DNA of 64,000 bases from Acetilactobacillus jinshanensis (GTDB taxonomy: Bacteria; Bacillota; Bacilli; Lactobacillales; Lactobacillaceae), in the NCBI RefSeq assembly GCF_004359375.1, contig NZ_CP034726.1, forward strand, positions 1,240,001 through 1,304,000, written 5' to 3'. Positions 1 to 64,000 of this stretch are shown here, piece after piece. The first letter of the stretch is position 1; each line of letters begins with the position of its first letter. Below the pieces are notes generated by a model, which saw only the letters and a list, made by a program, of their open reading frames with translations, ran no database searches and was not told the DNA's origin. Position numbers and translations under genes: made by a program.

Positions 1-25
1 TTTGAGTTGATTTAATTTCTTTCAT
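1..25 (-). CDS. 5' end of a divergent gene, probably TrmH-family RNA methyltransferase (partial)
   Basis: The complement of positions 23-25 is an ATG preceded by an AGGTGA Shine-Dalgarno-like stretch. The eight readable residues are MKEIKSTQ. In lactobacilli a TrmH-family rRNA methyltransferase is commonly divergent from acyP-yidC, and such proteins often start with a similar Glu-Ile-x-Ser/Thr-x-Gln/Asn stretch. The identity therefore rests on context and eight residues only; the rest lies outside the window. Confidence 0.4.
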
Positions 26-93
26 GTATTAATGTCACCTAACATCTTTTAGCTTACCATACAATATATCCATTTAGCCACTCAGAGATTTGT

Positions 94-99
94 TATAAT
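94..99 (+). promoter_or_regulatory. Extended -10 promoter upstream of acyP-yidC
   Basis: TATAAT at 94-99 is preceded by TG one base upstream (TGTTATAAT), an extended -10 element. No good -35 box is visible. An AGGAGGT ribosome binding site follows at about 120-126, before the acyP ATG at 137. Confidence 0.55.
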
Positions 100-136
100 T
101 AAGTTGATTTACTTTTATAAGGAGGTCGTCCGTAAC

Positions 137-407
137 ATGTTAAAAACAGTTCGAATGATCGTCAGTGGGCGTGTCCAAGGTGTTGGCTTCCGATGGGCTG
201 CTAAGCAAGTTGCCGATGATTTAGGCAACCGGCTACGTCATCAATTTAATTGATGGTACCGTGAAAATCATCGCTCAGGCTCAACCATTAGCCATGAAGC
301 GTTTTATCGCAGCCGTTAAAAGATCACCGACACCCTACGGACACGTTTCACATGTAGACATCGAGCCAATTACGGACCGTAATTACAAATTCTTTGGCGT
401 TAAATAA
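137..407 (+). pseudogene. acyP: Acylphosphatase, frameshifted
   Basis: Acylphosphatase hydrolyses acyl phosphates. The ATG at 137 follows a strong AGGAGGT site. The first frame gives MLKTVRMIVSGRVQGVGFRW, the family signature with the catalytic Arg, then after about 29 residues runs to a stop near 252. The rest of the family sequence (TGYVINLIDGTVKI and onward to FFGVK at the stop 405-407) continues in another frame from about position 226. A two-base loss in an original Gly-Ile-Thr-Gly stretch explains this exactly. It lies directly before yidC, its usual neighbour. Either a recent pseudogene or a sequence error; programmed frameshifting is unlikely because no slippery site is visible. Confidence 0.85.
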
Positions 408-442
408 CGTTAATTATACACTACATTAGGAGGATTTACTTA

Positions 443-1381
443 ATGAAAAAAAATATCAAACACCTTAGCGTCCTGGCAATGTTAGGCGGCTTAATGCCAC
501 TGCTAACCGGTTGTGTTAGAACCACTTCCAGTGGCAAGCCATACGGTTTTGTATATGATTACTTAGCCGTTCCTGGTCAGAAAGTTATGAACCTAATCGC
601 CCAATACGTTGGCAGTTATGGTTTGGCCATTATTGTCTTGACCGTAATCGTCAGATTAGTCTTAATGCCGTTAATGATCAGTCAGATGAAAAAGATGACC
701 GTTCAGCAGGAAAAGATCAGTTTTATTCAGCCTCAGTTAAAGGCTATTCAAAATAAGCTTCGCCACGCTAGAGATCCTCAAGATCGTATGGCTGCCAACC
801 AAGAAATGATGGCCTTATACCGAAACAACGGCATTAGTATGGTGGGTGGAATTGGTTGCTTACCGTTACTAATTCAATTGCCAATCTTTGCCGCACTATA
901 CGCAGCTATCCGTTATTCACCAGAATTAGCCCACACCACGTTTATGGGAATTAGCTTGGGTCAGAAGAGTATTTTACTTGCTGTCCTGTCATTCCTAATC
1001 TATGTCCTTCAGGCTTACATCTCTTTAATTGGAATCCCTGAATCACAGAAAAAGCAGATGAAGATGATGATGTTATTTAACCCAGTTATGATTTTGATCG
1101 TAACCTTTAGTTCACCAGCTGGATTAGGTCTTTACTTCTTCATCGGTGGAATCTTTGCTTGTATCCAGACGTTGATCATTAACCTGTACCGTCCACGAAT
1201 TAGACGTAAAGTTGTTGCTTACGCCAAAGCTCATCCGGTTAAACCCGTTAAGGTTACGCCTAATCATTCCGCTCAACCGACAACGACTGGTAATGGTTCA
1301 TCTAATAATGATCCAACACTTGCCAAGATCCACGAATTAAATCGTGAACACAATCAAGCTATGAAAAATCATAATAAGTAA
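443..1381 (+). CDS. yidC: Membrane protein insertase YidC/Oxa1 family (lipoprotein type)
   Basis: This inserts membrane proteins, alone or with the Sec translocase. The 312-residue protein starts with a signal peptide ending in a lipobox (Leu-Thr-Gly-Cys, Cys24), as in Gram-positive YidC/SpoIIIJ. Five membrane segments follow. The first mature one holds Arg71, the positive charge of the hydrophilic groove, followed by a charged cytoplasmic loop at about 80-125. The C-terminal tail is Lys/Asn rich. The start is supported by AGGAGG at about 429. It probably shares the promoter of the broken acyP, and a strong terminator follows. Many lactobacilli have a second yidC elsewhere. Confidence 0.95.
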   Translation: MKKNIKHLSVLAMLGGLMPLLTGCVRTTSSGKPYGFVYDYLAVPGQKVMNLIAQYVGSYGLAIIVLTVIVRLVLMPLMISQMKKMTVQQEKISFIQPQLKAIQNKLRHARDPQDRMAANQEMMALYRNNGISMVGGIGCLPLLIQLPIFAALYAAIRYSPELAHTTFMGISLGQKSILLAVLSFLIYVLQAYISLIGIPESQKKQMKMMMLFNPVMILIVTFSSPAGLGLYFFIGGIFACIQTLIINLYRPRIRRKVVAYAKAHPVKPVKVTPNHSAQPTTTGNGSSNNDPTLAKIHELNREHNQAMKNHNK

Positions 1382-1402
1382 AACAATTTATATAATATTT
1401 AA

Positions 1403-1437
1403 GGGCAACTAAAATAATTATTTTAGTTGCCCTTTTT
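1403..1437 (+). terminator. Intrinsic terminator after yidC
   Basis: GGGCAACTAAAAT pairs perfectly with ATTTTAGTTGCCC around a short loop, followed by a T run. Confidence 0.9.
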
Positions 1438-1458
1438 AGTTACCCAAATTAGGTAAAA

Positions 1459-1489
1459 CAAAAAAGCCCACAGAATCCTAGGCATTCTG
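1459..1489 (-). terminator. Probable terminator after rpmF
   Basis: CAGAAT at 1471-1476 pairs with ATTCTG at 1484-1489. On the minus strand this is followed by GTGGGCTTTTTTG. It ends the yceD-rpmF transcript and lies tail to tail with the yidC terminator. Confidence 0.6.
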
Positions 1490-1515
1490 AAAGCTTCTTT
1501 CTCGAGAAATTTAAT

Positions 1516-1692
1516 TTACTTTTTGTTAATGATTTCTTTGCCATCATAGTAGCCACAGTTAGGGCATACAAAATGAGGCTTACGTAAAGCACCGCAGTTA
1601 GGGCATGGGCTTAAGCCAGGCATGTGTAACTTGATGTTAGTACGACGCAAACGCTTACGTTCTTTAGAAGTTTTTCGTGGTGATACTGCCAT
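1516..1692 (-). CDS. rpmF: 50S ribosomal protein L32
   Basis: A 58-residue protein starting MAVSPRKTSKERKRLRRTN, the classic L32 N terminus. Two Cys pairs (CPNCG at 30-34 and CPNCG at 43-47) form a zinc ribbon, so this is the zinc-binding form of L32. An AGGAGGT site sits just upstream of the ATG at 1692. It follows the yceD gene, the conserved yceD-rpmF pairing found across bacteria that links rRNA accumulation with L32. Confidence 0.95.
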   Translation of the reverse strand: MAVSPRKTSKERKRLRRTNIKLHMPGLSPCPNCGALRKPHFVCPNCGYYDGKEIINKK

Positions 1693-1750
1693 CGTTTAGC
1701 ACCTCCTTCTGCTTAAAAAATATCCACTAGTGAAACTTTTTAAGCCTTGC

Positions 1751-2317
1751 TCATTTCTTTTTATTATTTTTAGAAAAATAATATTTCAATTTAGCAAGAC
1801 GTGGATCAACTTTTTGATGGCCTGCCGTCTTTGGATGTTCATATTGATCCTCTGAAATAACGCTCCAACCATTCCCTTTGGGCATGATGTGATCACGTTT
1901 TTCTTTTGGCGACAAAACCTTAGTCGGAATTTGAAGAATAATATTATCAATGATTGACTTTTCAAAGTCAATTTCATTATTTTGATCAGGAGTTAAAACC
2001 GTATCCCCTTCGGGATGTTCCTGTAAATACGGCTTGATGTCAGACTTAGTCTTGACATAAATTTCTTTATAATGGAAATTTAACGGCAGTTTTACGGGAA
2101 CTAACGATCGGCTCGATGGAACTACTAATGAACAGTTAACCTGAGCCTTTACGACCACTTTATCAAAATCATATTTAACTAGACCGTTAACTTTAACGGG
2201 ACTAGCAGATAAAATTTCATCAGAATCTCTTGAAACTAACTGATGCGATAAAGCCATCGTTCTATGAATATGAATCGGTTCATCCAACGTTGATAAGCGT
2301 TGCCAAGACCACTTCAT
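1751..2317 (-). CDS. yceD: YceD family protein (DUF177), 23S rRNA accumulation factor
   Basis: This belongs to the DUF177/YceD family, which in other bacteria is needed for normal 23S rRNA accumulation. At 188 residues it has family length. It starts MKWSWQRLSTLDEPIHIHR, followed by a beta-rich core with a single Cys (VNCSLV) where many relatives have more. The C terminus is basic (KYYFSKNNKKK). It lies immediately upstream of rpmF, the diagnostic neighbour. Confidence 0.85.
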   Translation of the reverse strand: MKWSWQRLSTLDEPIHIHRTMALSHQLVSRDSDEILSASPVKVNGLVKYDFDKVVVKAQVNCSLVVPSSRSLVPVKLPLNFHYKEIYVKTKSDIKPYLQEHPEGDTVLTPDQNNEIDFEKSIIDNIILQIPTKVLSPKEKRDHIMPKGNGWSVISEDQYEHPKTAGHQKVDPRLAKLKYYFSKNNKKK

Positions 2318-2392
2318 TACTAATCATCCCAATTCGACAAGGATAATTATAACCTATCGTCAAATTAGATGTCAAGGTGATTTCCTTGATAC

Positions 2393-3532
2393 CTATTTGA
2401 TTATCGGGTGTTGATACAAGTCTTCATAATGATGAGATTCCATTTGAAAAAGCATCCCTGCTCTAAAATCCCATTCAAGATATTTGTTTAACGCATCCTT
2501 AGTGACGTTCGTGATAATAGGTACCATAACCTGTTTCTTAATCTGATTTAAGTACTGACGGCCCTTTTTATCAAAGCCCAGGATCCTTAAATACGATTCT
2601 GTTTTTATCGATTTCCAATCAGTTTTAGTTAAACCGATTAGAACATAAAAACATAATCGCAGAAGTGTTGAATAAGTATACCGTTTCGTTTTAATGAACT
2701 GAATAAATTCTTTAAAGGTCTTGGATTGAATAGCACCCTGCTTTAAACGATGCTCAAGGCCCTCTCGCATTTCATAAATCGATTGTAAATCAGCCAATGA
2801 CGACTCAATAATCCGGTAACGTAATAGTGGCCAAAAAGTGTTCCAATTAAACCATGGTTGCTGCATCAATTCGATGCTGGATTTTGGCATCCACTGGCTT
2901 ACTGAATTTAAATTATGGTCATTAAATAACGATCGACGAATGACCGCTGAACTAACATATTTAGAACTTTGTTCAGCAACCTTATCATTATGACCAGACG
3001 AACGTAATATCGGTTTCAACTTAAATGAGGCCTCTAAACTACGCTTTGCTCGGGCGTAATTTAACGCCAATAAATCATTGGGACCGGTAATTTTTAATCC
3101 CGTTTGTTGATAAAAATTCTGACGGATTAACGTTGCGTAAGTAGCTCGGTAATTCTGAAAAGCCTGATGATCACTACTGACCTTAATCTGAGCCAAATGA
3201 TCAAAATCCCAATTCGAATGCTCGCACCCAAACGCTAACCACTGACAATCAAGTTGCTTGACTAACTTAACGGCTTGAAAAGCAAAAATGTCAGCCGGTT
3301 GAACAACAAACTGAACTGGTAACTCAATCACTAAATCAGCACCAGCAGCTAACGCCATTTGGGTTCGCTGCCATTTATCAACGATTGCTGGAATTCCACG
3401 CTGAACCCAATTGCCACTCATTACCACCACCACTAAATCGGCATTGGTAGTTTGTTGAGCCCGTTTAATTAAGTAACGATGTCCATTATGGAGTGGATTA
3501 AATTCAGCAATAATCCCAACGGCATTCAGCAT
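2393..3532 (-). CDS. tmcAL: tRNA(Met) cytidine acetate ligase TmcAL
   Basis: TmcAL makes N4-acetylcytidine at the wobble C34 of elongator tRNA-Met using acetate and ATP. The nucleotidyltransferase signature is at the N terminus: IIAEFNPLHNGH with HxGH at residues 15-18. The 379-residue length matches YlbM-type proteins. It is the last gene of the minus-strand yqeG-to-tmcAL operon, with six bases between rsfS and its ATG. The elongator tRNA-Met (CAT) substrate is probably the gene at 63725-63798. Confidence 0.92.
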   Translation of the reverse strand: MLNAVGIIAEFNPLHNGHRYLIKRAQQTTNADLVVVVMSGNWVQRGIPAIVDKWQRTQMALAAGADLVIELPVQFVVQPADIFAFQAVKLVKQLDCQWLAFGCEHSNWDFDHLAQIKVSSDHQAFQNYRATYATLIRQNFYQQTGLKITGPNDLLALNYARAKRSLEASFKLKPILRSSGHNDKVAEQSSKYVSSAVIRRSLFNDHNLNSVSQWMPKSSIELMQQPWFNWNTFWPLLRYRIIESSLADLQSIYEMREGLEHRLKQGAIQSKTFKEFIQFIKTKRYTYSTLLRLCFYVLIGLTKTDWKSIKTESYLRILGFDKKGRQYLNQIKKQVMVPIITNVTKDALNKYLEWDFRAGMLFQMESHHYEDLYQHPIIK

Positions 3533-3538
3533 GGTTAA

Positions 3539-3895
3539 TTACTTTTCCCACTTGCTAACGTCAACGTTAGGTGCATCGGACCATAACTTTTCTAAATCAT
3601 AGAAGTCACGGGTTTCATGCTTGAAGACATGAACGATTACACCACCTAAATCGATTAAGATCCATTTGGCGGTGCTCATCCCTTCAACATCTAAAACGTC
3701 AACGTGGTTCTTTTTGCTTTGATCAATGACTGAATTAGCAATGGCCTTAACCTGACGTGAATTCGATGCGTCCATGATTACAAAGTAGTCGGCTAAAACA
3801 CCGATCTTACGCATGTTTAAAGCAACGATGTTATGGGCTCGCTTATCAGAAGCCGATTTAACGACTAACTTTAAAATTTCATCACTGTTACTCAT
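3539..3895 (-). CDS. rsfS: Ribosomal silencing factor RsfS
   Basis: RsfS binds L14 on the 50S subunit and blocks subunit joining when nutrients are short. The 118-residue protein has the family core: ADYFVIMDASNSRQVKAIAN and the C-terminal GVIVHVFKHETRDFYDLEKLW. It sits between yqeK and tmcAL, the usual place in Firmicutes, with a GGAGGAATATC ribosome binding site. Confidence 0.95.
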   Translation of the reverse strand: MSNSDEILKLVVKSASDKRAHNIVALNMRKIGVLADYFVIMDASNSRQVKAIANSVIDQSKKNHVDVLDVEGMSTAKWILIDLGGVIVHVFKHETRDFYDLEKLWSDAPNVDVSKWEK

Positions 3896-3906
3896 GATAT
3901 TCCTCC

Positions 3907-4521
3907 TTATTTAACTCCGGAACCGGGAACCCAGGCGTTATAAGTATCTAACGTCTTCGGGAACACATTCTGATTATTCTGGATTAAGTATTCTAACGTA
4001 TGCTTGGTCTGGTAAGCAACACCCTTCTGTAAATTCTTAAAGGTGATCTTACGAGCTAAATCAACGCCAGGGAAGTCTCGACCCATTTCAATATAATCAG
4101 CCATGTAAACGATCTGCTGGAGTTTAGTCATGTATCGATTACCAACGGTGTGGTACTTAACGGCGTCTAGAATTTCGGCATCATTAATACCCAGTTCATT
4201 TTGAACAAAGTGCCAACCGACCATTCCATGCCAGATCGGGTTGCCATACTGAAGTAAAATGGGATCCATCTTATATTTCTTGATGGCTTTAATAAAGTCC
4301 TTTGCCGGACGCTGTTTGGCATAATCATGAACCAATCCAGCAATACCAGCTCTTTCAGGATCCACACCATACATTTTGGCTAATTTAATGGACATCTGTT
4401 CAACTCGTTGACAATGTTCAAAACGTGGCTTACGTAAAGCATGAGCCATTTTCTTTAATAATTCATCACGACTATTATTCGGAACTAAATTTTCGTGATA
4501 TTTTAAAATAACCTTAGTGAT
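3907..4521 (-). CDS. yqeK: HD-domain hydrolase YqeK (symmetrical diadenosine tetraphosphatase)
   Basis: The HD-domain YqeK family cleaves Ap4A to ADP. From the first ATG (4449) the protein has 180 residues with the metal motif GLVHDYAKQ (His41-Asp42) and His12. The conserved frame continues upstream of that ATG for 24 codons (KYHENLVPNNSRDELLKKMAH), matching the normal YqeK N terminus. No ATG, GTG or TTG occurs there. A GGAG site inside the end of nadD (about 4532-4535) sits 10 bases before an in-frame ATC at 4519-4521, which overlaps the nadD stop and would give a family-length protein of 204 residues. I place the start there tentatively; the internal ATG at 4449 is the conventional alternative. 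Confidence 0.85.
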   Translation of the reverse strand: MTKVILKYHENLVPNNSRDELLKKMAHALRKPRFEHCQRVEQMSIKLAKMYGVDPERAGIAGLVHDYAKQRPAKDFIKAIKKYKMDPILLQYGNPIWHGMVGWHFVQNELGINDAEILDAVKYHTVGNRYMTKLQQIVYMADYIEMGRDFPGVDLARKITFKNLQKGVAYQTKHTLEYLIQNNQNVFPKTLDTYNAWVPGSGVK

Positions 4522-5155
4522 AAAGCTGGTGCTCCTTTATATATTTACGAACTGAATCCGGAACTAAGTAACGGATTGATTGGCCCTGATGAATATAACG
4601 TCTAATTAACGTTGACGAAATATCAACGTAGGGTACGTCAACCCAGATCACCGGATATAAGTTAGACTTCACTGGATAACCGGCACGCTTAACTCCGACA
4701 AAATGAACTAAGTGCAACAAATCATTGATCCGGTACCATTTTGGTAAATAGGCCACCATGTCACCACCGATAATGAAGAAGTATTCATTCTCGGGATGTT
4801 CATGAGTTAACTTCAGCATCGTGTCGTAAGAATAACTGGTTCCACCACGACGAAGCTCTTCTGTTTCTAAATAGAAACGGGGGTTGGACCGAATCGCTAA
4901 TTTAATCATATTAGCTCGATCCCGGCCATCAATCGCGAATTTACGGTCAACGTGTGGCGGATTAGCATCTGGCATAAACGCAACCCGATCAAGACCCAGC
5001 TGCGTCATAACCTGATCAGCGATCAATAAGTGGGCGTTATGAATCGGGTTGAACGTCCCACCCATAATTCCGATTCGGTGTTTCGGAATGTCTTTAACGG
5101 TTTCACTTAATTCTTTAATCTTGGGCGTGACGGACGTCCGTGCAGTTCGTTTCAT
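4514..5155 (-). CDS. nadD: Nicotinate-nucleotide adenylyltransferase
   Basis: This joins NaMN and ATP to give deamido-NAD. The 213-residue protein has the adenylyltransferase motif GGTFNPIHNAH at 32-42 and the C-terminal SSTLIRR motif. The roughly 25-residue extension before the first beta strand is typical of lactobacilli. Its 3' end carries the ribosome binding site of yqeK and overlaps that gene's extended frame. Confidence 0.95.
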   Translation of the reverse strand: MKRTARTSVTPKIKELSETVKDIPKHRIGIMGGTFNPIHNAHLLIADQVMTQLGLDRVAFMPDANPPHVDRKFAIDGRDRANMIKLAIRSNPRFYLETEELRRGGTSYSYDTMLKLTHEHPENEYFFIIGGDMVAYLPKWYRINDLLHLVHFVGVKRAGYPVKSNLYPVIWVDVPYVDISSTLIRRYIHQGQSIRYLVPDSVRKYIKEHQLYH

Positions 5156-5166
5156 ATTAATTACCT

Positions 5167-5478
5167 CTAAATATTAGCAACGATCTTAGACAGTTTCTGA
5201 TATTTAGCTAACTTAGCAGGCTTAAATAATACTAACGTTTTACCTAATTCCTGAACGACGTCAATTGAACTGTGGCCTTCAATATATTTCTTAACGTCGC
5301 TAGTGTCTTCGCCAGAATTAGGAAGAACTTTGATCTTAATTAATTCCCGCTTATCCAAGGCTTTAATTAATTCATTTAACCACGTTTGGGTCATGCCCTG
5401 TTTACCAACGGAAAAGATTGCTCGCATCTGATTAGCACGAGCTCGTAAATAACGTTTTTGTTTACCACGTAAATGCAT
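5167..5478 (-). CDS. yhbY: YhbY family CRM-domain RNA-binding protein
   Basis: A single CRM domain of 103 residues, starting with LRGKQKRYLRARANQMRAIF and containing the GxxG-type loop (VGKQGMT). The family associates with pre-50S ribosomes. It lies between yqeH and nadD, the conserved position. Confidence 0.92.
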   Translation of the reverse strand: MHLRGKQKRYLRARANQMRAIFSVGKQGMTQTWLNELIKALDKRELIKIKVLPNSGEDTSDVKKYIEGHSSIDVVQELGKTLVLFKPAKLAKYQKLSKIVANI

Positions 5479-5493
5479 ATTGGTACCTCTTAT

Positions 5494-6618
5494 CTATATC
5501 ATTGCTCGACGAATCATAACAGCAACACCTTTAGGTGCCCAGCCGTCAATCACGATGTTGGCGGGAATGGTAATCCAACCTAATCCCGCAATTACTAGAT
5601 CACTCCGGTATGTCGTCTTAAATTGATGATGAATTAATGGCGGAAAATCTTTAATGTACTTATGACTAGGCGGTGTTAATAATTCACCAACGTGTCGTTT
5701 ATAAAATTCATCAGCATTGGATAACTTAGTTCGATGAACCAGTAACTTATTATAAACGTAAACGGTTACTGGACACTTATCACGACCCTTTAAATAGTCA
5801 AAACGACCTAAGCCACCCATAAAAATGGTTTGCCCCGGATTCAACTGATATTCACGAGGCTTGATTCTTTTTTTCGGTGCAGCGACCTTTAGATCATTAC
5901 CCTTTAAATAATGCGTAATTTGAGTATTGTGAATAATTCCTGGCGTATCAATCAGATGGTGACCATCAGATAACGGGATTTTAATCTGATCCAACGTCGT
6001 TCCTGGAAAACGGGACGTGGTGATTAATTCACGCATCCCAGTATTATCACGGATAATCTGGTTAATTAACGTGGATTTACCAACGTTGGTGACTCCGACA
6101 ACATACACATCTCGACCATGACGATATTGATCAATCTTCTCCAGTAAATGATCAACCTGCTGATCCGTTTTTGCTGATACCAGTTCAACATCGACCGGAC
6201 GAATACCGGCTAAATTAGCCTGCTGACGCATCCAGTCCTCTAACTTACTTAATTTAAACGATTTTGGTAAGAGATCTGACTTGTTACCAACTAACATAAC
6301 CGGATTATTACCAGCAAAACGATTAATCCCAGGAATTAAACTTCCGTTAAAATCAAAGATATCAACCATGCATACTACTAATGCATCGGTGTTTTGAATT
6401 TGGTTTAATAATTTTAAGAAATCATCGCTGGTTAAACTAACTGGTGCAATCTGACTATAATGCCGTAATCTGAAGCAACGCTGACAATAAAATTTGCCAC
6501 TCTGTTTATTCTTTTCATACGCAGATTTCGGAATATAGCCTAGCTTATTCGGATCTTTGGTTTGAATTGGTGCACCACAACCAACACAGCGCAGTACATC
6601 ATCGTTATTCTTAGTCAT
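5494..6618 (-). CDS. yqeH: Ribosome biogenesis GTPase YqeH
   Basis: A circularly permuted GTPase required for 30S assembly. The N-terminal zinc finger has Cys11/Cys14 and Cys45/Cys48. The permuted order is visible: G4 motif GNKSD at 111-115 comes before the P loop GVTNVGKST at 175-183, then DTPG. The 374-residue length is typical. It overlaps yqeG by eight bases, so the two are translationally coupled. Confidence 0.95.
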   Translation of the reverse strand: MTKNNDDVLRCVGCGAPIQTKDPNKLGYIPKSAYEKNKQSGKFYCQRCFRLRHYSQIAPVSLTSDDFLKLLNQIQNTDALVVCMVDIFDFNGSLIPGINRFAGNNPVMLVGNKSDLLPKSFKLSKLEDWMRQQANLAGIRPVDVELVSAKTDQQVDHLLEKIDQYRHGRDVYVVGVTNVGKSTLINQIIRDNTGMRELITTSRFPGTTLDQIKIPLSDGHHLIDTPGIIHNTQITHYLKGNDLKVAAPKKRIKPREYQLNPGQTIFMGGLGRFDYLKGRDKCPVTVYVYNKLLVHRTKLSNADEFYKRHVGELLTPPSHKYIKDFPPLIHHQFKTTYRSDLVIAGLGWITIPANIVIDGWAPKGVAVMIRRAMI

Positions 6619-7144
6619 TAATATCCCCCCGCCAAATCATTGTTTGACGATACTTTCGTTTTAAGATGTGAAAAATACGACGTTCAAAGAAACGATTGAT
6701 TCGGGTATTCCATTTATCAGTTTTGATCAATGGTTGAACCCAAATACTTTTTACGTGGGCATTATGTGCAGCCCAAATATCAGTCATTAACTGGTCGCCA
6801 ACCATAACGACCTGCTCTTTTTTTAAATGGTATCGATGTCTAGCTCGGGTAATCCCGAACGCAGATGGCTTCATTGACCAGCTAACGAACGGTAAATTTA
6901 ACCCCTGTAAAGCTTTTGAAACTCGGTGATGAGTATTATTAGACACCACTACCAATTGAATCTGATGATGACGTAGATAGTCCGCCCAGTGCTTTAATTG
7001 AATCGTAGCGTCGGGATTATTCCACGCGATCAGTGTATTATCTAAATCTGAAAAAATGGCAGAAATGCCATGTCGTTTTAATCGAGCTGGTGAAACGTTA
7101 TAAATCGTCTTGACCATCCACGTCGGTTTGAACCAGTTAATCAT
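6611..7144 (-). CDS. yqeG: YqeG family HAD IIIA-type phosphatase
   Basis: A HAD-superfamily protein of 177 residues with motif FSDLDNTL (Asp33, Asp35) and a C-terminal MVGDQLMTDIWAA motif III/IV region. It is a predicted phosphatase, related to phosphatidylglycerophosphatase GEP4; its substrate in Firmicutes is not settled. It is the first gene of the yqeG-yqeH-yhbY-nadD-yqeK-rsfS-tmcAL operon. Confidence 0.9.
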   Translation of the reverse strand: MINWFKPTWMVKTIYNVSPARLKRHGISAIFSDLDNTLIAWNNPDATIQLKHWADYLRHHQIQLVVVSNNTHHRVSKALQGLNLPFVSWSMKPSAFGITRARHRYHLKKEQVVMVGDQLMTDIWAAHNAHVKSIWVQPLIKTDKWNTRINRFFERRIFHILKRKYRQTMIWRGDIND

Positions 7145-7173
7145 AAATTACGCCTCAAAACTACTTAAGACAA

Positions 7174-7218
7174 CAAAAAAGCTTTCACCTTAATCATAAT
7201 ACAGGCAAAAGCTTTTTT
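7174..7218 (-). terminator. Terminator of infC-rpmI-rplT
   Basis: AAAAAAGCTTT at 7175-7185 pairs with AAAGCTTTTTT at about 7208-7218, giving an A/T-flanked hairpin. On the minus strand a T run follows the stem. It could also work in the other direction. Confidence 0.6.
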
Positions 7219-7242
7219 TAATCCTTTTATAATTCTTTTAAA

Positions 7243-7596
7243 TTATAAAGATTTCTTAGCTTGTTCAGCTAAAGCGGTAAAGGATTTAGGATCACGAACT
7301 GCGATGTCAGCTAACATCTTACGGTTAATGGTAACCTTAGCAGCCTTTAAACCGTGCATGAATTTGCTGTAACTCATACCGTGCTGACGAGCTGCGGCAT
7401 TGATTCTAGCAATCCATAAACGACGGAAGTTAGCCTTGTTCTTACGACGGTCACGAAATGCGTATTCGCGTGACTTCATAACCTGGTCTTTAGCAGTCTT
7501 AAATAATGCGTGTTTAGCGCCTTGGTAGCCTTTGGCTGCCTTTAAAATGCGCTTACGACGTCGACGAGTGGTATTTCCACCTTTTACTCGTGGCAT
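7243..7596 (-). CDS. rplT: 50S ribosomal protein L20
   Basis: A 117-residue protein starting [20 protein letters not shown] with the L20 core ([20 protein letters not shown]). L20 starts 50S assembly and in Firmicutes represses its own operon through the leader RNA seen at about 8412-8584. AGGAGG precedes the ATG. Confidence 0.97.
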
Positions 7597-7640
7597 TGAT
7601 AATTCCTCCTAGATATAAATCCGATCAATAACTCAAATAA

Positions 7641-7835
7641 TTAGTTATGTAACATCTTGTTGTAAGTCTTAGAAATAGTCTTGTTGGCCATTCGAGTACC
7701 CTTTAACTGACGACGCTGTTTCTTGGTCTTACCATGGAAACGGTGGCTAGTCTTGGCATGACCACACTTTAACTTACCACTGGCAGTACGCTTGAATCGT
7801 TTAGCAATGGCACGGTTAGTTTTAATCTTAGGCAT
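7641..7835 (-). CDS. rpmI: 50S ribosomal protein L35
   Basis: A 64-residue basic protein starting [20 protein letters not shown], standard for L35, within infC-rpmI-rplT. A GGGGG ribosome binding site lies just upstream. Confidence 0.96.
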
Positions 7836-7868
7836 AATTGTAATCCCCCTTAAACTATTGATCTCAAA

Positions 7869-8411
7869 TTATTGTTTTTTCTTCATATCGATAGGTGATA
7901 ACATCAAGAACATGTTACGACCATCCATCTTAGGTTTCTGGGTTAACTTAGCAACGTCCTTTAAACCGTCGTACATCTTATTCAAGACGCCACGACCGAT
8001 TTCTTTATGGGTAATTGCTCGACCCTTAAACCAAATGGATACTCTTACTTTAGCACCCTTATGAAGAAAGCGTTTAGCTTGATTTCTTTTGGTATCAAAG
8101 TCGTTAGTATCAATGGTTGGACTTAATCGAATTTCTTTCATTCGAACGGTTCTTTGACGCTTACGGGCTTTCTTAACCTTTTTCTGTTGCTGGAAACGGA
8201 ATTTTCCGTAATTTAAAATTCTAGCAACCGGTGGCTTAGCCTGTGGTGCAACTAGTACTAAATCTAAGCCAGCGTCTTCAGCCATCTGTAAGGCTTCTTT
8301 AGTGTCTTTAATACCAACTTGTTTGCCGTTTTGATCAATCAAACGAACTTTGTAAGCTCGAATTTTCTGGTTCATAATTGTACGGCTGTTACGATATTGT
8401 CTACGTATAAT
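7869..8411 (-). CDS. infC: Translation initiation factor IF-3, probable ATT start
   Basis: IF-3 monitors start-codon choice on the 30S subunit. The first ATG (8375) gives 168 residues starting MNQKIRAYKVRLIDQNG, but no good ribosome binding site precedes it. A strong GGAGGTGG lies at about 8414-8421, and five bases downstream an in-frame ATT (8409-8411) would add 12 residues to give 180. AUU starts are well known for infC (E. coli, Geobacillus stearothermophilus) and let IF-3 repress its own translation. The C-terminal domain (MDGRNMFLMLSP) is intact. The ATT start is an inference from spacing and precedent. Confidence 0.93.
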   Translation of the reverse strand: MIRRQYRNSRTIMNQKIRAYKVRLIDQNGKQVGIKDTKEALQMAEDAGLDLVLVAPQAKPPVARILNYGKFRFQQQKKVKKARKRQRTVRMKEIRLSPTIDTNDFDTKRNQAKRFLHKGAKVRVSIWFKGRAITHKEIGRGVLNKMYDGLKDVAKLTQKPKMDGRNMFLMLSPIDMKKKQ

Positions 8412-8584
8412 TATCCACCTCCAAGAATTTCTTATAAAAAAATAGCGAGTACATAAAGTACCCGCTATTTATTAATTCTATTATTATAAACGATTAATAA
8501 GAATTAATTGAAAACGACTAGCCCGACGACCGAAGTTGTCAGGCGAGAAGCGGGAACTCCTACTTGATTTCAATCACAACATTT
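8412..8584 (-). promoter_or_regulatory. infC-rpmI-rplT leader, L20-type autoregulatory element with internal terminator
   Basis: The 5' leader of infC contains a GC-rich fold at about 8519-8560 (arms around GACGACCGAAGTTGTC) and then a strong hairpin at 8441-8470 (AATAGCG.GTAC paired with GTAC.CGCTATT) followed on the minus strand by seven T residues. A premature terminator before infC is typical of L20 leader attenuation in Firmicutes. The family assignment comes from position and structure, not from a model search. Confidence 0.75.
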
Positions 8585-8616
8585 ATAATAATATCAATTA
8601 TTGACCTGATAGTCAA
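8585..8616 (-). promoter_or_regulatory. Promoter of infC-rpmI-rplT
   Basis: On the minus strand TTGACT (8611-8616) is followed after 17 bases by TATTAT (8588-8593), a good sigma-A promoter at the start of the leader. Confidence 0.7.
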
Positions 8617-8623
8617 TACTTAT

Positions 8624-10573
8624 TTATTCATTTCTGGAATAAGTTGCGATATCGTGCTTGATGATCTTCAAGAAATCAGGAACACTCATTTCCTTACTGT
8701 CTTTATGACCGTATTCACGAACTGATACCTGGTTGTTAGCCTTTTCCTTATCACCAACAACTAAGGTATAAGGAATCTTCTTGGTCTGTGAATCACGGAT
8801 CAAGTAGTTCATCTTTTCGTTACGGTCATCTAACTGAGAACGTAACTTCATGCTACGGAACTGCTTGTCTAACTTCTTGGCGTAGTCACCATCTTTATCC
8901 ATGCTTACTGGGATAATACGAACCTGATGAGGTGCTAACCAAGTCGGGAATTCACCTTTGTACTGTTCAGTTAAGTAAGCAACGAAACGTTCCATAGTGG
9001 ATACAATACCACGGTGGATCATTACTGGACGGTGTAACTTACCATCTTTACCAACGTAGTGTAAGTCAAAGCGCTTTGGTAACATGAAGTCTAATTGAAT
9101 GGTGGATAGAGTTTCTTCATTGCCTAAGGCAGTGTAAGTCTGAACATCTAACTTAGGGCCATAGAATGCAGCTTCACCTTCCTTTTCAACGTATGGTAAG
9201 TGTAAGTCATCCATGGCACCCTTTAACATGCTCTGGGACTTGTGCCATAAGGCATCATCATTAAAGTACTTCTTGGTGTTGTTAGGGTCACGGTAACTCA
9301 AACGGAAGTGGTAGTTATCAATGTTGAAGTCATGGTAAACATCCATCATTAACTTCAAAATACGTTTGAATTCATCCTGAATCTGGTCAGGTGCAACGAA
9401 AGTATGACCATCATTTAAGGTCATTTCACGAACACGCTGTAAACCTTGTAAGGCACCAGATTTTTCGTAACGGTGCATCATACCTAATTCAGCGATACGC
9501 ATTGGTAAATCACGGTATGAACGAATGTGCTGGTTATAAATTCGGATATGACTTGGGCAGTTCATAGGACGTAATTCTAACCATTCACCGTTATCCATCT
9601 TCATTGGTGGGAACATGTCATCACGGTAATGAGCCCAGTGACCAGAACGTTTATAAACATTTAAGTTCATTAATACTGGGGTATATACGTGTAAGTAACC
9701 GTTAGCGATTTCTTTATCAACGATGTATCGTTCGATTACTCGTCGAATGGTGGCACCATTTGGCATCCAGTAAGGAAGACCTTGACCAACTTTTGGATCA
9801 ACGAAGAATAAGTCTAACTTATTACCGATAACACGGTGATCACGTTCTTTAGCATCCTGAATCTTAGCCAATTCAGCCTTTAAGCCCTTTTGCTTATAGA
9901 ATACGATTGCGTATACACGTTGAAGCATTGGGTTAGAGGATTCACCTTTCCAGTAAGCACCGGCAACGTTAAGTAACTTGAAGTACTTAATGGCCTTAGC
10001 ATCGGATAAGGCTCCGTCCTTAGCGTAAACTAACTGGTCATCAACCTGATAGAACGGAACTTTACCATCATGCTTTTCAGCAAAGGCACGAACGATTTCA
10101 GCCTGGTATGGATCACCATCAACCTGGTTCAAGGCGTCTTTAAGTGATAAGACTTTACGTTCTAACTTAGTATCATTCTTAACGAACTTGTTCATTAAGT
10201 CAGATAATGGCTTTAAGTCATCGGAGTTGACCTGAGTACCTTTTTTATCAGTATCAACGTAAAAGCCGTTCTTTTCAGAACCACTTTCACCGAAACGAAT
10301 ACCTGGGAATGTCTTAGCTAAAGCGGCCTTTAAGAAGATAGCGGCAGTATTCTGTAATACTGTTAAGCCATCTTTAGAATCGGCAGTGACGATCTGAATC
10401 TTGCCACCCTTGTTTAAAGGCTGATCTAAATTGACCCATTCGCCATCAACCTTAGCGGCAACGGCCTTTTTAGCTAAACTAACTGCAATTGACTTAGCAA
10501 TCTTACCTGCAGTAACGCCAGCATCAAATTTTCTAACGCTATTATCAGGGAATTTAAAAGAAAGTTGAGACAT
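8624..10573 (-). CDS. thrS: Threonyl-tRNA synthetase
   Basis: Class II synthetase of 649 residues. Domains in order: TGS (1-62), editing domain, catalytic core with zinc Cys in [12 protein letters not shown] and motif 2 around [18 protein letters not shown], and the C-terminal anticodon-binding domain. In the editing region the family HxxxH motif is not obvious: the corresponding stretch reads [17 protein letters not shown]. Expression is controlled by the T-box leader upstream. Confidence 0.96.
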
Positions 10574-10589
10574 ATAAAACCTCTCCTTT

Positions 10590-10895
10590 TTAAAATACGG
10601 TGGTCCCAGACGATACTAAAAAATCCCTAATGCAACATGTGCATTAGGGACGTCTTTCAATAATTAAACGCGGTTCCACCCAAATTTCATCCATAACCTT
10701 TTACGCTACTACCCGTAAATAACAGTTATGAACACTCAACTAGGATACTAACGGATCCATGATCCGGCTCAGAATTTCCTCTGAGCGCTAATAAGAGCGG
10801 TGGTCTAAATTCCGGTATAAAAGAGCTTCCATTCAAGGCTCCTTCTCCCTGGATACCTAAGGATTTAAATCATATCTCTTAAAGTTTTCCTCGTA
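10590..10895 (-). promoter_or_regulatory. T-box leader of thrS
   Basis: The T-box sequence GGGTGGAACCGCG lies at 10669-10681 on the minus strand. A terminator hairpin follows at 10624-10650 (TCCCTAATGCA paired with TGCATTAGGGA) ending in a T run. Upstream is a long stem I region. An ACC triplet (Thr) near 10799-10801 is a possible specifier. Uncharged tRNA-Thr should favour readthrough. Confidence 0.9.
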
Positions 10896-10900
10896 TGGTT

Positions 10901-10931
10901 ATATTTAGCCATTAATTATTAGAAATGTCAA
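10901..10931 (-). promoter_or_regulatory. Promoter of the thrS T-box transcript
   Basis: TTGACA (10926-10931) is followed by a TAAATAT at 10901-10907, about 18 bases away, on the minus strand. A transcript starting here would begin just upstream of the T-box stem I. Confidence 0.6.
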
Positions 10932-10948
10932 GAGGATTTTGAATTAAT

Positions 10949-11902
10949 TTAATTATTTTGACTTGGGTTCCTTCGGTTTTGTCCTAACATTTGATATTCA
11001 TTGGCTAGGAAACGAATTCTTTCCATAATCCGCTTAGCGTTCAGCGGATCTTCATCACCACGCGTATCGTATGACAAACGGGTCTTAGCAAAATCGTTCA
11101 TGGAAAAGTTAGAACTAAAGAACGTTGGCATTTCATTCTGCATTCTGTATTCTAGGATCACACTAAAGATGTCATCCCGGATCCACGATGACATCACGTT
11201 AGCACCAATATCATCAAGCATTAAGACGGGGGCCTGTTCAATCGAACGGATCTTACGGGCGGTACTGTTATCTGAAATCGAAGCCTTCATTTCAACGGCA
11301 AAGGTCGGAAAATGAACTAAAGCTGATTCATAGCCATCTTTAGCTAATTTATTGGCAATGGCTGCCAGTAAGAACGTTTTACCGACACCTAAGGGTCCGT
11401 AAATATACAGGCCTTTATGATACTTATTAGGATTATTTTCATACTGACCAACAAAATTAATGGCGGCTTCAAGGATCGTCGATCGACTTGAATCGGATTG
11501 ACTATCAAAATTAGTTAATGAAGCATTCTGATCCTGTTTTGGTAACGCAACCGAATGAACCCGATCACGAAGCGCTTGTTGTCGTTTTACTTCAGCAGTA
11601 TGTTCAGTCGGCTGATAAGCAATACTGATGGAGTGGTCATTTAAAACTAGATGCGGAACGTAACCTGGCATTAAGCCCTGCTGACCATTTTTTAATTTAT
11701 TCTTTTCTTGGACGTATTCATGCAATTTAGGTGCTGAACGAACTAAATTATCCTGTGACATTTCGCTACGATATTTATGGATAAAGGCCTTTACATCAGG
11801 ATCGTTATAGACCTGATGCATGATTTGACGATAAGGCAGCAGATGATGCTCCTTCATAATCAAATCTAGCGTTCGTTTCATGCCATTATGAACATTTTTC
11901 AT
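10949..11902 (-). CDS. dnaI: Primosomal protein DnaI (helicase loader)
   Basis: An AAA+ ATPase that loads the replicative helicase. The 317-residue protein has an N-terminal helicase-interacting domain, Walker A GPLGVGKT at 169-176 and Walker B VLMLDDIG. Its start overlaps the end of dnaB by four bases, so the two are coupled. Confidence 0.95.
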   Translation of the reverse strand: MKNVHNGMKRTLDLIMKEHHLLPYRQIMHQVYNDPDVKAFIHKYRSEMSQDNLVRSAPKLHEYVQEKNKLKNGQQGLMPGYVPHLVLNDHSISIAYQPTEHTAEVKRQQALRDRVHSVALPKQDQNASLTNFDSQSDSSRSTILEAAINFVGQYENNPNKYHKGLYIYGPLGVGKTFLLAAIANKLAKDGYESALVHFPTFAVEMKASISDNSTARKIRSIEQAPVLMLDDIGANVMSSWIRDDIFSVILEYRMQNEMPTFFSSNFSMNDFAKTRLSYDTRGDEDPLNAKRIMERIRFLANEYQMLGQNRRNPSQNN

Positions 11903-13326
11903 TTCCTACCACCCTTTCCATGATTGGGCTGATGATTCAATTTTGCTAATTGTTGCTTAATTTTACGCTGGACCTTTGGATTAGTCGGATGCAATTTAAC
12001 GTGGTAATCCGAGCGGGCCCACTTAGGCAACTTCTGTTTGATTACGGGTTTGCGACGATTGTAGCTGTATCGCCTAGCGTGATTACCCTGCATTTTCTTA
12101 ATCCTTTTATTCTTTCGTTCGGTAACGCCCCGGTTAAACTTTTCAATTTCGTTCAGGGCTTCAGCAGGTGTATTCACTCCAGCTTGTCCCCAAGCTGCCA
12201 TAATGTATTGCATATACGTTGACTGCAGAGCTGGCCGGTGTTTCTCAACGATCATATAATAACTCAGAATATTGATTACACCCTGATTGTCACGGAAAGC
12301 ATGGTTATCAATTAACTGACGAAGGATATTTTCTTCCTGATGCGTAACAATCGCATGAGAATTAATCTGCTTCTTTAAATGATACAGAAACTGAACTGGT
12401 GAATAATAGTCAGCAGCTTTGATTAAACCAGCCTTTTCACGTGATACCTTCGGATTCTGTTTAATACTCTGACCCGGCTGAACTTTAAATTTAGTCTTCG
12501 ACGGGATGCCAGGATTGCCTTGGAACGATTTGGAAATCAGCCATTTAAATTTATTAAAGTCAATCTTATTACTAGTGATCGACGTAGCCTGTTTAATGTA
12601 GTTGGCCATTGCCGGTTCATCTAGGCCATACAACGTGTGTTCAGTTAAAATGAGCTGACGATGCCGTTTGACCGCATCGACATCGGAATAACTTTGCTTC
12701 ATTAAATCTAAAAGTAACTCGAAGTTAAAATCATGCGACTCATTGATGTAGCTTTGGTCTTCCTTAAGACTTGAAGCCATTTTAGCCGTCATTCCTGACC
12801 GAATCTGTTTAATCAACGTTGGTAGATCAGTAATATCCTGGTGACCGACATTATATACTTCTAAAAAGTTACGGGTTAAATCGTGAACGTTGTTAAACTG
12901 ATACGGCTTAGCGATTAAATCCCGACTTAGGGTTAAGAACCGGTGACCACCAACGATCTCCAGTAAACCGATACTTAATAGATCTGATCGAAAAAACTCA
13001 CGAGCTGAAACCGGTTGAATTAAATGAAAAATATAAAAAGGATGAACCGAATCCTTTTTATAGAAAGTTCTCATTAATCCAGCGCCCTCAACACGTCTCA
13101 AAGCCCTTTCAAAGACGTTAATATCCACGTTTAAATAAGCTAAGAGATCACTGATTGGGCGTTTAAACAACGGGTTCTTACTGATTTCACCTAATTGCCA
13201 CAGTAAATTAGTTAAAGCATAGGCGATTGGGTGTAATAACGGTTGATATAAAAGGTCTAAGGAACGCCGACGAGTATTTGAAAGGTTGTCATCCCTAACG
13301 ATGATAAAGCCAGCCTTCGGGTCCAT
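11899..13326 (-). CDS. dnaB: Replication initiation and membrane attachment protein DnaB (DnaB/DnaD family)
   Basis: This is the Firmicute DnaB, unrelated to E. coli DnaB helicase. It helps load helicase at oriC and in restart. The 475-residue protein has an N-terminal winged-helix region and a DnaD-like C-terminal domain (about 320-400, AEALNEIEKFNR), then a strongly basic tail. It lies between nrdR and dnaI as in Bacillus. Confidence 0.93.
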   Translation of the reverse strand: MDPKAGFIIVRDDNLSNTRRRSLDLLYQPLLHPIAYALTNLLWQLGEISKNPLFKRPISDLLAYLNVDINVFERALRRVEGAGLMRTFYKKDSVHPFYIFHLIQPVSAREFFRSDLLSIGLLEIVGGHRFLTLSRDLIAKPYQFNNVHDLTRNFLEVYNVGHQDITDLPTLIKQIRSGMTAKMASSLKEDQSYINESHDFNFELLLDLMKQSYSDVDAVKRHRQLILTEHTLYGLDEPAMANYIKQATSITSNKIDFNKFKWLISKSFQGNPGIPSKTKFKVQPGQSIKQNPKVSREKAGLIKAADYYSPVQFLYHLKKQINSHAIVTHQEENILRQLIDNHAFRDNQGVINILSYYMIVEKHRPALQSTYMQYIMAAWGQAGVNTPAEALNEIEKFNRGVTERKNKRIKKMQGNHARRYSYNRRKPVIKQKLPKWARSDYHVKLHPTNPKVQRKIKQQLAKLNHQPNHGKGGRK

Positions 13327-13328
13327 AT

Positions 13329-13925
13329 CTAATTCCGGCTTTCTTGACTAGAATCTTTTGCGTTGGACTTCGATTTTGGTTCATCAGCTGCTTGTGACTG
13401 CCGAGGTTTAGCCTGAGCAGACTTCTGGTCATTCATTTGATTTTGCTTTTGCTGATGTTCCTTCTTGGTCTTATCACGATCCATAACTTCTTTTAATTCG
13501 TGATAAAATTCCGTCATATCTTTAAACTGACGATAAACACTGGCAAAACGAACGTACGCAATTTCATCAACGGATGATAATTCGTGCATAACGTATTCAC
13601 CAATCCGCCGGCTTGAAACTTCAGTTAAACCAAGGGATCGAATCTTATTTTCAACGTGATCAACAATACTGATCATTTTACTCATTGGGATCGGTCGCTT
13701 TTCGGCCGAACGAATAATCCCACGAAGAATCTTTTCACGATTAAATTCTTCACGAGTGCCGTTCTTTTTAATTACTAATAACGGCGTCTTTTCAATTCTT
13801 TCAAATGTAGTGTATCGAAAGCCACAATTTTCACACTTCCGACGACGACGAATTACACTGCCACCATCGGTTGGACGGCTATCGATCACACGTGATCCAT
13901 TCTTATGACAATGTGGACATCTCAT
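13329..13925 (-). CDS. nrdR: Transcriptional repressor NrdR, with long C-terminal tail
   Basis: NrdR represses ribonucleotide reductase genes according to the ATP/dATP balance. The N-terminal zinc ribbon has Cys3/Cys6 and Cys31/Cys34; the ATP cone follows at about 49-139 ([19 protein letters not shown]). NrdR is normally about 150-160 residues; this one has 198, with a hydrophilic Gln/Lys/Ser-rich tail from about 153 that looks disordered. A nrdI gene that may belong to its regulon is at 38833, though no NrdR box was confirmed there. Confidence 0.94.
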
Positions 13926-13941
13926 AATATCACCTTAGAAA

Positions 13942-14529
13942 TTAAATTTGATGACAATCAATTAATTCTTTGACCTGCGATAACGTTTGCTGCTTAGTAC
14001 CATCACTATTAATGACCCAATCCGCTAATCGTTCCTTGATACTTAACGGCCATTGACTATCAATTCGAGCTTCAGCATTACTAATCGATAAATGATCGCG
14101 TAACATAACCCGCTTTAGCTGAATAACGGGATCACACGAAACAACCAAAATTTTATCAACTAGATATTGATAACCACTTTCAAAAAGGGTTGGCGCATCT
14201 AAAACGACGTGCTTTGATGTTCGGCAATCACGCTTTAGTTCAGTGACGATCCCGTTTCGAATAAACGGGTCGATAATTCGAACTAAGTCCCGTAATTCTT
14301 GTGGGTGCGTAAAAACGAAATGACCTAATTTACGTCGGTTCAACGTTTGGTCCGAATTCAAATATTGTTTGCCAAAATGCTGAATCATGGCATGTAAACC
14401 TGGTTGACCTTTACCTTGAACCAAATGTGTAATTTTATCAGCGTCAACAATGTAAAAGCCACGCTGATTTAAATATTTACTAACGTTGGATTTACCAGTT
14501 GCAATTCCACCCGTTAAACCGATAATCAT
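13942..14529 (-). CDS. coaE: Dephospho-CoA kinase
   Basis: Last step of CoA synthesis. The 195-residue protein has Walker A GGIATGKS at 7-14 and DAPTLFESGY in the lid/substrate region. Its ATG overlaps the mutM stop by four bases (ATGA). Confidence 0.95.
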   Translation of the reverse strand: MIIGLTGGIATGKSNVSKYLNQRGFYIVDADKITHLVQGKGQPGLHAMIQHFGKQYLNSDQTLNRRKLGHFVFTHPQELRDLVRIIDPFIRNGIVTELKRDCRTSKHVVLDAPTLFESGYQYLVDKILVVSCDPVIQLKRVMLRDHLSISNAEARIDSQWPLSIKERLADWVINSDGTKQQTLSQVKELIDCHQI

Positions 14530-15359
14530 TTAACCAGCTTCTGACATTTAGGACAGAAATGCGTCCCACGTTGAGCAACTTTAATCTTTTTAATTGGGGT
14601 TCCGCAACGGCCACATGGTTTACCAGTTCGGTGATAAACGTGTAAATGATGCTGGAAAGATCCTGATTTACCAAAGGCGTTCTTATACGTAAAGACGGTT
14701 GTCCCGTGGCCTTTAATGGCCGCTTGAATTTCATTGATAATGTTCTTACGAAGTAATTTTATTTTAGCGTCACTGATCAGATTAGTCTTTTGTTTCGGAT
14801 GGATTTTACTCATCCACAGGACTTCATCGGTATAGATATTACCTAAACCGGCGATGTGACTTTGATTTAACAGGAACGGCTTAATTTGGCCACGACTCTT
14901 GTTCATGATCTTCTTCATGTAAGCAAACGTTAGATCTTTTGCGGTCGGTTCAGGTCCTAATGCCCCCAATCCAGAAACGGTCTTTTCCTGACCGTTCTTA
15001 ATTAGCCACATTCGACCAAACTTACGGGTATCGTTATAACGTAATTCTCGATCACCGTTTAAATGAAAGATGACGTAATCGTGCTTATCTAACGGTTCAC
15101 CACTTTTATGAACCATGTATTTACCTTCCATTCGGAGATGGGAAACCAACGTCATATCACCAGTTAATCGAAATAATAGGTATTTACCCCGGCGATCGAC
15201 CCGCTTGATCTTCTTATTCTTTAAACGATCTTTAAAATCATTTGCGGAAACATTTTGAATCATTTTTGGATAACGAACGTCAACGTGTTCAATAGTAGAG
15301 CCCTTAACTAATTCGTTTAAACCTCGTTTAACCGTTTCAACTTCTGGTAATTCAGGCAT
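14526..15359 (-). CDS. mutM: Formamidopyrimidine-DNA glycosylase
   Basis: Removes 8-oxoguanine and formamidopyrimidines. The 277-residue protein starts MPELPEVETVKRGL with catalytic Pro2 and Glu3, and ends with a zinc finger (CGRCGTP and CPKCQ). It lies between polA and coaE, as in most lactobacilli. Confidence 0.97.
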   Translation of the reverse strand: MPELPEVETVKRGLNELVKGSTIEHVDVRYPKMIQNVSANDFKDRLKNKKIKRVDRRGKYLLFRLTGDMTLVSHLRMEGKYMVHKSGEPLDKHDYVIFHLNGDRELRYNDTRKFGRMWLIKNGQEKTVSGLGALGPEPTAKDLTFAYMKKIMNKSRGQIKPFLLNQSHIAGLGNIYTDEVLWMSKIHPKQKTNLISDAKIKLLRKNIINEIQAAIKGHGTTVFTYKNAFGKSGSFQHHLHVYHRTGKPCGRCGTPIKKIKVAQRGTHFCPKCQKLVK

Positions 15360-15396
15360 GTCTTAATAACTTCCTTTTTGAATCTATAACGTTTTT

Positions 15397-18033
15397 CTAA
15401 AAATCGTACCAATTATCGCCATGATGACTTGAGACCTTTAACGGAACCGCTAATTTAACGGCGTGATCCATTACATCAGGGACAATTTTAGCTAATTTAG
15501 GAAGTTCGGACTTGGGCGCTTCAAAGATTAGTTCATCATGGATCTGTAATAACATCGTTGCCTGCATATTCTTAATGGCTTTCTCCATCTTAATCATTGC
15601 CATCTTAATAATATCCGCAGCGCTTCCTTGAATTGGCGTATTCATTGCGGTTCGTTCAGCAAACGAACGGGTGTGGAAATTATTAGAGTGAATATCTGGC
15701 AAATATCGGCGACGATGAGTAATCGTTTCAACATAACCTAGTTTGTGAGCTTTTTCAACGGAATCATGCATGTACTTCTTAACGTTTGGATATTCATCGA
15801 AGTACTTATGAATAAAGATACTGGCTCGTTTTCGACTAATTCCAGTATTTCGGGCTAAACCAAAGGCACTAATTCCGTAAACGATCCCGAAGTTAACGGC
15901 TTTAGCTTGACGACGTAAGTTCGGCGTAACTTCGTTATTCGACTTCAGTCCGAAAATTCGCCGGGCGGTCGAAGCATGAATATCACGACCCTGCAAGAAT
16001 TCTTCTTGCATATTATGGTCGCCAGAAATTGAAGCTAAGACCCTTAATTCAACTTGGGAATAATCCGATGACCAAATTTCCCAGCCCTTTTTCCTTGGAA
16101 TAAAGGCTTTGCGAATCTTTCGACCTTCAGGGGTTCGAACCGGAATGTTTTGTAGATTTGGATCAACCGATGATAAACGACCGGTTCGGGTTAAAGTCTG
16201 CAAATAACGGGTGTGAACCTTATGGTCAGATGAATAAACGTCTTTTAATAAGCCATCAATATACGTTGACAGGATCTTTGATAACCGACGGTACTTTAAA
16301 ATCTTCTGAACGATTGGTGCATCAGGTGCTAAACGTTTCAGAATACCAACCGATGTTGAAAAACCAGTCTTAGTTTTCTTTAACGGTGGCAACTGAAGTT
16401 TCCAGAATAAGATTCGACTTAACTGTTTTGGTGAACCAATGTTAAACGTTTCGCCGGCATCTTCATAGATACCCTGTTTTAATTCTTCTAACCGTTCACT
16501 ATACTTACTCTTCATGTTAGTAAGAATCTTGGTGTTAACCGTAATCCCAGCAATTTCCATTCGTGCCAAGACAAATGATAATGGTAATTCAATCTGAGTA
16601 TAAAGCTTAGTCTGTTCATGACCTTTTAGTTGTTTAAATAATGGAGCTCTCAACTTATCAATTGCGATTAATTTTCGGGTCCAATGATTGAACAAAATTC
16701 GATCATCTTTAGGTAAATGACGACTCTTTCCGGTACCGTAAACTTCACTATCGGTCTTGACCCCAAAATAGCCGTGTAAATTAGCAATCTTACCTAAATC
16801 ATTTTCGTTTTCACTGGTGTTAAGAAGATAAGATACTAATAACATGTCAAAATCAACGTTATTTAATTTAATGCCAAGTCGATGTAAGCCTACGTAAGTC
16901 CGCTTAGCGTCAAAAACGTTTTTAGTGATCGTTTGGCTTTCTAGTAATTTCTTTAATGGTTCAAGCTTAAGTAAATCCACGTCTTTTGAGACATACCAAT
17001 TACCGGTGCTACCAATCGCAAAACCCACAAACGGTGCTACATGGTAATTAAGCCCGAACATCCCAAGATAAAATTCGACGTGATCAGTCATCTGTTTCAT
17101 TGCCTGATCAAGATTAGCTTTGGTTAAGACATGATAACTAACCGTTTGGTTAAAGGTGACGTGCATCTGGCTTAAGAACTTACGAAAACCTAACTTCTGG
17201 TAAAGTTTAACTAGTTCTTTAGTTTGGTCACCATGATAAGTAATATCCTTTAGACCAATTTTAATGGGTGCATTCCGATCGATTGTAGCTAATTTTTTAG
17301 CTAAAAATGCAATTGGTTTATCTTCAACTAAATGCTGATGTAATTTTTTGGCGTGGATGGTGTCAACATTTTTATATAAATTTTCGATGTTACCGTATTT
17401 TTTAATTAGTTTATCAGCAGTCTTTTTACCAACCTTGGTGACTCCCGGATAATTATCCGAGCTATCACCTTGCAGAGCTTTCTTATCAATAATCTGACGA
17501 GGAGTGAGTCCCAATGTCTTTTTCAAGTAAGCCGGGGTGTAGTGAACCGTATGGGTAACCCCAGTCTTAGAGATGCTAACCGTCGTGTGTTTAGAACAGA
17601 GTTGAGTTAAATCACGGTCACCAGTAACGATCCACGTTTGATAACCCGCTTCATCAGCTTCACGAGCTAACGTCCCAATGATGTCATCGGCTTCGTAATT
17701 CTTAATCTCGTAACTCTTAATGCCACGAGCTTTAAGTAACTTCATCATCACGGGAAACTGTTCGGTTAATTCCGGTGGCGTTTTGCGTCGGTTGCCTTTG
17801 TAATCTGCATATATATTGGTTCTAAACGTTACGCTTCCGGCATCGAAAGCAGCTAAGACAGCGGTTGGCTGGATTTTATCTAGCATCTTACTAAGCATGA
17901 CGTTAAAGCCATAAAGTGCGTTGGTATGAAGACCCGTTGGACTTGTGAACCGATCGATCGATCTATACAATGCATAGAATGCCTTAAACAGGATGCTATT
18001 TCCATCAATTAATAATAGCCTTTTTTTGGACAT
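15397..18033 (-). CDS. polA: DNA polymerase I
   Basis: 878 residues from the ATG at 18033: 5'-3' exonuclease domain (MSKKRLLLIDGNSILFKAF onward), a degenerate 3'-5' exonuclease domain without the usual acidic metal ligands, and the polymerase domain with DYSQVELRVLAS and LQIHDELIFEAP. An ATG five codons upstream (18048) is possible, but GGGAG lies between the two, seven bases before the chosen start. First gene of the polA-mutM-coaE-nrdR-dnaB-dnaI operon. Confidence 0.96.
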   Translation of the reverse strand: MSKKRLLLIDGNSILFKAFYALYRSIDRFTSPTGLHTNALYGFNVMLSKMLDKIQPTAVLAAFDAGSVTFRTNIYADYKGNRRKTPPELTEQFPVMMKLLKARGIKSYEIKNYEADDIIGTLAREADEAGYQTWIVTGDRDLTQLCSKHTTVSISKTGVTHTVHYTPAYLKKTLGLTPRQIIDKKALQGDSSDNYPGVTKVGKKTADKLIKKYGNIENLYKNVDTIHAKKLHQHLVEDKPIAFLAKKLATIDRNAPIKIGLKDITYHGDQTKELVKLYQKLGFRKFLSQMHVTFNQTVSYHVLTKANLDQAMKQMTDHVEFYLGMFGLNYHVAPFVGFAIGSTGNWYVSKDVDLLKLEPLKKLLESQTITKNVFDAKRTYVGLHRLGIKLNNVDFDMLLVSYLLNTSENENDLGKIANLHGYFGVKTDSEVYGTGKSRHLPKDDRILFNHWTRKLIAIDKLRAPLFKQLKGHEQTKLYTQIELPLSFVLARMEIAGITVNTKILTNMKSKYSERLEELKQGIYEDAGETFNIGSPKQLSRILFWKLQLPPLKKTKTGFSTSVGILKRLAPDAPIVQKILKYRRLSKILSTYIDGLLKDVYSSDHKVHTRYLQTLTRTGRLSSVDPNLQNIPVRTPEGRKIRKAFIPRKKGWEIWSSDYSQVELRVLASISGDHNMQEEFLQGRDIHASTARRIFGLKSNNEVTPNLRRQAKAVNFGIVYGISAFGLARNTGISRKRASIFIHKYFDEYPNVKKYMHDSVEKAHKLGYVETITHRRRYLPDIHSNNFHTRSFAERTAMNTPIQGSAADIIKMAMIKMEKAIKNMQATMLLQIHDELIFEAPKSELPKLAKIVPDVMDHAVKLAVPLKVSSHHGDNWYDF

Positions 18034-18125
18034 AGAATTCTCCCTCATTTTTACGCTACCATCATTTTAGCACTATATATTGTACCTAACCACATAACAT
18101 ATCTAGTGTTTAACGATGAGTAAAC

Positions 18126-18166
18126 AAAAACGGTTCTCAGAAATAATTCTGAAAACCGTTATTTTT
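18126..18166 (-). terminator. Terminator after the Bax inhibitor-1 gene
   Basis: AAAAACGGTT at 18126-18135 pairs with AACCGTTATTTTT around an inner CTCAGAA/TTCTGAA stem. T-rich sequence on both sides allows use in either direction. Confidence 0.75.
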
Positions 18167-18183
18167 AATAAATATTTCAAAAA

Positions 18184-18912
18184 TTAATTACGGTTGTTAC
18201 CAACACCGCCAAAGATTTCTAATAAGCTGATAAAGATGTTAATGAAGTCTAAGTATAATGCCAAGGCACCATTAATAGCTAAACCATTCATCGAAATCCG
18301 GTCATGGAAGTTAATGTATAAAGCTTTCATCTGACGGGTATCAAACATTGTTAATAGTGAGAAGATAACCACGGCAGCCAATGATAAGAATAATTCAATC
18401 ATGCCACTCTTTAAGAATAGATTGACGAGCATGGCAACGATTAAACCAATCATTGCACCAAATAACTGAGTACCTAACTTTGCTAGACTCCGCTTGGTAA
18501 ATAAACCAACGGCACTCATGGCAACGAAGATACTAGCACTAGATACAAATGCGGTTGTGATGGTAGTCCCGGTATAAGCAATGAAAATACTAGAAAACAT
18601 CAAACCGGTCAAGGCGGCATAGACCATTAATTCAATAAAGCCAACGACGGCATTCCGCATGGCAGCTCGACCTAAAATGAACGGTAAAATAAACCAGGCA
18701 ATCAATAAGATCCAGCTCATGCCACCGGTTGGTGTAACTTTCATAACACTACCGGCATAATAAGCAACACCAGCTGAAACTAAAACGGCTAATGCCATCC
18801 AGGCATACATTTTAGTTAAAAATGAATTTAAGCCTTCTGATTCATTAACGAGAATCCGACCATTAGTAGGATCAACATCGGGCCGTTGTTCATTAAAATT
18901 GAAGTTATTCAA
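18184..18912 (-). CDS. Bax inhibitor-1/YccA family membrane protein
   Basis: 242 residues with about seven membrane segments and the family ending ALALYLDFINIFISLLEIFGG. Relatives include the B. subtilis pH-sensitive calcium channel YetJ; the role in lactobacilli is not established. It sits 14 bases after murC and may share its transcript. Confidence 0.92.
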   Translation of the reverse strand: MNNFNFNEQRPDVDPTNGRILVNESEGLNSFLTKMYAWMALAVLVSAGVAYYAGSVMKVTPTGGMSWILLIAWFILPFILGRAAMRNAVVGFIELMVYAALTGLMFSSIFIAYTGTTITTAFVSSASIFVAMSAVGLFTKRSLAKLGTQLFGAMIGLIVAMLVNLFLKSGMIELFLSLAAVVIFSLLTMFDTRQMKALYINFHDRISMNGLAINGALALYLDFINIFISLLEIFGGVGNNRN

Positions 18913-18926
18913 TATAACAGCTCCTT

Positions 18927-20249
18927 TTATTCATGAGTTTCTTTCAATAGCTTTTCATAAGCGTCTTCGTACTTTGGAATATCACCGGCACCCATAAAAA
19001 TGACGACCTGATGATGATATTTAAGTAACGGACGCATGTCAGTTCCTTTAATTAAAGTACTTGGCTTGGTGATTCGATCAACGACATCCTGTGCTGAGAC
19101 CTGACCAGATTTTTCACGCGGTGAAGCGTAAATCTTGGTGACGTAGACACGATCAGCACGACTCAAGCTCTTACCAAAGCCAGATAAGTAGGCTTTGGTA
19201 CGGCTATAGGTATGTGGCTGAAATACGGCGATTAATTCCTTGTCAGGATACTGCTGACGGGCAGCCATGATGGTTGCATCAATTTCTGACGGATGATGAG
19301 CGTAGTCATCGATGATTTCCATATCAGCTACGTGGTGATGAGCAAAACGACGCTTTTCACCTTTAAATGTAACTAATTCTTTTTGAACCTGCTTTAGGTC
19401 AACGTGTTCCATATGGGATACGGCAACGACAGCTAAAGCATGTAAGATGTTGTAAGGTCCAAACAGATGAATGGTAAAGGTGCCTAACTTCTTATCGTGG
19501 AAGTAAGCATCAAATGTTGAACCCTTAGTATCTTTCTTAACGTTCTTGGCCTGGAAATCATCACGGTCATCAGTCCCAAAGGTATAGATTGGAACGTTAG
19601 CGGTTAATTTACGTAAGTTCTTGTCATCACCCCAGATAAAGATACCCTTGTGAACTTGGTTAGCAAACGTCTGAAAGGCGTCGACGTAATCAGGGACACC
19701 GGTATAATAATCTGGATGATCAAAATCAATGTTATTTAAAATGGCGTAGTCAGGGCTAGTGCCTAAGAAGTGACGACGGTATTCATCAGCTTCGTAGACA
19801 AAGAACTTGGCGTTCTTACAACCATAACCTCGACCATCACCAATTAAATAATCAGTGGGCTCGATTGAACTCAGAACATGAGCTAATAAACCGGTGGTAC
19901 TAGTTTTACCATGAGTCCCAGCAATCGCAATGCTGGTGTAACCCTTGATCATCTTGCCTAAGAACTGGTGATAACGGTAAACCTTTAAGCCCTGGTCCAA
20001 CGCAGCTTTAATTTCTGGTTGTTCATCAGTAAATGAATTTCCGGCAATGATAGTTAAACCGGAATGAATATTCTTTGGATTAAAAGGCAGAATTTTAATT
20101 CCTGCTTTTTCTAACGGTTTCTGAGTAAATGTAGTTTGAGTAATATCGGAACCTTCGACTTGGTAGCCACGATCATGTAAGATCAAAGCCATTGATGCCA
20201 TCCCGGTACCTTTAATCCCAACGAAATAGTAAACGGTATTTTGTTTCAT
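18927..20249 (-). CDS. murC: UDP-N-acetylmuramate--L-alanine ligase
   Basis: Adds L-Ala to UDP-MurNAc, the first peptide step in peptidoglycan synthesis. The 440-residue protein has a Rossmann motif [10 protein letters not shown] at 11-20, the ATP loop GTHGKTST at 111-118 and the Mur ligase motif DDYAHHPSE. It follows ytpR-sftA as in Bacillus. Confidence 0.96.
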
Positions 20250-20314
20250 ACTAATCTTCCTCTAATTCTCTGGTTCGCTATATTTATATCATATTAATAA
20301 TGACAAATAAAGCA

Positions 20315-22990
20315 TTACAGGTTCAATTTCTTATAGTCAGCTTCGGTCAAGTATACATCTCGAGGCTTTGACCCTTCTTGACCAGAAATATAATTATGCT
20401 GTTCTAAATCATCAATAATCTTAGCGGCACGATTATAACCAATCGAGAAAACTCGCTGCAATTTAGACGTGGAAACCGTCTTTTCCTTAGCGATGTATGC
20501 TAAGACTTGTGGCATTAATTTATCCTGATTCTCTAACTTATTAACGTGTTTTAATAATGATCCTGGGTGGAATACGTACTGAGCAGGTTGTTGTTTACGA
20601 GCAAAGCCAGCCACCTTATCAATTTCCTGGTTACTTACATAACAACCCTGTAATCGGATCGGATGGCTACTGCCGTTACCTAAGAACAGCATGTCACCTT
20701 TACCCAGCAAGCGTTCGGCACCGGATTGATCAATAATCGTTCTTGAATCAACCTGACTTGATACCATAAATGCAACTCGGGTTGGAATGTTGTTCTTCAT
20801 TGTACCAGTGATGACATCAACACTTGGTCGCTGAGTAGCAACGACTAAATGAATCCCTGCGGCACGAGCCTTTTGAGTAATTCGTACGATGTAGGTTTCA
20901 ATCTCGTCACCAGCAACCATCATTAAATCAGCTAATTCATCAATCACGATCAAGATATACGGCATCTTCATTTGTGGTTGATGATGACTTTCAGCTTTTT
21001 CATTAAACTGTTCAATGTTTCGGACACCCGCAGCAGCTAACTTTTCGTAACGCTCGTTCATTTCCTTAGTTGCCCACTTCAATGAAGCGGCCGCCTGTTT
21101 AGGCTCAGAAATGACCGGTGATAACAGATACGGAATTCCGTTATACGGTGCAAATTCAACGGCCTTTGGATCAATTAAGATCATCTTTAATTCTTGTGGC
21201 GTTGCTTTATACATTAACGAAACCAACATACAGTTGATGAACACACTTTTACCGGAACCAGTCGCACCAGCAATTAAACCATGCGGCATCTTTCTTAAAT
21301 CGGTAACTCGAGGTTTACCCGTTAAATCAACACCTAAAGCGATTGTTAAATCAGACTTACTGTCTCTAAAGGTCTTTGAATTAACAACTTCCGAAAGCAT
21401 AACCGGACGTGGCTTCGGATTCGGGATTTCAATCCCACATGTGGTTTTACCAGGGATTGGGGCCTGAATTCGAATGTCTTTAGCGGCGAGAGCCATCTTT
21501 AAATCGTCTGATAGATGATTGATCTTACTGACTTTAACCCCTAAATGAAGTTTAACCTGAAATTGGGTAACGGTCGGACCGTTCGTCCAATCAACAACCT
21601 GGGCGTTCACGTGAAATGCTCTCAAGGTCTTATTTAAGGTATTAGCCTTATCTAAGATCCAGTCATCTAAGCCCTGATCATAATTTCGTTTTGGTGCCAC
21701 CAATAAATCGTGACTTGGAAAATGATAATTAGAACTGGTCGACGGCTGAATTTCGGGATGTTCATCATCACCCGAATCAGAATCATCAAAATCGCTATTT
21801 GGTTGAACGTTAGTTGGATTTTGAGCCACAAAATCAGGTCGTTTGCCAAATGATTCATCGTCACTTGATGATTGAGATTCAACTGACGTATTACTCGACT
21901 CAATCATGACATCTTGATTTGAAGACAATGATTTTGTTTCATTATTATTCGATTGACTAGAACCCTCAGAAGCTTTAGATGATTCTGAAATATTGGATTC
22001 ATTAGAAGCATTCTCCGATTCGTTACTGGTGGCTGCTCCTGACTTTGAAGCCAATTCAGACTTCTTGAACAATTCTAGATTATTCTTAATGTCCTGTTTT
22101 TCATCCCGCATAATCGATGAAAAGTCATGGCCTAGAGGTTCAGCACTCTCAGAAGATTCAACGTCAGGTTTTACTGATGAATTAGATGATTCTGACTCTT
22201 CATCCGAATCATAATTAGACGACTTGACACCATTTGAGAAAGACGATTCCGAATGTTCAACGGCTTCGGAACTATCCTCAAAATTATTTGCTGATGATGA
22301 ATCTGAGTTACTACTGGCAAAACTTATTACTTCATTATCCTGGGAATCGGAAGCTTCTGACTGACCCTCAGGTGCCGCATCATTAACACTCTGCTCTGAT
22401 GAACTCGACTTTTCATTGACTCTCTCATCAGAATTAAAGTCAGTATCACTGACGAACGGACCATCGTTCTGATCTGATTGAGTCGAGTGTATATGTTCAA
22501 CCGTTTCAAATGAATTAGAACTTTCAGCATTACTGGAACTTGAAGCCAATTTAAAATGAAGACTGTCCGTTCTTTGTGTCGATTCCGATGCGCCTGAACT
22601 AGCCAATAAAATAACGTCATCATCACTTGGGCTTAATTCACTCGTTAATTGCTGATAATGAGTATTAATCCGTTCAAATTCCGTTGGAGCGCTACTTGGC
22701 TGTTTAACATTCTGATCCGGAGTACCATAATGATGTCGCGGTTTAAATTCAGCAGTCATTCTTGCGATTGGATTATTTTGAAGATCAATGTGACTGGAAC
22801 TAGTTTTATAAGGCTTAAAGTCATTAAAGTTAGCCCGTTGAACATCACGAGAAAATCCCGTTACGTTTCGTTTACCACTACGGGAATATCTGGATTTACG
22901 TTCCCTGATCGCATTAACCTTTTTATTTTTATTTACGGTACCGTCATGTACAAATTTCCGGTAAAAGGCAGGCCCATCATAATGGTTCAT
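20315..22990 (-). CDS. sftA: Soluble FtsK/SpoIIIE-type DNA translocase SftA
   Basis: Moves DNA away from the closing septum. The 891-residue protein has no membrane segments at the N terminus, unlike FtsK/SpoIIIE; its basic N terminus and the ytpR-sftA-murC order match B. subtilis SftA (YtpT). Residues of about 110-420 form a Ser/Glu/Asp/Asn-rich low-complexity linker. The motor has Walker A GATGSGKS at 575-582 and LIVIDELADL; the C-terminal winged-helix gamma domain (about 825-891) reads orienting DNA motifs. Confidence 0.92.
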   Translation of the reverse strand: MNHYDGPAFYRKFVHDGTVNKNKKVNAIRERKSRYSRSGKRNVTGFSRDVQRANFNDFKPYKTSSSHIDLQNNPIARMTAEFKPRHHYGTPDQNVKQPSSAPTEFERINTHYQQLTSELSPSDDDVILLASSGASESTQRTDSLHFKLASSSSNAESSNSFETVEHIHSTQSDQNDGPFVSDTDFNSDERVNEKSSSSEQSVNDAAPEGQSEASDSQDNEVISFASSNSDSSSANNFEDSSEAVEHSESSFSNGVKSSNYDSDEESESSNSSVKPDVESSESAEPLGHDFSSIMRDEKQDIKNNLELFKKSELASKSGAATSNESENASNESNISESSKASEGSSQSNNNETKSLSSNQDVMIESSNTSVESQSSSDDESFGKRPDFVAQNPTNVQPNSDFDDSDSGDDEHPEIQPSTSSNYHFPSHDLLVAPKRNYDQGLDDWILDKANTLNKTLRAFHVNAQVVDWTNGPTVTQFQVKLHLGVKVSKINHLSDDLKMALAAKDIRIQAPIPGKTTCGIEIPNPKPRPVMLSEVVNSKTFRDSKSDLTIALGVDLTGKPRVTDLRKMPHGLIAGATGSGKSVFINCMLVSLMYKATPQELKMILIDPKAVEFAPYNGIPYLLSPVISEPKQAAASLKWATKEMNERYEKLAAAGVRNIEQFNEKAESHHQPQMKMPYILIVIDELADLMMVAGDEIETYIVRITQKARAAGIHLVVATQRPSVDVITGTMKNNIPTRVAFMVSSQVDSRTIIDQSGAERLLGKGDMLFLGNGSSHPIRLQGCYVSNQEIDKVAGFARKQQPAQYVFHPGSLLKHVNKLENQDKLMPQVLAYIAKEKTVSTSKLQRVFSIGYNRAAKIIDDLEQHNYISGQEGSKPRDVYLTEADYKKLNL

Positions 22991-23028
22991 TTACTCTTCA
23001 TCCTTAAATAAAAATCCATTAAATATAA

Positions 23029-23667
23029 TTATTTAAATAATTTGGTAGCCGTTTTGAAATCAAATGGTTCACCGACTTTATATGAGTCCGGTAAAATCAA
23101 AGCACCTGGATGCTGCGGAGCGCCAGGAATGCGTAATTCGTATCCGGCACAGATCATCCCGTTACTTTCAACGCCCTTTAACTTGCTTGGCCAAATGATT
23201 AAACCGTTTGGCATCATGGCACCAACTTTAGCGACCACGACTTTAATCCCCTGTTTCATGTTAGGAGAACCACTGACGATCTGAACGGTCTTACCACCAT
23301 CAATTTCAGTTTGGGTAATTTTTAATTTACTGGAATCGGGATGTTGTTTGCAGGTCTTAACGTAACCAACCACAAATCGTGGAATCGGATCCTGCTTCAA
23401 CTGATCATTGAAGCCAGCGTTCTTAATGGCTTGGTTTAACTTGCTTAAGTCATCGTTAGTTAAATGAATTTCACCATTCTTACCTTTTAAATCGGGTAAT
23501 ACGTGACTAGCATCTAAGAAATTAAAACCTAAAGTAATTTTTTGCTTTGGGTCAAAAATCTTAACGACGTTTTTATTGATCTTAACACTCTGCTGCTTAG
23601 TATCTTGATGTAGGATGACAACTAAAATATCACCCATTTGAGAAGGATTATATCCGGCTGCTAACAT
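23029..23667 (-). CDS. ytpR: YtpR family tRNA-binding domain protein
   Basis: The 212-residue protein has an N-terminal DUF4479 region and a C-terminal tRNA-binding OB fold (about 100-205) similar to the N-terminal part of the PheRS beta chain, with VVGYVKTCKQHPDSSKLKIT and ICAGYELRIPG. The molecular function is unknown. Conserved partner of sftA. Confidence 0.9.
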   Translation of the reverse strand: MLAAGYNPSQMGDILVVILHQDTKQQSVKINKNVVKIFDPKQKITLGFNFLDASHVLPDLKGKNGEIHLTNDDLSKLNQAIKNAGFNDQLKQDPIPRFVVGYVKTCKQHPDSSKLKITQTEIDGGKTVQIVSGSPNMKQGIKVVVAKVGAMMPNGLIIWPSKLKGVESNGMICAGYELRIPGAPQHPGALILPDSYKVGEPFDFKTATKLFK

Positions 23668-23774
23668 GTAAAAAACTCCTTTGATCTAAAGATTTTGGTC
23701 TTTAACGAATTTGTGTACTAAAATTATTATAACTTATCTATAACAAACCAACATAATTGATTGGAGAATCAGTC

Positions 23775-24053
23775 ATGAAAAAATTAACAAAATTCAGTCT
23801 CATATTATTGGGATTAAGTATTGGTATTACGTTATTGAGTACCCACCAAATCAATCGACTCTATAATGATCACATCGAAAATCAAATCCTGAAAAAAATT
23901 CAATCTAGGTATCAGGGCTTTAATATTAAAGGCACCTGGATCCAAAAGCATGGTAATCACTATATTGGTGGAATTACCGTTCAAGAAAATCATCAATGGC
24001 TTCAGCACCGATTCGAAGCGGATCAAAACGGTCAGCTGATTCTCGATAATTAA
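23775..24053 (+). CDS. Small membrane-anchored protein of unknown function
   Basis: A 92-residue protein with an uncleaved signal-anchor-like helix (about 5-22, FSLILLGLSIGITLLS) and an extracellular domain ending QNGQLILDN. The ATG at 23775 is chosen because GGAGA lies ten bases upstream; an in-frame ATG at 23757 precedes that site and is less likely. It lies convergent with trmB, with no gap. I do not recognise the family. Confidence 0.65.
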   Translation: MKKLTKFSLILLGLSIGITLLSTHQINRLYNDHIENQILKKIQSRYQGFNIKGTWIQKHGNHYIGGITVQENHQWLQHRFEADQNGQLILDN

Positions 24054-24707
24054 TTACTTATCTGTCTTATCAGGAAAATGAGCTACAATCCGATAAATGG
24101 GCCCGTGACTCATCGTTTTTTCTTCGTATTCAGTAACGATATTATGTTCGTTTTCTTTACTATGGTGTAAATCTAGCGTAATATCATCAAATTTTAAGCC
24201 ATAATTATTCATGGATTTTAACGAATACTCGAAGAAATTCCGGTTATCGGTCTTAAATTTAATCGGTGCGTTCGGTGCTAAAATCTCATGATAACGTGGT
24301 AAAAAACGTGATGACGTTAAACGTCGTTTAGCATGACGTTTTTTTGGCCACGGATCAGAAAAATTCAAAAATAGACATTGAATCTGATGTGGCTTGAAGA
24401 AGTCAACCACCTGGTTAGCATTACCTTCGATTAATTGAACGTTAGAACGGTGATGAGCAATAACTTTCTTTAAAGCCATCGCAACTACTGATTCTTCTAG
24501 TTCAATCCCGATAAAATTAATTTCGGGATGTAATTTAGCAATCGTGTCAATAAATTGACCCTTGCCAGTCCCAATTTCTAAATAAATTGGCTGCTTCTTG
24601 GGAAAACGGTCTTCCCATTCACCTTGTAATTGATCAGGGTCTGTTACGATCGTCTGCGGATGAGCTGCAATATATGGTGCCGCCCATTTTTTATGTCTTG
24701 CACGCAA
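24054..24707 (-). CDS. trmB: tRNA (guanine-N7)-methyltransferase
   Basis: Makes m7G46 in tRNA using SAM. The 217-residue protein has LEIGTGKGQFI (SAM site), the family signature FSDPWPKKRHAKRRL and FKTDNRNFFEYS. Starts MRARHKKWAAPYI, typical for lactobacilli. The stop meets the end of the convergent small gene. Confidence 0.96.
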   Translation of the reverse strand: MRARHKKWAAPYIAAHPQTIVTDPDQLQGEWEDRFPKKQPIYLEIGTGKGQFIDTIAKLHPEINFIGIELEESVVAMALKKVIAHHRSNVQLIEGNANQVVDFFKPHQIQCLFLNFSDPWPKKRHAKRRLTSSRFLPRYHEILAPNAPIKFKTDNRNFFEYSLKSMNNYGLKFDDITLDLHHSKENEHNIVTEYEEKTMSHGPIYRIVAHFPDKTDK

Positions 24708-24719
24708 ATTAATAGCCTC

Positions 24720-25925
24720 CTAATTATACTTCTTAACTTGTTTCGGTAAATAAACGTTAATCATTCCATATACTTCGATCATCATTAGAGCCAGTAAAAG
24801 CACATCCCACATTATGGATCGGCCACTGATCAAGCCACCGATAACGAACAGAAATTCAACGGTCCCCATTAACGTCCAGAGCATCTTTTGAAAGCTCTTA
24901 AGCTGGTTAACACCGTTTAATGGGTAAATATGAATAAACGCGTTCGATTCAAAATGGAAATAAAACGGAATGATTTGAAATACCGTTAAATATACAAATA
25001 CTAAACCCATAATTATTGACAAAGTCGTACCATCAATAAAGATTAAAATAATTAAGCCAATGATAACTAAACGAGCGTATAAATTACTAAATTCTTTATC
25101 ACGAACGAAGCCGTGCCAATATAGGTACAGATAAGTATTTTTTCGGGTTCGTTTAATTAATTTCAATAGTGGTGACAAATAACGTCGACGTGTAATTGCG
25201 CTGCCAAAGTTAGGTACGTCAACAAACATGTTGAAGATGGTGTAAATATCATGCATCCGATGATTTTCGGTTCTAATCATGCGGAGCCAATCAACTGGGC
25301 TAGATTGGTGATTAAAGATATAATTTTCGATCAAATACCATACCAAAATTAAAATTAAACTAATCCACGGTGTTAACATCAAGCCAAATGCGATGATAAT
25401 CACCGGTAAAATCAGCCGACTAACTAATCTAGAACTAAATCGGTTCTTATCTTGGTATTCTAGATCAGCCTCTGCGGTTAACCAATTAGCTTTAAGAAGT
25501 AGCATAATTATCAGCCAGCTAATTAATTCTAACCAGTCCAATTGATAACGGATCCTAAATAAAGGTAGTAATACAAACCAAACTACAATTTGGATAATTC
25601 CAGCATTAAAAGAACTGTACTTAATAGCTTGTTTCAGGTACCCTTTCATTGCACTATCTTTAGGCAAAAGAAAGACGTAATCAGGATCCTGCGTTAACGT
25701 CGCTAAACGACCGAGCTGGATTGAAATCAGGATGACTAAACCAATTACTGGTGTTAGCCACCAAGTTCCGATTCGAAGCGTCTTTAAGAAATTAGAGTAT
25801 GCCAGCCCTAAGCCACCGACAAAGAACAGTAACGCAATGACAAAGAAATCATTGAATACGTATTTAAGGTATTTAGTCATGTGGACTAAATGAGTGCTTA
25901 ATCGTTGCTTAAATAACCGTGTCAT
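24720..25925 (-). CDS. ecsB: ABC transporter permease EcsB
   Basis: The membrane half of the Ecs exporter, linked in B. subtilis to protein secretion and intramembrane proteolysis by RasP. 401 residues with about ten membrane segments in two groups and the cytoplasmic loop YLSPLLKLIKRTRKNTYLY typical of EcsB. The start overlaps the ecsA stop by four bases. Confidence 0.9.
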   Translation of the reverse strand: MTRLFKQRLSTHLVHMTKYLKYVFNDFFVIALLFFVGGLGLAYSNFLKTLRIGTWWLTPVIGLVILISIQLGRLATLTQDPDYVFLLPKDSAMKGYLKQAIKYSSFNAGIIQIVVWFVLLPLFRIRYQLDWLELISWLIIMLLLKANWLTAEADLEYQDKNRFSSRLVSRLILPVIIIAFGLMLTPWISLILILVWYLIENYIFNHQSSPVDWLRMIRTENHRMHDIYTIFNMFVDVPNFGSAITRRRYLSPLLKLIKRTRKNTYLYLYWHGFVRDKEFSNLYARLVIIGLIILIFIDGTTLSIIMGLVFVYLTVFQIIPFYFHFESNAFIHIYPLNGVNQLKSFQKMLWTLMGTVEFLFVIGGLISGRSIMWDVLLLALMMIEVYGMINVYLPKQVKKYN

Positions 25926-26659
25926 TTTCTGGCATCCTTTGCTAATGATAAGTACACATCCGATAGCGTATCTTTATGATATTGCTTACGAAGCTGGTCC
26001 ATAGTACTTTCAGTTCGAATGTAACCGTTATGGATTAGGACAAATCGATCACAAACCCGTTGGGCCGTATCTAAAACATGAGTCGTCATCAGAATACTAC
26101 TGCCCTGCACTTTTCGTTCTTTGATCAAAGCCAACAGATCGTGAACTGCTAACGGATCCAAACCTAGAAACGGTTCATCAATAATAAATAACTTAGCGTT
26201 CGTTAAAAAGGCGCAGATAATCATGACTTTCTGCTTCATACCCTTTGAAAAATCGATTGGGAACCAATTCAATTTGTTGGATAATCTGAATCGATATAAT
26301 AGGTATTTAGCTCGATGCCAAGCTTTCTTGGGTTCCAAATTATAGGCCATGATCGTCATCTCCAGATGTTCTTTTAAGGTCAATTCCGGATACAAGATCG
26401 GTGTTTCAGGAACATAAGCGATCTGCTGCTTATATTTCTGACTATCATCATCGATTGAAACGCCATTAACCTTAATGGAACCAGAAAACGGCTTCAATAA
26501 ACCGATAATGTGATTGATCGTAGTTGATTTACCGGCACCGTTAAGGCCGATCAAACCAACTAATTCACCATCTTTAATGTTAAACGAAACATCGTGTAAG
26601 ACCGGAAGCTGTGAGTAACCACCGGTTAAATGGGATACAACTAAAGACATTAATTTCAT
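25922..26659 (-). CDS. ecsA: ABC transporter ATP-binding protein EcsA
   Basis: A 245-residue ATPase with Walker A GLNGAGKST, Q loop PETPILYPELT, an atypical signature FSKGMKQKV and Walker B LFIIDEPFLGLDP. Partner of ecsB. Divergent from hit, the common ecsAB-hit arrangement. An internal ATG three codons in is an alternative start. Confidence 0.93.
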   Translation of the reverse strand: MKLMSLVVSHLTGGYSQLPVLHDVSFNIKDGELVGLIGLNGAGKSTTINHIIGLLKPFSGSIKVNGVSIDDDSQKYKQQIAYVPETPILYPELTLKEHLEMTIMAYNLEPKKAWHRAKYLLYRFRLSNKLNWFPIDFSKGMKQKVMIICAFLTNAKLFIIDEPFLGLDPLAVHDLLALIKERKVQGSSILMTTHVLDTAQRVCDRFVLIHNGYIRTESTMDQLRKQYHKDTLSDVYLSLAKDARK

Positions 26660-26740
26660 TCATCTCTTTAAATCGATTAAAATCGTAATTACGTAAGTAA
26701 TTATATCATACCGATTCTCATTTACGCGGTAAGGTTAGTG

Positions 26741-26746
26741 TATAAT
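26741..26746 (+). promoter_or_regulatory. -10 box upstream of hit
   Basis: TATAAT at 26741-26746 lies 38 bases before the hit ATG in the ecsA-hit divergent region. The -35 is poor; TTTACG at 26721 is only 14 bases away. Confidence 0.5.
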
Positions 26747-26784
26747 TAAGTTGAATAATATTTACTGATGAAAGAAGTCTGATT

Positions 26785-27228
26785 ATGAGTAACGAACTCG
26801 ATGACAACTGTATCTTTTGTAAAATTATTGAAGGTAAAGTTCCTAGTTACACGATTTATGAAGATGACGTTGTAAAAGCATTCTTAGACATTTCACAGAC
26901 CACCCCTGGTCATACTCTAGTGATTCCAAAGCGTCATATCCCCAATATTTATGCTTATGATGCTAAATATGCCGGTGAAGTCTTTTCTAGAATCCCGATG
27001 ATCGCACGTGCTGTTAAAGCATCTAATCCTAAGATCAAGGGCTTAAACATTCTTAATAACAATGGTAAGTTAGCTTCTCAATCCGTATTCCATTCTCATT
27101 TCCATCTTATTCCCCGTTATACGGAAAATGATGGCTTTTCCATGCACTTCACTAACCATAATTCTGAATACGATAACGCCAAATTCACTAAGGTTATGAA
27201 TGACATTAAAAAACACGTGGAGAAATAA
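26785..27228 (+). CDS. hit: HIT family protein (histidine triad nucleotide hydrolase)
   Basis: A 147-residue purine-nucleotide phosphoramidase-type protein with the triad HSHFHLIPRY near residue 110 and an N-terminal CIFCKIIEGKVPSY. A TATAAT lies upstream. The next gene starts two bases after its stop. Confidence 0.95.
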   Translation: MSNELDDNCIFCKIIEGKVPSYTIYEDDVVKAFLDISQTTPGHTLVIPKRHIPNIYAYDAKYAGEVFSRIPMIARAVKASNPKIKGLNILNNNGKLASQSVFHSHFHLIPRYTENDGFSMHFTNHNSEYDNAKFTKVMNDIKKHVEK

Positions 27229-27230
27229 GC

Positions 27231-27536
27231 ATGAATAGATTCACTAAGTATACTGGTGAAACGGCAGCTATATTGGGCTTAGCTTGTTTACTTCATCCGA
27301 AGGAAGTTAAATCGGACCTCAGCTACCTTAAAAAGTATCTGATCACATCAAAACAGTTGATTAACAGGTTGATAGAACAATTAAAAACTTCTAAAGATGC
27401 TCTTCAAAACTTCACGCACAGTATTAAGGGCGTTGATGTGAATAAGATTGAACAACGGACCAATCATTCCGTCAATCAGCTTCAAGTAAAAATTAATCAA
27501 CTACAGAAATCAATTAAGCAAACTAAAACTAATTAA
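27231..27536 (+). CDS. Small coiled-coil protein, hit-associated
   Basis: A 101-residue protein. A short hydrophobic stretch at 11-21 (AAILGLACLLH) is followed by a long amphipathic helical region with heptad-like Leu/Ile spacing. It looks like a YtxH-like envelope protein, but I cannot assign a family. It lies two bases after hit and before prsA, a common arrangement in lactobacilli. Confidence 0.75.
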   Translation: MNRFTKYTGETAAILGLACLLHPKEVKSDLSYLKKYLITSKQLINRLIEQLKTSKDALQNFTHSIKGVDVNKIEQRTNHSVNQLQVKINQLQKSIKQTKTN

Positions 27537-27614
27537 TTTATTTCTCAACATTTTTATGAATGATATGTTATGTTATAAGACAGATTACTTAATAGAAATG
27601 GGTGTTTGAAAAGA

Positions 27615-28490
27615 ATGAAATTAAGAAAGAAAATCTTACTTGGCGCAATGGGTGGCTTAATGTGTTTATCATTAGCCGCTTGTGGTAACCAAGCTGTCGC
27701 TACTACCAAAGGTGGTCGAATCACAAGAACTTCTTATTATAATAATATGAAGAAGACCGCCAACGGTAAGCAAGTCTTACAACAGATGATCTTAGATAAA
27801 GTGTTATCCAAAGATTACGGTAAAGACGTTAAATCTTCTCAAGTTAACGCCATTATGAACCAGATGAAAGCTCAATATGGTTCAGAATTCGATATGTTAT
27901 TACAGCAACAAGGCATGACGACCGCTCAATTACGTCAAAGCCTTCGTAGTAAGTTATTATTACGTGAAGCTGTAAAGCATAATACTGACTTTACACCGAA
28001 GATGTTAAAGAAGCAGTTCAAGAGCTTCGAACCTAAAGTTACGGTTGCCCAAATCTTAGTAACCAGCAAATCTCAGGCTCAGACCGTTGAATCGAAATTA
28101 AAGTCTGGCGACAGTTTTGCCAAAGTTGCTAAGAAGTATTCTAAGGACCCTAGCAAGAAGAATGGTGGCCGTTTAGCTCCATTTGACAACACCGCTAAGT
28201 TAAGTCCTAAGTTCAAGGATGCTGCCTTCAAGCTTCATAACGGTGAATACACCAAGACACCGGTTAAAACCCAATATGGTTATCAGATCATCAAGATGAT
28301 CCATAAGCCTGAACGTGGTACTTACAAAGATAATAAAGCCGCTTTAGAAAATCAGATCACCGATAAGGAAATGAAGAACGCTTCCCTTATGCATAAGGTC
28401 GTTTCTAAAGTCTTACAAAACGGTGATGTTAACATTCAAGATAACAGCCTAAAGAATATTTTGGCTGGTTACATGTCATCATCTAAGTAA
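27615..28490 (+). CDS. prsA: Foldase lipoprotein PrsA (parvulin peptidyl-prolyl isomerase)
   Basis: An extracytoplasmic lipoprotein that folds secreted proteins. From the ATG at 27615 it has 291 residues, with lipobox SLAAC (Cys23) and a parvulin domain at about 130-230 (VAQILVTSKSQAQTVESKL, then FAKVAKKYSKDP). An upstream TTG at 27606 is possible but lacks a better ribosome binding site. TGTTATAAG at 27571-27579 is a likely extended -10. A terminator follows. Confidence 0.95.
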   Translation: MKLRKKILLGAMGGLMCLSLAACGNQAVATTKGGRITRTSYYNNMKKTANGKQVLQQMILDKVLSKDYGKDVKSSQVNAIMNQMKAQYGSEFDMLLQQQGMTTAQLRQSLRSKLLLREAVKHNTDFTPKMLKKQFKSFEPKVTVAQILVTSKSQAQTVESKLKSGDSFAKVAKKYSKDPSKKNGGRLAPFDNTAKLSPKFKDAAFKLHNGEYTKTPVKTQYGYQIIKMIHKPERGTYKDNKAALENQITDKEMKNASLMHKVVSKVLQNGDVNIQDNSLKNILAGYMSSSK

Positions 28491-28516
28491 TCAATAACTT
28501 TGTAAATTAAATCTTA

Positions 28517-28560
28517 AGCACCTAATAATCAATTCAATTCTGATTATTGGGCGCTTTTTT
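28517..28560 (+). terminator. Terminator after prsA
   Basis: AGCACCTAATAATCA pairs with TGATTATTGGGCGCT, followed by a T run. Confidence 0.85.
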
Positions 28561-28646
28561 GTTAATAAACCAAAAATCATAGGAATTATGAACAAATTAA
28601 GGGTCGAGTTGTGATACACTTAAAACGGAAAGAGGAGGATTTACTT

Positions 28647-30062
28647 ATGAAAAAGACAAAAATTGTAAGTACATTAGGTCCTGCCAGCTTTACGGTCCCG
28701 AAGATCGCTAAGTTAATCAAAGCAGGAGCTAACGTTTTCCGTTTCAACTTCTCACATGGTAGTCATCCTGAACACTTCAAGCGTTACAAGATGGTTGTCC
28801 AGGCTGAAAAGCAGACTGGCATGAACGTTGGTATCGATTGTGATACTAAGGGTGCTGAAATTCGTACTACCGCTAACAAAGATGGTAAGAAATTTACTTA
28901 TCATCCAGGTGACACCTTTAATATTGGAATGGATGCCGATGGTAAGAAAGAAACTACCAAGGACTTAGTTCAGTCCACTTACGATGGCTTATTTGACGAT
29001 GTTCACGTTGGTGGACACGTTATGTTCGATGATGGTATTTTAGATACCATTTGTGTAAGCAAAGATAGCTCTAAGCGTCAGTTACACGTTAAAGTGCAAA
29101 ATACCGCTACCTTAGGTTCTCGTAAGACTGCCGACATTCCTGGTGCCATTGTTAACTTACCTGGTGTTACTAAGAAAGATGAAAATGATATTCGTTTCGC
29201 ATGTGAAAACATGCATATCAACTTTATCACCGCATCATTCTTACGTAAGCCTCAGGATGTTCGTGATATCCAGAAGATTTTAAAGGATGAAAACATGACT
29301 GATGTTCAGATCTTCCCTAAGTTAGAAAATCAAGAAGGTATTGATAACTTACCACAGATCATGAAGTTTGCCGATGGTGTCATGGTACCTCGTGGTGACA
29401 TGGCCGTTAATATTCCATTCGAAAATGTTCCATTAGTACAGAAGCACATGATTCATTACTGTAACAAGATCGGTAAGCCTGTAATCACTGCTACCCAGAT
29501 GGAAGCTTCAATGGCTGTTAATCCTCGTCCTAGCCGTGCTGAAGTATCTGACTGTGCCGATGCCGTATTTGATGGTACCGATGCTACGATGCTTTCTGGT
29601 GAAACTGCTAATGGTGACTGGCCTGTACATGCCGTTGCTTCAATGGCACGTATTGATACCAAGGCTGAAAACCACTTCGCAGAATATGGTTACCCTCGTC
29701 CAAAGTTCGACGGTGGTGACACTGAAGAAGCAGTTGCACACAGTGCTACTTTAGAAGCAACTGACTTAGGCATTAAGACCATCGTTTGCTTTGCCAAGAA
29801 CGGTCACATGCCACGTATGTTCTCTAAGTACCATCCAAATGCTGATGTATTAGCATTAGTTCCTACTGAACGTATTCGTGACGGCTTAACTATTGACTGG
29901 GGTATTCACCCAGTAATGGCTAAGGCTCCTGCAGACTTCAAGAGTGCTTTACAGGAAGCAATGAGCGAAGCCGTTAACTCTGGTTTAGCTAAGAAAGGTG
30001 ACAAGATTTTAGTTGCCATGGCTACTCCAGTTAAAGGTGCATTCGTTGTTACCGTTAAGTAA
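28647..30062 (+). CDS. pyk: Pyruvate kinase, short form
   Basis: Converts PEP and ADP to pyruvate and ATP. From ATG 28647 (GGAGG eleven bases upstream) it has 471 residues. Substrate motifs: FRFNFSHG, CDTKGAEIRT, catalytic Lys in FPKLENQEG, MVPRGDMAV and TATQMEASM...PRPSRAEVSD. It lacks the C-terminal PEP-utiliser-like domain of roughly 100 residues that most lactobacillus enzymes carry, resembling the Leuconostoc/heterofermenter type. There is no pfkA upstream. Codon choice is strongly biased, as expected of a highly expressed gene. Confidence 0.95.
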   Translation: MKKTKIVSTLGPASFTVPKIAKLIKAGANVFRFNFSHGSHPEHFKRYKMVVQAEKQTGMNVGIDCDTKGAEIRTTANKDGKKFTYHPGDTFNIGMDADGKKETTKDLVQSTYDGLFDDVHVGGHVMFDDGILDTICVSKDSSKRQLHVKVQNTATLGSRKTADIPGAIVNLPGVTKKDENDIRFACENMHINFITASFLRKPQDVRDIQKILKDENMTDVQIFPKLENQEGIDNLPQIMKFADGVMVPRGDMAVNIPFENVPLVQKHMIHYCNKIGKPVITATQMEASMAVNPRPSRAEVSDCADAVFDGTDATMLSGETANGDWPVHAVASMARIDTKAENHFAEYGYPRPKFDGGDTEEAVAHSATLEATDLGIKTIVCFAKNGHMPRMFSKYHPNADVLALVPTERIRDGLTIDWGIHPVMAKAPADFKSALQEAMSEAVNSGLAKKGDKILVAMATPVKGAFVVTVK

Positions 30063-30088
30063 TTTATAAAATTTAATCTTTAATACTA

Positions 30089-30117
30089 AGTCCTGAATTT
30101 TTTCAGGACTTTTTTTG
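30089..30117 (+). terminator. Terminator after pyk
   Basis: AGTCCTGAA pairs with TTCAGGACT, followed by seven T residues. Confidence 0.92.
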
Positions 30118-30130
30118 TTGCAAAAATAAA

Positions 30131-30168
30131 GGGCGTCACCTCAAAAACATGAGATGACGCCCTTTTTG
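30131..30168. terminator. Terminator between pyk and yhaN
   Basis: GGGCGTCA at 30131-30138 pairs with TGACGCCC at 30155-30162, with A runs before and T runs after. It probably ends the minus-strand yhaN transcript and can work in both directions. Confidence 0.8.
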
Positions 30169-30183
30169 TTATGCTAATATTTC

Positions 30184-32760
30184 CTAAAGCTGATTTAGAT
30201 CCATCACATCTTGACCACTAGAAAAGTTTTCGTCAGATGTACAGTAAATTACCTGTAATTTATCACTAAGTTGTTTTAGTAAATTAACGGCCGCTTTACG
30301 ACGGGTTACATCAAAATCAGTAAAGCCGTCATCAACTATAATCGGCATTGGATAATCCGTGCCAAAGACCTGAGCCATGGCAAAGATCAACGCTAAATAA
30401 AGCTGCTGAACGGTTCCCTTTGATAATTCATAAAGGGTAAACCGTTGTTTATCGTTACGCATAACTTTAATTTGGGTCTTATTAAAGACAATTGAAACGT
30501 AACGACCATTGGTCAACGTTTTAAAGTTAGCTTGGGCCTGTCGTTCAATCTTAGGGACTCGTCCTTTGGTTGCCAAATTTAAGGCGGCATTAATCCACTG
30601 GCTAGCCAAGACTTCATCCAGCCAACGTTCAACTAACGTATTAATTTCGGTTCGAGCGTTGGCTGCACGTTGCTGAAGTTCATCGTAACTACCGTTATGG
30701 ATTAAATGATCTAATTTGACTTGATCAGCAGTTAACTTTTTAGTAACATCCTGTAAACGAGCTTCCAAGGTATTTGCTTCCTGGGTAATTTGAGTCTTTA
30801 AAGCCTTTAATTCACCATAGGATTGATAATGCTTTAAAGTTGCAAGTTCTTTATTACCAATCTGTTTAGACAAGTCACGATAAGTAGCTTGTTGTTGCTT
30901 TAGTTTAGTCTGCGCTTTTTGTTGCTGGGTAAATTCGTTAGCGTCTTTCACATGTCGATCCTGATAAAACTGATCAAGGTTATCTTTAACAGTCCTTTGC
31001 TTACCATCAGCTTCATCTAATTGTTGTTGATATTTTTGTCGCTGCTGATCAGCCTGCTTATTCAACGTTAAAATTTGGTGCATTTTTGCCACGTAATTTT
31101 TAAGTTGCATGATCTCACTAGACCGATCAGAACTAAGTGTTAACTGACGATTCATAAATGACCAATCATTAAAGTACTTATTTAAATCATTCGTAAGTTG
31201 AGTAATATGTTGTTTTAACGTTTGTCTTTCAGACGTAAGTTTAACGATTCGTTTCAGGTCATCCTGAATCACGATCCATTTTTCCACCGAACTATCTGGA
31301 TAGTGATATTTCGATTGGTATTGGTTAATTTGACGGCTAAATTTATTAGTCGCCTGTTGGTGCTCATGAACATCTTTATGAATACTATTGAGTTTAGCAT
31401 GATTTTGTTTAATGGCTTGAAGACGATAGGCAAACCAAATTATACCAAGAATAATGCCCAATATAGCAATCAACCAAATCGATGAAATTGCACCAACTAA
31501 AATTAATAAACCGCTAATTCCATAAGTGACATAATCTTTTCCAGAATTATGAGGTCCAGATTGATTTTGAAGCATTAATAATCGTTGGCTTAATACTTGC
31601 AACTTAGTCTGATTCTGATGAATTTGATCGGCAACGTGTTGAACTGATTGATAATCATCCCGGCTCATTGGCCTTAAAACATGATCATTAACTAGATATT
31701 TAGACCGTAACGTTTTCAACTGATCATTTAGATTAGCTAGGTGTTCTTGTGATAACTTAACCTGCTGAAGTTTACGCTCAACATCGTTAAATTGATCCGC
31801 AAGTTTTCTAATCTCATCTAGATGCTGAACATAATAGCGTGTAGACCCATCATTAGCCACTTGTGATGAAGCTTCATCAATTTGCTGATTAATCAATTTG
31901 ACGTGTTCTTGAGCCTTGATTAACCGCTTAGATAACTGCTGTAAATGATCAGCATCGTCAGCCGTAAAACCTGGCAACAACTTATGATTCATTACCGGTC
32001 GTAAAGACTTTACTTTTTGATACTGAAGCCACGTATTTTGAGCTTGGTTAACCTGCTTAACACGCTGGTTTTGTTGATCTAATTGAGCTTGAATTACGTG
32101 TTGATCACGATGATATCGGTCAATGGCTTTAAGTAATTCCTGATACGTTGTGTAACCTGATTTAGCCGTTTTAATTTGATCAAGTAATCGAGCATAGCGC
32201 TTTAATTTCTGGTTTAACGGTGGCTTATATCCACGTGGGGTATATATTTTCTTAGCGTCTTTATTTAAAGCTTCCCGATAATCAATCCAGTCGTTACTGT
32301 GTGCTAACCCAATTCTCTGGATCCGGTAAATTAAATCACGTTGCTTTAGCTTACCGACCTTTCGCAAGTCAACGGTTCCAAAATAATACAAAGCATCAAA
32401 CGTATTTCGATCAAACGGCCCTAATATTTTCTTTAAGAGTGACTTATCTAATTGGTCACCATGATTATTTAAAATCGTTACTTGGCCACCGTTTTTCCCA
32501 GCCATGCGCTGAACGATATAAGTTTGGTCATTCGCAATTATCTCTAACTGACCACCATAATTCTTTGATTTACTGGGGATATAATTTTTATGACTAGAAT
32601 GACGATTTACATAACCAAACAAAACACCACGAATAAAGCTTAGTAACGTTGTTTTACCGGCTTCATTTCGTCCGTAAAGAATGTTTAAACCCTTCCGAAG
32701 TGGAAGTGTTATATCATGCCATTTACCATAATTAAAGATGTGGACCTGCTTAATTATCAT
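30184..32760 (-). CDS. yhaN: SbcC-like AAA ATPase YhaN
   Basis: An 858-residue SMC-like ATPase of the B. subtilis YhaN type. Walker A GRNEAGKTT at 30-38; two long coiled-coil stretches; a small hydrophobic pair at about 410-445 (YVTYGISGLLILVGAISSIW) inside the coil region, as seen in relatives; signature ELSKGTVQQLYLAL and Walker B PIIVDDGFTDFD near the C terminus. Overlaps yhaO by 11 bases and likely forms a Mre11/Rad50-like nuclease complex with it. Confidence 0.88.
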   Translation of the reverse strand: MIIKQVHIFNYGKWHDITLPLRKGLNILYGRNEAGKTTLLSFIRGVLFGYVNRHSSHKNYIPSKSKNYGGQLEIIANDQTYIVQRMAGKNGGQVTILNNHGDQLDKSLLKKILGPFDRNTFDALYYFGTVDLRKVGKLKQRDLIYRIQRIGLAHSNDWIDYREALNKDAKKIYTPRGYKPPLNQKLKRYARLLDQIKTAKSGYTTYQELLKAIDRYHRDQHVIQAQLDQQNQRVKQVNQAQNTWLQYQKVKSLRPVMNHKLLPGFTADDADHLQQLSKRLIKAQEHVKLINQQIDEASSQVANDGSTRYYVQHLDEIRKLADQFNDVERKLQQVKLSQEHLANLNDQLKTLRSKYLVNDHVLRPMSRDDYQSVQHVADQIHQNQTKLQVLSQRLLMLQNQSGPHNSGKDYVTYGISGLLILVGAISSIWLIAILGIILGIIWFAYRLQAIKQNHAKLNSIHKDVHEHQQATNKFSRQINQYQSKYHYPDSSVEKWIVIQDDLKRIVKLTSERQTLKQHITQLTNDLNKYFNDWSFMNRQLTLSSDRSSEIMQLKNYVAKMHQILTLNKQADQQRQKYQQQLDEADGKQRTVKDNLDQFYQDRHVKDANEFTQQQKAQTKLKQQQATYRDLSKQIGNKELATLKHYQSYGELKALKTQITQEANTLEARLQDVTKKLTADQVKLDHLIHNGSYDELQQRAANARTEINTLVERWLDEVLASQWINAALNLATKGRVPKIERQAQANFKTLTNGRYVSIVFNKTQIKVMRNDKQRFTLYELSKGTVQQLYLALIFAMAQVFGTDYPMPIIVDDGFTDFDVTRRKAAVNLLKQLSDKLQVIYCTSDENFSSGQDVMDLNQL

Positions 32761-33964
32761 CTTGAGAACCCCTATGATTAAGTATTAATTGCGTTACGTG
32801 CTGTTTTAACTGATTAATTGCTTTTGACTTGTTAAACCGCTGATTAATAAACGAACGCTGGAATAATTTCTTAGCAATTTGATCAACATTACCAATCTGA
32901 AAGACCTGATCAGCACTCTTTTTCCAGACATCCGATTTAAGCTGGAGCTTCGAATCATGATGTTGACTTAAAGTGACGTTATATACCCAAGCATTCCACT
33001 CCTGATAATGATTCTGTAACAAGGCTTGCAACTGATCCAATAAATTCTGATTGTTAATCAACGTTATTAAATCAGAATTTACATTAGTAGCATTAGTCAA
33101 TTGCAACTGGATATTCACCAGATGGAATTTCTGATATTTCTGCTGTTGGACAGTACTTAAAATTAAATCAACTAATTCATTTTCATCTTTAACGGTCGTT
33201 ACTTGAACCGGTAACGTTACCCAATTAATCAGTGACGTAGCATGAAATTCAGGTTGAAATTGATGATTGCTATCAACTAGAAGATAACCCTTATCGCCCG
33301 TTTCATTCGGGGTTCGACCCTGAATATTACCTGGATAAACAACTGGTGGCCATTTATTAAGAACCTGACGCTTATGAATGTGACCCAAGGCCCAGTAATC
33401 ATAGTGTTTACTAAGCAGTTCATCAAGACTAAACGGCGTGTAATTAGAAGATCCACTACTAATTTGGCCGTGAATCATCCCGATCTGATAATCACAATCA
33501 TGTTTGACCGGAAAATCATTAATTATGCGTTGCTGTTCCCAACGACTACCATAACTAAACCCGGTAACGTTCACGATAGTTCCGTCACGTAATTTTAACG
33601 ATTTAGTTGTTACCTGTTTAGGAAAAACGTAGGTATTCCCTGGGTAACTCAATTTCTGGTAATCACCAGAATAATAATCATGATTACCAAAGCTCAGTAA
33701 GACCGGAATCTGGTGCTGATCTAATAAGCTTAATTCATGCTTCAAAAAATTCTGGGCATGAACATTCTGATCCTGTCGATCAAATAGATCACCAACGATT
33801 AAAACAAAGTCAACCTGCTGATCGATGGCGGATCGAACAATCTTAGCAAACGATTGATAAGTTGAGTGATAAACTAAGTTCCAGACCGCATCCGGCGTTC
33901 CATCGTTTCGTAAATTATCAAACGGACTATCTAAATGTAAATCCGCGGTATGAATAAATTTCAT
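32750..33964 (-). CDS. yhaO: DNA repair exonuclease YhaO (Mre11/SbcD-like metallophosphoesterase)
   Basis: The metallophosphoesterase partner of YhaN. 404 residues from the ATG at 33964 (GAGGAAC just upstream), which is preferred over a start 28 codons upstream that overlaps the penicillin-binding protein gene. Motifs: FIHTADLHLDSPF, GDLFDR, FGNHDYY and GHIHKR. The C-terminal part would cap the complex. Confidence 0.9.
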   Translation of the reverse strand: MKFIHTADLHLDSPFDNLRNDGTPDAVWNLVYHSTYQSFAKIVRSAIDQQVDFVLIVGDLFDRQDQNVHAQNFLKHELSLLDQHQIPVLLSFGNHDYYSGDYQKLSYPGNTYVFPKQVTTKSLKLRDGTIVNVTGFSYGSRWEQQRIINDFPVKHDCDYQIGMIHGQISSGSSNYTPFSLDELLSKHYDYWALGHIHKRQVLNKWPPVVYPGNIQGRTPNETGDKGYLLVDSNHQFQPEFHATSLINWVTLPVQVTTVKDENELVDLILSTVQQQKYQKFHLVNIQLQLTNATNVNSDLITLINNQNLLDQLQALLQNHYQEWNAWVYNVTLSQHHDSKLQLKSDVWKKSADQVFQIGNVDQIAKKLFQRSFINQRFNKSKAINQLKQHVTQLILNHRGSQDDN

Positions 33965-33974
33965 AAGTTCCTCA

Positions 33975-36101
33975 CTATTCCAAGAAATGCTTAGCTTTAT
34001 TAAACAACTGATGAGTTGACTTCTTAACCGAATCAAAGCCCTGGTCAAAATCAGCGGTAACTTTCGATGCTTTTTGTTTAAAGTCGTCTAAATTATTTGA
34101 AGAACTGGAATTCTTCTTATCGGCAATCGTCTGGGCATCTTTAACGTTAAACGACGTTTCCTTGGTGGTTGGAATGATTTCCTGCATTTCGGTCTTAAAT
34201 AACGGTCCAATTCCAGTTCCACTTAAGTTTTCTAGATGCTGAGCACGATCCGTCTTATCAAAGCCTTCCCAAGTAGCTAGGACAACGTCTGGTGTGTAGC
34301 CAACGATCCATTTATCACGGGTGGCGTCACTATCACCGGTATTATCAGCTTGAGTGCTACCGGTTTTGCCGGCAACCTGATAACCATTTGGTTTAGCATC
34401 AACACCGCTACCGTCATCAAAGACGCCTAGCATCATACTGGTCATCTGTTTAGCCGTTCCTGGTGACATCACGTTATGAGTGGTACTACCGGTATTATTA
34501 ACGATCACTTTACCAGATGCATTAACAATCTTACGAATATAATGCGGCGAAGTTCGGGTCCCCTTATTAGCAAACGCTGTGTATGCACTGGCCATCTGCT
34601 GAGGCGAGACACCTTTGGATAAGCCGCCTAAGCCTAAAGCAAGGTTCTTATCTCGATTAGTTAACGGAATCCCGAATTTCTCAGCTGATTTAAAGCCCTT
34701 ATCAACGCCAATTCGATTTAATAACCAAACGGTCGGTGCGTTCATACTTTGGGCTAATGCTTTATACATTGGCACGTGTCCCGTGTAGACATTGTTATAG
34801 TTCTTTGGTGTATACGTACCATGATCATACGATTTCGGTTTATTAAGCAATTTGGAATCGTAACGATAACCACTTTCCAGAGCTGGTGTATAAACAGCTA
34901 ACGGTTTCATGGTTGAACCAGGTTGTCTAGTCATTTGAGTAGCACGATTATAGCCACGGAAGACGGGTTTACCACGACCACCGACAACGGCTGTAACACC
35001 ACCGGTATGTGGATTCATCGCAATTGATGCGGCTTGAACCTTGGCACCATCACGGGCATTATGCGGAAAATTATTTTTATTTCTGAAATTATTTTGTAAA
35101 TCTGATTGCTGCTTCTGGTTTAAAGTCGTGTAAATTCGGTAACCATGATTCATAATATCCGATTCAGAAATTCCGTAACGGTTAATGGCTTCATTAATAA
35201 CCGCGTCAAAATAATACGGATATTGATAATAACTTCGGTAAATATAATTATTTTTAACGTTAATCGGCGTTTTTGCCAATGCACGAGCCTTACTCATGCT
35301 AATCTTATGATTTTCAGCCATCAGGTACAGGACGACATTCCGACGTTCCTTAGACAATTTGGGATGATTAATCGGGTTAAATGCACCTGGATTAGTCAAC
35401 ATCCCGGCTAAGATTGCGGCATCCTGAACCGGTAACTTACTTGCCGGTAGACCAAAGTACCTTTCTGAAGCGTCTTGAACACCATAGACACCGTTACCAA
35501 AGTAAGCATTATTCATGTACATCGTTAAAATGTCGTTTTTAGGATAAACGTTCGCAACCTGAATCGACATAAATAGTTCCTTTAGTTTTCGGTTAAAGGT
35601 TTGCTGTTGGGTTAGGTAGGTGTTTTTAACCAATTGTTGAGTTAGCGTACTACCACCACCACTGATGTAGTTACGGTGAAGCAGCTTATTTTTGATCATT
35701 AATAAAACGGCACGACCATAACCACGGACTGAGAAACCATGTTCGTGATAAAAATTACGGTCTTCAGTCGAAATAATAGCGTTGGGTAAATTTGGTGAGA
35801 TTTCCTTTAAGCCAACGTAACTACCTTTTTGCCCCGAAAATTGACCTGCTTGATGACCAGAATCATCATAAATAATGGTCGGTCGTTTTAAAGACGAATG
35901 TAAATTACTAACGTCCATCGTCTTGGCGATATACGTCATGTAGATACTCATCATTAAAAATAACGTTAGAAATATCAGAATTAACCAACGAATAATTTGA
36001 TAACGATGATTAATGGCTTTAATACCTTGCCAGACTCGATCACTATATTTGAAAAAAGATCCCGATTTTTTGGATTGTTTACCAAAATTGTTTTGATTCA
36101 T
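33975..36101 (-). CDS. Class A penicillin-binding protein (transglycosylase/transpeptidase)
   Basis: A 708-residue bifunctional peptidoglycan synthase of the PBP1A/PBP2A type. One membrane anchor at about 38-60; transglycosylase motifs STEDRNFYHEHG and GGSTLTQQLVKN; transpeptidase motifs STMK (active Ser), SMN and KTGS. A short Ser/Asn/Lys-rich C-terminal tail follows. The exact subtype (pbp1A or pbp2A) is not resolved. Confidence 0.93.
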   Translation of the reverse strand: MNQNNFGKQSKKSGSFFKYSDRVWQGIKAINHRYQIIRWLILIFLTLFLMMSIYMTYIAKTMDVSNLHSSLKRPTIIYDDSGHQAGQFSGQKGSYVGLKEISPNLPNAIISTEDRNFYHEHGFSVRGYGRAVLLMIKNKLLHRNYISGGGSTLTQQLVKNTYLTQQQTFNRKLKELFMSIQVANVYPKNDILTMYMNNAYFGNGVYGVQDASERYFGLPASKLPVQDAAILAGMLTNPGAFNPINHPKLSKERRNVVLYLMAENHKISMSKARALAKTPINVKNNYIYRSYYQYPYYFDAVINEAINRYGISESDIMNHGYRIYTTLNQKQQSDLQNNFRNKNNFPHNARDGAKVQAASIAMNPHTGGVTAVVGGRGKPVFRGYNRATQMTRQPGSTMKPLAVYTPALESGYRYDSKLLNKPKSYDHGTYTPKNYNNVYTGHVPMYKALAQSMNAPTVWLLNRIGVDKGFKSAEKFGIPLTNRDKNLALGLGGLSKGVSPQQMASAYTAFANKGTRTSPHYIRKIVNASGKVIVNNTGSTTHNVMSPGTAKQMTSMMLGVFDDGSGVDAKPNGYQVAGKTGSTQADNTGDSDATRDKWIVGYTPDVVLATWEGFDKTDRAQHLENLSGTGIGPLFKTEMQEIIPTTKETSFNVKDAQTIADKKNSSSSNNLDDFKQKASKVTADFDQGFDSVKKSTHQLFNKAKHFLE

Positions 36102-36191
36102 AATTCAAAATAATCCTCTTTTATAACCGAATTCTTAAGAACCATAAGTTGAGTACATTATATTATATTTCGTTAATCGTTTTAAGCTAAA

Positions 36192-36224
36192 TAAAAACGG
36201 TACTCCGTTATATACGGAATACCG
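36192..36224 (-). terminator. Terminator after argS
   Basis: CGGTA-C-TCCGT pairs with ACGGA-A-TACCG; on the minus strand a TTTTTAT run follows. Confidence 0.85.
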
Positions 36225-36254
36225 CTTAAATCTAATTTTTTAATTAAAGCTAAT

Positions 36255-37940
36255 TTACATTCTGTTTGGTGCTTTAACACCTAATAAGCGCATCGATTCT
36301 TTCAATACAATTGAAACGCTCTTAACTAATGATAGACGAGCACCCAATTGTGGATCCTTCTTTAAGATTCGGGAATGAGCGTAGTACTGGTTAAAGTCTT
36401 TGGATAAGTGTAAAGCGTATTTGGCAACGTCAGATGGTTCGAATTCTTTACCAGCTTCACGAACGATCTTAGGGAATGCGTTTAACGACTTAATGATGTT
36501 CCAGGCTTCTGGATCCTTAACATCCTTATCAGCATTCTTTAAGTCGATTTTTCCGGCTTTTCTTAAGATACTTTCGGCACGAACACGGCAATACATTACG
36601 TAAGGACCAGTTTCACCTTCGAATTGTAACTGCTGCTTCAAGTTGAAGTTAATGCTGTCCATTCGGTTGTTCTTAAGATCACCGAAGATGATGGCACCAA
36701 CACCGACTTCTCGAGCAACTTCATCTTTATTAGGTAAGGTTGGGTTCTTTTCTTGAATCTGCTTCTTAGCCAAACGAACGGCATCGTCCAAGACCTTATT
36801 CAAAAGAATAATGCGTCCGGAACGTGTAGATAACTTCTTACCGTTTTCAGTGATTAAGCCAAACGGAACGTGATGAACGTTCTTTGGTAAGCCCATTTCA
36901 TTCAAAACGGCTTTTAACTGCTTGAAGTAGTAGATCTGTTCACCACCGGTGACGTAAATGTTCATTGCCGGATGGTAGTTACGATCACGCCAGATAGCAC
37001 AAGCAATATCACGGGTGATGTAAAGTGTTGCGCCATCACTCTTTAAGATTAAGGCTGGGTTTAAGTGATACTTACTTAAATCAACGACTTGAGCACCCTG
37101 TGATTTATGAAGCAAGCCCTTTTGCTTAAGGAACTTAACGACACCTGGCAACATGTTACGGTAAAATGATTCACCATGGTGGGTATCGAACTTAACACCT
37201 AATTTTTCGTAGGTCTTATGGAATGAGATTAAGGAAACGTGACGGAACCATTTCCATAGGTCCATGGCTTCTTTATTACCTGATTCTAACTTCTTGAACC
37301 AGGCACGGGCTTCATCATCCAATTCAGGATGCTGTTTATCAACGCGGTGGAAATGAACGTAATACTTAACTAACTTGTTGATCGGGTCCTTTTCAACGGC
37401 TTCTTTATTACCCCACTTTAAGTAGGCGGTAATTAACTTACCGAACTGGGTGCCCCAATCACCCAAGTGATTATCCTTAATGGTCTTAAAACCACTCTTC
37501 ATCATGATCTGGGCAATTGAATTACCAATTACGGTTGAACGGAGATGACCCATTGAAATCGGTTTAGCAATGTTAGGCGAAGACATATCGATAACAACGT
37601 TACGACCTTTACCGATGTTGTTATCACCATAATGGGAACCATCTTTTAAGATGTTATTTAAAACGTCTTCGCTAAACTGTTTGCGATCAAAGAAGAAGTT
37701 TAAATAAGGGCCAACGGCTTCAATTTTGTCAAAGCCGGTATGGTCAATCTTCTTAACTAAATTGTCAGCAATTTCCTTTGGATTCTTATGAAAGACCTTA
37801 GCTAAAACGAAGCATGGGAATGATAAATCACCATTTTTATCAGTCTTTGGGTATTCAATTTTAGATAAGATATCTTTAGCGCTAACTTTATTATTTAAAG
37901 CGTTAGAAACTGCTTTAGCAATCTGTTGTTTATAATTCAC
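36255..37940 (-). CDS. argS: Arginyl-tRNA synthetase
   Basis: Class I synthetase of 561 residues. N-terminal Add-1 domain, HIGH-type motif in KPISMGHLRSTVIGN, KMSK-type motif in GKKLSTRSGR, and C-terminal DALR anticodon-binding domain ending LLGVKAPNRM, typical of ArgS. Regulated by the T-box upstream. Confidence 0.96.
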   Translation of the reverse strand: MNYKQQIAKAVSNALNNKVSAKDILSKIEYPKTDKNGDLSFPCFVLAKVFHKNPKEIADNLVKKIDHTGFDKIEAVGPYLNFFFDRKQFSEDVLNNILKDGSHYGDNNIGKGRNVVIDMSSPNIAKPISMGHLRSTVIGNSIAQIMMKSGFKTIKDNHLGDWGTQFGKLITAYLKWGNKEAVEKDPINKLVKYYVHFHRVDKQHPELDDEARAWFKKLESGNKEAMDLWKWFRHVSLISFHKTYEKLGVKFDTHHGESFYRNMLPGVVKFLKQKGLLHKSQGAQVVDLSKYHLNPALILKSDGATLYITRDIACAIWRDRNYHPAMNIYVTGGEQIYYFKQLKAVLNEMGLPKNVHHVPFGLITENGKKLSTRSGRIILLNKVLDDAVRLAKKQIQEKNPTLPNKDEVAREVGVGAIIFGDLKNNRMDSINFNLKQQLQFEGETGPYVMYCRVRAESILRKAGKIDLKNADKDVKDPEAWNIIKSLNAFPKIVREAGKEFEPSDVAKYALHLSKDFNQYYAHSRILKKDPQLGARLSLVKSVSIVLKESMRLLGVKAPNRM

Positions 37941-37967
37941 GTTTTATCCTCCTCTAGATAGTAAAAA

Positions 37968-38150
37968 ATCTCTTACAAATAAATTGTAAGAGACGAGATA
38001 ACCCGCGGTACCACTCTTATTGATAGATCGGTATCCACTTAAGGAATTATTTTCTAAAAAGCACGTTCAATCCGTTCACTAATCTAGCTCTCACCAAATC
38101 TAGACTCGCTAAGTAGCTACTCGAACCTACTACTCTTTTATCATTGAAAT
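37968..38150 (-). promoter_or_regulatory. T-box leader of argS
   Basis: GAGTGGTACCGCGGGT on the minus strand at 38001-38016 is a T-box. The terminator CTCTTACAA/TTGTAAGAG at 37971-37992 follows. Stem I features are visible upstream (AGAGTAGTAGG and GGTGAGAGC). The specifier codon was not assigned with certainty. Confidence 0.9.
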
Positions 38151-38173
38151 AATTATTAAAATTAATTTTCAAG

Positions 38174-38244
38174 AGCGGGCAACGGGAATCGAACCCGCGA
38201 CTTAGGCTTGGGAAGCCCAGATTTTACCGCTGAACTATGCCCGC
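38174..38244 (-). tRNA. tRNA-Gly (CCC)
   Basis: 71 nt cloverleaf. Anticodon stem TGGGC/GCCTA (one G-T) with loop TTCCCAA, anticodon CCC, U33 normal. T loop TTCGATT normal. CCA not encoded. Confidence 0.93.
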
Positions 38245-38342
38245 ATGACTAATATCTACATTTATAAATGTTATCATATAAGAGGACTATTTTAAACGTC
38301 TCAGATTTAATTGACGTTAAATTTAATAAAGAAGGAAAAAAC

Positions 38343-38696
38343 ATGTGGATTACACTTAACTTTTTGTTTTGGCTATTTCTTCTAATTTTTGCTTTGGTCG
38401 GCTTAAATCGACATTCATCCAAGAAATTAGTCAAATGCTTAATTCTTTCCAGAATTTTTTACATCTGCTTAATCATTAGTCAAGTTATGATCACCTTTTA
38501 CTACTTTAAATCTCGACCGGTCGTTGTTAGCATCAGCGGAATTCTTTGCTTGGTAAGTGCTGCCTTGGTTGAAACTGACTTCAGAAAGAAGCAGAGCGGT
38601 AATTTTGGTAAATTCACACTTGACGTTGTCTTCGCGGTTTTACTGATTTACATGATCTTCCAAACTTGGTCGATTTTACCAACTTCGGTTTATTAA
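38343..38696 (+). CDS. YisL family (DUF1516) small membrane protein
   Basis: 117 residues with four membrane helices, starting MWITLNFLFWLFLLIFALVG. AAGGAAAA precedes the ATG at 38343; the longer frame from 38268 is unlikely. Length and pattern match the YisL/DUF1516 family, function unknown. Followed by a terminator, so it is probably a single-gene transcript. Confidence 0.8.
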   Translation: MWITLNFLFWLFLLIFALVGLNRHSSKKLVKCLILSRIFYICLIISQVMITFYYFKSRPVVVSISGILCLVSAALVETDFRKKQSGNFGKFTLDVVFAVLLIYMIFQTWSILPTSVY

Positions 38697-38721
38697 AAAT
38701 GAAGCTTTAATCATAATCATG

Positions 38722-38758
38722 AGCTTCGTTACGTTAATTAATGTGACGAAGCTTTTTA
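38722..38758 (+). terminator. Terminator after the YisL-like gene
   Basis: AGCTTCGTTAC pairs with GTGACGAAGCT around ATTAATT-type loop, followed by a T run. Confidence 0.85.
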
Positions 38759-38778
38759 TTTACAAGCCATGAATATTG

Positions 38779-38784
38779 TATAAT
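38779..38784 (+). promoter_or_regulatory. -10 box of nrdI
   Basis: TATAAT at 38779-38784, preceded by TTG. A start point near 38791 would leave a leader of about 42 nt containing only the AGAAAGGA site before the ACG at 38833, so no upstream ATG would be in the mRNA. Confidence 0.6.
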
Positions 38785-38832
38785 TAAAAGTGTTTCAAGC
38801 GTTTTTACTCGAACTTCAGAAAGGAAATCTCT

Positions 38833-39393
38833 ACGAAGATCCCCGTTTACTACATTTCCATTGAAGGTAACACCAGGCACTTCGTCATGGAAATGGCTAA
38901 ATTATTCAACAATATCCAGCCGCATGAGATTACTGATCAAAGTGATTTGGTCATAATCCCACACAAATATTTTGTGTTCGTGCCGACCTACGTCCGTGGT
39001 GTTCAATTTGATGCTTACCACCGTGTCGATGATTCATCACTTCCTGAGAATATCGAAGAAATGGACACCCTGACGATGAATGACGAATTAGGTTATCATC
39101 ACAATTATAAAAATTGCCTAGGATTAATTGGCTCTGGTAACCGTAATTTTGGAGTCGACTGTTATTGCTGGACGGCTCGCCATTATCATCATAAATATGG
39201 GATCCCGTTGATCGCTGACTATGAAATTCGTGGTAATCTTCAGGAAGAAAACATCATTAATCACCGGATGGTCAAAATCTGGAATCGTAAAACTAATTAT
39301 CACGTTACTTTCCATCCGTATAAAATGATTAATTCTCGATTAGCCGCTTTAGAAAAGAAATACGGTAAAGATCTGCAAGGAAAGGATATCTAA
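38833..39393 (+). CDS. nrdI: NrdI flavodoxin-like protein (class Ib ribonucleotide reductase activator), apparent ACG start
   Basis: NrdI provides the oxidant that builds the Mn(III)2-tyrosyl radical cofactor of NrdF. The conserved N terminus KIPVYYISIEGNTRHFV (FMN loop Gly-Asn-Thr) reads upstream of the first ATG (38887), so that ATG cannot be the true start. The frame has no ATG, GTG or TTG between a stop at 38785-38787 and 38887. An ACG at 38833-38835 lies exactly seven bases after AGAAAGGA (38818-38825). Other family hallmarks: VPTYVRG and YKNCLGLIGSGNRNFG. 186 residues from ACG. No nrdE, nrdF or nrdH is nearby. Confidence 0.85.
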   Translation, partial: TKIPVYYISIEGNTRHFVMEMAKLFNNIQPHEITDQSDLVIIPHKYFVFVPTYVRGVQFDAYHRVDDSSLPENIEEMDTLTMNDELGYHHNYKNCLGLIGSGNRNFGVDCYCWTARHYHHKYGIPLIADYEIRGNLQEENIINHRMVKIWNRKTNYHVTFHPYKMINSRLAALEKKYGKDLQGKDI

Positions 39394-39395
39394 CC

Positions 39396-39776
39396 ATGGA
39401 AGTAGAACCTAGCGTTGTTAAAAATGAATTATTAGACATTAAAAAAACTGCAGAACACGCCAAAGATATTAAGGACGTCGCAACTCGATTAGATGATATC
39501 GGTTCCGATCACATCCCAACGGGACAATATCGTTCTGGCGTTCAAATTAAAACTGATCTCTTAACCCGCGCCAGCAGTTTAATCGATACTGCTAAGCAAG
39601 GTGAACGTGCTGATGAATATATTAAAGAAGCTCGCGAACTTCTAACCGCAGCCTTAAAAGTTAAGGCTGATCAAGTTTATTCCACTAAATTAGTTTACGG
39701 TGACTATCACATGCCAAGCTATTCATTAAAGTCATTAATCACAAGCGTTGATCAGGATCTTAAAAGATTTAATTAA
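39396..39776 (+). CDS. Hypothetical helical protein downstream of nrdI
   Basis: A 126-residue soluble, mostly helical, charged protein with no signal peptide or recognisable motif. It begins two bases after the nrdI stop, so it is co-transcribed, and a terminator follows. I do not recognise it. The operon suggests a link with nucleotide reduction, but nothing in the sequence shows this. Confidence 0.75.
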   Translation: MEVEPSVVKNELLDIKKTAEHAKDIKDVATRLDDIGSDHIPTGQYRSGVQIKTDLLTRASSLIDTAKQGERADEYIKEARELLTAALKVKADQVYSTKLVYGDYHMPSYSLKSLITSVDQDLKRFN

Positions 39777-39800
39777 TCAAAATTAATTTAAATCAACGTA

Positions 39801-39838
39801 AGGCCTAGTTACATAAAGTTATGTAACTAGGCCTTTTT
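39801..39838 (+). terminator. Terminator after the nrdI operon
   Basis: AGGCCTAGTTACAT pairs perfectly with ATGTAACTAGGCCT around a short loop, followed by a T run. Confidence 0.95.
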
Positions 39839-39845
39839 GCGTAAC

Positions 39846-40003
39846 AAAAACATCCCGCCATAATAATATTGGCGGGACGCTTCAAAGGGATGAAAACAAG
39901 TTACATTAATATGGTGCCAATTGGCATCCTCAACTTGTATGTTAAAAAGGAATTGCGGGTCAATAAATTAAATGAATCTATTGGGTAACCATGCCGGCCG
40001 GCA
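39846..40003 (-). ncRNA. Possible small structured RNA with its own terminator
   Basis: This non-coding stretch is rich in inverted repeats: CTGCCGGCCGGCAT (palindrome at 39992-40003), ACAAGTT/AACTTGT (39896-39902 with 39932-39938) enclosing GGTGCC-AATT-GGCATC, and TCCCGCCA/TGGCGGGA (39853-39877). The last is followed on the minus strand by TGTTTTTGTT, an intrinsic terminator. CATCCC (39851) can alternatively pair with GGGATG (39886). No promoter is clear, and a plus-strand RNA is also possible. Confidence 0.45.
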
Positions 40004-40111
40004 GTTATATATTACTAGTTAAACGATTTCATTTTATTAGAAATTAATTTACTCCACATTTATAAACCTTATTAGATTAATGTTCCTTAAAACCAAAATT
40101 AATTTATTTTC

Positions 40112-40153
40112 TTGACAAAAAATGTTGACTATTAATAAAAAAGCTACTACATT
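40112..40153 (+). promoter_or_regulatory. Promoter for the small membrane protein genes
   Basis: TTGACT (40125-40130) and TACATT (40148-40153) are 17 bases apart. An overlapping TTGACA at 40112-40117 is another -35 candidate. Between 40154 and 40247 I see no other element. Confidence 0.5.
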
Positions 40154-40247
40154 TAAAGGTGAAATGAGTTGTGAATATTTGAACAATGTTCTAATTCATT
40201 TTGACGTGTCATTATTGATAATTATAAGTTTGGAAAGGACAATTTTT

Positions 40248-40385
40248 ATGACGTTAAGTATCTTAGCTTCACTTATTATTGCCGTTACATTACCACTTAG
40301 CTATGGATTCGTTAAGGGACTTGGTTCCATTTACTCCATTAAAGCGCTTAAATCCCATAAGATGATCAAAGAATCTGGCCTTTAA
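40248..40385 (+). CDS. Small single-pass membrane protein (45 aa)
   Basis: ATG 40248 lies nine bases after GGAAAGGA. The product begins MTLSILASLIIAVTLPLSYG with one membrane helix (about 3-22) and a basic tail KALKSHKMIKESGL. A longer frame from 40122 lacks a ribosome binding site and starts within the promoter. No known family. Confidence 0.6.
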   Translation: MTLSILASLIIAVTLPLSYGFVKGLGSIYSIKALKSHKMIKESGL

Positions 40386-40481
40386 TTTTATTTCCACTTG
40401 TGAATAAAAGAACATACTTTTGCATGCAATTAATTCTGGTAACTTCCAGCTCTATATTAATGACGAAAGGAAATGAGTGTT

Positions 40482-40643
40482 ATGAATAAAGAACAGCTTC
40501 AGAAATTAGCAATCCAAGCCAACGTTCGCCGGAACGGGATGGACAAAAACGATAACGATGATTATTCAGTTCTCTCCTTCGCTATTTTCATTGTCTTAGT
40601 TAGCCTCTTCGTATCATTCATTTGCCTAATGATTAATCTCTAA
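40482..40643 (+). CDS. Small membrane protein (53 aa)
   Basis: ATG 40482 is preceded by GAAAGGAA, with a second ATG-free spacing of about 12 bases. The product begins MNKEQLQKLAIQANVRRNGM and ends with a hydrophobic helix (about 29-52, SVLSFAIFIVLVSLFVSFIC). Reminiscent of short sortable or stress-type membrane peptides, but no family is recognised. Followed by a terminator. Confidence 0.6.
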   Translation: MNKEQLQKLAIQANVRRNGMDKNDNDDYSVLSFAIFIVLVSLFVSFICLMINL

Positions 40644-40700
40644 ATACATAATTAAAAATATTATTCAATTTCAATTTTCAAAACGATTATCAAGCAAAAT

Positions 40701-40735
40701 AAAGCCACGGCATCATACAAATGTCGTGGCTTTAT
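40701..40735. terminator. Bidirectional terminator
   Basis: AAAGCCACG at 40701 pairs with CGTGGCTTT at 40725-40733, with A/T runs on both sides; convergent between the 53-residue gene and the DMT transporter. Confidence 0.85.
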
Positions 40736-40753
40736 TTTCAGGATTATCGAACA

Positions 40754-41689
40754 TTAATTATTTAGTTTCTCAGCCTTTTTCTCTAGATGGCCATGCGATA
40801 ACTGAAGAATTGCAATGGCCACAATGACCATCCCAGCCCCGATTAATTCAATCGCGTTAACCTGAAGACTAAAGAAAATAATGCTTAAAATAAAAGTAAC
40901 GATCGGTTCAGTAGCGTCCACTAAACTAATAACTTCGGACGAAGCAAACTTAGTGGAATGCAGAACGATAATAAACGGAATTACAGTCCCAATCAAGATC
41001 ATACAGCCAACGCTTAGAATTAAAGCCATATTAATCTTAGGAACGCCAACCCAGACGGGACGATTGATGTTAAACAGTACTCCAGCAATTAAAGCGCCCC
41101 AACCTAGGATTAACATCGGTGGATAATGCCTTTTTACCAATGGTCTTGGTAATACAATGTACAAAGCTTGGGTCAAACCAGAGCCAATCCCCCAGAACAA
41201 CGAAACCATCGGAATTGATAATTCCGAGAAATCACCTTTCGTTAGTGCGAACGTCACACCAACCATGGCAATAATAAAGACCAATAAATCCGTCCATAAC
41301 GGTCGTTTATGCTGAAAGATGATCATCCCAATGACAACAAAAAGCGGTGCTAAATACTGCAGAATTGCTGACATTGCGGAATTACCATTTTGAACACTTA
41401 AATAAAACGTTAATAAATTAGCGCCTAAACCAAAAATGGCGTAAGCAACTAAACTAATCACACCCATAACTGACTTAAAGATATCAAAGATATGTTTACC
41501 ATATATAAAAGCACTAATTACTAATAAAATCAGTCCGGCGAATAACGTTCTTACAGACAAGAACCACGGCGCTGGAATCGCTTCACCCTGCGAAACGAAT
41601 TGAAGAACGGTGGTTGAGATCCCGAACATTGCTGAAGACGCAAAGGCCCACATAATCCCCTTCGTCACCATTGTTTCCTTTGTTTTCAT
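40754..41689 (-). CDS. EamA/DMT family transporter
   Basis: 311 residues with ten membrane helices in two EamA repeats. The ATG at 41689 follows GAAAGGAAAAAGCA; an ATG seven codons upstream is less likely. The family exports amino acids or other metabolites; the substrate cannot be read from the sequence. Confidence 0.88.
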   Translation of the reverse strand: MKTKETMVTKGIMWAFASSAMFGISTTVLQFVSQGEAIPAPWFLSVRTLFAGLILLVISAFIYGKHIFDIFKSVMGVISLVAYAIFGLGANLLTFYLSVQNGNSAMSAILQYLAPLFVVIGMIIFQHKRPLWTDLLVFIIAMVGVTFALTKGDFSELSIPMVSLFWGIGSGLTQALYIVLPRPLVKRHYPPMLILGWGALIAGVLFNINRPVWVGVPKINMALILSVGCMILIGTVIPFIIVLHSTKFASSEVISLVDATEPIVTFILSIIFFSLQVNAIELIGAGMVIVAIAILQLSHGHLEKKAEKLNN

Positions 41690-41857
41690 TGCTTTTTCCT
41701 TTCTACCCATTGTTTGTAACTTGAAAATATTTAATTATCAATTAATAACATTAATCATAATAGTCTCATTGATTAAGGCTTGTACAGAGTCAGTGTTTCA
41801 TTTTAAAGATCCACGCCTTAAGTCGTGATACAATTAGGACCCGAAGAGGTGTAAGCA

Positions 41858-42406
41858 TTGAATAGCGTATCTAGGGAAGTTACAAAATTACTTGAAAACT
41901 ACTGTACAGCTGAAGCTATCCAACGGATTACCGGTGATGGCTTTCTGGTCAACCTCATCAATAATTTTCACGGTAATTTTAATACGTATTTATATCGTCG
42001 GGGCCACGTCCAAATCCTTAGTTATCGAAAAATTACGGAGATTCTAAAGAAACCTCTTAAGAATAATAAATATTTAGATGACCTTTGTGTCTATGACCCC
42101 AGTAGTCATGAATACAGATTTATCCAAGCTAAGGATGCTGGAACCATTCGGATGCTAATCAAAAAATGGTATCAAAACAGTAATGAAATCAATCTTCGGA
42201 TTGAACTTCTTTTTAATTCGAAGATCGGGACTAAATACATTTCAGATCAAACCGGTGTTCCACAGAAATTAATTAGTAAATCTCGACACGGTAAGTTGCC
42301 CATCAATAAAATCGGTGCTGAAAATCGGCTCAAACTTGAGAATTTATATTTGAATTCGCAATTTGCTCAGCACATCCGGAATTTACGAATTAAATTGGCG
42401 GTTTAA
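41858..42406 (+). CDS. Hypothetical protein with possible C-terminal HTH, TTG start
   Basis: 182 residues. A TTG at 41858 lies six bases after GAGGTG, a clear ribosome binding site. The protein is soluble. Residues of about 125-165 (GTKYISDQTGVPQKLISKSR) look like a helix-turn-helix of the XRE or phage-repressor sort. The middle part has no motif I recognise. Followed by a strong terminator, so it is a single-gene transcript. Gene-poor accessory-type surroundings. Confidence 0.7.
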   Translation: MNSVSREVTKLLENYCTAEAIQRITGDGFLVNLINNFHGNFNTYLYRRGHVQILSYRKITEILKKPLKNNKYLDDLCVYDPSSHEYRFIQAKDAGTIRMLIKKWYQNSNEINLRIELLFNSKIGTKYISDQTGVPQKLISKSRHGKLPINKIGAENRLKLENLYLNSQFAQHIRNLRIKLAV

Positions 42407-42424
42407 ACCATTTATAATAAACAG

Positions 42425-42463
42425 AAAAGCAGATTAATTATCAAATAATTAATCTGCTTTTTA
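42425..42463. terminator. Terminator between convergent hypothetical genes
   Basis: AAAAGCAGATTAATTA pairs perfectly with TAATTAATCTGCTTTT, flanked by A and T runs; works both ways. Confidence 0.92.
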
Positions 42464-42487
42464 TTATGGTTCAATTTAAATTCTGAT

Positions 42488-43222
42488 TTAATAGAAGTTA
42501 ACCTTTTCGTTAAAACGAGCCTGGGCTTCTTCTAAACTAATTGACGGCGTATTTAACGTGGAACCGTTTAATTGTAAACGACTGTCAATCATTTCTTTTT
42601 CACGTTCAGAGAACAGGAAGTTTTTATCACTGATGATTTCACGAGCCGTTGCGTACTTAATGATGTAGTGGTTCTTATCCTTCTTGTAGTAAGCATAATA
42701 ACTGACACCATCATCATTATAAAAGTGTTCCGGCTTCTGATGAGTCCACTTCGTATCAACAAAGATCAATAGGTTATCCTTGTTATATGCTTCTTCAGTT
42801 GGGTTGAACTGAGTCTGAATAAACAGATTACTTTCAGCTTCACTCTGGGCATCACTGATCAAGCCGTCCAAGATTTCAAAGACTTCGTTCGGCTTGTATT
42901 GAAGAATGTTGTATTCTAAATTACTGATCCGCTTCCGAATCAAGACATCATCGGTATCACGTTCAGCATCCGCGAAGCCTTTTTCAGTGATGGTCAATTC
43001 TTCATGAGCCTGTTTACGAAGCTGCTTCTTGGCGTGATGACTTAAATTACCGGAATCATCGTTTAATTTACTATAGATTTTAAGAATTTCGTGGATATCA
43101 CTAATTACGGACTTTAGATCTTTAACCACTTGAAGCCGTTTTTCACGGTTCTGCTTAATATTGTATTTTCGTTCTTTATCCTTTTTAGTTAGCTTTTTAG
43201 CAATATCTTTATTCTTATCCAT
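42488..43222 (-). CDS. Hypothetical charged protein
   Basis: 244 residues, no signal peptide or membrane helix. The first 70 residues are Lys-rich and helical (KKLTKKDKERKYNIKQNREK). The second half contains FVDTKWTHQKPEHFYNDDGV and a C-terminal helix. An AGGAAG site precedes the ATG. I do not recognise it. Confidence 0.75.
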   Translation of the reverse strand: MDKNKDIAKKLTKKDKERKYNIKQNREKRLQVVKDLKSVISDIHEILKIYSKLNDDSGNLSHHAKKQLRKQAHEELTITEKGFADAERDTDDVLIRKRISNLEYNILQYKPNEVFEILDGLISDAQSEAESNLFIQTQFNPTEEAYNKDNLLIFVDTKWTHQKPEHFYNDDGVSYYAYYKKDKNHYIIKYATAREIISDKNFLFSEREKEMIDSRLQLNGSTLNTPSISLEEAQARFNEKVNFY

Positions 43223-43281
43223 ACCTATACTTCCTTCTATCCCCTATTTTATGCTTTTAAAGATAGCGTGTCACTTTTCAT

Positions 43282-44451
43282 TTAATCCTTGTGGGTTTTA
43301 ACAAATTTCTGAATTCGACGAACCGCTTCTTTGATGTTATCTGTACTGGCGGCGTAACTAATTCGAATGTGGCCGTCGCCACCAGGTCCAAAAGCATTGC
43401 CTGGAATTGTGCCAACGTGAGCTTCCTTAGCTAACTGGTAAGCAAACTTAAAACTGTCCTGAGTAAACTGACTTGGAATCTTGGCAAAGATATAGAAAGC
43501 ACCGCTTGGTTCAGGACTAGTAAAACCAGCTTTAGATAGACCAGCACGTAAGATGTCACGACGTTTCTTGTAAACTTTACGCATCTTTGGACCGTCATCG
43601 TAACCATTCTTAAAGGCTTCTAATGCAGCGTATTGTGCACAGGTGGTTACGGAGGTAACGTCCAGGACGTGTAAATTATTAACACCGGTGATTACATTCG
43701 TAGGTCCACAAACGAAGCCGACTCGCCAGCCGGTCATCGCAAACGTCTTGGATACTCCGTTCATAACGATAGCTTGATCAGGTAATAAGGTTCCCATTGA
43801 AGTATGCGGTTGATTATAAGTTAATTCACTGTAAATTTCATCACATATACAGAAGATGTGGTGCTTTTTAATAACATTGGCCAATGCCTCAAGCTGTGCC
43901 TTGGTGTAAGTATTACCAACCGGGTTATTAGGGAAGTTCAAGACTAAGGCTTTGGTCTTAGGATGAGCTTTAAGAGTGGCTTCTAATCGTTGCGGTGTTA
44001 ATAAATAGTTATCATTCGATACGTTAACGATTACCGGTTTACCACCATCACAGATAACGTTTGGCGTATAAATCGAAAAGATTGGAGTTGGAATAATGAC
44101 TTCGTCACCAGGATTTAAGATCGCACTGAAGACGGCACGAATTGATTCCGTAACTCCTGATGTAACAACGATCTGACTCTTCGGATTATAATGTAAACCA
44201 TACTTATCCTTTAAGAACTTTGAAATGGCCTGACGTAAAGGTAAAATACCACGCGGATTAGTATAATGGCTTTCGTTATCCTTAATCGCTTTAATACCAG
44301 CCTGCTTAATGTGGTCAGGAGTATTGAAATCAGGTTCACCTAAAGTTAATTTGATTAAATTTGGAATCCCAGAAATTTTCTGATTAAAACTTAAAATCTC
44401 GTTTGGTTTGATATTCTGAACAAACGTACTCATTTGATTTGACATGTCCAT
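43282..44451 (-). CDS. PLP-dependent class I/II aminotransferase (first of a tandem pair)
   Basis: 389 residues from the ATG at 44451, placed nine bases after AAGGAG; a start 12 codons upstream precedes that site. Aspartate-aminotransferase fold type I: PLP-binding NFPNNPVGN, CDEIYSELTY, Schiff-base Lys in GVSKTFAMTGWR and the substrate Arg in GHIRISYA. Close to PatA/aspartate aminotransferases of lactobacilli; substrate not certain. Confidence 0.9.
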   Translation of the reverse strand: MDMSNQMSTFVQNIKPNEILSFNQKISGIPNLIKLTLGEPDFNTPDHIKQAGIKAIKDNESHYTNPRGILPLRQAISKFLKDKYGLHYNPKSQIVVTSGVTESIRAVFSAILNPGDEVIIPTPIFSIYTPNVICDGGKPVIVNVSNDNYLLTPQRLEATLKAHPKTKALVLNFPNNPVGNTYTKAQLEALANVIKKHHIFCICDEIYSELTYNQPHTSMGTLLPDQAIVMNGVSKTFAMTGWRVGFVCGPTNVITGVNNLHVLDVTSVTTCAQYAALEAFKNGYDDGPKMRKVYKKRRDILRAGLSKAGFTSPEPSGAFYIFAKIPSQFTQDSFKFAYQLAKEAHVGTIPGNAFGPGGDGHIRISYAASTDNIKEAVRRIQKFVKTHKD

Positions 44452-44580
44452 ACCAACAATCTCCTTAAGAATTGCATCAATTATCATGGGATAAATTTCA
44501 CAATCGCATGATTATTATAGAACATTATTGATATAGATTAAAAGTATGTTTCTAGTTATCATTATATGAATGGCTATTTA

Positions 44581-45741
44581 TCAGTGGCTTTGAACGTATA
44601 ACTTAATCCGTTTCAGAGCTTCATTAATCTTTTCGAGACTTGCGGCAAACGTAATCCTGACGTGACCTTCTCCATCAGGACCAAAAATGCTACCAGGGAC
44701 AACACCCACACGTGCATTTCTAGCTAGTGACAACGCAAATTTCATGCTGTTGGCTCCGTATTTAGCAGGAATCTTTGGGAACATATAGAAAGCGCCCTGT
44801 GGATTAGCACAATCAAAGCCTAAAGATTCAAGACCGTGTTTTAGAATATCTCGGTGAACCCTATAGGCATCACGAGTCTTAACGTCATCTTTATAACCAT
44901 TTTTAAAGGCTTCACTTGCGGCATATTGAGCAAAGGTGTTTGGTGCGGTTACGGTGATCGAATGCACTTTATTAATTCCATTGATAACTTTAGCGGGACC
45001 GCAAACGATCCCAATCCGCCAACCAGTCATTGCGAAAGCCTTTGATACACCGTTAAAAACGATCGACTGTTCTGGTAATAAATTACCCATTGAATAATGC
45101 GGATGATCATACGTTAATTCACTGTAAATTTCATCACAAAGGCAAAAGACATGATACCGTTGAATAACCTCAGCAAGATCTTCTAATTGCTCTTGATCAT
45201 AAGTAATCCCCGTCGGGTTATCCGGATAGTTTAAAATTAGTGCTTTTACCTTGGGGTGACTTTTTAGAATTTGATTTAACCGATCAGGCTTAATATAAAA
45301 GCCATCTTTAGATGTATCAATGTAAATCGGTTTAGCACCGTGCAATAAAATATTCGGAATGTAAAACGGATAACCAGGTGTAGGAACGATCACTTCGTCT
45401 CCAGGATTCAAAATGGCGGTCAACGTTGAGTTAAGGCCCTCACTAACGCCCGTCGTGACAATCATTTGCGTCTTCGGATCATAATTTAAATGATACTTAC
45501 GCTTAAGATATTGGCTAGCGTTAGTTCTTAAACTTAAAAGGCCTCGAGGGTCCGTGTAATGGCTATGGTTATCCCAAATTGATTTTACGGCCGCTTCTTT
45601 AACGTGCATCGGGGTGTTAAATCCTGGTTCACCCAACATTAAATTAATTAAATCTGGAATTTTAGCAATCTTAAAATTAAAACTGTAAAGGCCAGTCCAA
45701 GGTGCCATTACAATATTATTCATGTCCTTAGATAAATCCAA
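44581..45741 (-). CDS. PLP-dependent class I/II aminotransferase (second of a tandem pair)
   Basis: 386 residues, aligned end to end with the neighbouring aminotransferase, so the two are a tandem duplication that has diverged. All key residues remain: NYPDNPTG, CDEIYSELTY, Lys in GVSKAFAMTGWR and Arg in GHVRITFA. The substrate-side segment differs (TPGYPFYIPN against TPIFSIYTPN), hinting at different substrate ranges. A TATAAT at 45792-45797 on the minus strand lies downstream of the RNA terminator and may be its own promoter. Confidence 0.88.
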   Translation of the reverse strand: MDLSKDMNNIVMAPWTGLYSFNFKIAKIPDLINLMLGEPGFNTPMHVKEAAVKSIWDNHSHYTDPRGLLSLRTNASQYLKRKYHLNYDPKTQMIVTTGVSEGLNSTLTAILNPGDEVIVPTPGYPFYIPNILLHGAKPIYIDTSKDGFYIKPDRLNQILKSHPKVKALILNYPDNPTGITYDQEQLEDLAEVIQRYHVFCLCDEIYSELTYDHPHYSMGNLLPEQSIVFNGVSKAFAMTGWRIGIVCGPAKVINGINKVHSITVTAPNTFAQYAASEAFKNGYKDDVKTRDAYRVHRDILKHGLESLGFDCANPQGAFYMFPKIPAKYGANSMKFALSLARNARVGVVPGSIFGPDGEGHVRITFAASLEKINEALKRIKLYVQSH

Positions 45742-45812
45742 ACTTAATCAAGCTTTCTTAACTTTTGACGTTAACAATACAACTTGATTTTATTATAGCG
45801 CATGATGGTACC

Positions 45813-46098
45813 AAAAAAGTGCTACCCGAGTTCCACTCGAATAACACCTTTTTTTGCGTTGAACACGTATTCTTTATTGTTGCCACGGCTCCTGATACTA
45901 AGAGCCAGCCTGTGGCCATCAGGTTCTAGAGCATTAGTTGTCGGTGGTTTCTATGTCCACTTAGGTTTTTGTCCCAACGCTCTTCTCATGCAAGGTTCAA
46001 GTGCAACGGACAACTGCTACCTTCAGATCCATTTTGTCGGAGACATCCCAAAGAGGCACTATTCGTCTCATCCATCGGAACATGGCTAACCATTGAAT
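45813..46098 (-). ncRNA. Unclassified structured RNA, about 286 nt, upstream of the aminotransferases
   Basis: This gene-free stretch is richer in G and C than the AT-rich spacers beside it. A TATGAT -10 box (46104-46109) precedes it. Its 5' domain is closed by CACTATTC/GAATAGTG (46095-46102 with 46057-46064). Other stems: AGTTGTC/GACAACT, and GCCAC-N5-GGCTC/GAGCC-GTGGC. It ends with a 13-bp hairpin (45819-45847) and six T residues, a strong terminator. No T-box, L-box, SRP, tmRNA, 6S or RNase P signature was recognised. It is either a stand-alone RNA or an attenuator leader. Confidence 0.6.
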
Positions 46099-46141
46099 AG
46101 TGTATCATAAATTGATTTGATTGCTAAAGAAATGTAAACAA

Positions 46142-46173
46142 AAAGTCAAGTAATTTTAAATCACCTGACTTTA
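46142..46173 (-). terminator. Terminator after the Asp racemase gene
   Basis: AAAGTCA-GGTGAT pairs with AT-AC-TGACTTT on the minus strand, followed by TTTTTG. Confidence 0.65.
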
Positions 46174-46186
46174 AACGTTTTATTAA

Positions 46187-46900
46187 TTACTTATTCTTCT
46201 GATCCTTTTCGGCCAATTGAATTGAATGATCAACCAGAACGGCCTGGGCATCAATTACCGGATACCGATGATTGCCAGCTCGTTCCTGAGCTAACGATAA
46301 TTCGGTACAACCCAGAATAATAACGTCACAATGAAATTGGTTAACCATTTCAGCCAAGATATGGTGATACAACTTTGGATCAGCATCGTTATTAGCCTTG
46401 ACATCGTGATAAATCAGATGCATCGTTTCAGCTTCAACGTGTTTATCAGGTAACACCAACTGATAGCCATGATTCTTGATGTCAGCATCATAGATATGAT
46501 CAGCTAACGTTCCTTGAGTGGCAATTAAACCAACTCGTTTGGCGTTCGGATACCGTTTACTAATTTCAGCAACGGCTTCTTTCGGCATATGCAAAACCGG
46601 TGCGTTAGCAGCATCACTGATCTGTTTATAGAAGTAGTGCGCGGTATTACACGGCAATGCATAGAATTCCGGATGCAACAGATTCTGCTGGCGAACGTCA
46701 TCTAACAATGCCGGTAATGGATTTGGTTTACTGTGATCCATGATGTAACTCGTCCGGTCCGGAATCGTGGCGTGGTTAACCAAGATGTAATTTAAATAAT
46801 CTTGATCGGAATGAGCAGGCGTTCTTAAATTTAAGAGATGAATATAACTCTCGGTGGCTTCAGTACCCATTCCACCCAAAATTGTAAAAAATCGCTTCAT
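46187..46900 (-). CDS. racD: Aspartate/glutamate racemase family protein, predicted aspartate racemase
   Basis: Converts L-Asp to D-Asp with two catalytic Cys residues, here in LPCNTAHYF and ILGCTELSL. 237 residues; starts MKRFFTILGGMGTEATESYI, typical for aspartate racemases rather than MurI. Lies seven bases after the ATP-grasp ligase gene; the E. faecium D-Asp ligase (Aslfm) gene has the same type of racemase partner. Confidence 0.88.
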   Translation of the reverse strand: MKRFFTILGGMGTEATESYIHLLNLRTPAHSDQDYLNYILVNHATIPDRTSYIMDHSKPNPLPALLDDVRQQNLLHPEFYALPCNTAHYFYKQISDAANAPVLHMPKEAVAEISKRYPNAKRVGLIATQGTLADHIYDADIKNHGYQLVLPDKHVEAETMHLIYHDVKANNDADPKLYHHILAEMVNQFHCDVIILGCTELSLAQERAGNHRYPVIDAQAVLVDHSIQLAEKDQKNK

Positions 46901-46907
46901 TGATTAA

Positions 46908-48161
46908 TTATTCTTTCGTTAATGCAAAGTACTTTTCAAAATTCTTGGTGTAATTATGATCGATCCATTTAAGTAATAACCAACGATGGAAATTACGGTC
47001 TTTACGGTACCAGAACGTTCGACCGTAACGACCCTCTTTAATCAACTTCATTGCGGTCCGTTTATCAGGACTATCTTTGGTGTAATGCTTGAAGACGTTC
47101 TTACCAACACCTAACCAAAGCATGTATTTCTTTGGATCTTTGTTAGCATAAACGCAAGGCTTACCCTTTAAGCTATCAAAGGCATAATCCTGAACAGCCC
47201 AGTCAGCTAAGTTGTAACCATTTAAGGAAACGTAGAAGCTACTGCGTCCCTGACGTAAGTTAATTTCAAAGACTTTAAACGAGTCGTCACGACGATCGAA
47301 CTTAATATCGAAGTTAGCGTAACCAACAAATTTGATGGCTTCCAAGAACTTTTTGACGGTATCATAAATTTTCTTATTGTATTCAGGCAAAATGGCAACA
47401 TAATTACCAATCTGAGATGGCGTACAGTCTTCTAATAACGGATGACCTAAGCACATCATGCGAACCTTATGATACTTATCAACATAGGCGTTCAAGACAC
47501 GCATGTTACTGTCGTCACCAGGAATAAAGTCCTGTAAGATCAGGTCAGACTGATAGCCATGACTATAGATTTCATAAACGATGTGTCTGAATTCCTTTTC
47601 ACTCTTAATGGTGAAGGTCTTACGACGGCCCTTAAATTGAATCTTAAGCCATTCAACACTGTTGGCGGGTTTTAATTCAACAGGGTAACCAAATGGTTGC
47701 TTGATTGGTGACTTGTCATCATACATCTTACGGGTGATGATCTGAGTCTTAGGGTAAGGAAGATGATACTTATCACAAACGTGGTAGAAGTTTTCCTTAT
47801 CATTTAACTGTTTAATTTCCTTATAATCAACGTAAGGACAATCAAAAACGTCGCTTAATTCGTCCTTATGTTTGGAAATTAATTCAGCGTAACCATCACT
47901 GCACCCGATTAAAATAACGGGTTCTTTATGCGAAGCGTACTTTTTCTTTAATTTCCGCATCGTCTGAATCCAAACCGGATCGCTAGCAAAGCCAGGAATC
48001 GTGGTTAAATTAACGATCTTAGTAAAGCGGGTTGGTGAAAATTGACGCTGGGCATAAGCTTTAATGGGTTGACCATATTTACTGTATAAAGATCTAGCCA
48101 TTCCATAGACATTGAAATCACTACCTAATAGAATGACGGTAAATTTTGGTTGCTTATTCAT
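46908..48161 (-). CDS. ATP-grasp ligase, predicted D-aspartate ligase for the peptidoglycan cross-bridge
   Basis: 417 residues with ATP-grasp organisation: nucleotide-binding Lys in YPVELKPANS, a central QDFIPGDDSNMRVLN and the metal site FKVFEINLRQGRSS. Length, composition and the racemase neighbour match the Aslfm family, which joins D-Asp to the epsilon-amino group of L-Lys in UDP-MurNAc-pentapeptide. It lies between murE and racD in one minus-strand operon. Function is predicted from family and context. Confidence 0.85.
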   Translation of the reverse strand: MNKQPKFTVILLGSDFNVYGMARSLYSKYGQPIKAYAQRQFSPTRFTKIVNLTTIPGFASDPVWIQTMRKLKKKYASHKEPVILIGCSDGYAELISKHKDELSDVFDCPYVDYKEIKQLNDKENFYHVCDKYHLPYPKTQIITRKMYDDKSPIKQPFGYPVELKPANSVEWLKIQFKGRRKTFTIKSEKEFRHIVYEIYSHGYQSDLILQDFIPGDDSNMRVLNAYVDKYHKVRMMCLGHPLLEDCTPSQIGNYVAILPEYNKKIYDTVKKFLEAIKFVGYANFDIKFDRRDDSFKVFEINLRQGRSSFYVSLNGYNLADWAVQDYAFDSLKGKPCVYANKDPKKYMLWLGVGKNVFKHYTKDSPDKRTAMKLIKEGRYGRTFWYRKDRNFHRWLLLKWIDHNYTKNFEKYFALTKE

Positions 48162-48166
48162 TTTTA

Positions 48167-49696
48167 TTATCCCTTCAAAATCTTTTGAACAACGGTTGAA
48201 TCAGTAGCGTACGGAACGTTGCGACCTCGGATCTTTTGATAAGGATCACGGCCCTTACCGGCAATGATTACCATATCATTAGGCTTACCGGCTTTAATCG
48301 CTTCTTTAATCGCCGTTGGTCGATCCATTTCAAAATGAACTTCGACCTTATGGTGATCAATGTGCTGATCAATTTCTTTAGCGATCTTTAACGGGCTTTC
48401 GTAACCTGGATCATCAGTCGTCAAGAATGCTTCTTGAGCATTTTCAGTTAATGCTTTACCAAATCCAGAACGTCTGTTAACGCCCTTATCACCGGTACTG
48501 CCTAATACACAGATAATTCGTCCCGTTGAATTTTCTCGACGTAAGAAACTTAATAAGGCGTGCATGCTACCGTAATCATGGGCATAGTCAACAAAGACCG
48601 TGCCATGATCTTTAGTGTGATAACGTTCCATTCGACCAGGTACGGTAACCCGTTTCAATCCCTTGTAAATGTCATCAGGAGTTGCACCGTCAAAACCTGC
48701 GGCAATCGCAGCTGCGGTCGCATTAGATTCGTTATAGTCACCAGGCATGGCTAACTGATAAGTGCCATGGATGTTTAATTTCTTAGCTTTAGGGCTAACG
48801 CAGTCGATCACAATCTGATTAGCTGACATCGTATCCTTTAAGCTCTTAAACGTAAAGTCCACTTTAACCGGGATTTCAGGGTGACTACCCTTTCGTGTAA
48901 AGAGATAGATGTTTTCAGGCGGTGTTGTTGCTTTGGCAGCATGGTAAACGTCTTCTAGATGCTGGGTCTCAGCGTTGACAACACAGATGCGCGAATTTCG
49001 TAACAACTGTTCCTTACAATGTAGATAATTAGCAAAGTTCGGGTGTTCATTTGGCCCGATGTGATCCGGTGTAATGTTCAAGAAGAAGCCGACGTCATAG
49101 TGAAGACCATAAACACGGTTCCTCAAATAAGACTGTGACGAAACTTCCATTACGAACGTCTTCATTCCGTTATCAACGGCCCGGCGCATGTTTCTAAACG
49201 TGTCCAGGGATTCGGGTGTCGTCAGTTGAGACTTATATTTTTCACCCTTGCCCAAGAACGTATCAATCGTGCTGGACATCCCGGTGCGCTGATGCGTAGT
49301 GTACTGCAAGATACTACGCGTAAAGTAGGACGAAGTCGTCTTACCTTTCGTACCGGTATACGCAATTACAAATAAATCATCTTGCGGATAACCATAATAG
49401 CAAGCGCCCAATAAAGCCATTGCTTTCTGGATATCGCTGACGATGATCTGGGTAAGACCGGATCCTTCTTGATACGGTCGTTCACTGACGTAACCGCCGA
49501 TGCCACGATTCTTAGCACTGGTTAAATAAGTCGGCTTAAAGTTACCTTTACAGAAGAATAACCCTTGGGGTTTAGTAGTTCGAGAATCGTACGTTACGGA
49601 CGTAAATGTCGTAAACTTACCGACCTTAATCGATTTTAAAAGATGATGTTCCAGTAACAGGGTCTTGATCTCATCGACATTTATTGATAATTTCAA
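48167..49696 (-). CDS. murE: UDP-MurNAc-tripeptide synthetase MurE (predicted L-lysine adding)
   Basis: Adds the third stem amino acid. The 509-residue Mur ligase has ATP loop TGTKGKTT at 114-121, and FVDYAHDYGSM. At the amino-acid selectivity site it has DDPGYESP rather than the DNPR motif of diaminopimelate-adding enzymes, consistent with L-Lys. Six bases separate its stop from the ATP-grasp ligase start, so Lys addition and cross-bridge addition are encoded together. Confidence 0.92.
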   Translation of the reverse strand: MKLSINVDEIKTLLLEHHLLKSIKVGKFTTFTSVTYDSRTTKPQGLFFCKGNFKPTYLTSAKNRGIGGYVSERPYQEGSGLTQIIVSDIQKAMALLGACYYGYPQDDLFVIAYTGTKGKTTSSYFTRSILQYTTHQRTGMSSTIDTFLGKGEKYKSQLTTPESLDTFRNMRRAVDNGMKTFVMEVSSQSYLRNRVYGLHYDVGFFLNITPDHIGPNEHPNFANYLHCKEQLLRNSRICVVNAETQHLEDVYHAAKATTPPENIYLFTRKGSHPEIPVKVDFTFKSLKDTMSANQIVIDCVSPKAKKLNIHGTYQLAMPGDYNESNATAAAIAAGFDGATPDDIYKGLKRVTVPGRMERYHTKDHGTVFVDYAHDYGSMHALLSFLRRENSTGRIICVLGSTGDKGVNRRSGFGKALTENAQEAFLTTDDPGYESPLKIAKEIDQHIDHHKVEVHFEMDRPTAIKEAIKAGKPNDMVIIAGKGRDPYQKIRGRNVPYATDSTVVQKILKG

Positions 49697-49723
49697 AATA
49701 AATTTCCTTCCAGCTGGAGTATC

Positions 49724-51613
49724 TTACCGGTCATTCTTAGTTAAATGAACATTCTTACGCATGTTGACGTTCGTGTTTTCTGGGAAGTAAATCATGTACC
49801 AGATGATAAAGCAATAAAGCGTGTAGATCTTCTGCATGTTGGATTTGCCATTATCATGCTGCTTAACCAGTTTGTCTAAGTATTTAACGTTAAAGAAACG
49901 GTGAGCAACATCGGAATGGAAGACCTTCATGATCATCTCATGGTACTTTGGCATCCGCATCCATGAAGCTAATGGTGACGGGAAGCCTAACTTCGGCCGG
50001 TTAGCAGCCATCGGAACCTGTGAATTAGCGGCCTTTCGCCAAATGTATTTGGTTACGCCGTTCTTAATTCGTAATCGAGCTGGAACCGTCATGGCAAAGT
50101 TAGCGATTTCTTTATCAACGAATGGGGTTCTAACCTCTAACGAGTTAGACATGCTCATTCGATCAGCTTGATGAAGAATATCAAATGGTAACCAGGTCTT
50201 AATGTCAAAGTACTGTTCTTGGGTTACAGGATCCTTATCACTAACCTGATCAAAGATGTGTTTTGTATACTTACCAGAATCAACGTTCAAGCTAGGGTTC
50301 TTTAATAACTTGTTTCGTTCTTGATTATTAAAGATGTAGTTAACACGGTAATAGTTTTCCCACAGTGGCTGACCACCACGGATTAAGAAACGACGACCGT
50401 GGAAACGAGGTAACTTCATAGCTAATTTGCTTAAGCCAACTCGAATAAACTTCGGTACGATCTTCTTGTACTTTTCAAAGGCTTGATAATCCATGTAAGT
50501 TACGTAGCCACCGAAGAATTCATCGATGCCTTCACCACTGAGGGCAACCTTAACGGCTTTTCGGGTATCTTTTGACAGGTAGAAGGCCTGGTTTTCAGCA
50601 GCGTTGGATAGCGGTTCATCCATGTAGTACATAATGGTAGGAACGATCTTAAAGTAATCGTCCGCGTTCATGTAGATCTTAGTGTTCTTCTGGTGAATGC
50701 TGTTCGCAAATTTAGATGAATACTTCAATTCACTGTACTTAGAATTCTTGTATCCTAATGAGAACGAGTGAATTGGGGTGTGCTTAGCAGCTTCATTCAA
50801 GATGTAGCTTGAATCAACACCACTAGATAAGAAAGAACCGACTGGAACATCTGATACCATGTGTGCTTTAACCGTATTACTAACCAGTTTATGAATTTTA
50901 TCAACGGCTTCTTTGGTCGTCATTTGGTTATTGATGTGATCATAATTAAAGTGATAATATTCATGCTTTTCCAGTCGATTACTATCAATATGATAAATTA
51001 CGTATTGGCTAGGCATTACTTTATAAACGTGCTTAAATAACGTCTTATCGCTTGGGATAAATTGAAAACTCAAGTGAATTGGTAATAACTTAGTGTTGAA
51101 TTCCTTTTTGAAGTTTGGATGTTCCAAGAAGGTCTTGATTTCTGAACCCCACAGGAACGTTTTGCCATCGTAGTAATAATACAGTGGCTTAATCCCGAAG
51201 TGGTCTCGGGCAGCTAAGATCTGTTTCTTGGTACTGTCGTAAATTACGAAGGCGAACATCCCACGTAATTTCTTAAGAATACCGGCACCCCAGGCTTCAT
51301 AGCCTCTGATAATAACTTCAGAGTCAACATCGGTCTGGAAAGTGTAACCTAGTTTCTTAAGTTCTTTTCGAATATCTTTGTAGTTATAAATTTCACCATT
51401 AAAGGTTAAAACTTTGGTGTGGTCTTGACTGAATAGTGGCTGGCCACCATGAGCTAAATCAATGATGGATAAACGACGGAAGCCCATCGATACTCGACCA
51501 TCATTAAAATAAGCTTCGTCATCAGGGCCACGGTGCTTAATTCGGTTAGCCATATTTTCGATGGTGCCCTTTGGGACATCCTTTTGGTCAACGTAACCAA
51601 CGAATCCACACAT
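49724..51613 (-). CDS. asnB: Glutamine-hydrolysing asparagine synthase, probable D-Asp cross-bridge amidotransferase (AsnH-like)
   Basis: 629 residues. N-terminal glutaminase domain with catalytic Cys2 (MCGFVGYVDQ) and synthase domain with PP-loop SFLSSGVDSSYI. Sequence class is AsnB. In Lactococcus lactis the AsnH protein of this class amidates the D-Asp cross-bridge to D-Asn. The operon with murE, the D-Asp ligase and racD makes that role more likely here than free asparagine synthesis, but both remain possible. Confidence 0.9.
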   Translation of the reverse strand: MCGFVGYVDQKDVPKGTIENMANRIKHRGPDDEAYFNDGRVSMGFRRLSIIDLAHGGQPLFSQDHTKVLTFNGEIYNYKDIRKELKKLGYTFQTDVDSEVIIRGYEAWGAGILKKLRGMFAFVIYDSTKKQILAARDHFGIKPLYYYYDGKTFLWGSEIKTFLEHPNFKKEFNTKLLPIHLSFQFIPSDKTLFKHVYKVMPSQYVIYHIDSNRLEKHEYYHFNYDHINNQMTTKEAVDKIHKLVSNTVKAHMVSDVPVGSFLSSGVDSSYILNEAAKHTPIHSFSLGYKNSKYSELKYSSKFANSIHQKNTKIYMNADDYFKIVPTIMYYMDEPLSNAAENQAFYLSKDTRKAVKVALSGEGIDEFFGGYVTYMDYQAFEKYKKIVPKFIRVGLSKLAMKLPRFHGRRFLIRGGQPLWENYYRVNYIFNNQERNKLLKNPSLNVDSGKYTKHIFDQVSDKDPVTQEQYFDIKTWLPFDILHQADRMSMSNSLEVRTPFVDKEIANFAMTVPARLRIKNGVTKYIWRKAANSQVPMAANRPKLGFPSPLASWMRMPKYHEMIMKVFHSDVAHRFFNVKYLDKLVKQHDNGKSNMQKIYTLYCFIIWYMIYFPENTNVNMRKNVHLTKNDR

Positions 51614-51745
51614 GTTAATTACTCCTCAATTTTTAAGCGATATTTATTCCATTTAAAAATGTGATTATGTCTATAATCACACTGATATTGTAACAAAAAA
51701 AGCTTTGATTAACCATTATTATTAAATCAGCTTACACTAGAATCC

Positions 51746-51774
51746 TTTTCAAAGCTTTCCCTATCGTGTATAAT
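51746..51774 (+). promoter_or_regulatory. Promoter of tRNA-Leu(CAG)
   Basis: TTTTCA (51746-51751), 17 bases, TATAAT (51769-51774), ending 12 bases before the tRNA. Between 51614 and 51745 I see nothing else beyond AT-rich spacer with AAAGCTTT repeats. Confidence 0.7.
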
Positions 51775-51786
51775 ACTAAATGTAAT

Positions 51787-51870
51787 GCCCCAATGGCGGA
51801 ATTGGCAGACGCGCGGCGTTCAGGTCGCCGTGGGATTTTTCCCGTATAGGTTCGAATCCTACTTGGGGCA
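51787..51870 (+). tRNA. tRNA-Leu (CAG)
   Basis: 84 nt class II tRNA. Anticodon stem CGGCG/CGCCG with loop TTCAGGT, anticodon CAG, U33 normal; long variable arm; T loop TTCGAAT. CCA not encoded. Only plus-strand tRNA in the window, with its own promoter and terminator. Confidence 0.95.
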
Positions 51871-51891
51871 CTAATTAACTTAGTAAGTTAG

Positions 51892-51931
51892 AAAAAGTGG
51901 TAACTATTTTATAATGAGTTACCACTTTTTT
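51892..51931 (+). terminator. Terminator after tRNA-Leu
   Basis: AAAAAGTGGTAACT pairs with AGTTACCACTTTTT, followed by T residues. It also abuts the minus-strand small gene. Confidence 0.9.
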
Positions 51932-52109
51932 ATTTGTGATTTTTAACAACAATCAGGTAAATAAACATTAACTGTAAAATGATGATTACAAAGGCCCATA
52001 CTAAAATCAGAATCCAAGGTTTAGCCGAATGATTTTGAGTCCAGATTACCAACGCCGAAATCACAATCACCACTACAGCTAACGCAAGCCACATTCGCCA
52101 ATGTTTCAA
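51930..52109 (-). CDS. Small two-helix membrane protein (59 aa)
   Basis: An open frame on the minus strand from a TTG at 52109 (an AAGG lies about 11 bases upstream) to a stop at 51930. The product has two hydrophobic helices (about 7-23 and 32-55) separated by TQNHSAKPW and ends KNHK. Its codons look coding and its stop leads into the shared terminator. An internal ATG four codons later is an alternative start. No family is recognised. Divergent from mscL. Confidence 0.5.
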   Translation of the reverse strand: MKHWRMWLALAVVVIVISALVIWTQNHSAKPWILILVWAFVIIILQLMFIYLIVVKNHK

Positions 52110-52167
52110 ATTATCGCAACCTTACTAACTTAATAATATTTTACATACAGAAAGGAAATCAATTCAA

Positions 52168-52542
52168 ATGTTTAAGGAATTTAAGGATTTTATCTCACGA
52201 GGCAACGTCGTCGACATGGCTGTTGGTGTCATTATTGGTGGTGCCTTTACTGGCATCGTCAAATCATTGACCAAGAACTTAATTAACCCGTTAATCGGCT
52301 TATTCATGGGTAAAGTTGATTTCTCCAGCATTAAATTCAGTGTTGGCCAGGCCAATTTCCAGGTTGGTAACTTTATTAACTCCATCATTAACTTTTTAAT
52401 CATCGCCTTCGTTGTCTTTATGATCATTAAAGTCATTAACGCCATCTCCCATAAAGAAAAGAAAGCTCAAGTTTCGACCACCGATCAGTTATTAACCGAA
52501 ATTCGTGACGCCTTACAGGATAAGCCTAATTCGAAGCAATAA
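52168..52542 (+). CDS. mscL: Large-conductance mechanosensitive channel
   Basis: 124 residues, starting MFKEFKDFISRGNVVDMAVG, with two membrane helices and a charged C-terminal bundle. Opens under membrane tension to release solutes in hypo-osmotic shock. GAAAGGAA precedes the ATG. Confidence 0.97.
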   Translation: MFKEFKDFISRGNVVDMAVGVIIGGAFTGIVKSLTKNLINPLIGLFMGKVDFSSIKFSVGQANFQVGNFINSIINFLIIAFVVFMIIKVINAISHKEKKAQVSTTDQLLTEIRDALQDKPNSKQ

Positions 52543-52579
52543 ATCCGTTCGATGATATAATCAAAGCGGAGATGATACT

Positions 52580-53413
52580 ATCCCAACGATTACTGATGAC
52601 CTGCTTCGAAAAACAATTCGAATTCGGCCCAACCAAAGTTTTAAAGGTACTTACGGCAAAGTTACTTTAGTCGGTGGTAACAAACACTTCGGTGGTGCCA
52701 TTATCATGGCTAGTTCCGCGGCGGTTTATTCTGGTGCTGGTTTAGTAACGACCGTATCTGACATGGCTAATTTATCTAGCCTTCACGCTAGATTACCTGA
52801 GGCCATGATTGCGGATGTCAATGATCCCAAACAGGTCAAAGCTTTAATTCAACCTGCTAAAGTCGTAGTGATTGGTTCCGGCTTAGGGACTGATGCCCAC
52901 AGCCAACAAATCCTGAAGGAAGCTTTTGATGCCATCTCACCAAAACAAATTGTGGTGATCGATGGCTCGGCCATTACTTTAGTGGCTTTAAAGCACATCC
53001 CGTTACCAAAGGCTCACTTGATCTTCACACCGCACCAGGTTGAATGGCAACGCTTATCCGGCATTAAGTTAGCTGATCAAGGTGACATTGCTAAGAACCA
53101 GAAAGCTCGTGACCGAATCGGTGGCATCGTAGTTCTCAAATCTCACCATACTCAAATCTATAGTGACAAGCCAATGCTTCAAAACCCAATCGGCACACCT
53201 GCTCAAGCTACCGGTGGTATGGGTGATACATTGGCCGGCATGGTCGGTGGCTTCTGTGCTCAGTTCAGTAACTCACTTTATGCTACCGCTTCTGCAGTAT
53301 ATGCTCATAGTGACATCGCTGATCATTTAGCACAAAATCAATACGTCGTCTTACCAACGCAAATCATCAGCCACATCCCGCAATATATGAAACGCCACGA
53401 AGCACGTCGTTAA
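52580..53413 (+). CDS. nnrD: ADP-dependent NAD(P)H-hydrate dehydratase, start codon unclear
   Basis: Repairs hydrated NAD(P)H. From the first in-frame ATG (52706) 235 residues remain, but family sequence runs on upstream: TITDDLLRKTIRIRPNQSF and GTYGKVTLVGGNKHFGGAI, the conserved N terminus with the glycine loop. No ATG, GTG or TTG is in frame there. GGAG at 52568-52571 lies eight bases before an in-frame ATC (52580), giving 277 residues, normal length. C-terminal motif GGMGDTLAGM is intact. Either a non-standard start or a base change in the start codon. Confidence 0.85.
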   Translation: MPTITDDLLRKTIRIRPNQSFKGTYGKVTLVGGNKHFGGAIIMASSAAVYSGAGLVTTVSDMANLSSLHARLPEAMIADVNDPKQVKALIQPAKVVVIGSGLGTDAHSQQILKEAFDAISPKQIVVIDGSAITLVALKHIPLPKAHLIFTPHQVEWQRLSGIKLADQGDIAKNQKARDRIGGIVVLKSHHTQIYSDKPMLQNPIGTPAQATGGMGDTLAGMVGGFCAQFSNSLYATASAVYAHSDIADHLAQNQYVVLPTQIISHIPQYMKRHEARR

Positions 53414-53433
53414 ACTTAAAAATAACTAAAATA

Positions 53434-53475
53434 AAAAGTCGTTTTATCGATCAAAATTGATAAAGCGACTTTTTT
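53434..53475. terminator. Terminator between nnrD and pepD
   Basis: AAAAAGTCG-TTTATC pairs with GATAAA-CGACTTTTT, with A and T runs; serves both convergent genes. Confidence 0.88.
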
Positions 53476-53494
53476 GTATCTTAAGACCTAATTG

Positions 53495-54892
53495 TTAAAA
53501 GTTAATGTGTGACATATTCAAACATTGCTTCATTAAACTACTGATTAAATCTAACGTCATGTCAGAGATATGGTTAGTAGTCTTAACCGTCGACTTAGTT
53601 AACTGATCCGTTAACTTAGCGCCATCAAGTGAGTTAACAGCATTATCAACTGTTTCAATTCGGTGAAGTGCGTAGGCCTGAACATTAGTTCGGTAATCAT
53701 TAACTTCATCCATGAAGTCGTGATAATGAGGCTCAATGTAAATCATTAATGATTTGAACATCCAGTAAGCGCTGTTCATGCTGATGCGTTTGCCAAGGGT
53801 TCGATAATTCTTAGCAGTCTGATTAATATTCGTGTAGAACGGTACGAACGGACTGTAACTATTAAACCCTAGTGATAACCATTCAATTGCGGCGTACTTA
53901 TCAGGAACGTCATTCCGAATCTGCATGATGTGAGATGCAGCGTTTCGATCGATTGCAATCGGTCGGAATAATGGATGCTTGAATAAGTCCGGATGGGTAA
54001 ATGGATCGTAAGGCGTCTGCTGGTAATGAGATGACAGGAAATTCTGAACATCCTGCACAGATAACTTACGGCCCGTGTGATGAATAAACGGAATGTTCTG
54101 GCTCATCGGGCTCTGCTTAACTTCTGGATTAAACATCTTCTGGCCGTACCAAGCACGTGGTGTATTGTAATGAGCGTCCCATGTGGAATGAGTACCAGCA
54201 ATATTACGGAAGTTAAAACTATCCGGATGATTATTAAGATGATGCTTTTCAACAAATTCCTTTAAGCCAGGTGAGTACATAAAGTGATCAGGATCATTAA
54301 AATTAACGTCCTGAATCATCATCTGGTTAGGGGCAATCGCATAAGCGTCATCAGGAATTCGTTCGGCAACCCAATGATGACCGCCGGCAGTTTCTAAATA
54401 CCAGACTTCGTTCTTATCAGAAAAAGCAATCCCGTTACTTTCACCGGTTCCATACTTCTCGATTAATTTACCAAGACGCTTAACACCTTCACGAGCATTA
54501 TTAATGAATGGTAATACCAACGTTGGCATATTTTCTTCATTAACACCCTTAGCTACTAATGGATCAGCACCCATGAAACGGTCATTAGTAAAAGTGGTTT
54601 CCGTTGCACTCATGGCAACGTTTTTTTCGTTAATGCCGCCTTCTTCAAAGTAATGATTATCATTACCCTTAATCGGTTGAGCCGTATAACGATAGGAATG
54701 ACTTGGTAATTTAACTTCTAAACCATCCTGTGATTTATAAACGGATGGTAATGAGTTGGCCGGAACGACTTTAAATTCAATCGGTCCGATTGGCTTCGGA
54801 TAATCTTCGTTTCGGGCGATCATAGTTGAACCATCAATGCTAGCTTTTTTACCAACTAGCATCGTGGTACAAGCTAATTCATTTTTATTCAT
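53495..54892 (-). CDS. pepD: C69 family dipeptidase
   Basis: Intracellular N-terminal nucleophile dipeptidase typical of lactobacilli. 465 residues; the nucleophile Cys8 (ELACTTMLVG) is close to the start, so little or no propeptide is removed. DGSTMIARNEDYP follows the family pattern. 25 bases after leuS. Confidence 0.93.
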   Translation of the reverse strand: MNKNELACTTMLVGKKASIDGSTMIARNEDYPKPIGPIEFKVVPANSLPSVYKSQDGLEVKLPSHSYRYTAQPIKGNDNHYFEEGGINEKNVAMSATETTFTNDRFMGADPLVAKGVNEENMPTLVLPFINNAREGVKRLGKLIEKYGTGESNGIAFSDKNEVWYLETAGGHHWVAERIPDDAYAIAPNQMMIQDVNFNDPDHFMYSPGLKEFVEKHHLNNHPDSFNFRNIAGTHSTWDAHYNTPRAWYGQKMFNPEVKQSPMSQNIPFIHHTGRKLSVQDVQNFLSSHYQQTPYDPFTHPDLFKHPLFRPIAIDRNAASHIMQIRNDVPDKYAAIEWLSLGFNSYSPFVPFYTNINQTAKNYRTLGKRISMNSAYWMFKSLMIYIEPHYHDFMDEVNDYRTNVQAYALHRIETVDNAVNSLDGAKLTDQLTKSTVKTTNHISDMTLDLISSLMKQCLNMSHINF

Positions 54893-54917
54893 AACTTATC
54901 ACGCTCTAATTCAAAAT

Positions 54918-57341
54918 CTAATTAGCAACGACGTTTACGATCTTACCAGGGATTACGATGACTTTCCGGATCGTCTTGCCGTCCGTAAATTTCTTAATCC
55001 GTGGATTAGCTAAAGCGGTCTTCTTAATAGTGTCTTTGTCAGCGCTCTTATCAAAGGTCAGAACAACTCGGACTTTACCATTAACTTGAATAGCCATCTT
55101 CATCTTGGTCTGAACTAACTTACTTTGATCGAACTTTGGCCAGGACTGATAAGTAATCGTACCTTTGTGGCCTAAGCGCTGCCAGAGTTCTTCACAGATG
55201 TGTGGAGTAATTGGGTAAATTAACTTAACGAAACCTTCGATGTACTTCTTCGGAATGAACTTAGCTTTAGCAGCTTGGTTAGTAAAGACCATCATCTTAG
55301 AAATGGCAAGGTCGAACTGCATGTGTTCGTAATGATAAGTAACGTCCTTAACCATCTTGTTATAAATTCGGTCTAATGAATGATCGTTCTTGGAACCGAT
55401 GTTACTACGAACTTTGCCATCGTCATCAATGATCAAGTTCCAGTAACGGTTGACCCAGCGGTAAACACCTTTAATGTCAGAAGTACTCCAAGGCTTAGCC
55501 TTAGTTAAAGGCCCCATGAACATTTCGTAAAGACGAAGGGTATCAGCACCGTATTGCTTAACGATGTCATCAGGGTTAACGACGTTACCCTTAGACTTAG
55601 ACATCTTAACGTGATGTTTACCTAAGATCATTCCTTGGTTAACTAACTTCTGGAATGGTTCCTTAGTTGGTACAACACCGATGTCGTAAAGGAATTTATG
55701 CCAGAAACGAGCGTAAAGTAAGTGCAAAACGGCATGTTCAGCACCACCAACGTACAAATCAACTGGTAACCAGTACTTCATTGATTTACGACTAGCTAAG
55801 GCATGATCATTATGTGGATCACAGTAACGTAAGTAGTACCAGGAACTGCCGGCCCATTGTGGCATGGTGTTGGTTTCACGTTTACCTTTCATGCCTGTCT
55901 TTGGATCCGTAACGTTGACCCAATCTTTCAGATTAGCTAACGGACTTTCCATACTGCCAGATTCTTTCAAATCATCGGCCTTAGGAAGTTTCAATGGCAA
56001 CTGGTCTTCAGGAACCATGGTCGTCTTACCGTTTTCCCAGTGAATTGCTGGAATTGGTTCGCCCCAGTAACGCTGACGTGAGAAGATCCAGTCACGAAGA
56101 CGGTAGTTGACCTTTCGTTTACCACAGTTATGGTCAACTAACCACTTAATGGCGGCTTTAATGGCTTGTTTCTTGTTCATCCCGTTCAAGAATCCAGAAT
56201 TAATGTGGGTTCCGTCACCGGTATAAGCTTCCTTCTTAATGTCGCCACCCTTGATGACTTGAATCATTGGTAAGTGGAACTTCTTAGCAAATGCATAGTC
56301 ACGGTCATCATGGGCAGGAACCGCCATAATAGCACCGGTACCATAAGATGGTAATACATAATCACCGATCCATACTGGAACTTTGCGACCGTTAATCGGA
56401 TCTTTAGCGTAAGCACCGGTAAATACACCGGTCTTATTCTTGTTTAAGTCGGTTCGTTCTAAATCAGACTTTGTGGCGATCTTCTTACGGTAAGCCTTAA
56501 TCTTAGGAGCTTGTTCCTTAGTCATGATCTTATCGACGACTTTGTGTTCAGGTGATAGAACCATGTATGTACAGCCGAATAATGTATCAGGGCGGGTCGT
56601 GAAGACTTCGATCTTGGTATCAGGATGACCTACAACTGGGAAGTAAACCGCAGCCCCTTCAGAACGGCCAATCCAATTTCGTTGCATTCGTTTAATACTC
56701 TGTGGCCAATTAATGGTCTTTAAGCCATCAAGTAACTTATCAGCATACTTGGTGATTCGAAGGACCCACTGACGCATTGGAACACGGTAAACCGGGTAAC
56801 CACCACGAACGGTCTTGCCATCTTTAACTTCTTCGTTAGCAACGACGGTACCACCCATGAAGTCAGGTGCCCAGTTAACGTCGATCTTGTTTTCGTAAGC
56901 TAAACCGTGCTTGTACATCTGTTCAAAGATCCATTGGGTCCACTTATAATATTTAGGATCAGTGGTGTTGACTTCACGATCCCAATCGTAAGAAAAGCCT
57001 AAGGACTGAATCTGACGACGGAAATGATTAATGTTTTCTTCAGTAAACTTACCAGGTTCATGATGCGTCTTTAAAGCGTATTGTTCAGCTGGTAAGCCAA
57101 AGGCATCCCAGCCCATCGGATGCAAAACGTTAAAGCCCTGCATTCGCTTCATACGGGCGATGATGTCAGTTGCAGTATAACCTTCTGGATGACCAACATG
57201 AAGGCCTTGACCAGACGGATACGGGAACATGTCTAATACATAGTACTTCGGCTTGGAGAAATCATTGCTGGCTTTAAAAGTCTTATGAGTCAGCCAGTAA
57301 TGCTGCCACTTTTTTTCAATTTTCATATGATTATATGCCAT
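54918..57341 (-). CDS. leuS: Leucyl-tRNA synthetase
   Basis: Class I synthetase of 807 residues. HIGH motif HVGH in [19 protein letters not shown]1 editing domain (about 225-420, [14 protein letters not shown]), KMSKS in [10 protein letters not shown] and anticodon/C-terminal domains. Regulated by a T-box. Confidence 0.97.
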
Positions 57342-57371
57342 ATGGATCTTCCTTTCACAGTAAACAGAAAA

Positions 57372-57640
57372 ACGCCCTATTAAATCTACTTATTTAGTAG
57401 AATCAATAGGACGAATCTTTCCGCGTTACCACCTAAATTCCTTACTTACGTAAGGCACTTGATTATCATTAACGCTGACTAAACGTTTAAGCCTACGTTA
57501 TTTTCAGCTTAACAATCCACGACGAGTTCAATTAACTAAAGTCTGAATTCACACCAACCATTCAGTCGCTGAAAGATTAGTTAACATACTAATTCGCTTC
57601 ACATCAATTTAATATTGAACATTTTTTAGTATAGCACACG
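57372..57640 (-). promoter_or_regulatory. T-box leader of leuS
   Basis: AGGTGGTAACGCGG on the minus strand at 57421-57434 is the T-box. A terminator (57373-57413, CCTATT.ATCTACT paired with AGTAGAT.AATAGG) follows. GAACTC at about 57522-57527 offers a CTC (Leu) specifier candidate. Rest of the leuS-mnmM gap is AT-rich. Confidence 0.9.
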
Positions 57641-57697
57641 ATAACGAAGTTAGTTAAAATAGTCTTAGATAATTTAAAAATAAGGGAGTAAATCAAC

Positions 57698-58261
57698 ATG
57701 AAAATTCCCGCAGCTTTGAAGTATAGCCACGTGCTATTGAAACAGGTCGTTCAACGTGGCGATAACGTGATTGACGCGACCATGGGCAACGGTAACGACA
57801 CCGCATTCCTTGCTAAATTAGTGGGTGATCATGGTAACGTCTACGCATTCGATATTCAGGATCAAGCACTTCAAAAAACTAAACAGCGATTGATTAAAAG
57901 TAATTTAACGAAATCGGTAACTTTATATCACACTGGACATCAACATATTCTAGATACGATTGGAATGACGTCTATTTCAGCCGCCATTTTTAATTTGGGG
58001 TATCTACCTGGCGGTAACAAAAAAATTATTACTCGACCGACAACGACGTTAAGTGCCATCAAACAATGCTTAATGATCTTACAAAAAGGCGGCATGATCG
58101 TTCTAGTTCTGTATTATGGACATCCCGGTGGCAAACCGGAAAAGAACGATGTTTTACAGTTTGCTAGCAAATTAAATCAAAAACAATACACCGTTTTAAA
58201 GTATCAGTTCATCAACCAGGTTAACGATCCACCGATCTTAGTCGCAATCCAGAAATTATAA
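57698..58261 (+). CDS. mnmM: tRNA wobble-uridine methyltransferase MnmM (YtqB family)
   Basis: The YtqB/MnmM family methylates nm5(s2)U34 in tRNA using SAM. 187 residues with the SAM loop DATMGNGND, and FNLGYLPGGNKKIITRP typical of the family. AGGGAG precedes the ATG. Single-gene transcript with terminator. Confidence 0.92.
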   Translation: MKIPAALKYSHVLLKQVVQRGDNVIDATMGNGNDTAFLAKLVGDHGNVYAFDIQDQALQKTKQRLIKSNLTKSVTLYHTGHQHILDTIGMTSISAAIFNLGYLPGGNKKIITRPTTTLSAIKQCLMILQKGGMIVLVLYYGHPGGKPEKNDVLQFASKLNQKQYTVLKYQFINQVNDPPILVAIQKL

Positions 58262-58278
58262 TTGTATTTGAGACACTA

Positions 58279-58317
58279 AAAAATCGCCCTAATCTTAATA
58301 ATTAGGACGATTTTTCA
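58279..58317. terminator. Terminator between mnmM and metK
   Basis: AAAAATCG-CCTAAT pairs with ATTAGG-CGATTTTT; serves both convergent genes. Confidence 0.88.
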
Positions 58318-58334
58318 TTTTAATCTTCATTAAT

Positions 58335-59528
58335 TTACTTTAAATGGAAATACTTCTTTAAAGCCGGAACCTTATCAGTGTGTTCCCATGGTAAATCAAT
58401 ATCGGTTCGACCAAAATGACCGTAGGCAGCGGTCTTTTCGTAGATCGGTCGACGTAAATTCAAATTATAAATAATAGCTAACGGACGTAAATCAAAAAGC
58501 TTTAAAACGGCTTTATGTAAAGCATCGTTAGAAACTTTACCAGTTCCAAAGGTATTGACTGTAATTGAAACGGGCTTAGCAACACCGATGGCATAGGCTA
58601 ATTGGAGTTCAACCTTATGAGCTAAACCAGCAGCAACGATGTTTTTGGCAACGTAACGAGCGGCATAGCAAGCTGAACGGTCAACCTTGGATGGATCCTT
58701 ACCGGAGAAAGCACCACCACCATGACGAGCGGCACCACCGTAAGTATCAACGATGATCTTACGACCGGTCAAACCAGCATCACCATGTGGTCCACCAATA
58801 ACGAACGGACCCGCAGGATTAACGAAGTACTTAGTCTTGTCATCCAATAACTTACCTGGAATAACGTGCTTAATAATCTTATTAATTACGTCATGACGAA
58901 TCTGTTTCATACTAACGTCAGGATCATGTTGAGTACTGAGAACAACGGTATCAACACGGAACGGTCGATCGTTATCATCATATTCAACGGTGACTTCCGA
59001 CTTAGCATCTGGACGTAAGTAAGGGATCACACCACTCTTACGAACTTTCGTGGTGTAAAGCATTAACTTATCAGCTAATTCAATTGGCATCGGCATTAAT
59101 TCAGATGTCTCATCAGAGGCATAACCAAACATAATACCTTGATCACCAGCACCTAGCTTGTCGAACTTATCCTTGTCACCATGACGAGCTTCAATTGAAT
59201 TATCAACCCCGTGAGCAATATTAGGTGATTGATGATCCAAGGCCACTAACACGGCACAGGTATCAGCGTTAAAGCCATAGTCATCCGTATTATAGCCAAT
59301 TCGCTTAATCGTATGACGAACGACCTTTTGGATATCAACATGGGCTTTACTAGTGATTTCACCAAATACTAGGACCAAACCAGTCGTGACCGAACATTCA
59401 CAGGCCACGTGAGACTTCGGATCTTTGGCCAGGTATGCATCTAAAACGGCATCGCTAATCTGGTCAGCCACTTTATCTGGATGACCTTCAGATACCGATT
59501 CAGACGTAAACAAATGTTTATTTCTCAA
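58335..59528 (-). CDS. metK: S-adenosylmethionine synthase, TTG start
   Basis: Makes SAM from Met and ATP. 397 residues starting (fM)[21 protein letters not shown], with [12 protein letters not shown] and [17 protein letters not shown]. The start is TTG at 59526-59528, seven bases after GGGGGAAC, which is the regulated ribosome binding site of the SMK box. Confidence 0.96.
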
Positions 59529-59533
59529 TTTAA

Positions 59534-59604
59534 AAGTTCCCCCTATAAAAAGTTTTACAGGTTACAAGGCACCTTCACAATAAGTGAATCCTATCGGGAA
59601 TATG
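59534..59604 (-). promoter_or_regulatory. SAM-III (SMK box) riboswitch of metK
   Basis: On the minus strand the order is TTCCCGATAGGAT, GGTGCCTTGTAACCTG and then GGGGGAAC. This matches the SMK box of Lactobacillales metK leaders, in which SAM promotes pairing of the Shine-Dalgarno GGGGG with the upstream CCC segment and shuts off translation. Confidence 0.92.
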
Positions 59605-59654
59605 CACATATAACGATAGTTATAATACCATATTTAGTTACCATTTAGTAAACT

Positions 59655-62204
59655 TTAGATTAAATGATCCAGATGCATCCGCTTGGCAAGATACTTCCCG
59701 GTCTGACTCTTCGGTGATTTCGCAATTTCACGTGGCGTTCCAGTAGCTACGATTTCACCACCATGAATGCCACCTTTAGGTCCTAAATCGATTACATAAT
59801 CTGCGTTCATAATTACGTCTAAATCATGTTCGATTACAACTAATGTGGCACCCTTTTCAATTAACTGGTCAAAAACATGATTTAAAACTTGGACATCTTT
59901 CGGATGTAAACCCACTGACGGTTCATCAAAGACAAATAGTGTGTCGTCCTGATGACGACCCATTTGGGATACCAGTTTTAAACGCTGAGCTTCACCACCA
60001 GAGAGGATTGGTGTACTTTCACCTAAAATTAAGTAGCCTAAGCCCATCCGATCTAAAGCTTTTAAGATAAACTCAATTTTATTTTGGTTACGAAAGACCT
60101 TTTCGGCATCCCTCACTGACAAATTTAAGATGTCAGCAATACTATAACCGTGCCACTTCACTTGTAAAGTCGGTTGAGAATAACGTTTACCGTGACAAAC
60201 CGGACAGGTCATTGTCATATCCGGCAGATATTGAATATCCAACGAAATAGATCCAGTTCCCTGGCAATTTGGGCAGGCACCCGATTTAACGTTATATGAG
60301 AAATGACCAGCTCGCCAATGTCGTTTTTTAGCTAACGAAGTCTGCGCAAATAATTTGCGAATCGGATCCCAAATTCCGCAATACGTGGCGACCGTCGATC
60401 GAACGTTCTTCCCAATTGGGACGGAATCGATCTTGATGACCCGTTTTAAGCCCCCGTTATTAAATTTAGTAACATAGGACGGTAACGGCTGATGCTTGCT
60501 CTGATTCTGCATCGATTTTACTAAACCGTCCATAATCAACGTCGATTTACCAGCTCCGGAATAACCTGAAACGACGGTTAAACGCTTTTTAGGAAACTTA
60601 GCCTGAACGTGATGAAGATTAAACCGATGACTAATACCTAATTGTAAATAACCATATTTAAAGATCTGATCTTTTGGTGGTCGATGACGCACGATAACCT
60701 TAGCGTCACCTTTTAAGAACGGCGCAATCAACGAATGTGGACTATTCTCAATTTCTTTTGGCGTTCCGTGATCAACGATCGTGCCACCCCATCGACCAGC
60801 TTTTGGTCCAATCTCGATAATGTAATCTGCAGCGGAAATAATGTCGATATTATGATCGACCACCACTAACGAATTACCCTGTGAAACCAACTGTCGTAAA
60901 ACCTTTACTAATCCAGCGACATTAGCAGCGTGTAAGCCAACGGATGGTTCATCTAAAACGTAAAGAACGCCTGTCGTTTGGCTCCGTAAGGTTCGACCTA
61001 ATTGAATTCGTTGTAATTCACCGGTCGATAAAGTATTACCAGCTCGAGATAAAGTTAAATAATCTAATCCTAAATCATAAAGCGGTTTGATGCTGTCCAT
61101 TAATTCGTTAATTAAGGTTCGGCCTAACTTATGCATCGTTTTCGGTAACCACATCAGTACTTTGTGCATAAAAGGTTTTAATTCCGTCAAGGTCATATTA
61201 CAAACCTGGCCAATATTTTTACTGGCTAGTTTGGTCCGATATAAAGTTGGATCAAAGCGCATCCCATGACAACGTGGACACGTCCCAAATTCATAGAAAC
61301 GATCCAAGCGTTTAATAGCCCGAGCGTTATGAGTAGTTGCTAAACTATCTTTAACAGCAGCAAACGCATTCTCATACTCGGCGTTGTTCATATGAAAGAT
61401 TTTTCCGGTTCGTGATGGAATATTAATGGCATACGTCTTTCTCGGTCCCGCAAATACCAAGCGTTTTTCATGTTGGGTCAGATCCTTAAATGGAACATTA
61501 ATTCGGATTCCGACTTCACGTGCTACCCACGGCATAAAGTTACGGCCTGGTAAATGCCAGGATGCCACAGCACCATCACTAATGGTTTTATTAGCATCTG
61601 GTACTAATCGCGATTTAACGATTTGTCGAACCTTTCCAGTTCCTTGACACATTTTACATGCACCATCGGAATTAAAGGCAAAATCTTCAGCACTTGGTGC
61701 CATAAAGACTTTTCCACAGGTTGGGCATTTAATTTTACCCATGGCCTCACCTGGTAAATCCATGGCTTGAGCAACTTTAATTGTTGGTGGAACCTGATGA
61801 CCATTTGGACATTGATGGGAACCCAACCGAGAAAATATCAGTCGTAAAACGTTTAATCCTTCTGACATCGTTCCAACTGTCGAGCGATCACCGGGTACAG
61901 CTGGTCTTTGTCGTAGCGCAATCGCACTTGGTAAGTACTTAACTTTTCTAACGTTTGCTCGACCGACCTGACCAATTCGACGTCTGGTGTATGTTGCCAG
62001 TGCATTTAGATATCGACGAGCACCTTCAGCATATAAAACGCCCATTGCTAATGATGACTTACCAGATCCGGAAACCCCGGTAATGGCAACAAACGCATTC
62101 AACGGAATCGAGACGTTGATGTTCTTTAAATTATTAACCTTAGCACCATAAACTTCGATATTATTAGGTATCGTTTCCTTATGTCTAATTGGCAATCGTA
62201 TCAT
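59655..62204 (-). CDS. UvrA-like excinuclease ATPase paralogue
   Basis: 849 residues with two ABC ATPase modules: first Walker A GVSGSGKSS at 43-51, second SGYSGAGKST, signatures LSTGELQRIQLG and LSGGEAQRLKL, and Cys pairs of the zinc modules (CPTCGK/CKMCQG, CPNCQG/CPVCHG). It is about 100 residues shorter than housekeeping UvrA and lacks part of the UvrB-binding/insertion region, so it resembles the UvrA2/drug-resistance type. Divergence from canonical uvrA, and lack of uvrB beside it, support a paralogue role. Confidence 0.85.
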   Translation of the reverse strand: MIRLPIRHKETIPNNIEVYGAKVNNLKNINVSIPLNAFVAITGVSGSGKSSLAMGVLYAEGARRYLNALATYTRRRIGQVGRANVRKVKYLPSAIALRQRPAVPGDRSTVGTMSEGLNVLRLIFSRLGSHQCPNGHQVPPTIKVAQAMDLPGEAMGKIKCPTCGKVFMAPSAEDFAFNSDGACKMCQGTGKVRQIVKSRLVPDANKTISDGAVASWHLPGRNFMPWVAREVGIRINVPFKDLTQHEKRLVFAGPRKTYAINIPSRTGKIFHMNNAEYENAFAAVKDSLATTHNARAIKRLDRFYEFGTCPRCHGMRFDPTLYRTKLASKNIGQVCNMTLTELKPFMHKVLMWLPKTMHKLGRTLINELMDSIKPLYDLGLDYLTLSRAGNTLSTGELQRIQLGRTLRSQTTGVLYVLDEPSVGLHAANVAGLVKVLRQLVSQGNSLVVVDHNIDIISAADYIIEIGPKAGRWGGTIVDHGTPKEIENSPHSLIAPFLKGDAKVIVRHRPPKDQIFKYGYLQLGISHRFNLHHVQAKFPKKRLTVVSGYSGAGKSTLIMDGLVKSMQNQSKHQPLPSYVTKFNNGGLKRVIKIDSVPIGKNVRSTVATYCGIWDPIRKLFAQTSLAKKRHWRAGHFSYNVKSGACPNCQGTGSISLDIQYLPDMTMTCPVCHGKRYSQPTLQVKWHGYSIADILNLSVRDAEKVFRNQNKIEFILKALDRMGLGYLILGESTPILSGGEAQRLKLVSQMGRHQDDTLFVFDEPSVGLHPKDVQVLNHVFDQLIEKGATLVVIEHDLDVIMNADYVIDLGPKGGIHGGEIVATGTPREIAKSPKSQTGKYLAKRMHLDHLI

Positions 62205-62230
62205 CCCTTGTTCACTTTAATTTGGGTAAA

Positions 62231-62261
62231 CAAAAAAGGAACCTCTTAAATGAGATTCCTT
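62231..62261 (-). terminator. Terminator of the tRNA array
   Basis: AAGGAATCTC pairs with GAGGTTCCTT on the minus strand, followed by TTTTTTG. It lies 18 bases beyond the last tRNA. Confidence 0.85.
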
Positions 62262-62278
62262 ATAACCAAATATTATGA

Positions 62279-62364
62279 TGCCGAAGATGGGGCTCGAACC
62301 CATACGGCCCGCAAAGGCCACTGGATTTTGAATCCAACGCGTCTGCCAATTCCGCCACTTCGGC
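62279..62364 (-). tRNA. tRNA-Leu (CAA)
   Basis: 86 nt class II tRNA, acceptor GCCGAAG/CTTCGGC. Anticodon loop TTCAAAA, anticodon CAA, U33 normal, A36-A37-A38 as expected for i6A. Last tRNA of the array. Confidence 0.95.
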
Positions 62365-62383
62365 AATGGGGTGTATAAAAATA

Positions 62384-62455
62384 AGGCGGTAATCCGATTC
62401 GAACGGATGATAAAGGTTTTGCGAACCTCTGCCTTAGCCTCTTGGCTATACCGCC
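62384..62455 (-). tRNA. tRNA-Cys (GCA) with C33
   Basis: 72 nt, acceptor GGCGGTA/TACCGCC with U73 as expected for Cys. Anticodon stem GAGGT/ACCTT with loop TCGCAAA: anticodon GCA, but positions 32-33 are TC instead of the usual CT, so U33 is replaced by C (position 62423 on the + strand). T32 could also pair with A38 and shrink the loop. Only Cys tRNA seen here. Confidence 0.88.
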
Positions 62456-62477
62456 ATTAGAAATTATTTAAATAAAA

Positions 62478-62553
62478 GGGCCGTGTGTGGGACTCGAACC
62501 CACGCGTGCACGGGCCACAACCGTGTGTGTTGACCAACTTCACCAACACAGCC
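62478..62553 (-). tRNA. tRNA-His (GTG)
   Basis: 76 nt including C73. Anticodon stem CACGG/CCGTG, loop TTGTGGC, anticodon GTG, U33 normal. Confidence 0.94.
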
Positions 62554-62562
62554 ATAAACAAG

Positions 62563-62634
62563 CACGGATAGCTGGACTCGAACCAGCATCGATGGTTTTG
62601 GGGACCATAATCCTACCAATTGGAAGATATCCGT
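62563..62634 (-). tRNA. tRNA-Trp (CCA) with C33
   Basis: 72 nt, acceptor ACGGATA/TATCCGT with G73. Anticodon stem ATGGT/ACCAT is perfect; loop CCCCAAA gives anticodon CCA with C at position 33 (62602). The D stem (TTCC/GGAT) has a T-T pair at 10-25. T loop normal. Confidence 0.85.
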
Positions 62635-62641
62635 ATATTAG

Positions 62642-62726
62642 TGGACGGGATAGGATTTGAACCTATGAACTCGTAAGAGAGCGGATTTACGGTCCGCCGC
62701 GTTTAACCAGACTTCGCTACCCGTCC
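62642..62726 (-). tRNA. tRNA-Tyr (GTA) with C33
   Basis: 85 nt class II tRNA. Anticodon stem GCGGA/TCCGC is perfect; loop CCGTAAA gives GTA with C33 (62691) in place of U. Variable arm and T loop (TTCAAAT) normal. Confidence 0.9.
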
Positions 62727-62731
62727 ATAAA

Positions 62732-62804
62732 TGGCTCGGGACGGAATCGAACCGCCGACACAACGGGCTTCAACCGTTTGCTCTACCGACTGAGCTACCA
62801 AGCC
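62732..62804 (-). tRNA. tRNA-Phe (GAA), copy 1
   Basis: 73 nt. Anticodon stem AACGG/CCGTT, loop TTGAAGC: anticodon GAA, U33 normal, but G37-C38 instead of A37-A38, so the MiaA i6A recognition sequence is absent. T loop TTCGATT normal. Acceptor has a T5-G68 wobble. Confidence 0.88.
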
Positions 62805-62837
62805 ATATCATGTTAGATATAATATCAAATTGTCTAA

Positions 62838-62912
62838 CGGTTCGTACCGGACTCGAACCGGTGACCTCTTGCGTGACAGGCAAGCGTCCTAAACCAAGTA
62901 GACCAACGAACC
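62838..62912 (-). tRNA. tRNA-Asp (GTC), copy 1
   Basis: 75 nt, G73. Anticodon stem CTTGC/GCAAG, loop CTGTCAC, anticodon GTC. Same sequence as the copy at 63350. Confidence 0.95.
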
Positions 62913-62917
62913 ATTAA

Positions 62918-62990
62918 TGACCCGTACAGGATTCGGACCTGTGTTACTGCCGTGAAAGGGCAGTGTCTTAAACCACTTGACTAACGGGTC
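62918..62990 (-). tRNA. tRNA-Glu (TTC) with C55
   Basis: 73 nt. Anticodon loop CTTTCAC, anticodon TTC, U33 normal. T arm ACAGG-TCCGAAT-CCTGT has C at position 55 (62936) where U (pseudouridine) is nearly universal. Confidence 0.9.
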
Positions 62991-62998
62991 ATAAGAAG

Positions 62999-63086
62999 TG
63001 GAGAGTGAGGGATTCGAACCCTCGCGCCAAATTGATGACCTACGCCCTTAGCAGGGGTGCCTCTTCAGCCACTTGAGTAACTCTCC
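62999..63086 (-). tRNA. tRNA-Ser (GCT)
   Basis: 88 nt class II tRNA. Anticodon stem CACCC/GGGCG, loop CTGCTAA, anticodon GCT. The discriminator reads A rather than the usual G73. Confidence 0.93.
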
Positions 63087-63090
63087 ATAA

Positions 63091-63164
<74 letters not shown>

Positions 63165-63178
63165 AAGTTTTATTATAA

Positions 63179-63249
63179 AGCGGGTAACCAGAATCGAACT
63201 GGCAACATCAGCTTGGAAGGCTGAGGTTTTACCATTAAACTATACCCGC
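63179..63249 (-). tRNA. tRNA-Gly (TCC)
   Basis: 71 nt. Anticodon stem TCAGC/GCTGA, loop CTTCCAA, anticodon TCC; U33 and T loop normal. Confidence 0.95.
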
Positions 63250-63271
63250 ATTTATATCTTTTGTCAATTAG

Positions 63272-63344
63272 TGGCTCGGGACGGAATCGGACCGCCGACA
63301 CAACGGGCTTCAACCGTTTGCTCTACCGACTGAGCTACCGAGCC
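63272..63344 (-). tRNA. tRNA-Phe (GAA), copy 2, with C55
   Basis: 73 nt. Nearly identical to copy 1: same loop TTGAAGC with G37-C38. It differs at acceptor position 5 (C here) and in the T loop, TCCGATT, with C55 (63290) in place of U. Confidence 0.88.
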
Positions 63345-63349
63345 AAGTA

Positions 63350-63424
63350 CGGTTCGTACCGGACTCGAACCGGTGACCTCTTGCGTGACAGGCAAGCGTC
63401 CTAAACCAAGTAGACCAACGAACC
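63350..63424 (-). tRNA. tRNA-Asp (GTC), copy 2
   Basis: 75 nt, identical to the copy at 62838 and again next to a Phe gene with the same six-base spacer type. Confidence 0.95.
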
Positions 63425-63440
63425 ATAGTTAAACATATAA

Positions 63441-63514
<74 letters not shown>

Positions 63515-63520
63515 ATAATA

Positions 63521-63609
63521 AGGTGGATGGGGGATTCGAACCCCCGCGCGGATACAGTCCGCCTAACGGTTTTCAGAACCGTCCTCTTCAGCCACTTGAG
63601 TAATCCACC
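63521..63609 (-). tRNA. tRNA-Ser (TGA) with C33
   Basis: 89 nt class II tRNA. Anticodon stem ACGGT/ACCGT perfect; loop TCTGAAA gives TGA with 32-33 reading TC instead of CT, so C33 (63576). As in tRNA-Cys, T32-A38 could pair. Confidence 0.88.
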
Positions 63610-63641
63610 AAAATTGCTAAAGAGCTTACGTACTCCAGGAA

Positions 63642-63715
63642 TGGACCTTGTAGGACTCGAACCCACGACAAGACGATTATGGGTCGTCCGCTCTAACCAA
63701 CTGAGCTAAAGGTCC
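63642..63715 (-). tRNA. tRNA with CAT anticodon and C33 (Ile2-type or Met)
   Basis: 74 nt. Anticodon stem GACGA/TCGTC, loop CCCATAA, anticodon CAT, C33 (63682). Since initiator and a Met-like tRNA are both present, this may be the lysidine-modified Ile2 tRNA for ATA codons; TilS would be needed. Identity not certain. Confidence 0.8.
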
Positions 63716-63724
63716 AAAACCTTA

Positions 63725-63798
63725 TCGCGGCGGAGGGGATCGAACCCACGACCTCCCGGGTATGAACCGGACGCTCTAGCCAGCTGAGCTACACCGCG
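63725..63798 (-). tRNA. tRNA-Met (CAT), elongator
   Basis: 74 nt. Acceptor CGCGGTG/CGCCGCG; anticodon stem TCCGG/CCGGG, loop TTCATAC, U33 normal. One T-T mismatch in the T stem (50-64). Likely substrate of TmcAL. Confidence 0.9.
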
Positions 63799-63832
63799 AA
63801 AATGTTTAATTAGTTGATACAATAAGTATCAA

Positions 63833-63906
63833 TCGGGAAGACAAGATTCGAACTTGCGACCTCCTGGTCCCAAACCAGGCGCTCTACCAAGCTGAGCTAC
63901 TTCCCG
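63833..63906 (-). tRNA. tRNA-Pro (TGG)
   Basis: 74 nt. Anticodon stem CCTGG/CCAGG, loop TTTGGGA, anticodon TGG. A small TTGATAC/GTATCAA hairpin lies in the spacer at 63814-63832. Confidence 0.95.
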
Positions 63907-63915
63907 AAGAATATA

Positions 63916-63989
63916 TGCACCATATAGGGCTCGAACCTATAACCTCTTGATTCGTAATCAAGCGCTCTATCCAGTTGCGCTAATGGTGC
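63916..63989 (-). tRNA. tRNA-Arg (ACG)
   Basis: 74 nt. Anticodon stem CTTGA/TCAAG, loop TTACGAA, anticodon ACG (A34 normally deaminated to inosine). First tRNA visible; the array continues past the window edge. Confidence 0.95.
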
Positions 63990-64000
63990 ATAACATGCCG

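Follow-up and report, generated by a model that had tools for sequence, protein, structure and literature searches.

The described kinds of RNA that come closest to the locus discussed here are the leader-peptide transcription attenuators of the trp/phe type, the T-box (RF00230) and the orphan intergenic small RNA genes with an intrinsic terminator, which are a recognised kind. Sensing systems that lie before one and the same gene can be exchanged, and in the Firmicutes this includes leader peptides that replace T-boxes (PMC2965389).

In this work we describe a unit of intergenic DNA that stands before two tandem aminotransferase genes in a 64,000-nt stretch of the Acetilactobacillus jinshanensis genome, which we call the window. 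Our likeliest reading, with a probability of roughly 0.45, is that the unit is a lineage-specific attenuator leader of these genes. The reading rests on where the unit lies, on its strand and terminator, and on how this gene family is habitually regulated. The terminator and where it lies, the absence of a known RNA family and the family's habit of attenuation are all results of computation and are given in turn below.

Leaders of related aminotransferases

We compared 29 loci, one from each genome, that gave the best aminotransferase matches among the 149 other genomes with a match; of all our results, this comparison tells us most. At 16 of them a leader peptide with FWFF, led by a Shine–Dalgarno (SD) sequence, lies 219-515 nt before the matched stretch, e.g. 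MKLNEKTQLNNCRYYFWFFRV, and in every case there is a terminator between the peptide and the aminotransferase gene (L007, L008, L011-L013, L015, L017-L022, L025, L028, L029 and L032). The core is YFWFF in 15 of the 16 and NFWFF in L019. The search expression for leader peptides had matched 19 of the 29 loci; three of these (L005, L027 and L033) show neither an SD nor FWFF and were dropped. L006 shows, by eye, the variant YYFRFF and is outside the count of 16. Matches to the FWFF codon pattern occur in 233 of 397 genomes, a figure that takes in matches within coding sequence and should not be read as the number of leaders.

When 14 of the 16 leaders are aligned, 36 consensus pairs emerge, 15 of which have changes on both sides. 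Thirteen of the leaders were scanned with Rfam at the gathering cut-off, and no match was found in them. The arrangement looks like a ribosome-mediated attenuator, and its codons suggest that it responds to aromatic amino acids. Such an attenuator is possibly new to the literature, and in the portions of the literature on leader-peptide attenuation in lactobacilli that were accessible no description of FWFF leaders was found. By eye, L005 also carries, between terminator and gene, a tandem of two imperfect hairpin elements that resemble each other; these may be mobile or repeated, and L006 has one similar element.

T-boxes take the place before the aminotransferase in two of the 29 loci (G032 and G066). 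They score 100 bits and 89.3 bits, the lower value being below the gathering threshold of 93 but with an E-value of 5.7e-19.

A test of antiterminator energy picks up most of the peptide leaders. Twelve of 14 reach p < 0.05, with the antiterminator 0-43 nt from the terminator, and among relative loci as a whole 13 of 19 do so. The remaining six are L006 (0.645), L010 (0.393), L011 (0.164), L012 (0.068), L014 (0.597) and L021 (0.084); the test does not detect T-boxes, to which L010 and L014 belong, and in L006 and L021 the script probably picked another hairpin.

The own genome of the window holds paralogues of the aminotransferase with leaders too. At two of them (L096 and L098) SD-preceded open reading frames of 32 and 33 codons are followed by terminators, and the antiterminators are better than shuffles (p = 0.002 and 0.010). 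The two peptides have no obvious codon run, and Rfam gave no match at the paralogue loci. A further aminotransferase copy at 874-876 kb of the same genome looks frameshifted near its start, and a hairpin resembling a terminator, together with a short leader, is also present (both by eye).

Layout, terminator and body of the unit

How does the unit compare with these systems? It resembles the YFWFF leaders in preceding an aminotransferase of the same family on the same strand, in having a terminator shortly before the gene and in a possible three-segment alternative pairing. Unlike them, it contains no leader-like open reading frame with a codon run, as judged by eye from its translation, and the codon pattern TAYTTYTGGTTYTTY has 0 matches in the own genome. 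With the T-box it shares a comparable length, position and terminator, but it lacks a match to the T-box model at E up to 10 and has no T-box sequence before the terminator. It is like the orphan small RNA genes in being bounded by terminators and belonging to no known family, whereas no sign of a separate transcript or of trans action was found for it.

Table 1. Features of the locus, in window coordinates
Feature	Position	Strand	Description
Candidate leader RNA unit	45813..46106	-	About 290 bases; 5' end approximate
Intrinsic terminator of the unit	45813..45853	-	19 uninterrupted pairs, 4 of them G-U
Intrinsic terminator of the upstream racemase gene	46142..46172	-	14 pairs, T tail (consensus terminator scan)
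First aminotransferase	44581..45741	-	PF00155; best NCBIfam match PRK07309, below its cut-off
Second aminotransferase of the tandem	43282..44487	-	55% identical to the first
TATGAT, possible -10 box	46104..46109	-	By eye; no good -35 at 16-18 nt
Segment 1, CACTATTC	46095..46102	-	Perfect 8-nt complement of 46064-46057
Segment 2, possible antiterminator	46048..46066	-	Pairs with the 5' arm of the terminator, -13.5 kcal/mol
10-bp helix 45983-45974 / 45937-45928	45928..45983	-	Strongest single stem of the body (helix search)
Hairpin 45916-45912/45886-45882 with 45906-45902/45891-45887	45882..45923	-	Single-sequence prediction

The upstream gene encodes an amino-acid racemase (TIGR00035 match), and its terminator separates the unit from upstream transcription. 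On the other side, 71 nt lie between the end of the unit's own terminator (45813) and the first aminotransferase, which begins with a TTG at 45741 behind a weak Shine–Dalgarno sequence (by eye). The unit is single-copy in its genome. Viewed as an attenuator, it shows a clear terminator on the strand of the gene and a weak promoter upstream.

The strong terminator claimed in a first-pass annotation of this DNA was borne out; the uninterrupted hairpin alone has z = -7.0 against shuffles. Its T run consists of six T at 45818-45813, and pairing between these and the A run of the opposite arm is possible as well. The consensus terminator scan reported the racemase hairpin alone and not that at 45853-45813, presumably because the T run sits within the stem; a second scan, made for this analysis, detected it. 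The same annotation was right about the raised G+C content, which is 46.6% in the body (45856-46106) against 39.4% in the window. Only 5.5% of 250-nt windows reach this value, and the flanks are very A+T-rich, with G+C of 31% and 22%.

Its further claim of long-range stems was not borne out beyond chance. Taken as a whole, the unit is more stable than its shuffles (z = -2.75), which is due to the terminator; the body on its own has z = -1.0, and 47 of 300 shuffles fold at least as well. Possible helices in the body are near chance at three of four cut-offs, and at the strictest there are 19 against a shuffle mean of 12.6, a number reached by 0.045 of 200 shuffles. A possible pseudoknot (45923-45917/45897-45891) partly overlaps the hairpin in Table 1 and is likewise a single-sequence prediction.

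The promoter-like box noticed at first pass is present, but it is weak. TATGAT is the sole promoter-like feature noticed there, the consensus promoter scan reported no promoter at 46109-46104, and a proper -35 is lacking. A promoter scan found 1 site against a shuffle mean of 2.2. If the box were used, it would imply an RNA start at 46098 and a unit of 286 nt.

Known families, homologues and surroundings

The earlier view that the unit belongs to no known RNA family stands as far as our tests go. The Rfam search proposed with it gave no match at the gathering cut-off, and relaxing the limit to E up to 10 over 551 nt (45700-46250) brought up nothing credible. Elsewhere in the window the same run does pick out known RNAs (tRNAs, an L20 leader, a SAM-III riboswitch and a T-box), the genuine T-box (57611-57404) with 124.2 bits. 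6S RNA (RF00013) was considered, since the own genome is without a 6S match, and was rejected by model and length. We note that 14 of 40 other genomes likewise have no match to RF00013 at E up to 1, as is the case for the own whole genome. A decayed gene was also considered and rejected, a six-frame Pfam search of the unit giving three matches far below cut-off (E 0.034-0.088).

A collection of homologues for covariation had been proposed as well, and none that is credible was found among the genomes sampled. There is therefore no covariation. With blastn we searched a family sample of 300 other genomes and an order sample of 394 other genomes, at most two candidates being scored per genome. 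The family sample gave matches in 2 of 301 genomes including the own, the other being 31 nt within an MntH-like coding sequence; the order sample gave matches in 4 of 395 including the own, the other three falling in three unrelated long open frames. With this spread over unrelated frames, an mntH pseudogene was dropped as a reading.

For the 134-nt domain on the 3' side (45882-46015) we built a covariance model from one sequence entered twice; among 396 other genomes of the family it revealed no credible homologue. It matched 18 of 397 genomes including the own, and the best foreign E-value, 0.0022 per genome, is the chance expectation over so many genomes. The genomic context was viewed for 11 of 18 foreign matches, none of which was extended by blastn past 55 nt. 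Under laxer filters 3 of 26 near genomes matched including the own, with no credible homologue in the 25 others. The family and order samples used with blastn and the covariance model overlap, and the genus is represented by one genome in the collection searched.

Comparison of the unit with plasmids (blastn, E limit 1e-5) and with phages (E limit 1) returned no match. An exact 21-mer of the unit has 0 matches in genome contigs; in viral contigs a 17-mer has one match and a 20-mer 0, and the contig with the 17-mer (L095) shows no similarity to the unit by blastn at E up to 1. Nine leaders of paralogues and relatives have no similarity to the unit beyond shuffles, and the same is true of local similarity to two T-box leaders (33/200 and 177/200 shuffles as good). 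No mention of the unit was found in the literature on small RNAs in lactobacilli, as far as its accessible portions go.

In 17 of the 29 relatives' loci the racemase gene is adjoined by a convergent small gene, homologous to that at 38268-38696 of the window. In the window these two convergent genes are parted by 7.5 kb (38697-46186) that include the aminotransferases and the unit. As the two are adjacent in so many relatives, the 7.5-kb stretch looks like a lineage-specific insertion, judging from gene order. It also encodes an NrdI-like protein (below the family cut-off), what we take to be an EamA-like membrane protein, and proteins without family.

A possible switch and the competing readings

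We infer a promoter, a switch and an amino-acid-related signal for the unit in the following way. RNA polymerase would start near 46100 and by default stop at the 19-pair terminator at 45813. In response to an amino-acid-related signal the terminator arm would be engaged in a different pairing, possibly to 46066-46048, a segment that 46102-46095 could otherwise occupy. Sequestration of the arm would then permit read-through into the aminotransferases. The unit would have taken over, in this lineage alone, the role that a T-box or leader peptide plays in the relatives.

There is a hint of such a three-segment switch (46102-46095, 46066-46048 and the terminator arm). The energy of the antiterminator pairing is matched by 7% of shuffles and by 3.5-7.6% of window pieces. 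Taken alone, it is equalled by 0.06-0.13 of shuffles with a longer terminator arm and by 0.25-0.31 with shorter arms, and an automatically cut arm gives p = 0.209. In the antiterminator test applied in common to all loci the unit has p = 0.094; of 68 sites in the window that resemble terminators, 8 reach p <= 0.1. The candidate antiterminator of the unit lies 192 nt from the terminator, unlike the 0-43 nt of the peptide leaders.

A joint statistic for all three segments, devised after the repeats had been seen and unable to detect the two T-boxes, is matched by 0 of 2000 and 1 of 2000 shuffles in two runs. For RNA starts at 46106-46120 it is 0-0.011 across arm choices; a start at 46101 gives 1.4-2.7% and one at 46098 gives 0.10-0.25. 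With one more nucleotide in the terminator arm it rises from 0.0005 to 0.006. Values of 0.007 or less are found for 12 of the 14 peptide leaders covered, a set that omits L021 and L029, for 0 of 2 T-boxes, for both own paralogues and for 2 of the 68 window sites. These 68 are not clean negatives, as they include the unit's terminator (with a shorter arm and an upstream cut, and outside the 14 best) as well as sites at the T-box of the window.

The first-pass annotation had proposed a ligand- or tRNA-sensing leader. The leader part of this is supported by context, namely the attenuators of relatives and paralogues. The sensing part fares less well, given the want of homologues, a body that folds at the level of chance and an antiterminator signal that depends on the start chosen. 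It is improbable, in our estimation, that the unit founds a new leader class, specific to the lineage and responsive to a metabolite or tRNA, in which a domain of about 200 nt, possibly pseudoknotted, lies between the 5' antiterminator and the terminator arm and has replaced the T-box or leader peptide of relatives. Still less probable is a T-box that has diverged beyond the reach of its model. The T-boxes of G032 and G066 are at the corresponding place, in the genus that has the nearest relative of the window's ATP-grasp neighbour protein; the length is comparable, and UGGUACC occurs at 45813-45807. This motif, however, is at the end of the terminator and not before it, no T-box match appears at E up to 10 in a run where the genuine T-box of the window scores so highly, and the similarity to the two T-box leaders does not exceed that of shuffles.

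Rather more weight, although still on the doubtful side, goes to an inert, lineage-specific spacer of foreign or decayed DNA, whose strong terminator merely insulates the aminotransferases. The chance-level body fold, the weak promoter, the lack of homologues and the apparent insertion of the 7.5 kb all fit a spacer. Against it, the six frames hold no protein domain above cut-off, and the terminator is intact and strong within G+C-rich DNA that has no other explanation. A trans-acting RNA, also raised at first pass, found no specific support in any of our results. In this reading the unit would be a separate small RNA gene, having a promoter and a terminator of its own, and the aminotransferase would have its promoter in the 71-nt gap. 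Terminators do flank the unit on both sides, and between RNA and gene are a TATAAT (45797-45792) and a promoter-like pair (45814-45787) that agrees with the consensus at 9 of 12 positions. The TATAAT could give the aminotransferase a promoter of its own, which also counts against an attenuator. That said, the promoter scan found fewer sites than the shuffle mean, there is no conservation among the relatives searched and no target evidence, and the location before an often-attenuated gene family favours a leader. We regard a small RNA gene as unlikely, slightly more so than a spacer.

If the unit were a mere spacer with a terminator, it would be ordinary. If it is an attenuator, as we tentatively prefer, then a single bacterial family would control one aminotransferase family through no fewer than three unrelated types of leader, i.e. 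an aromatic leader peptide, a T-box and the RNA of the window. This would make it a clear case of the turnover of regulatory RNAs and would offer a candidate for an undescribed sensor.
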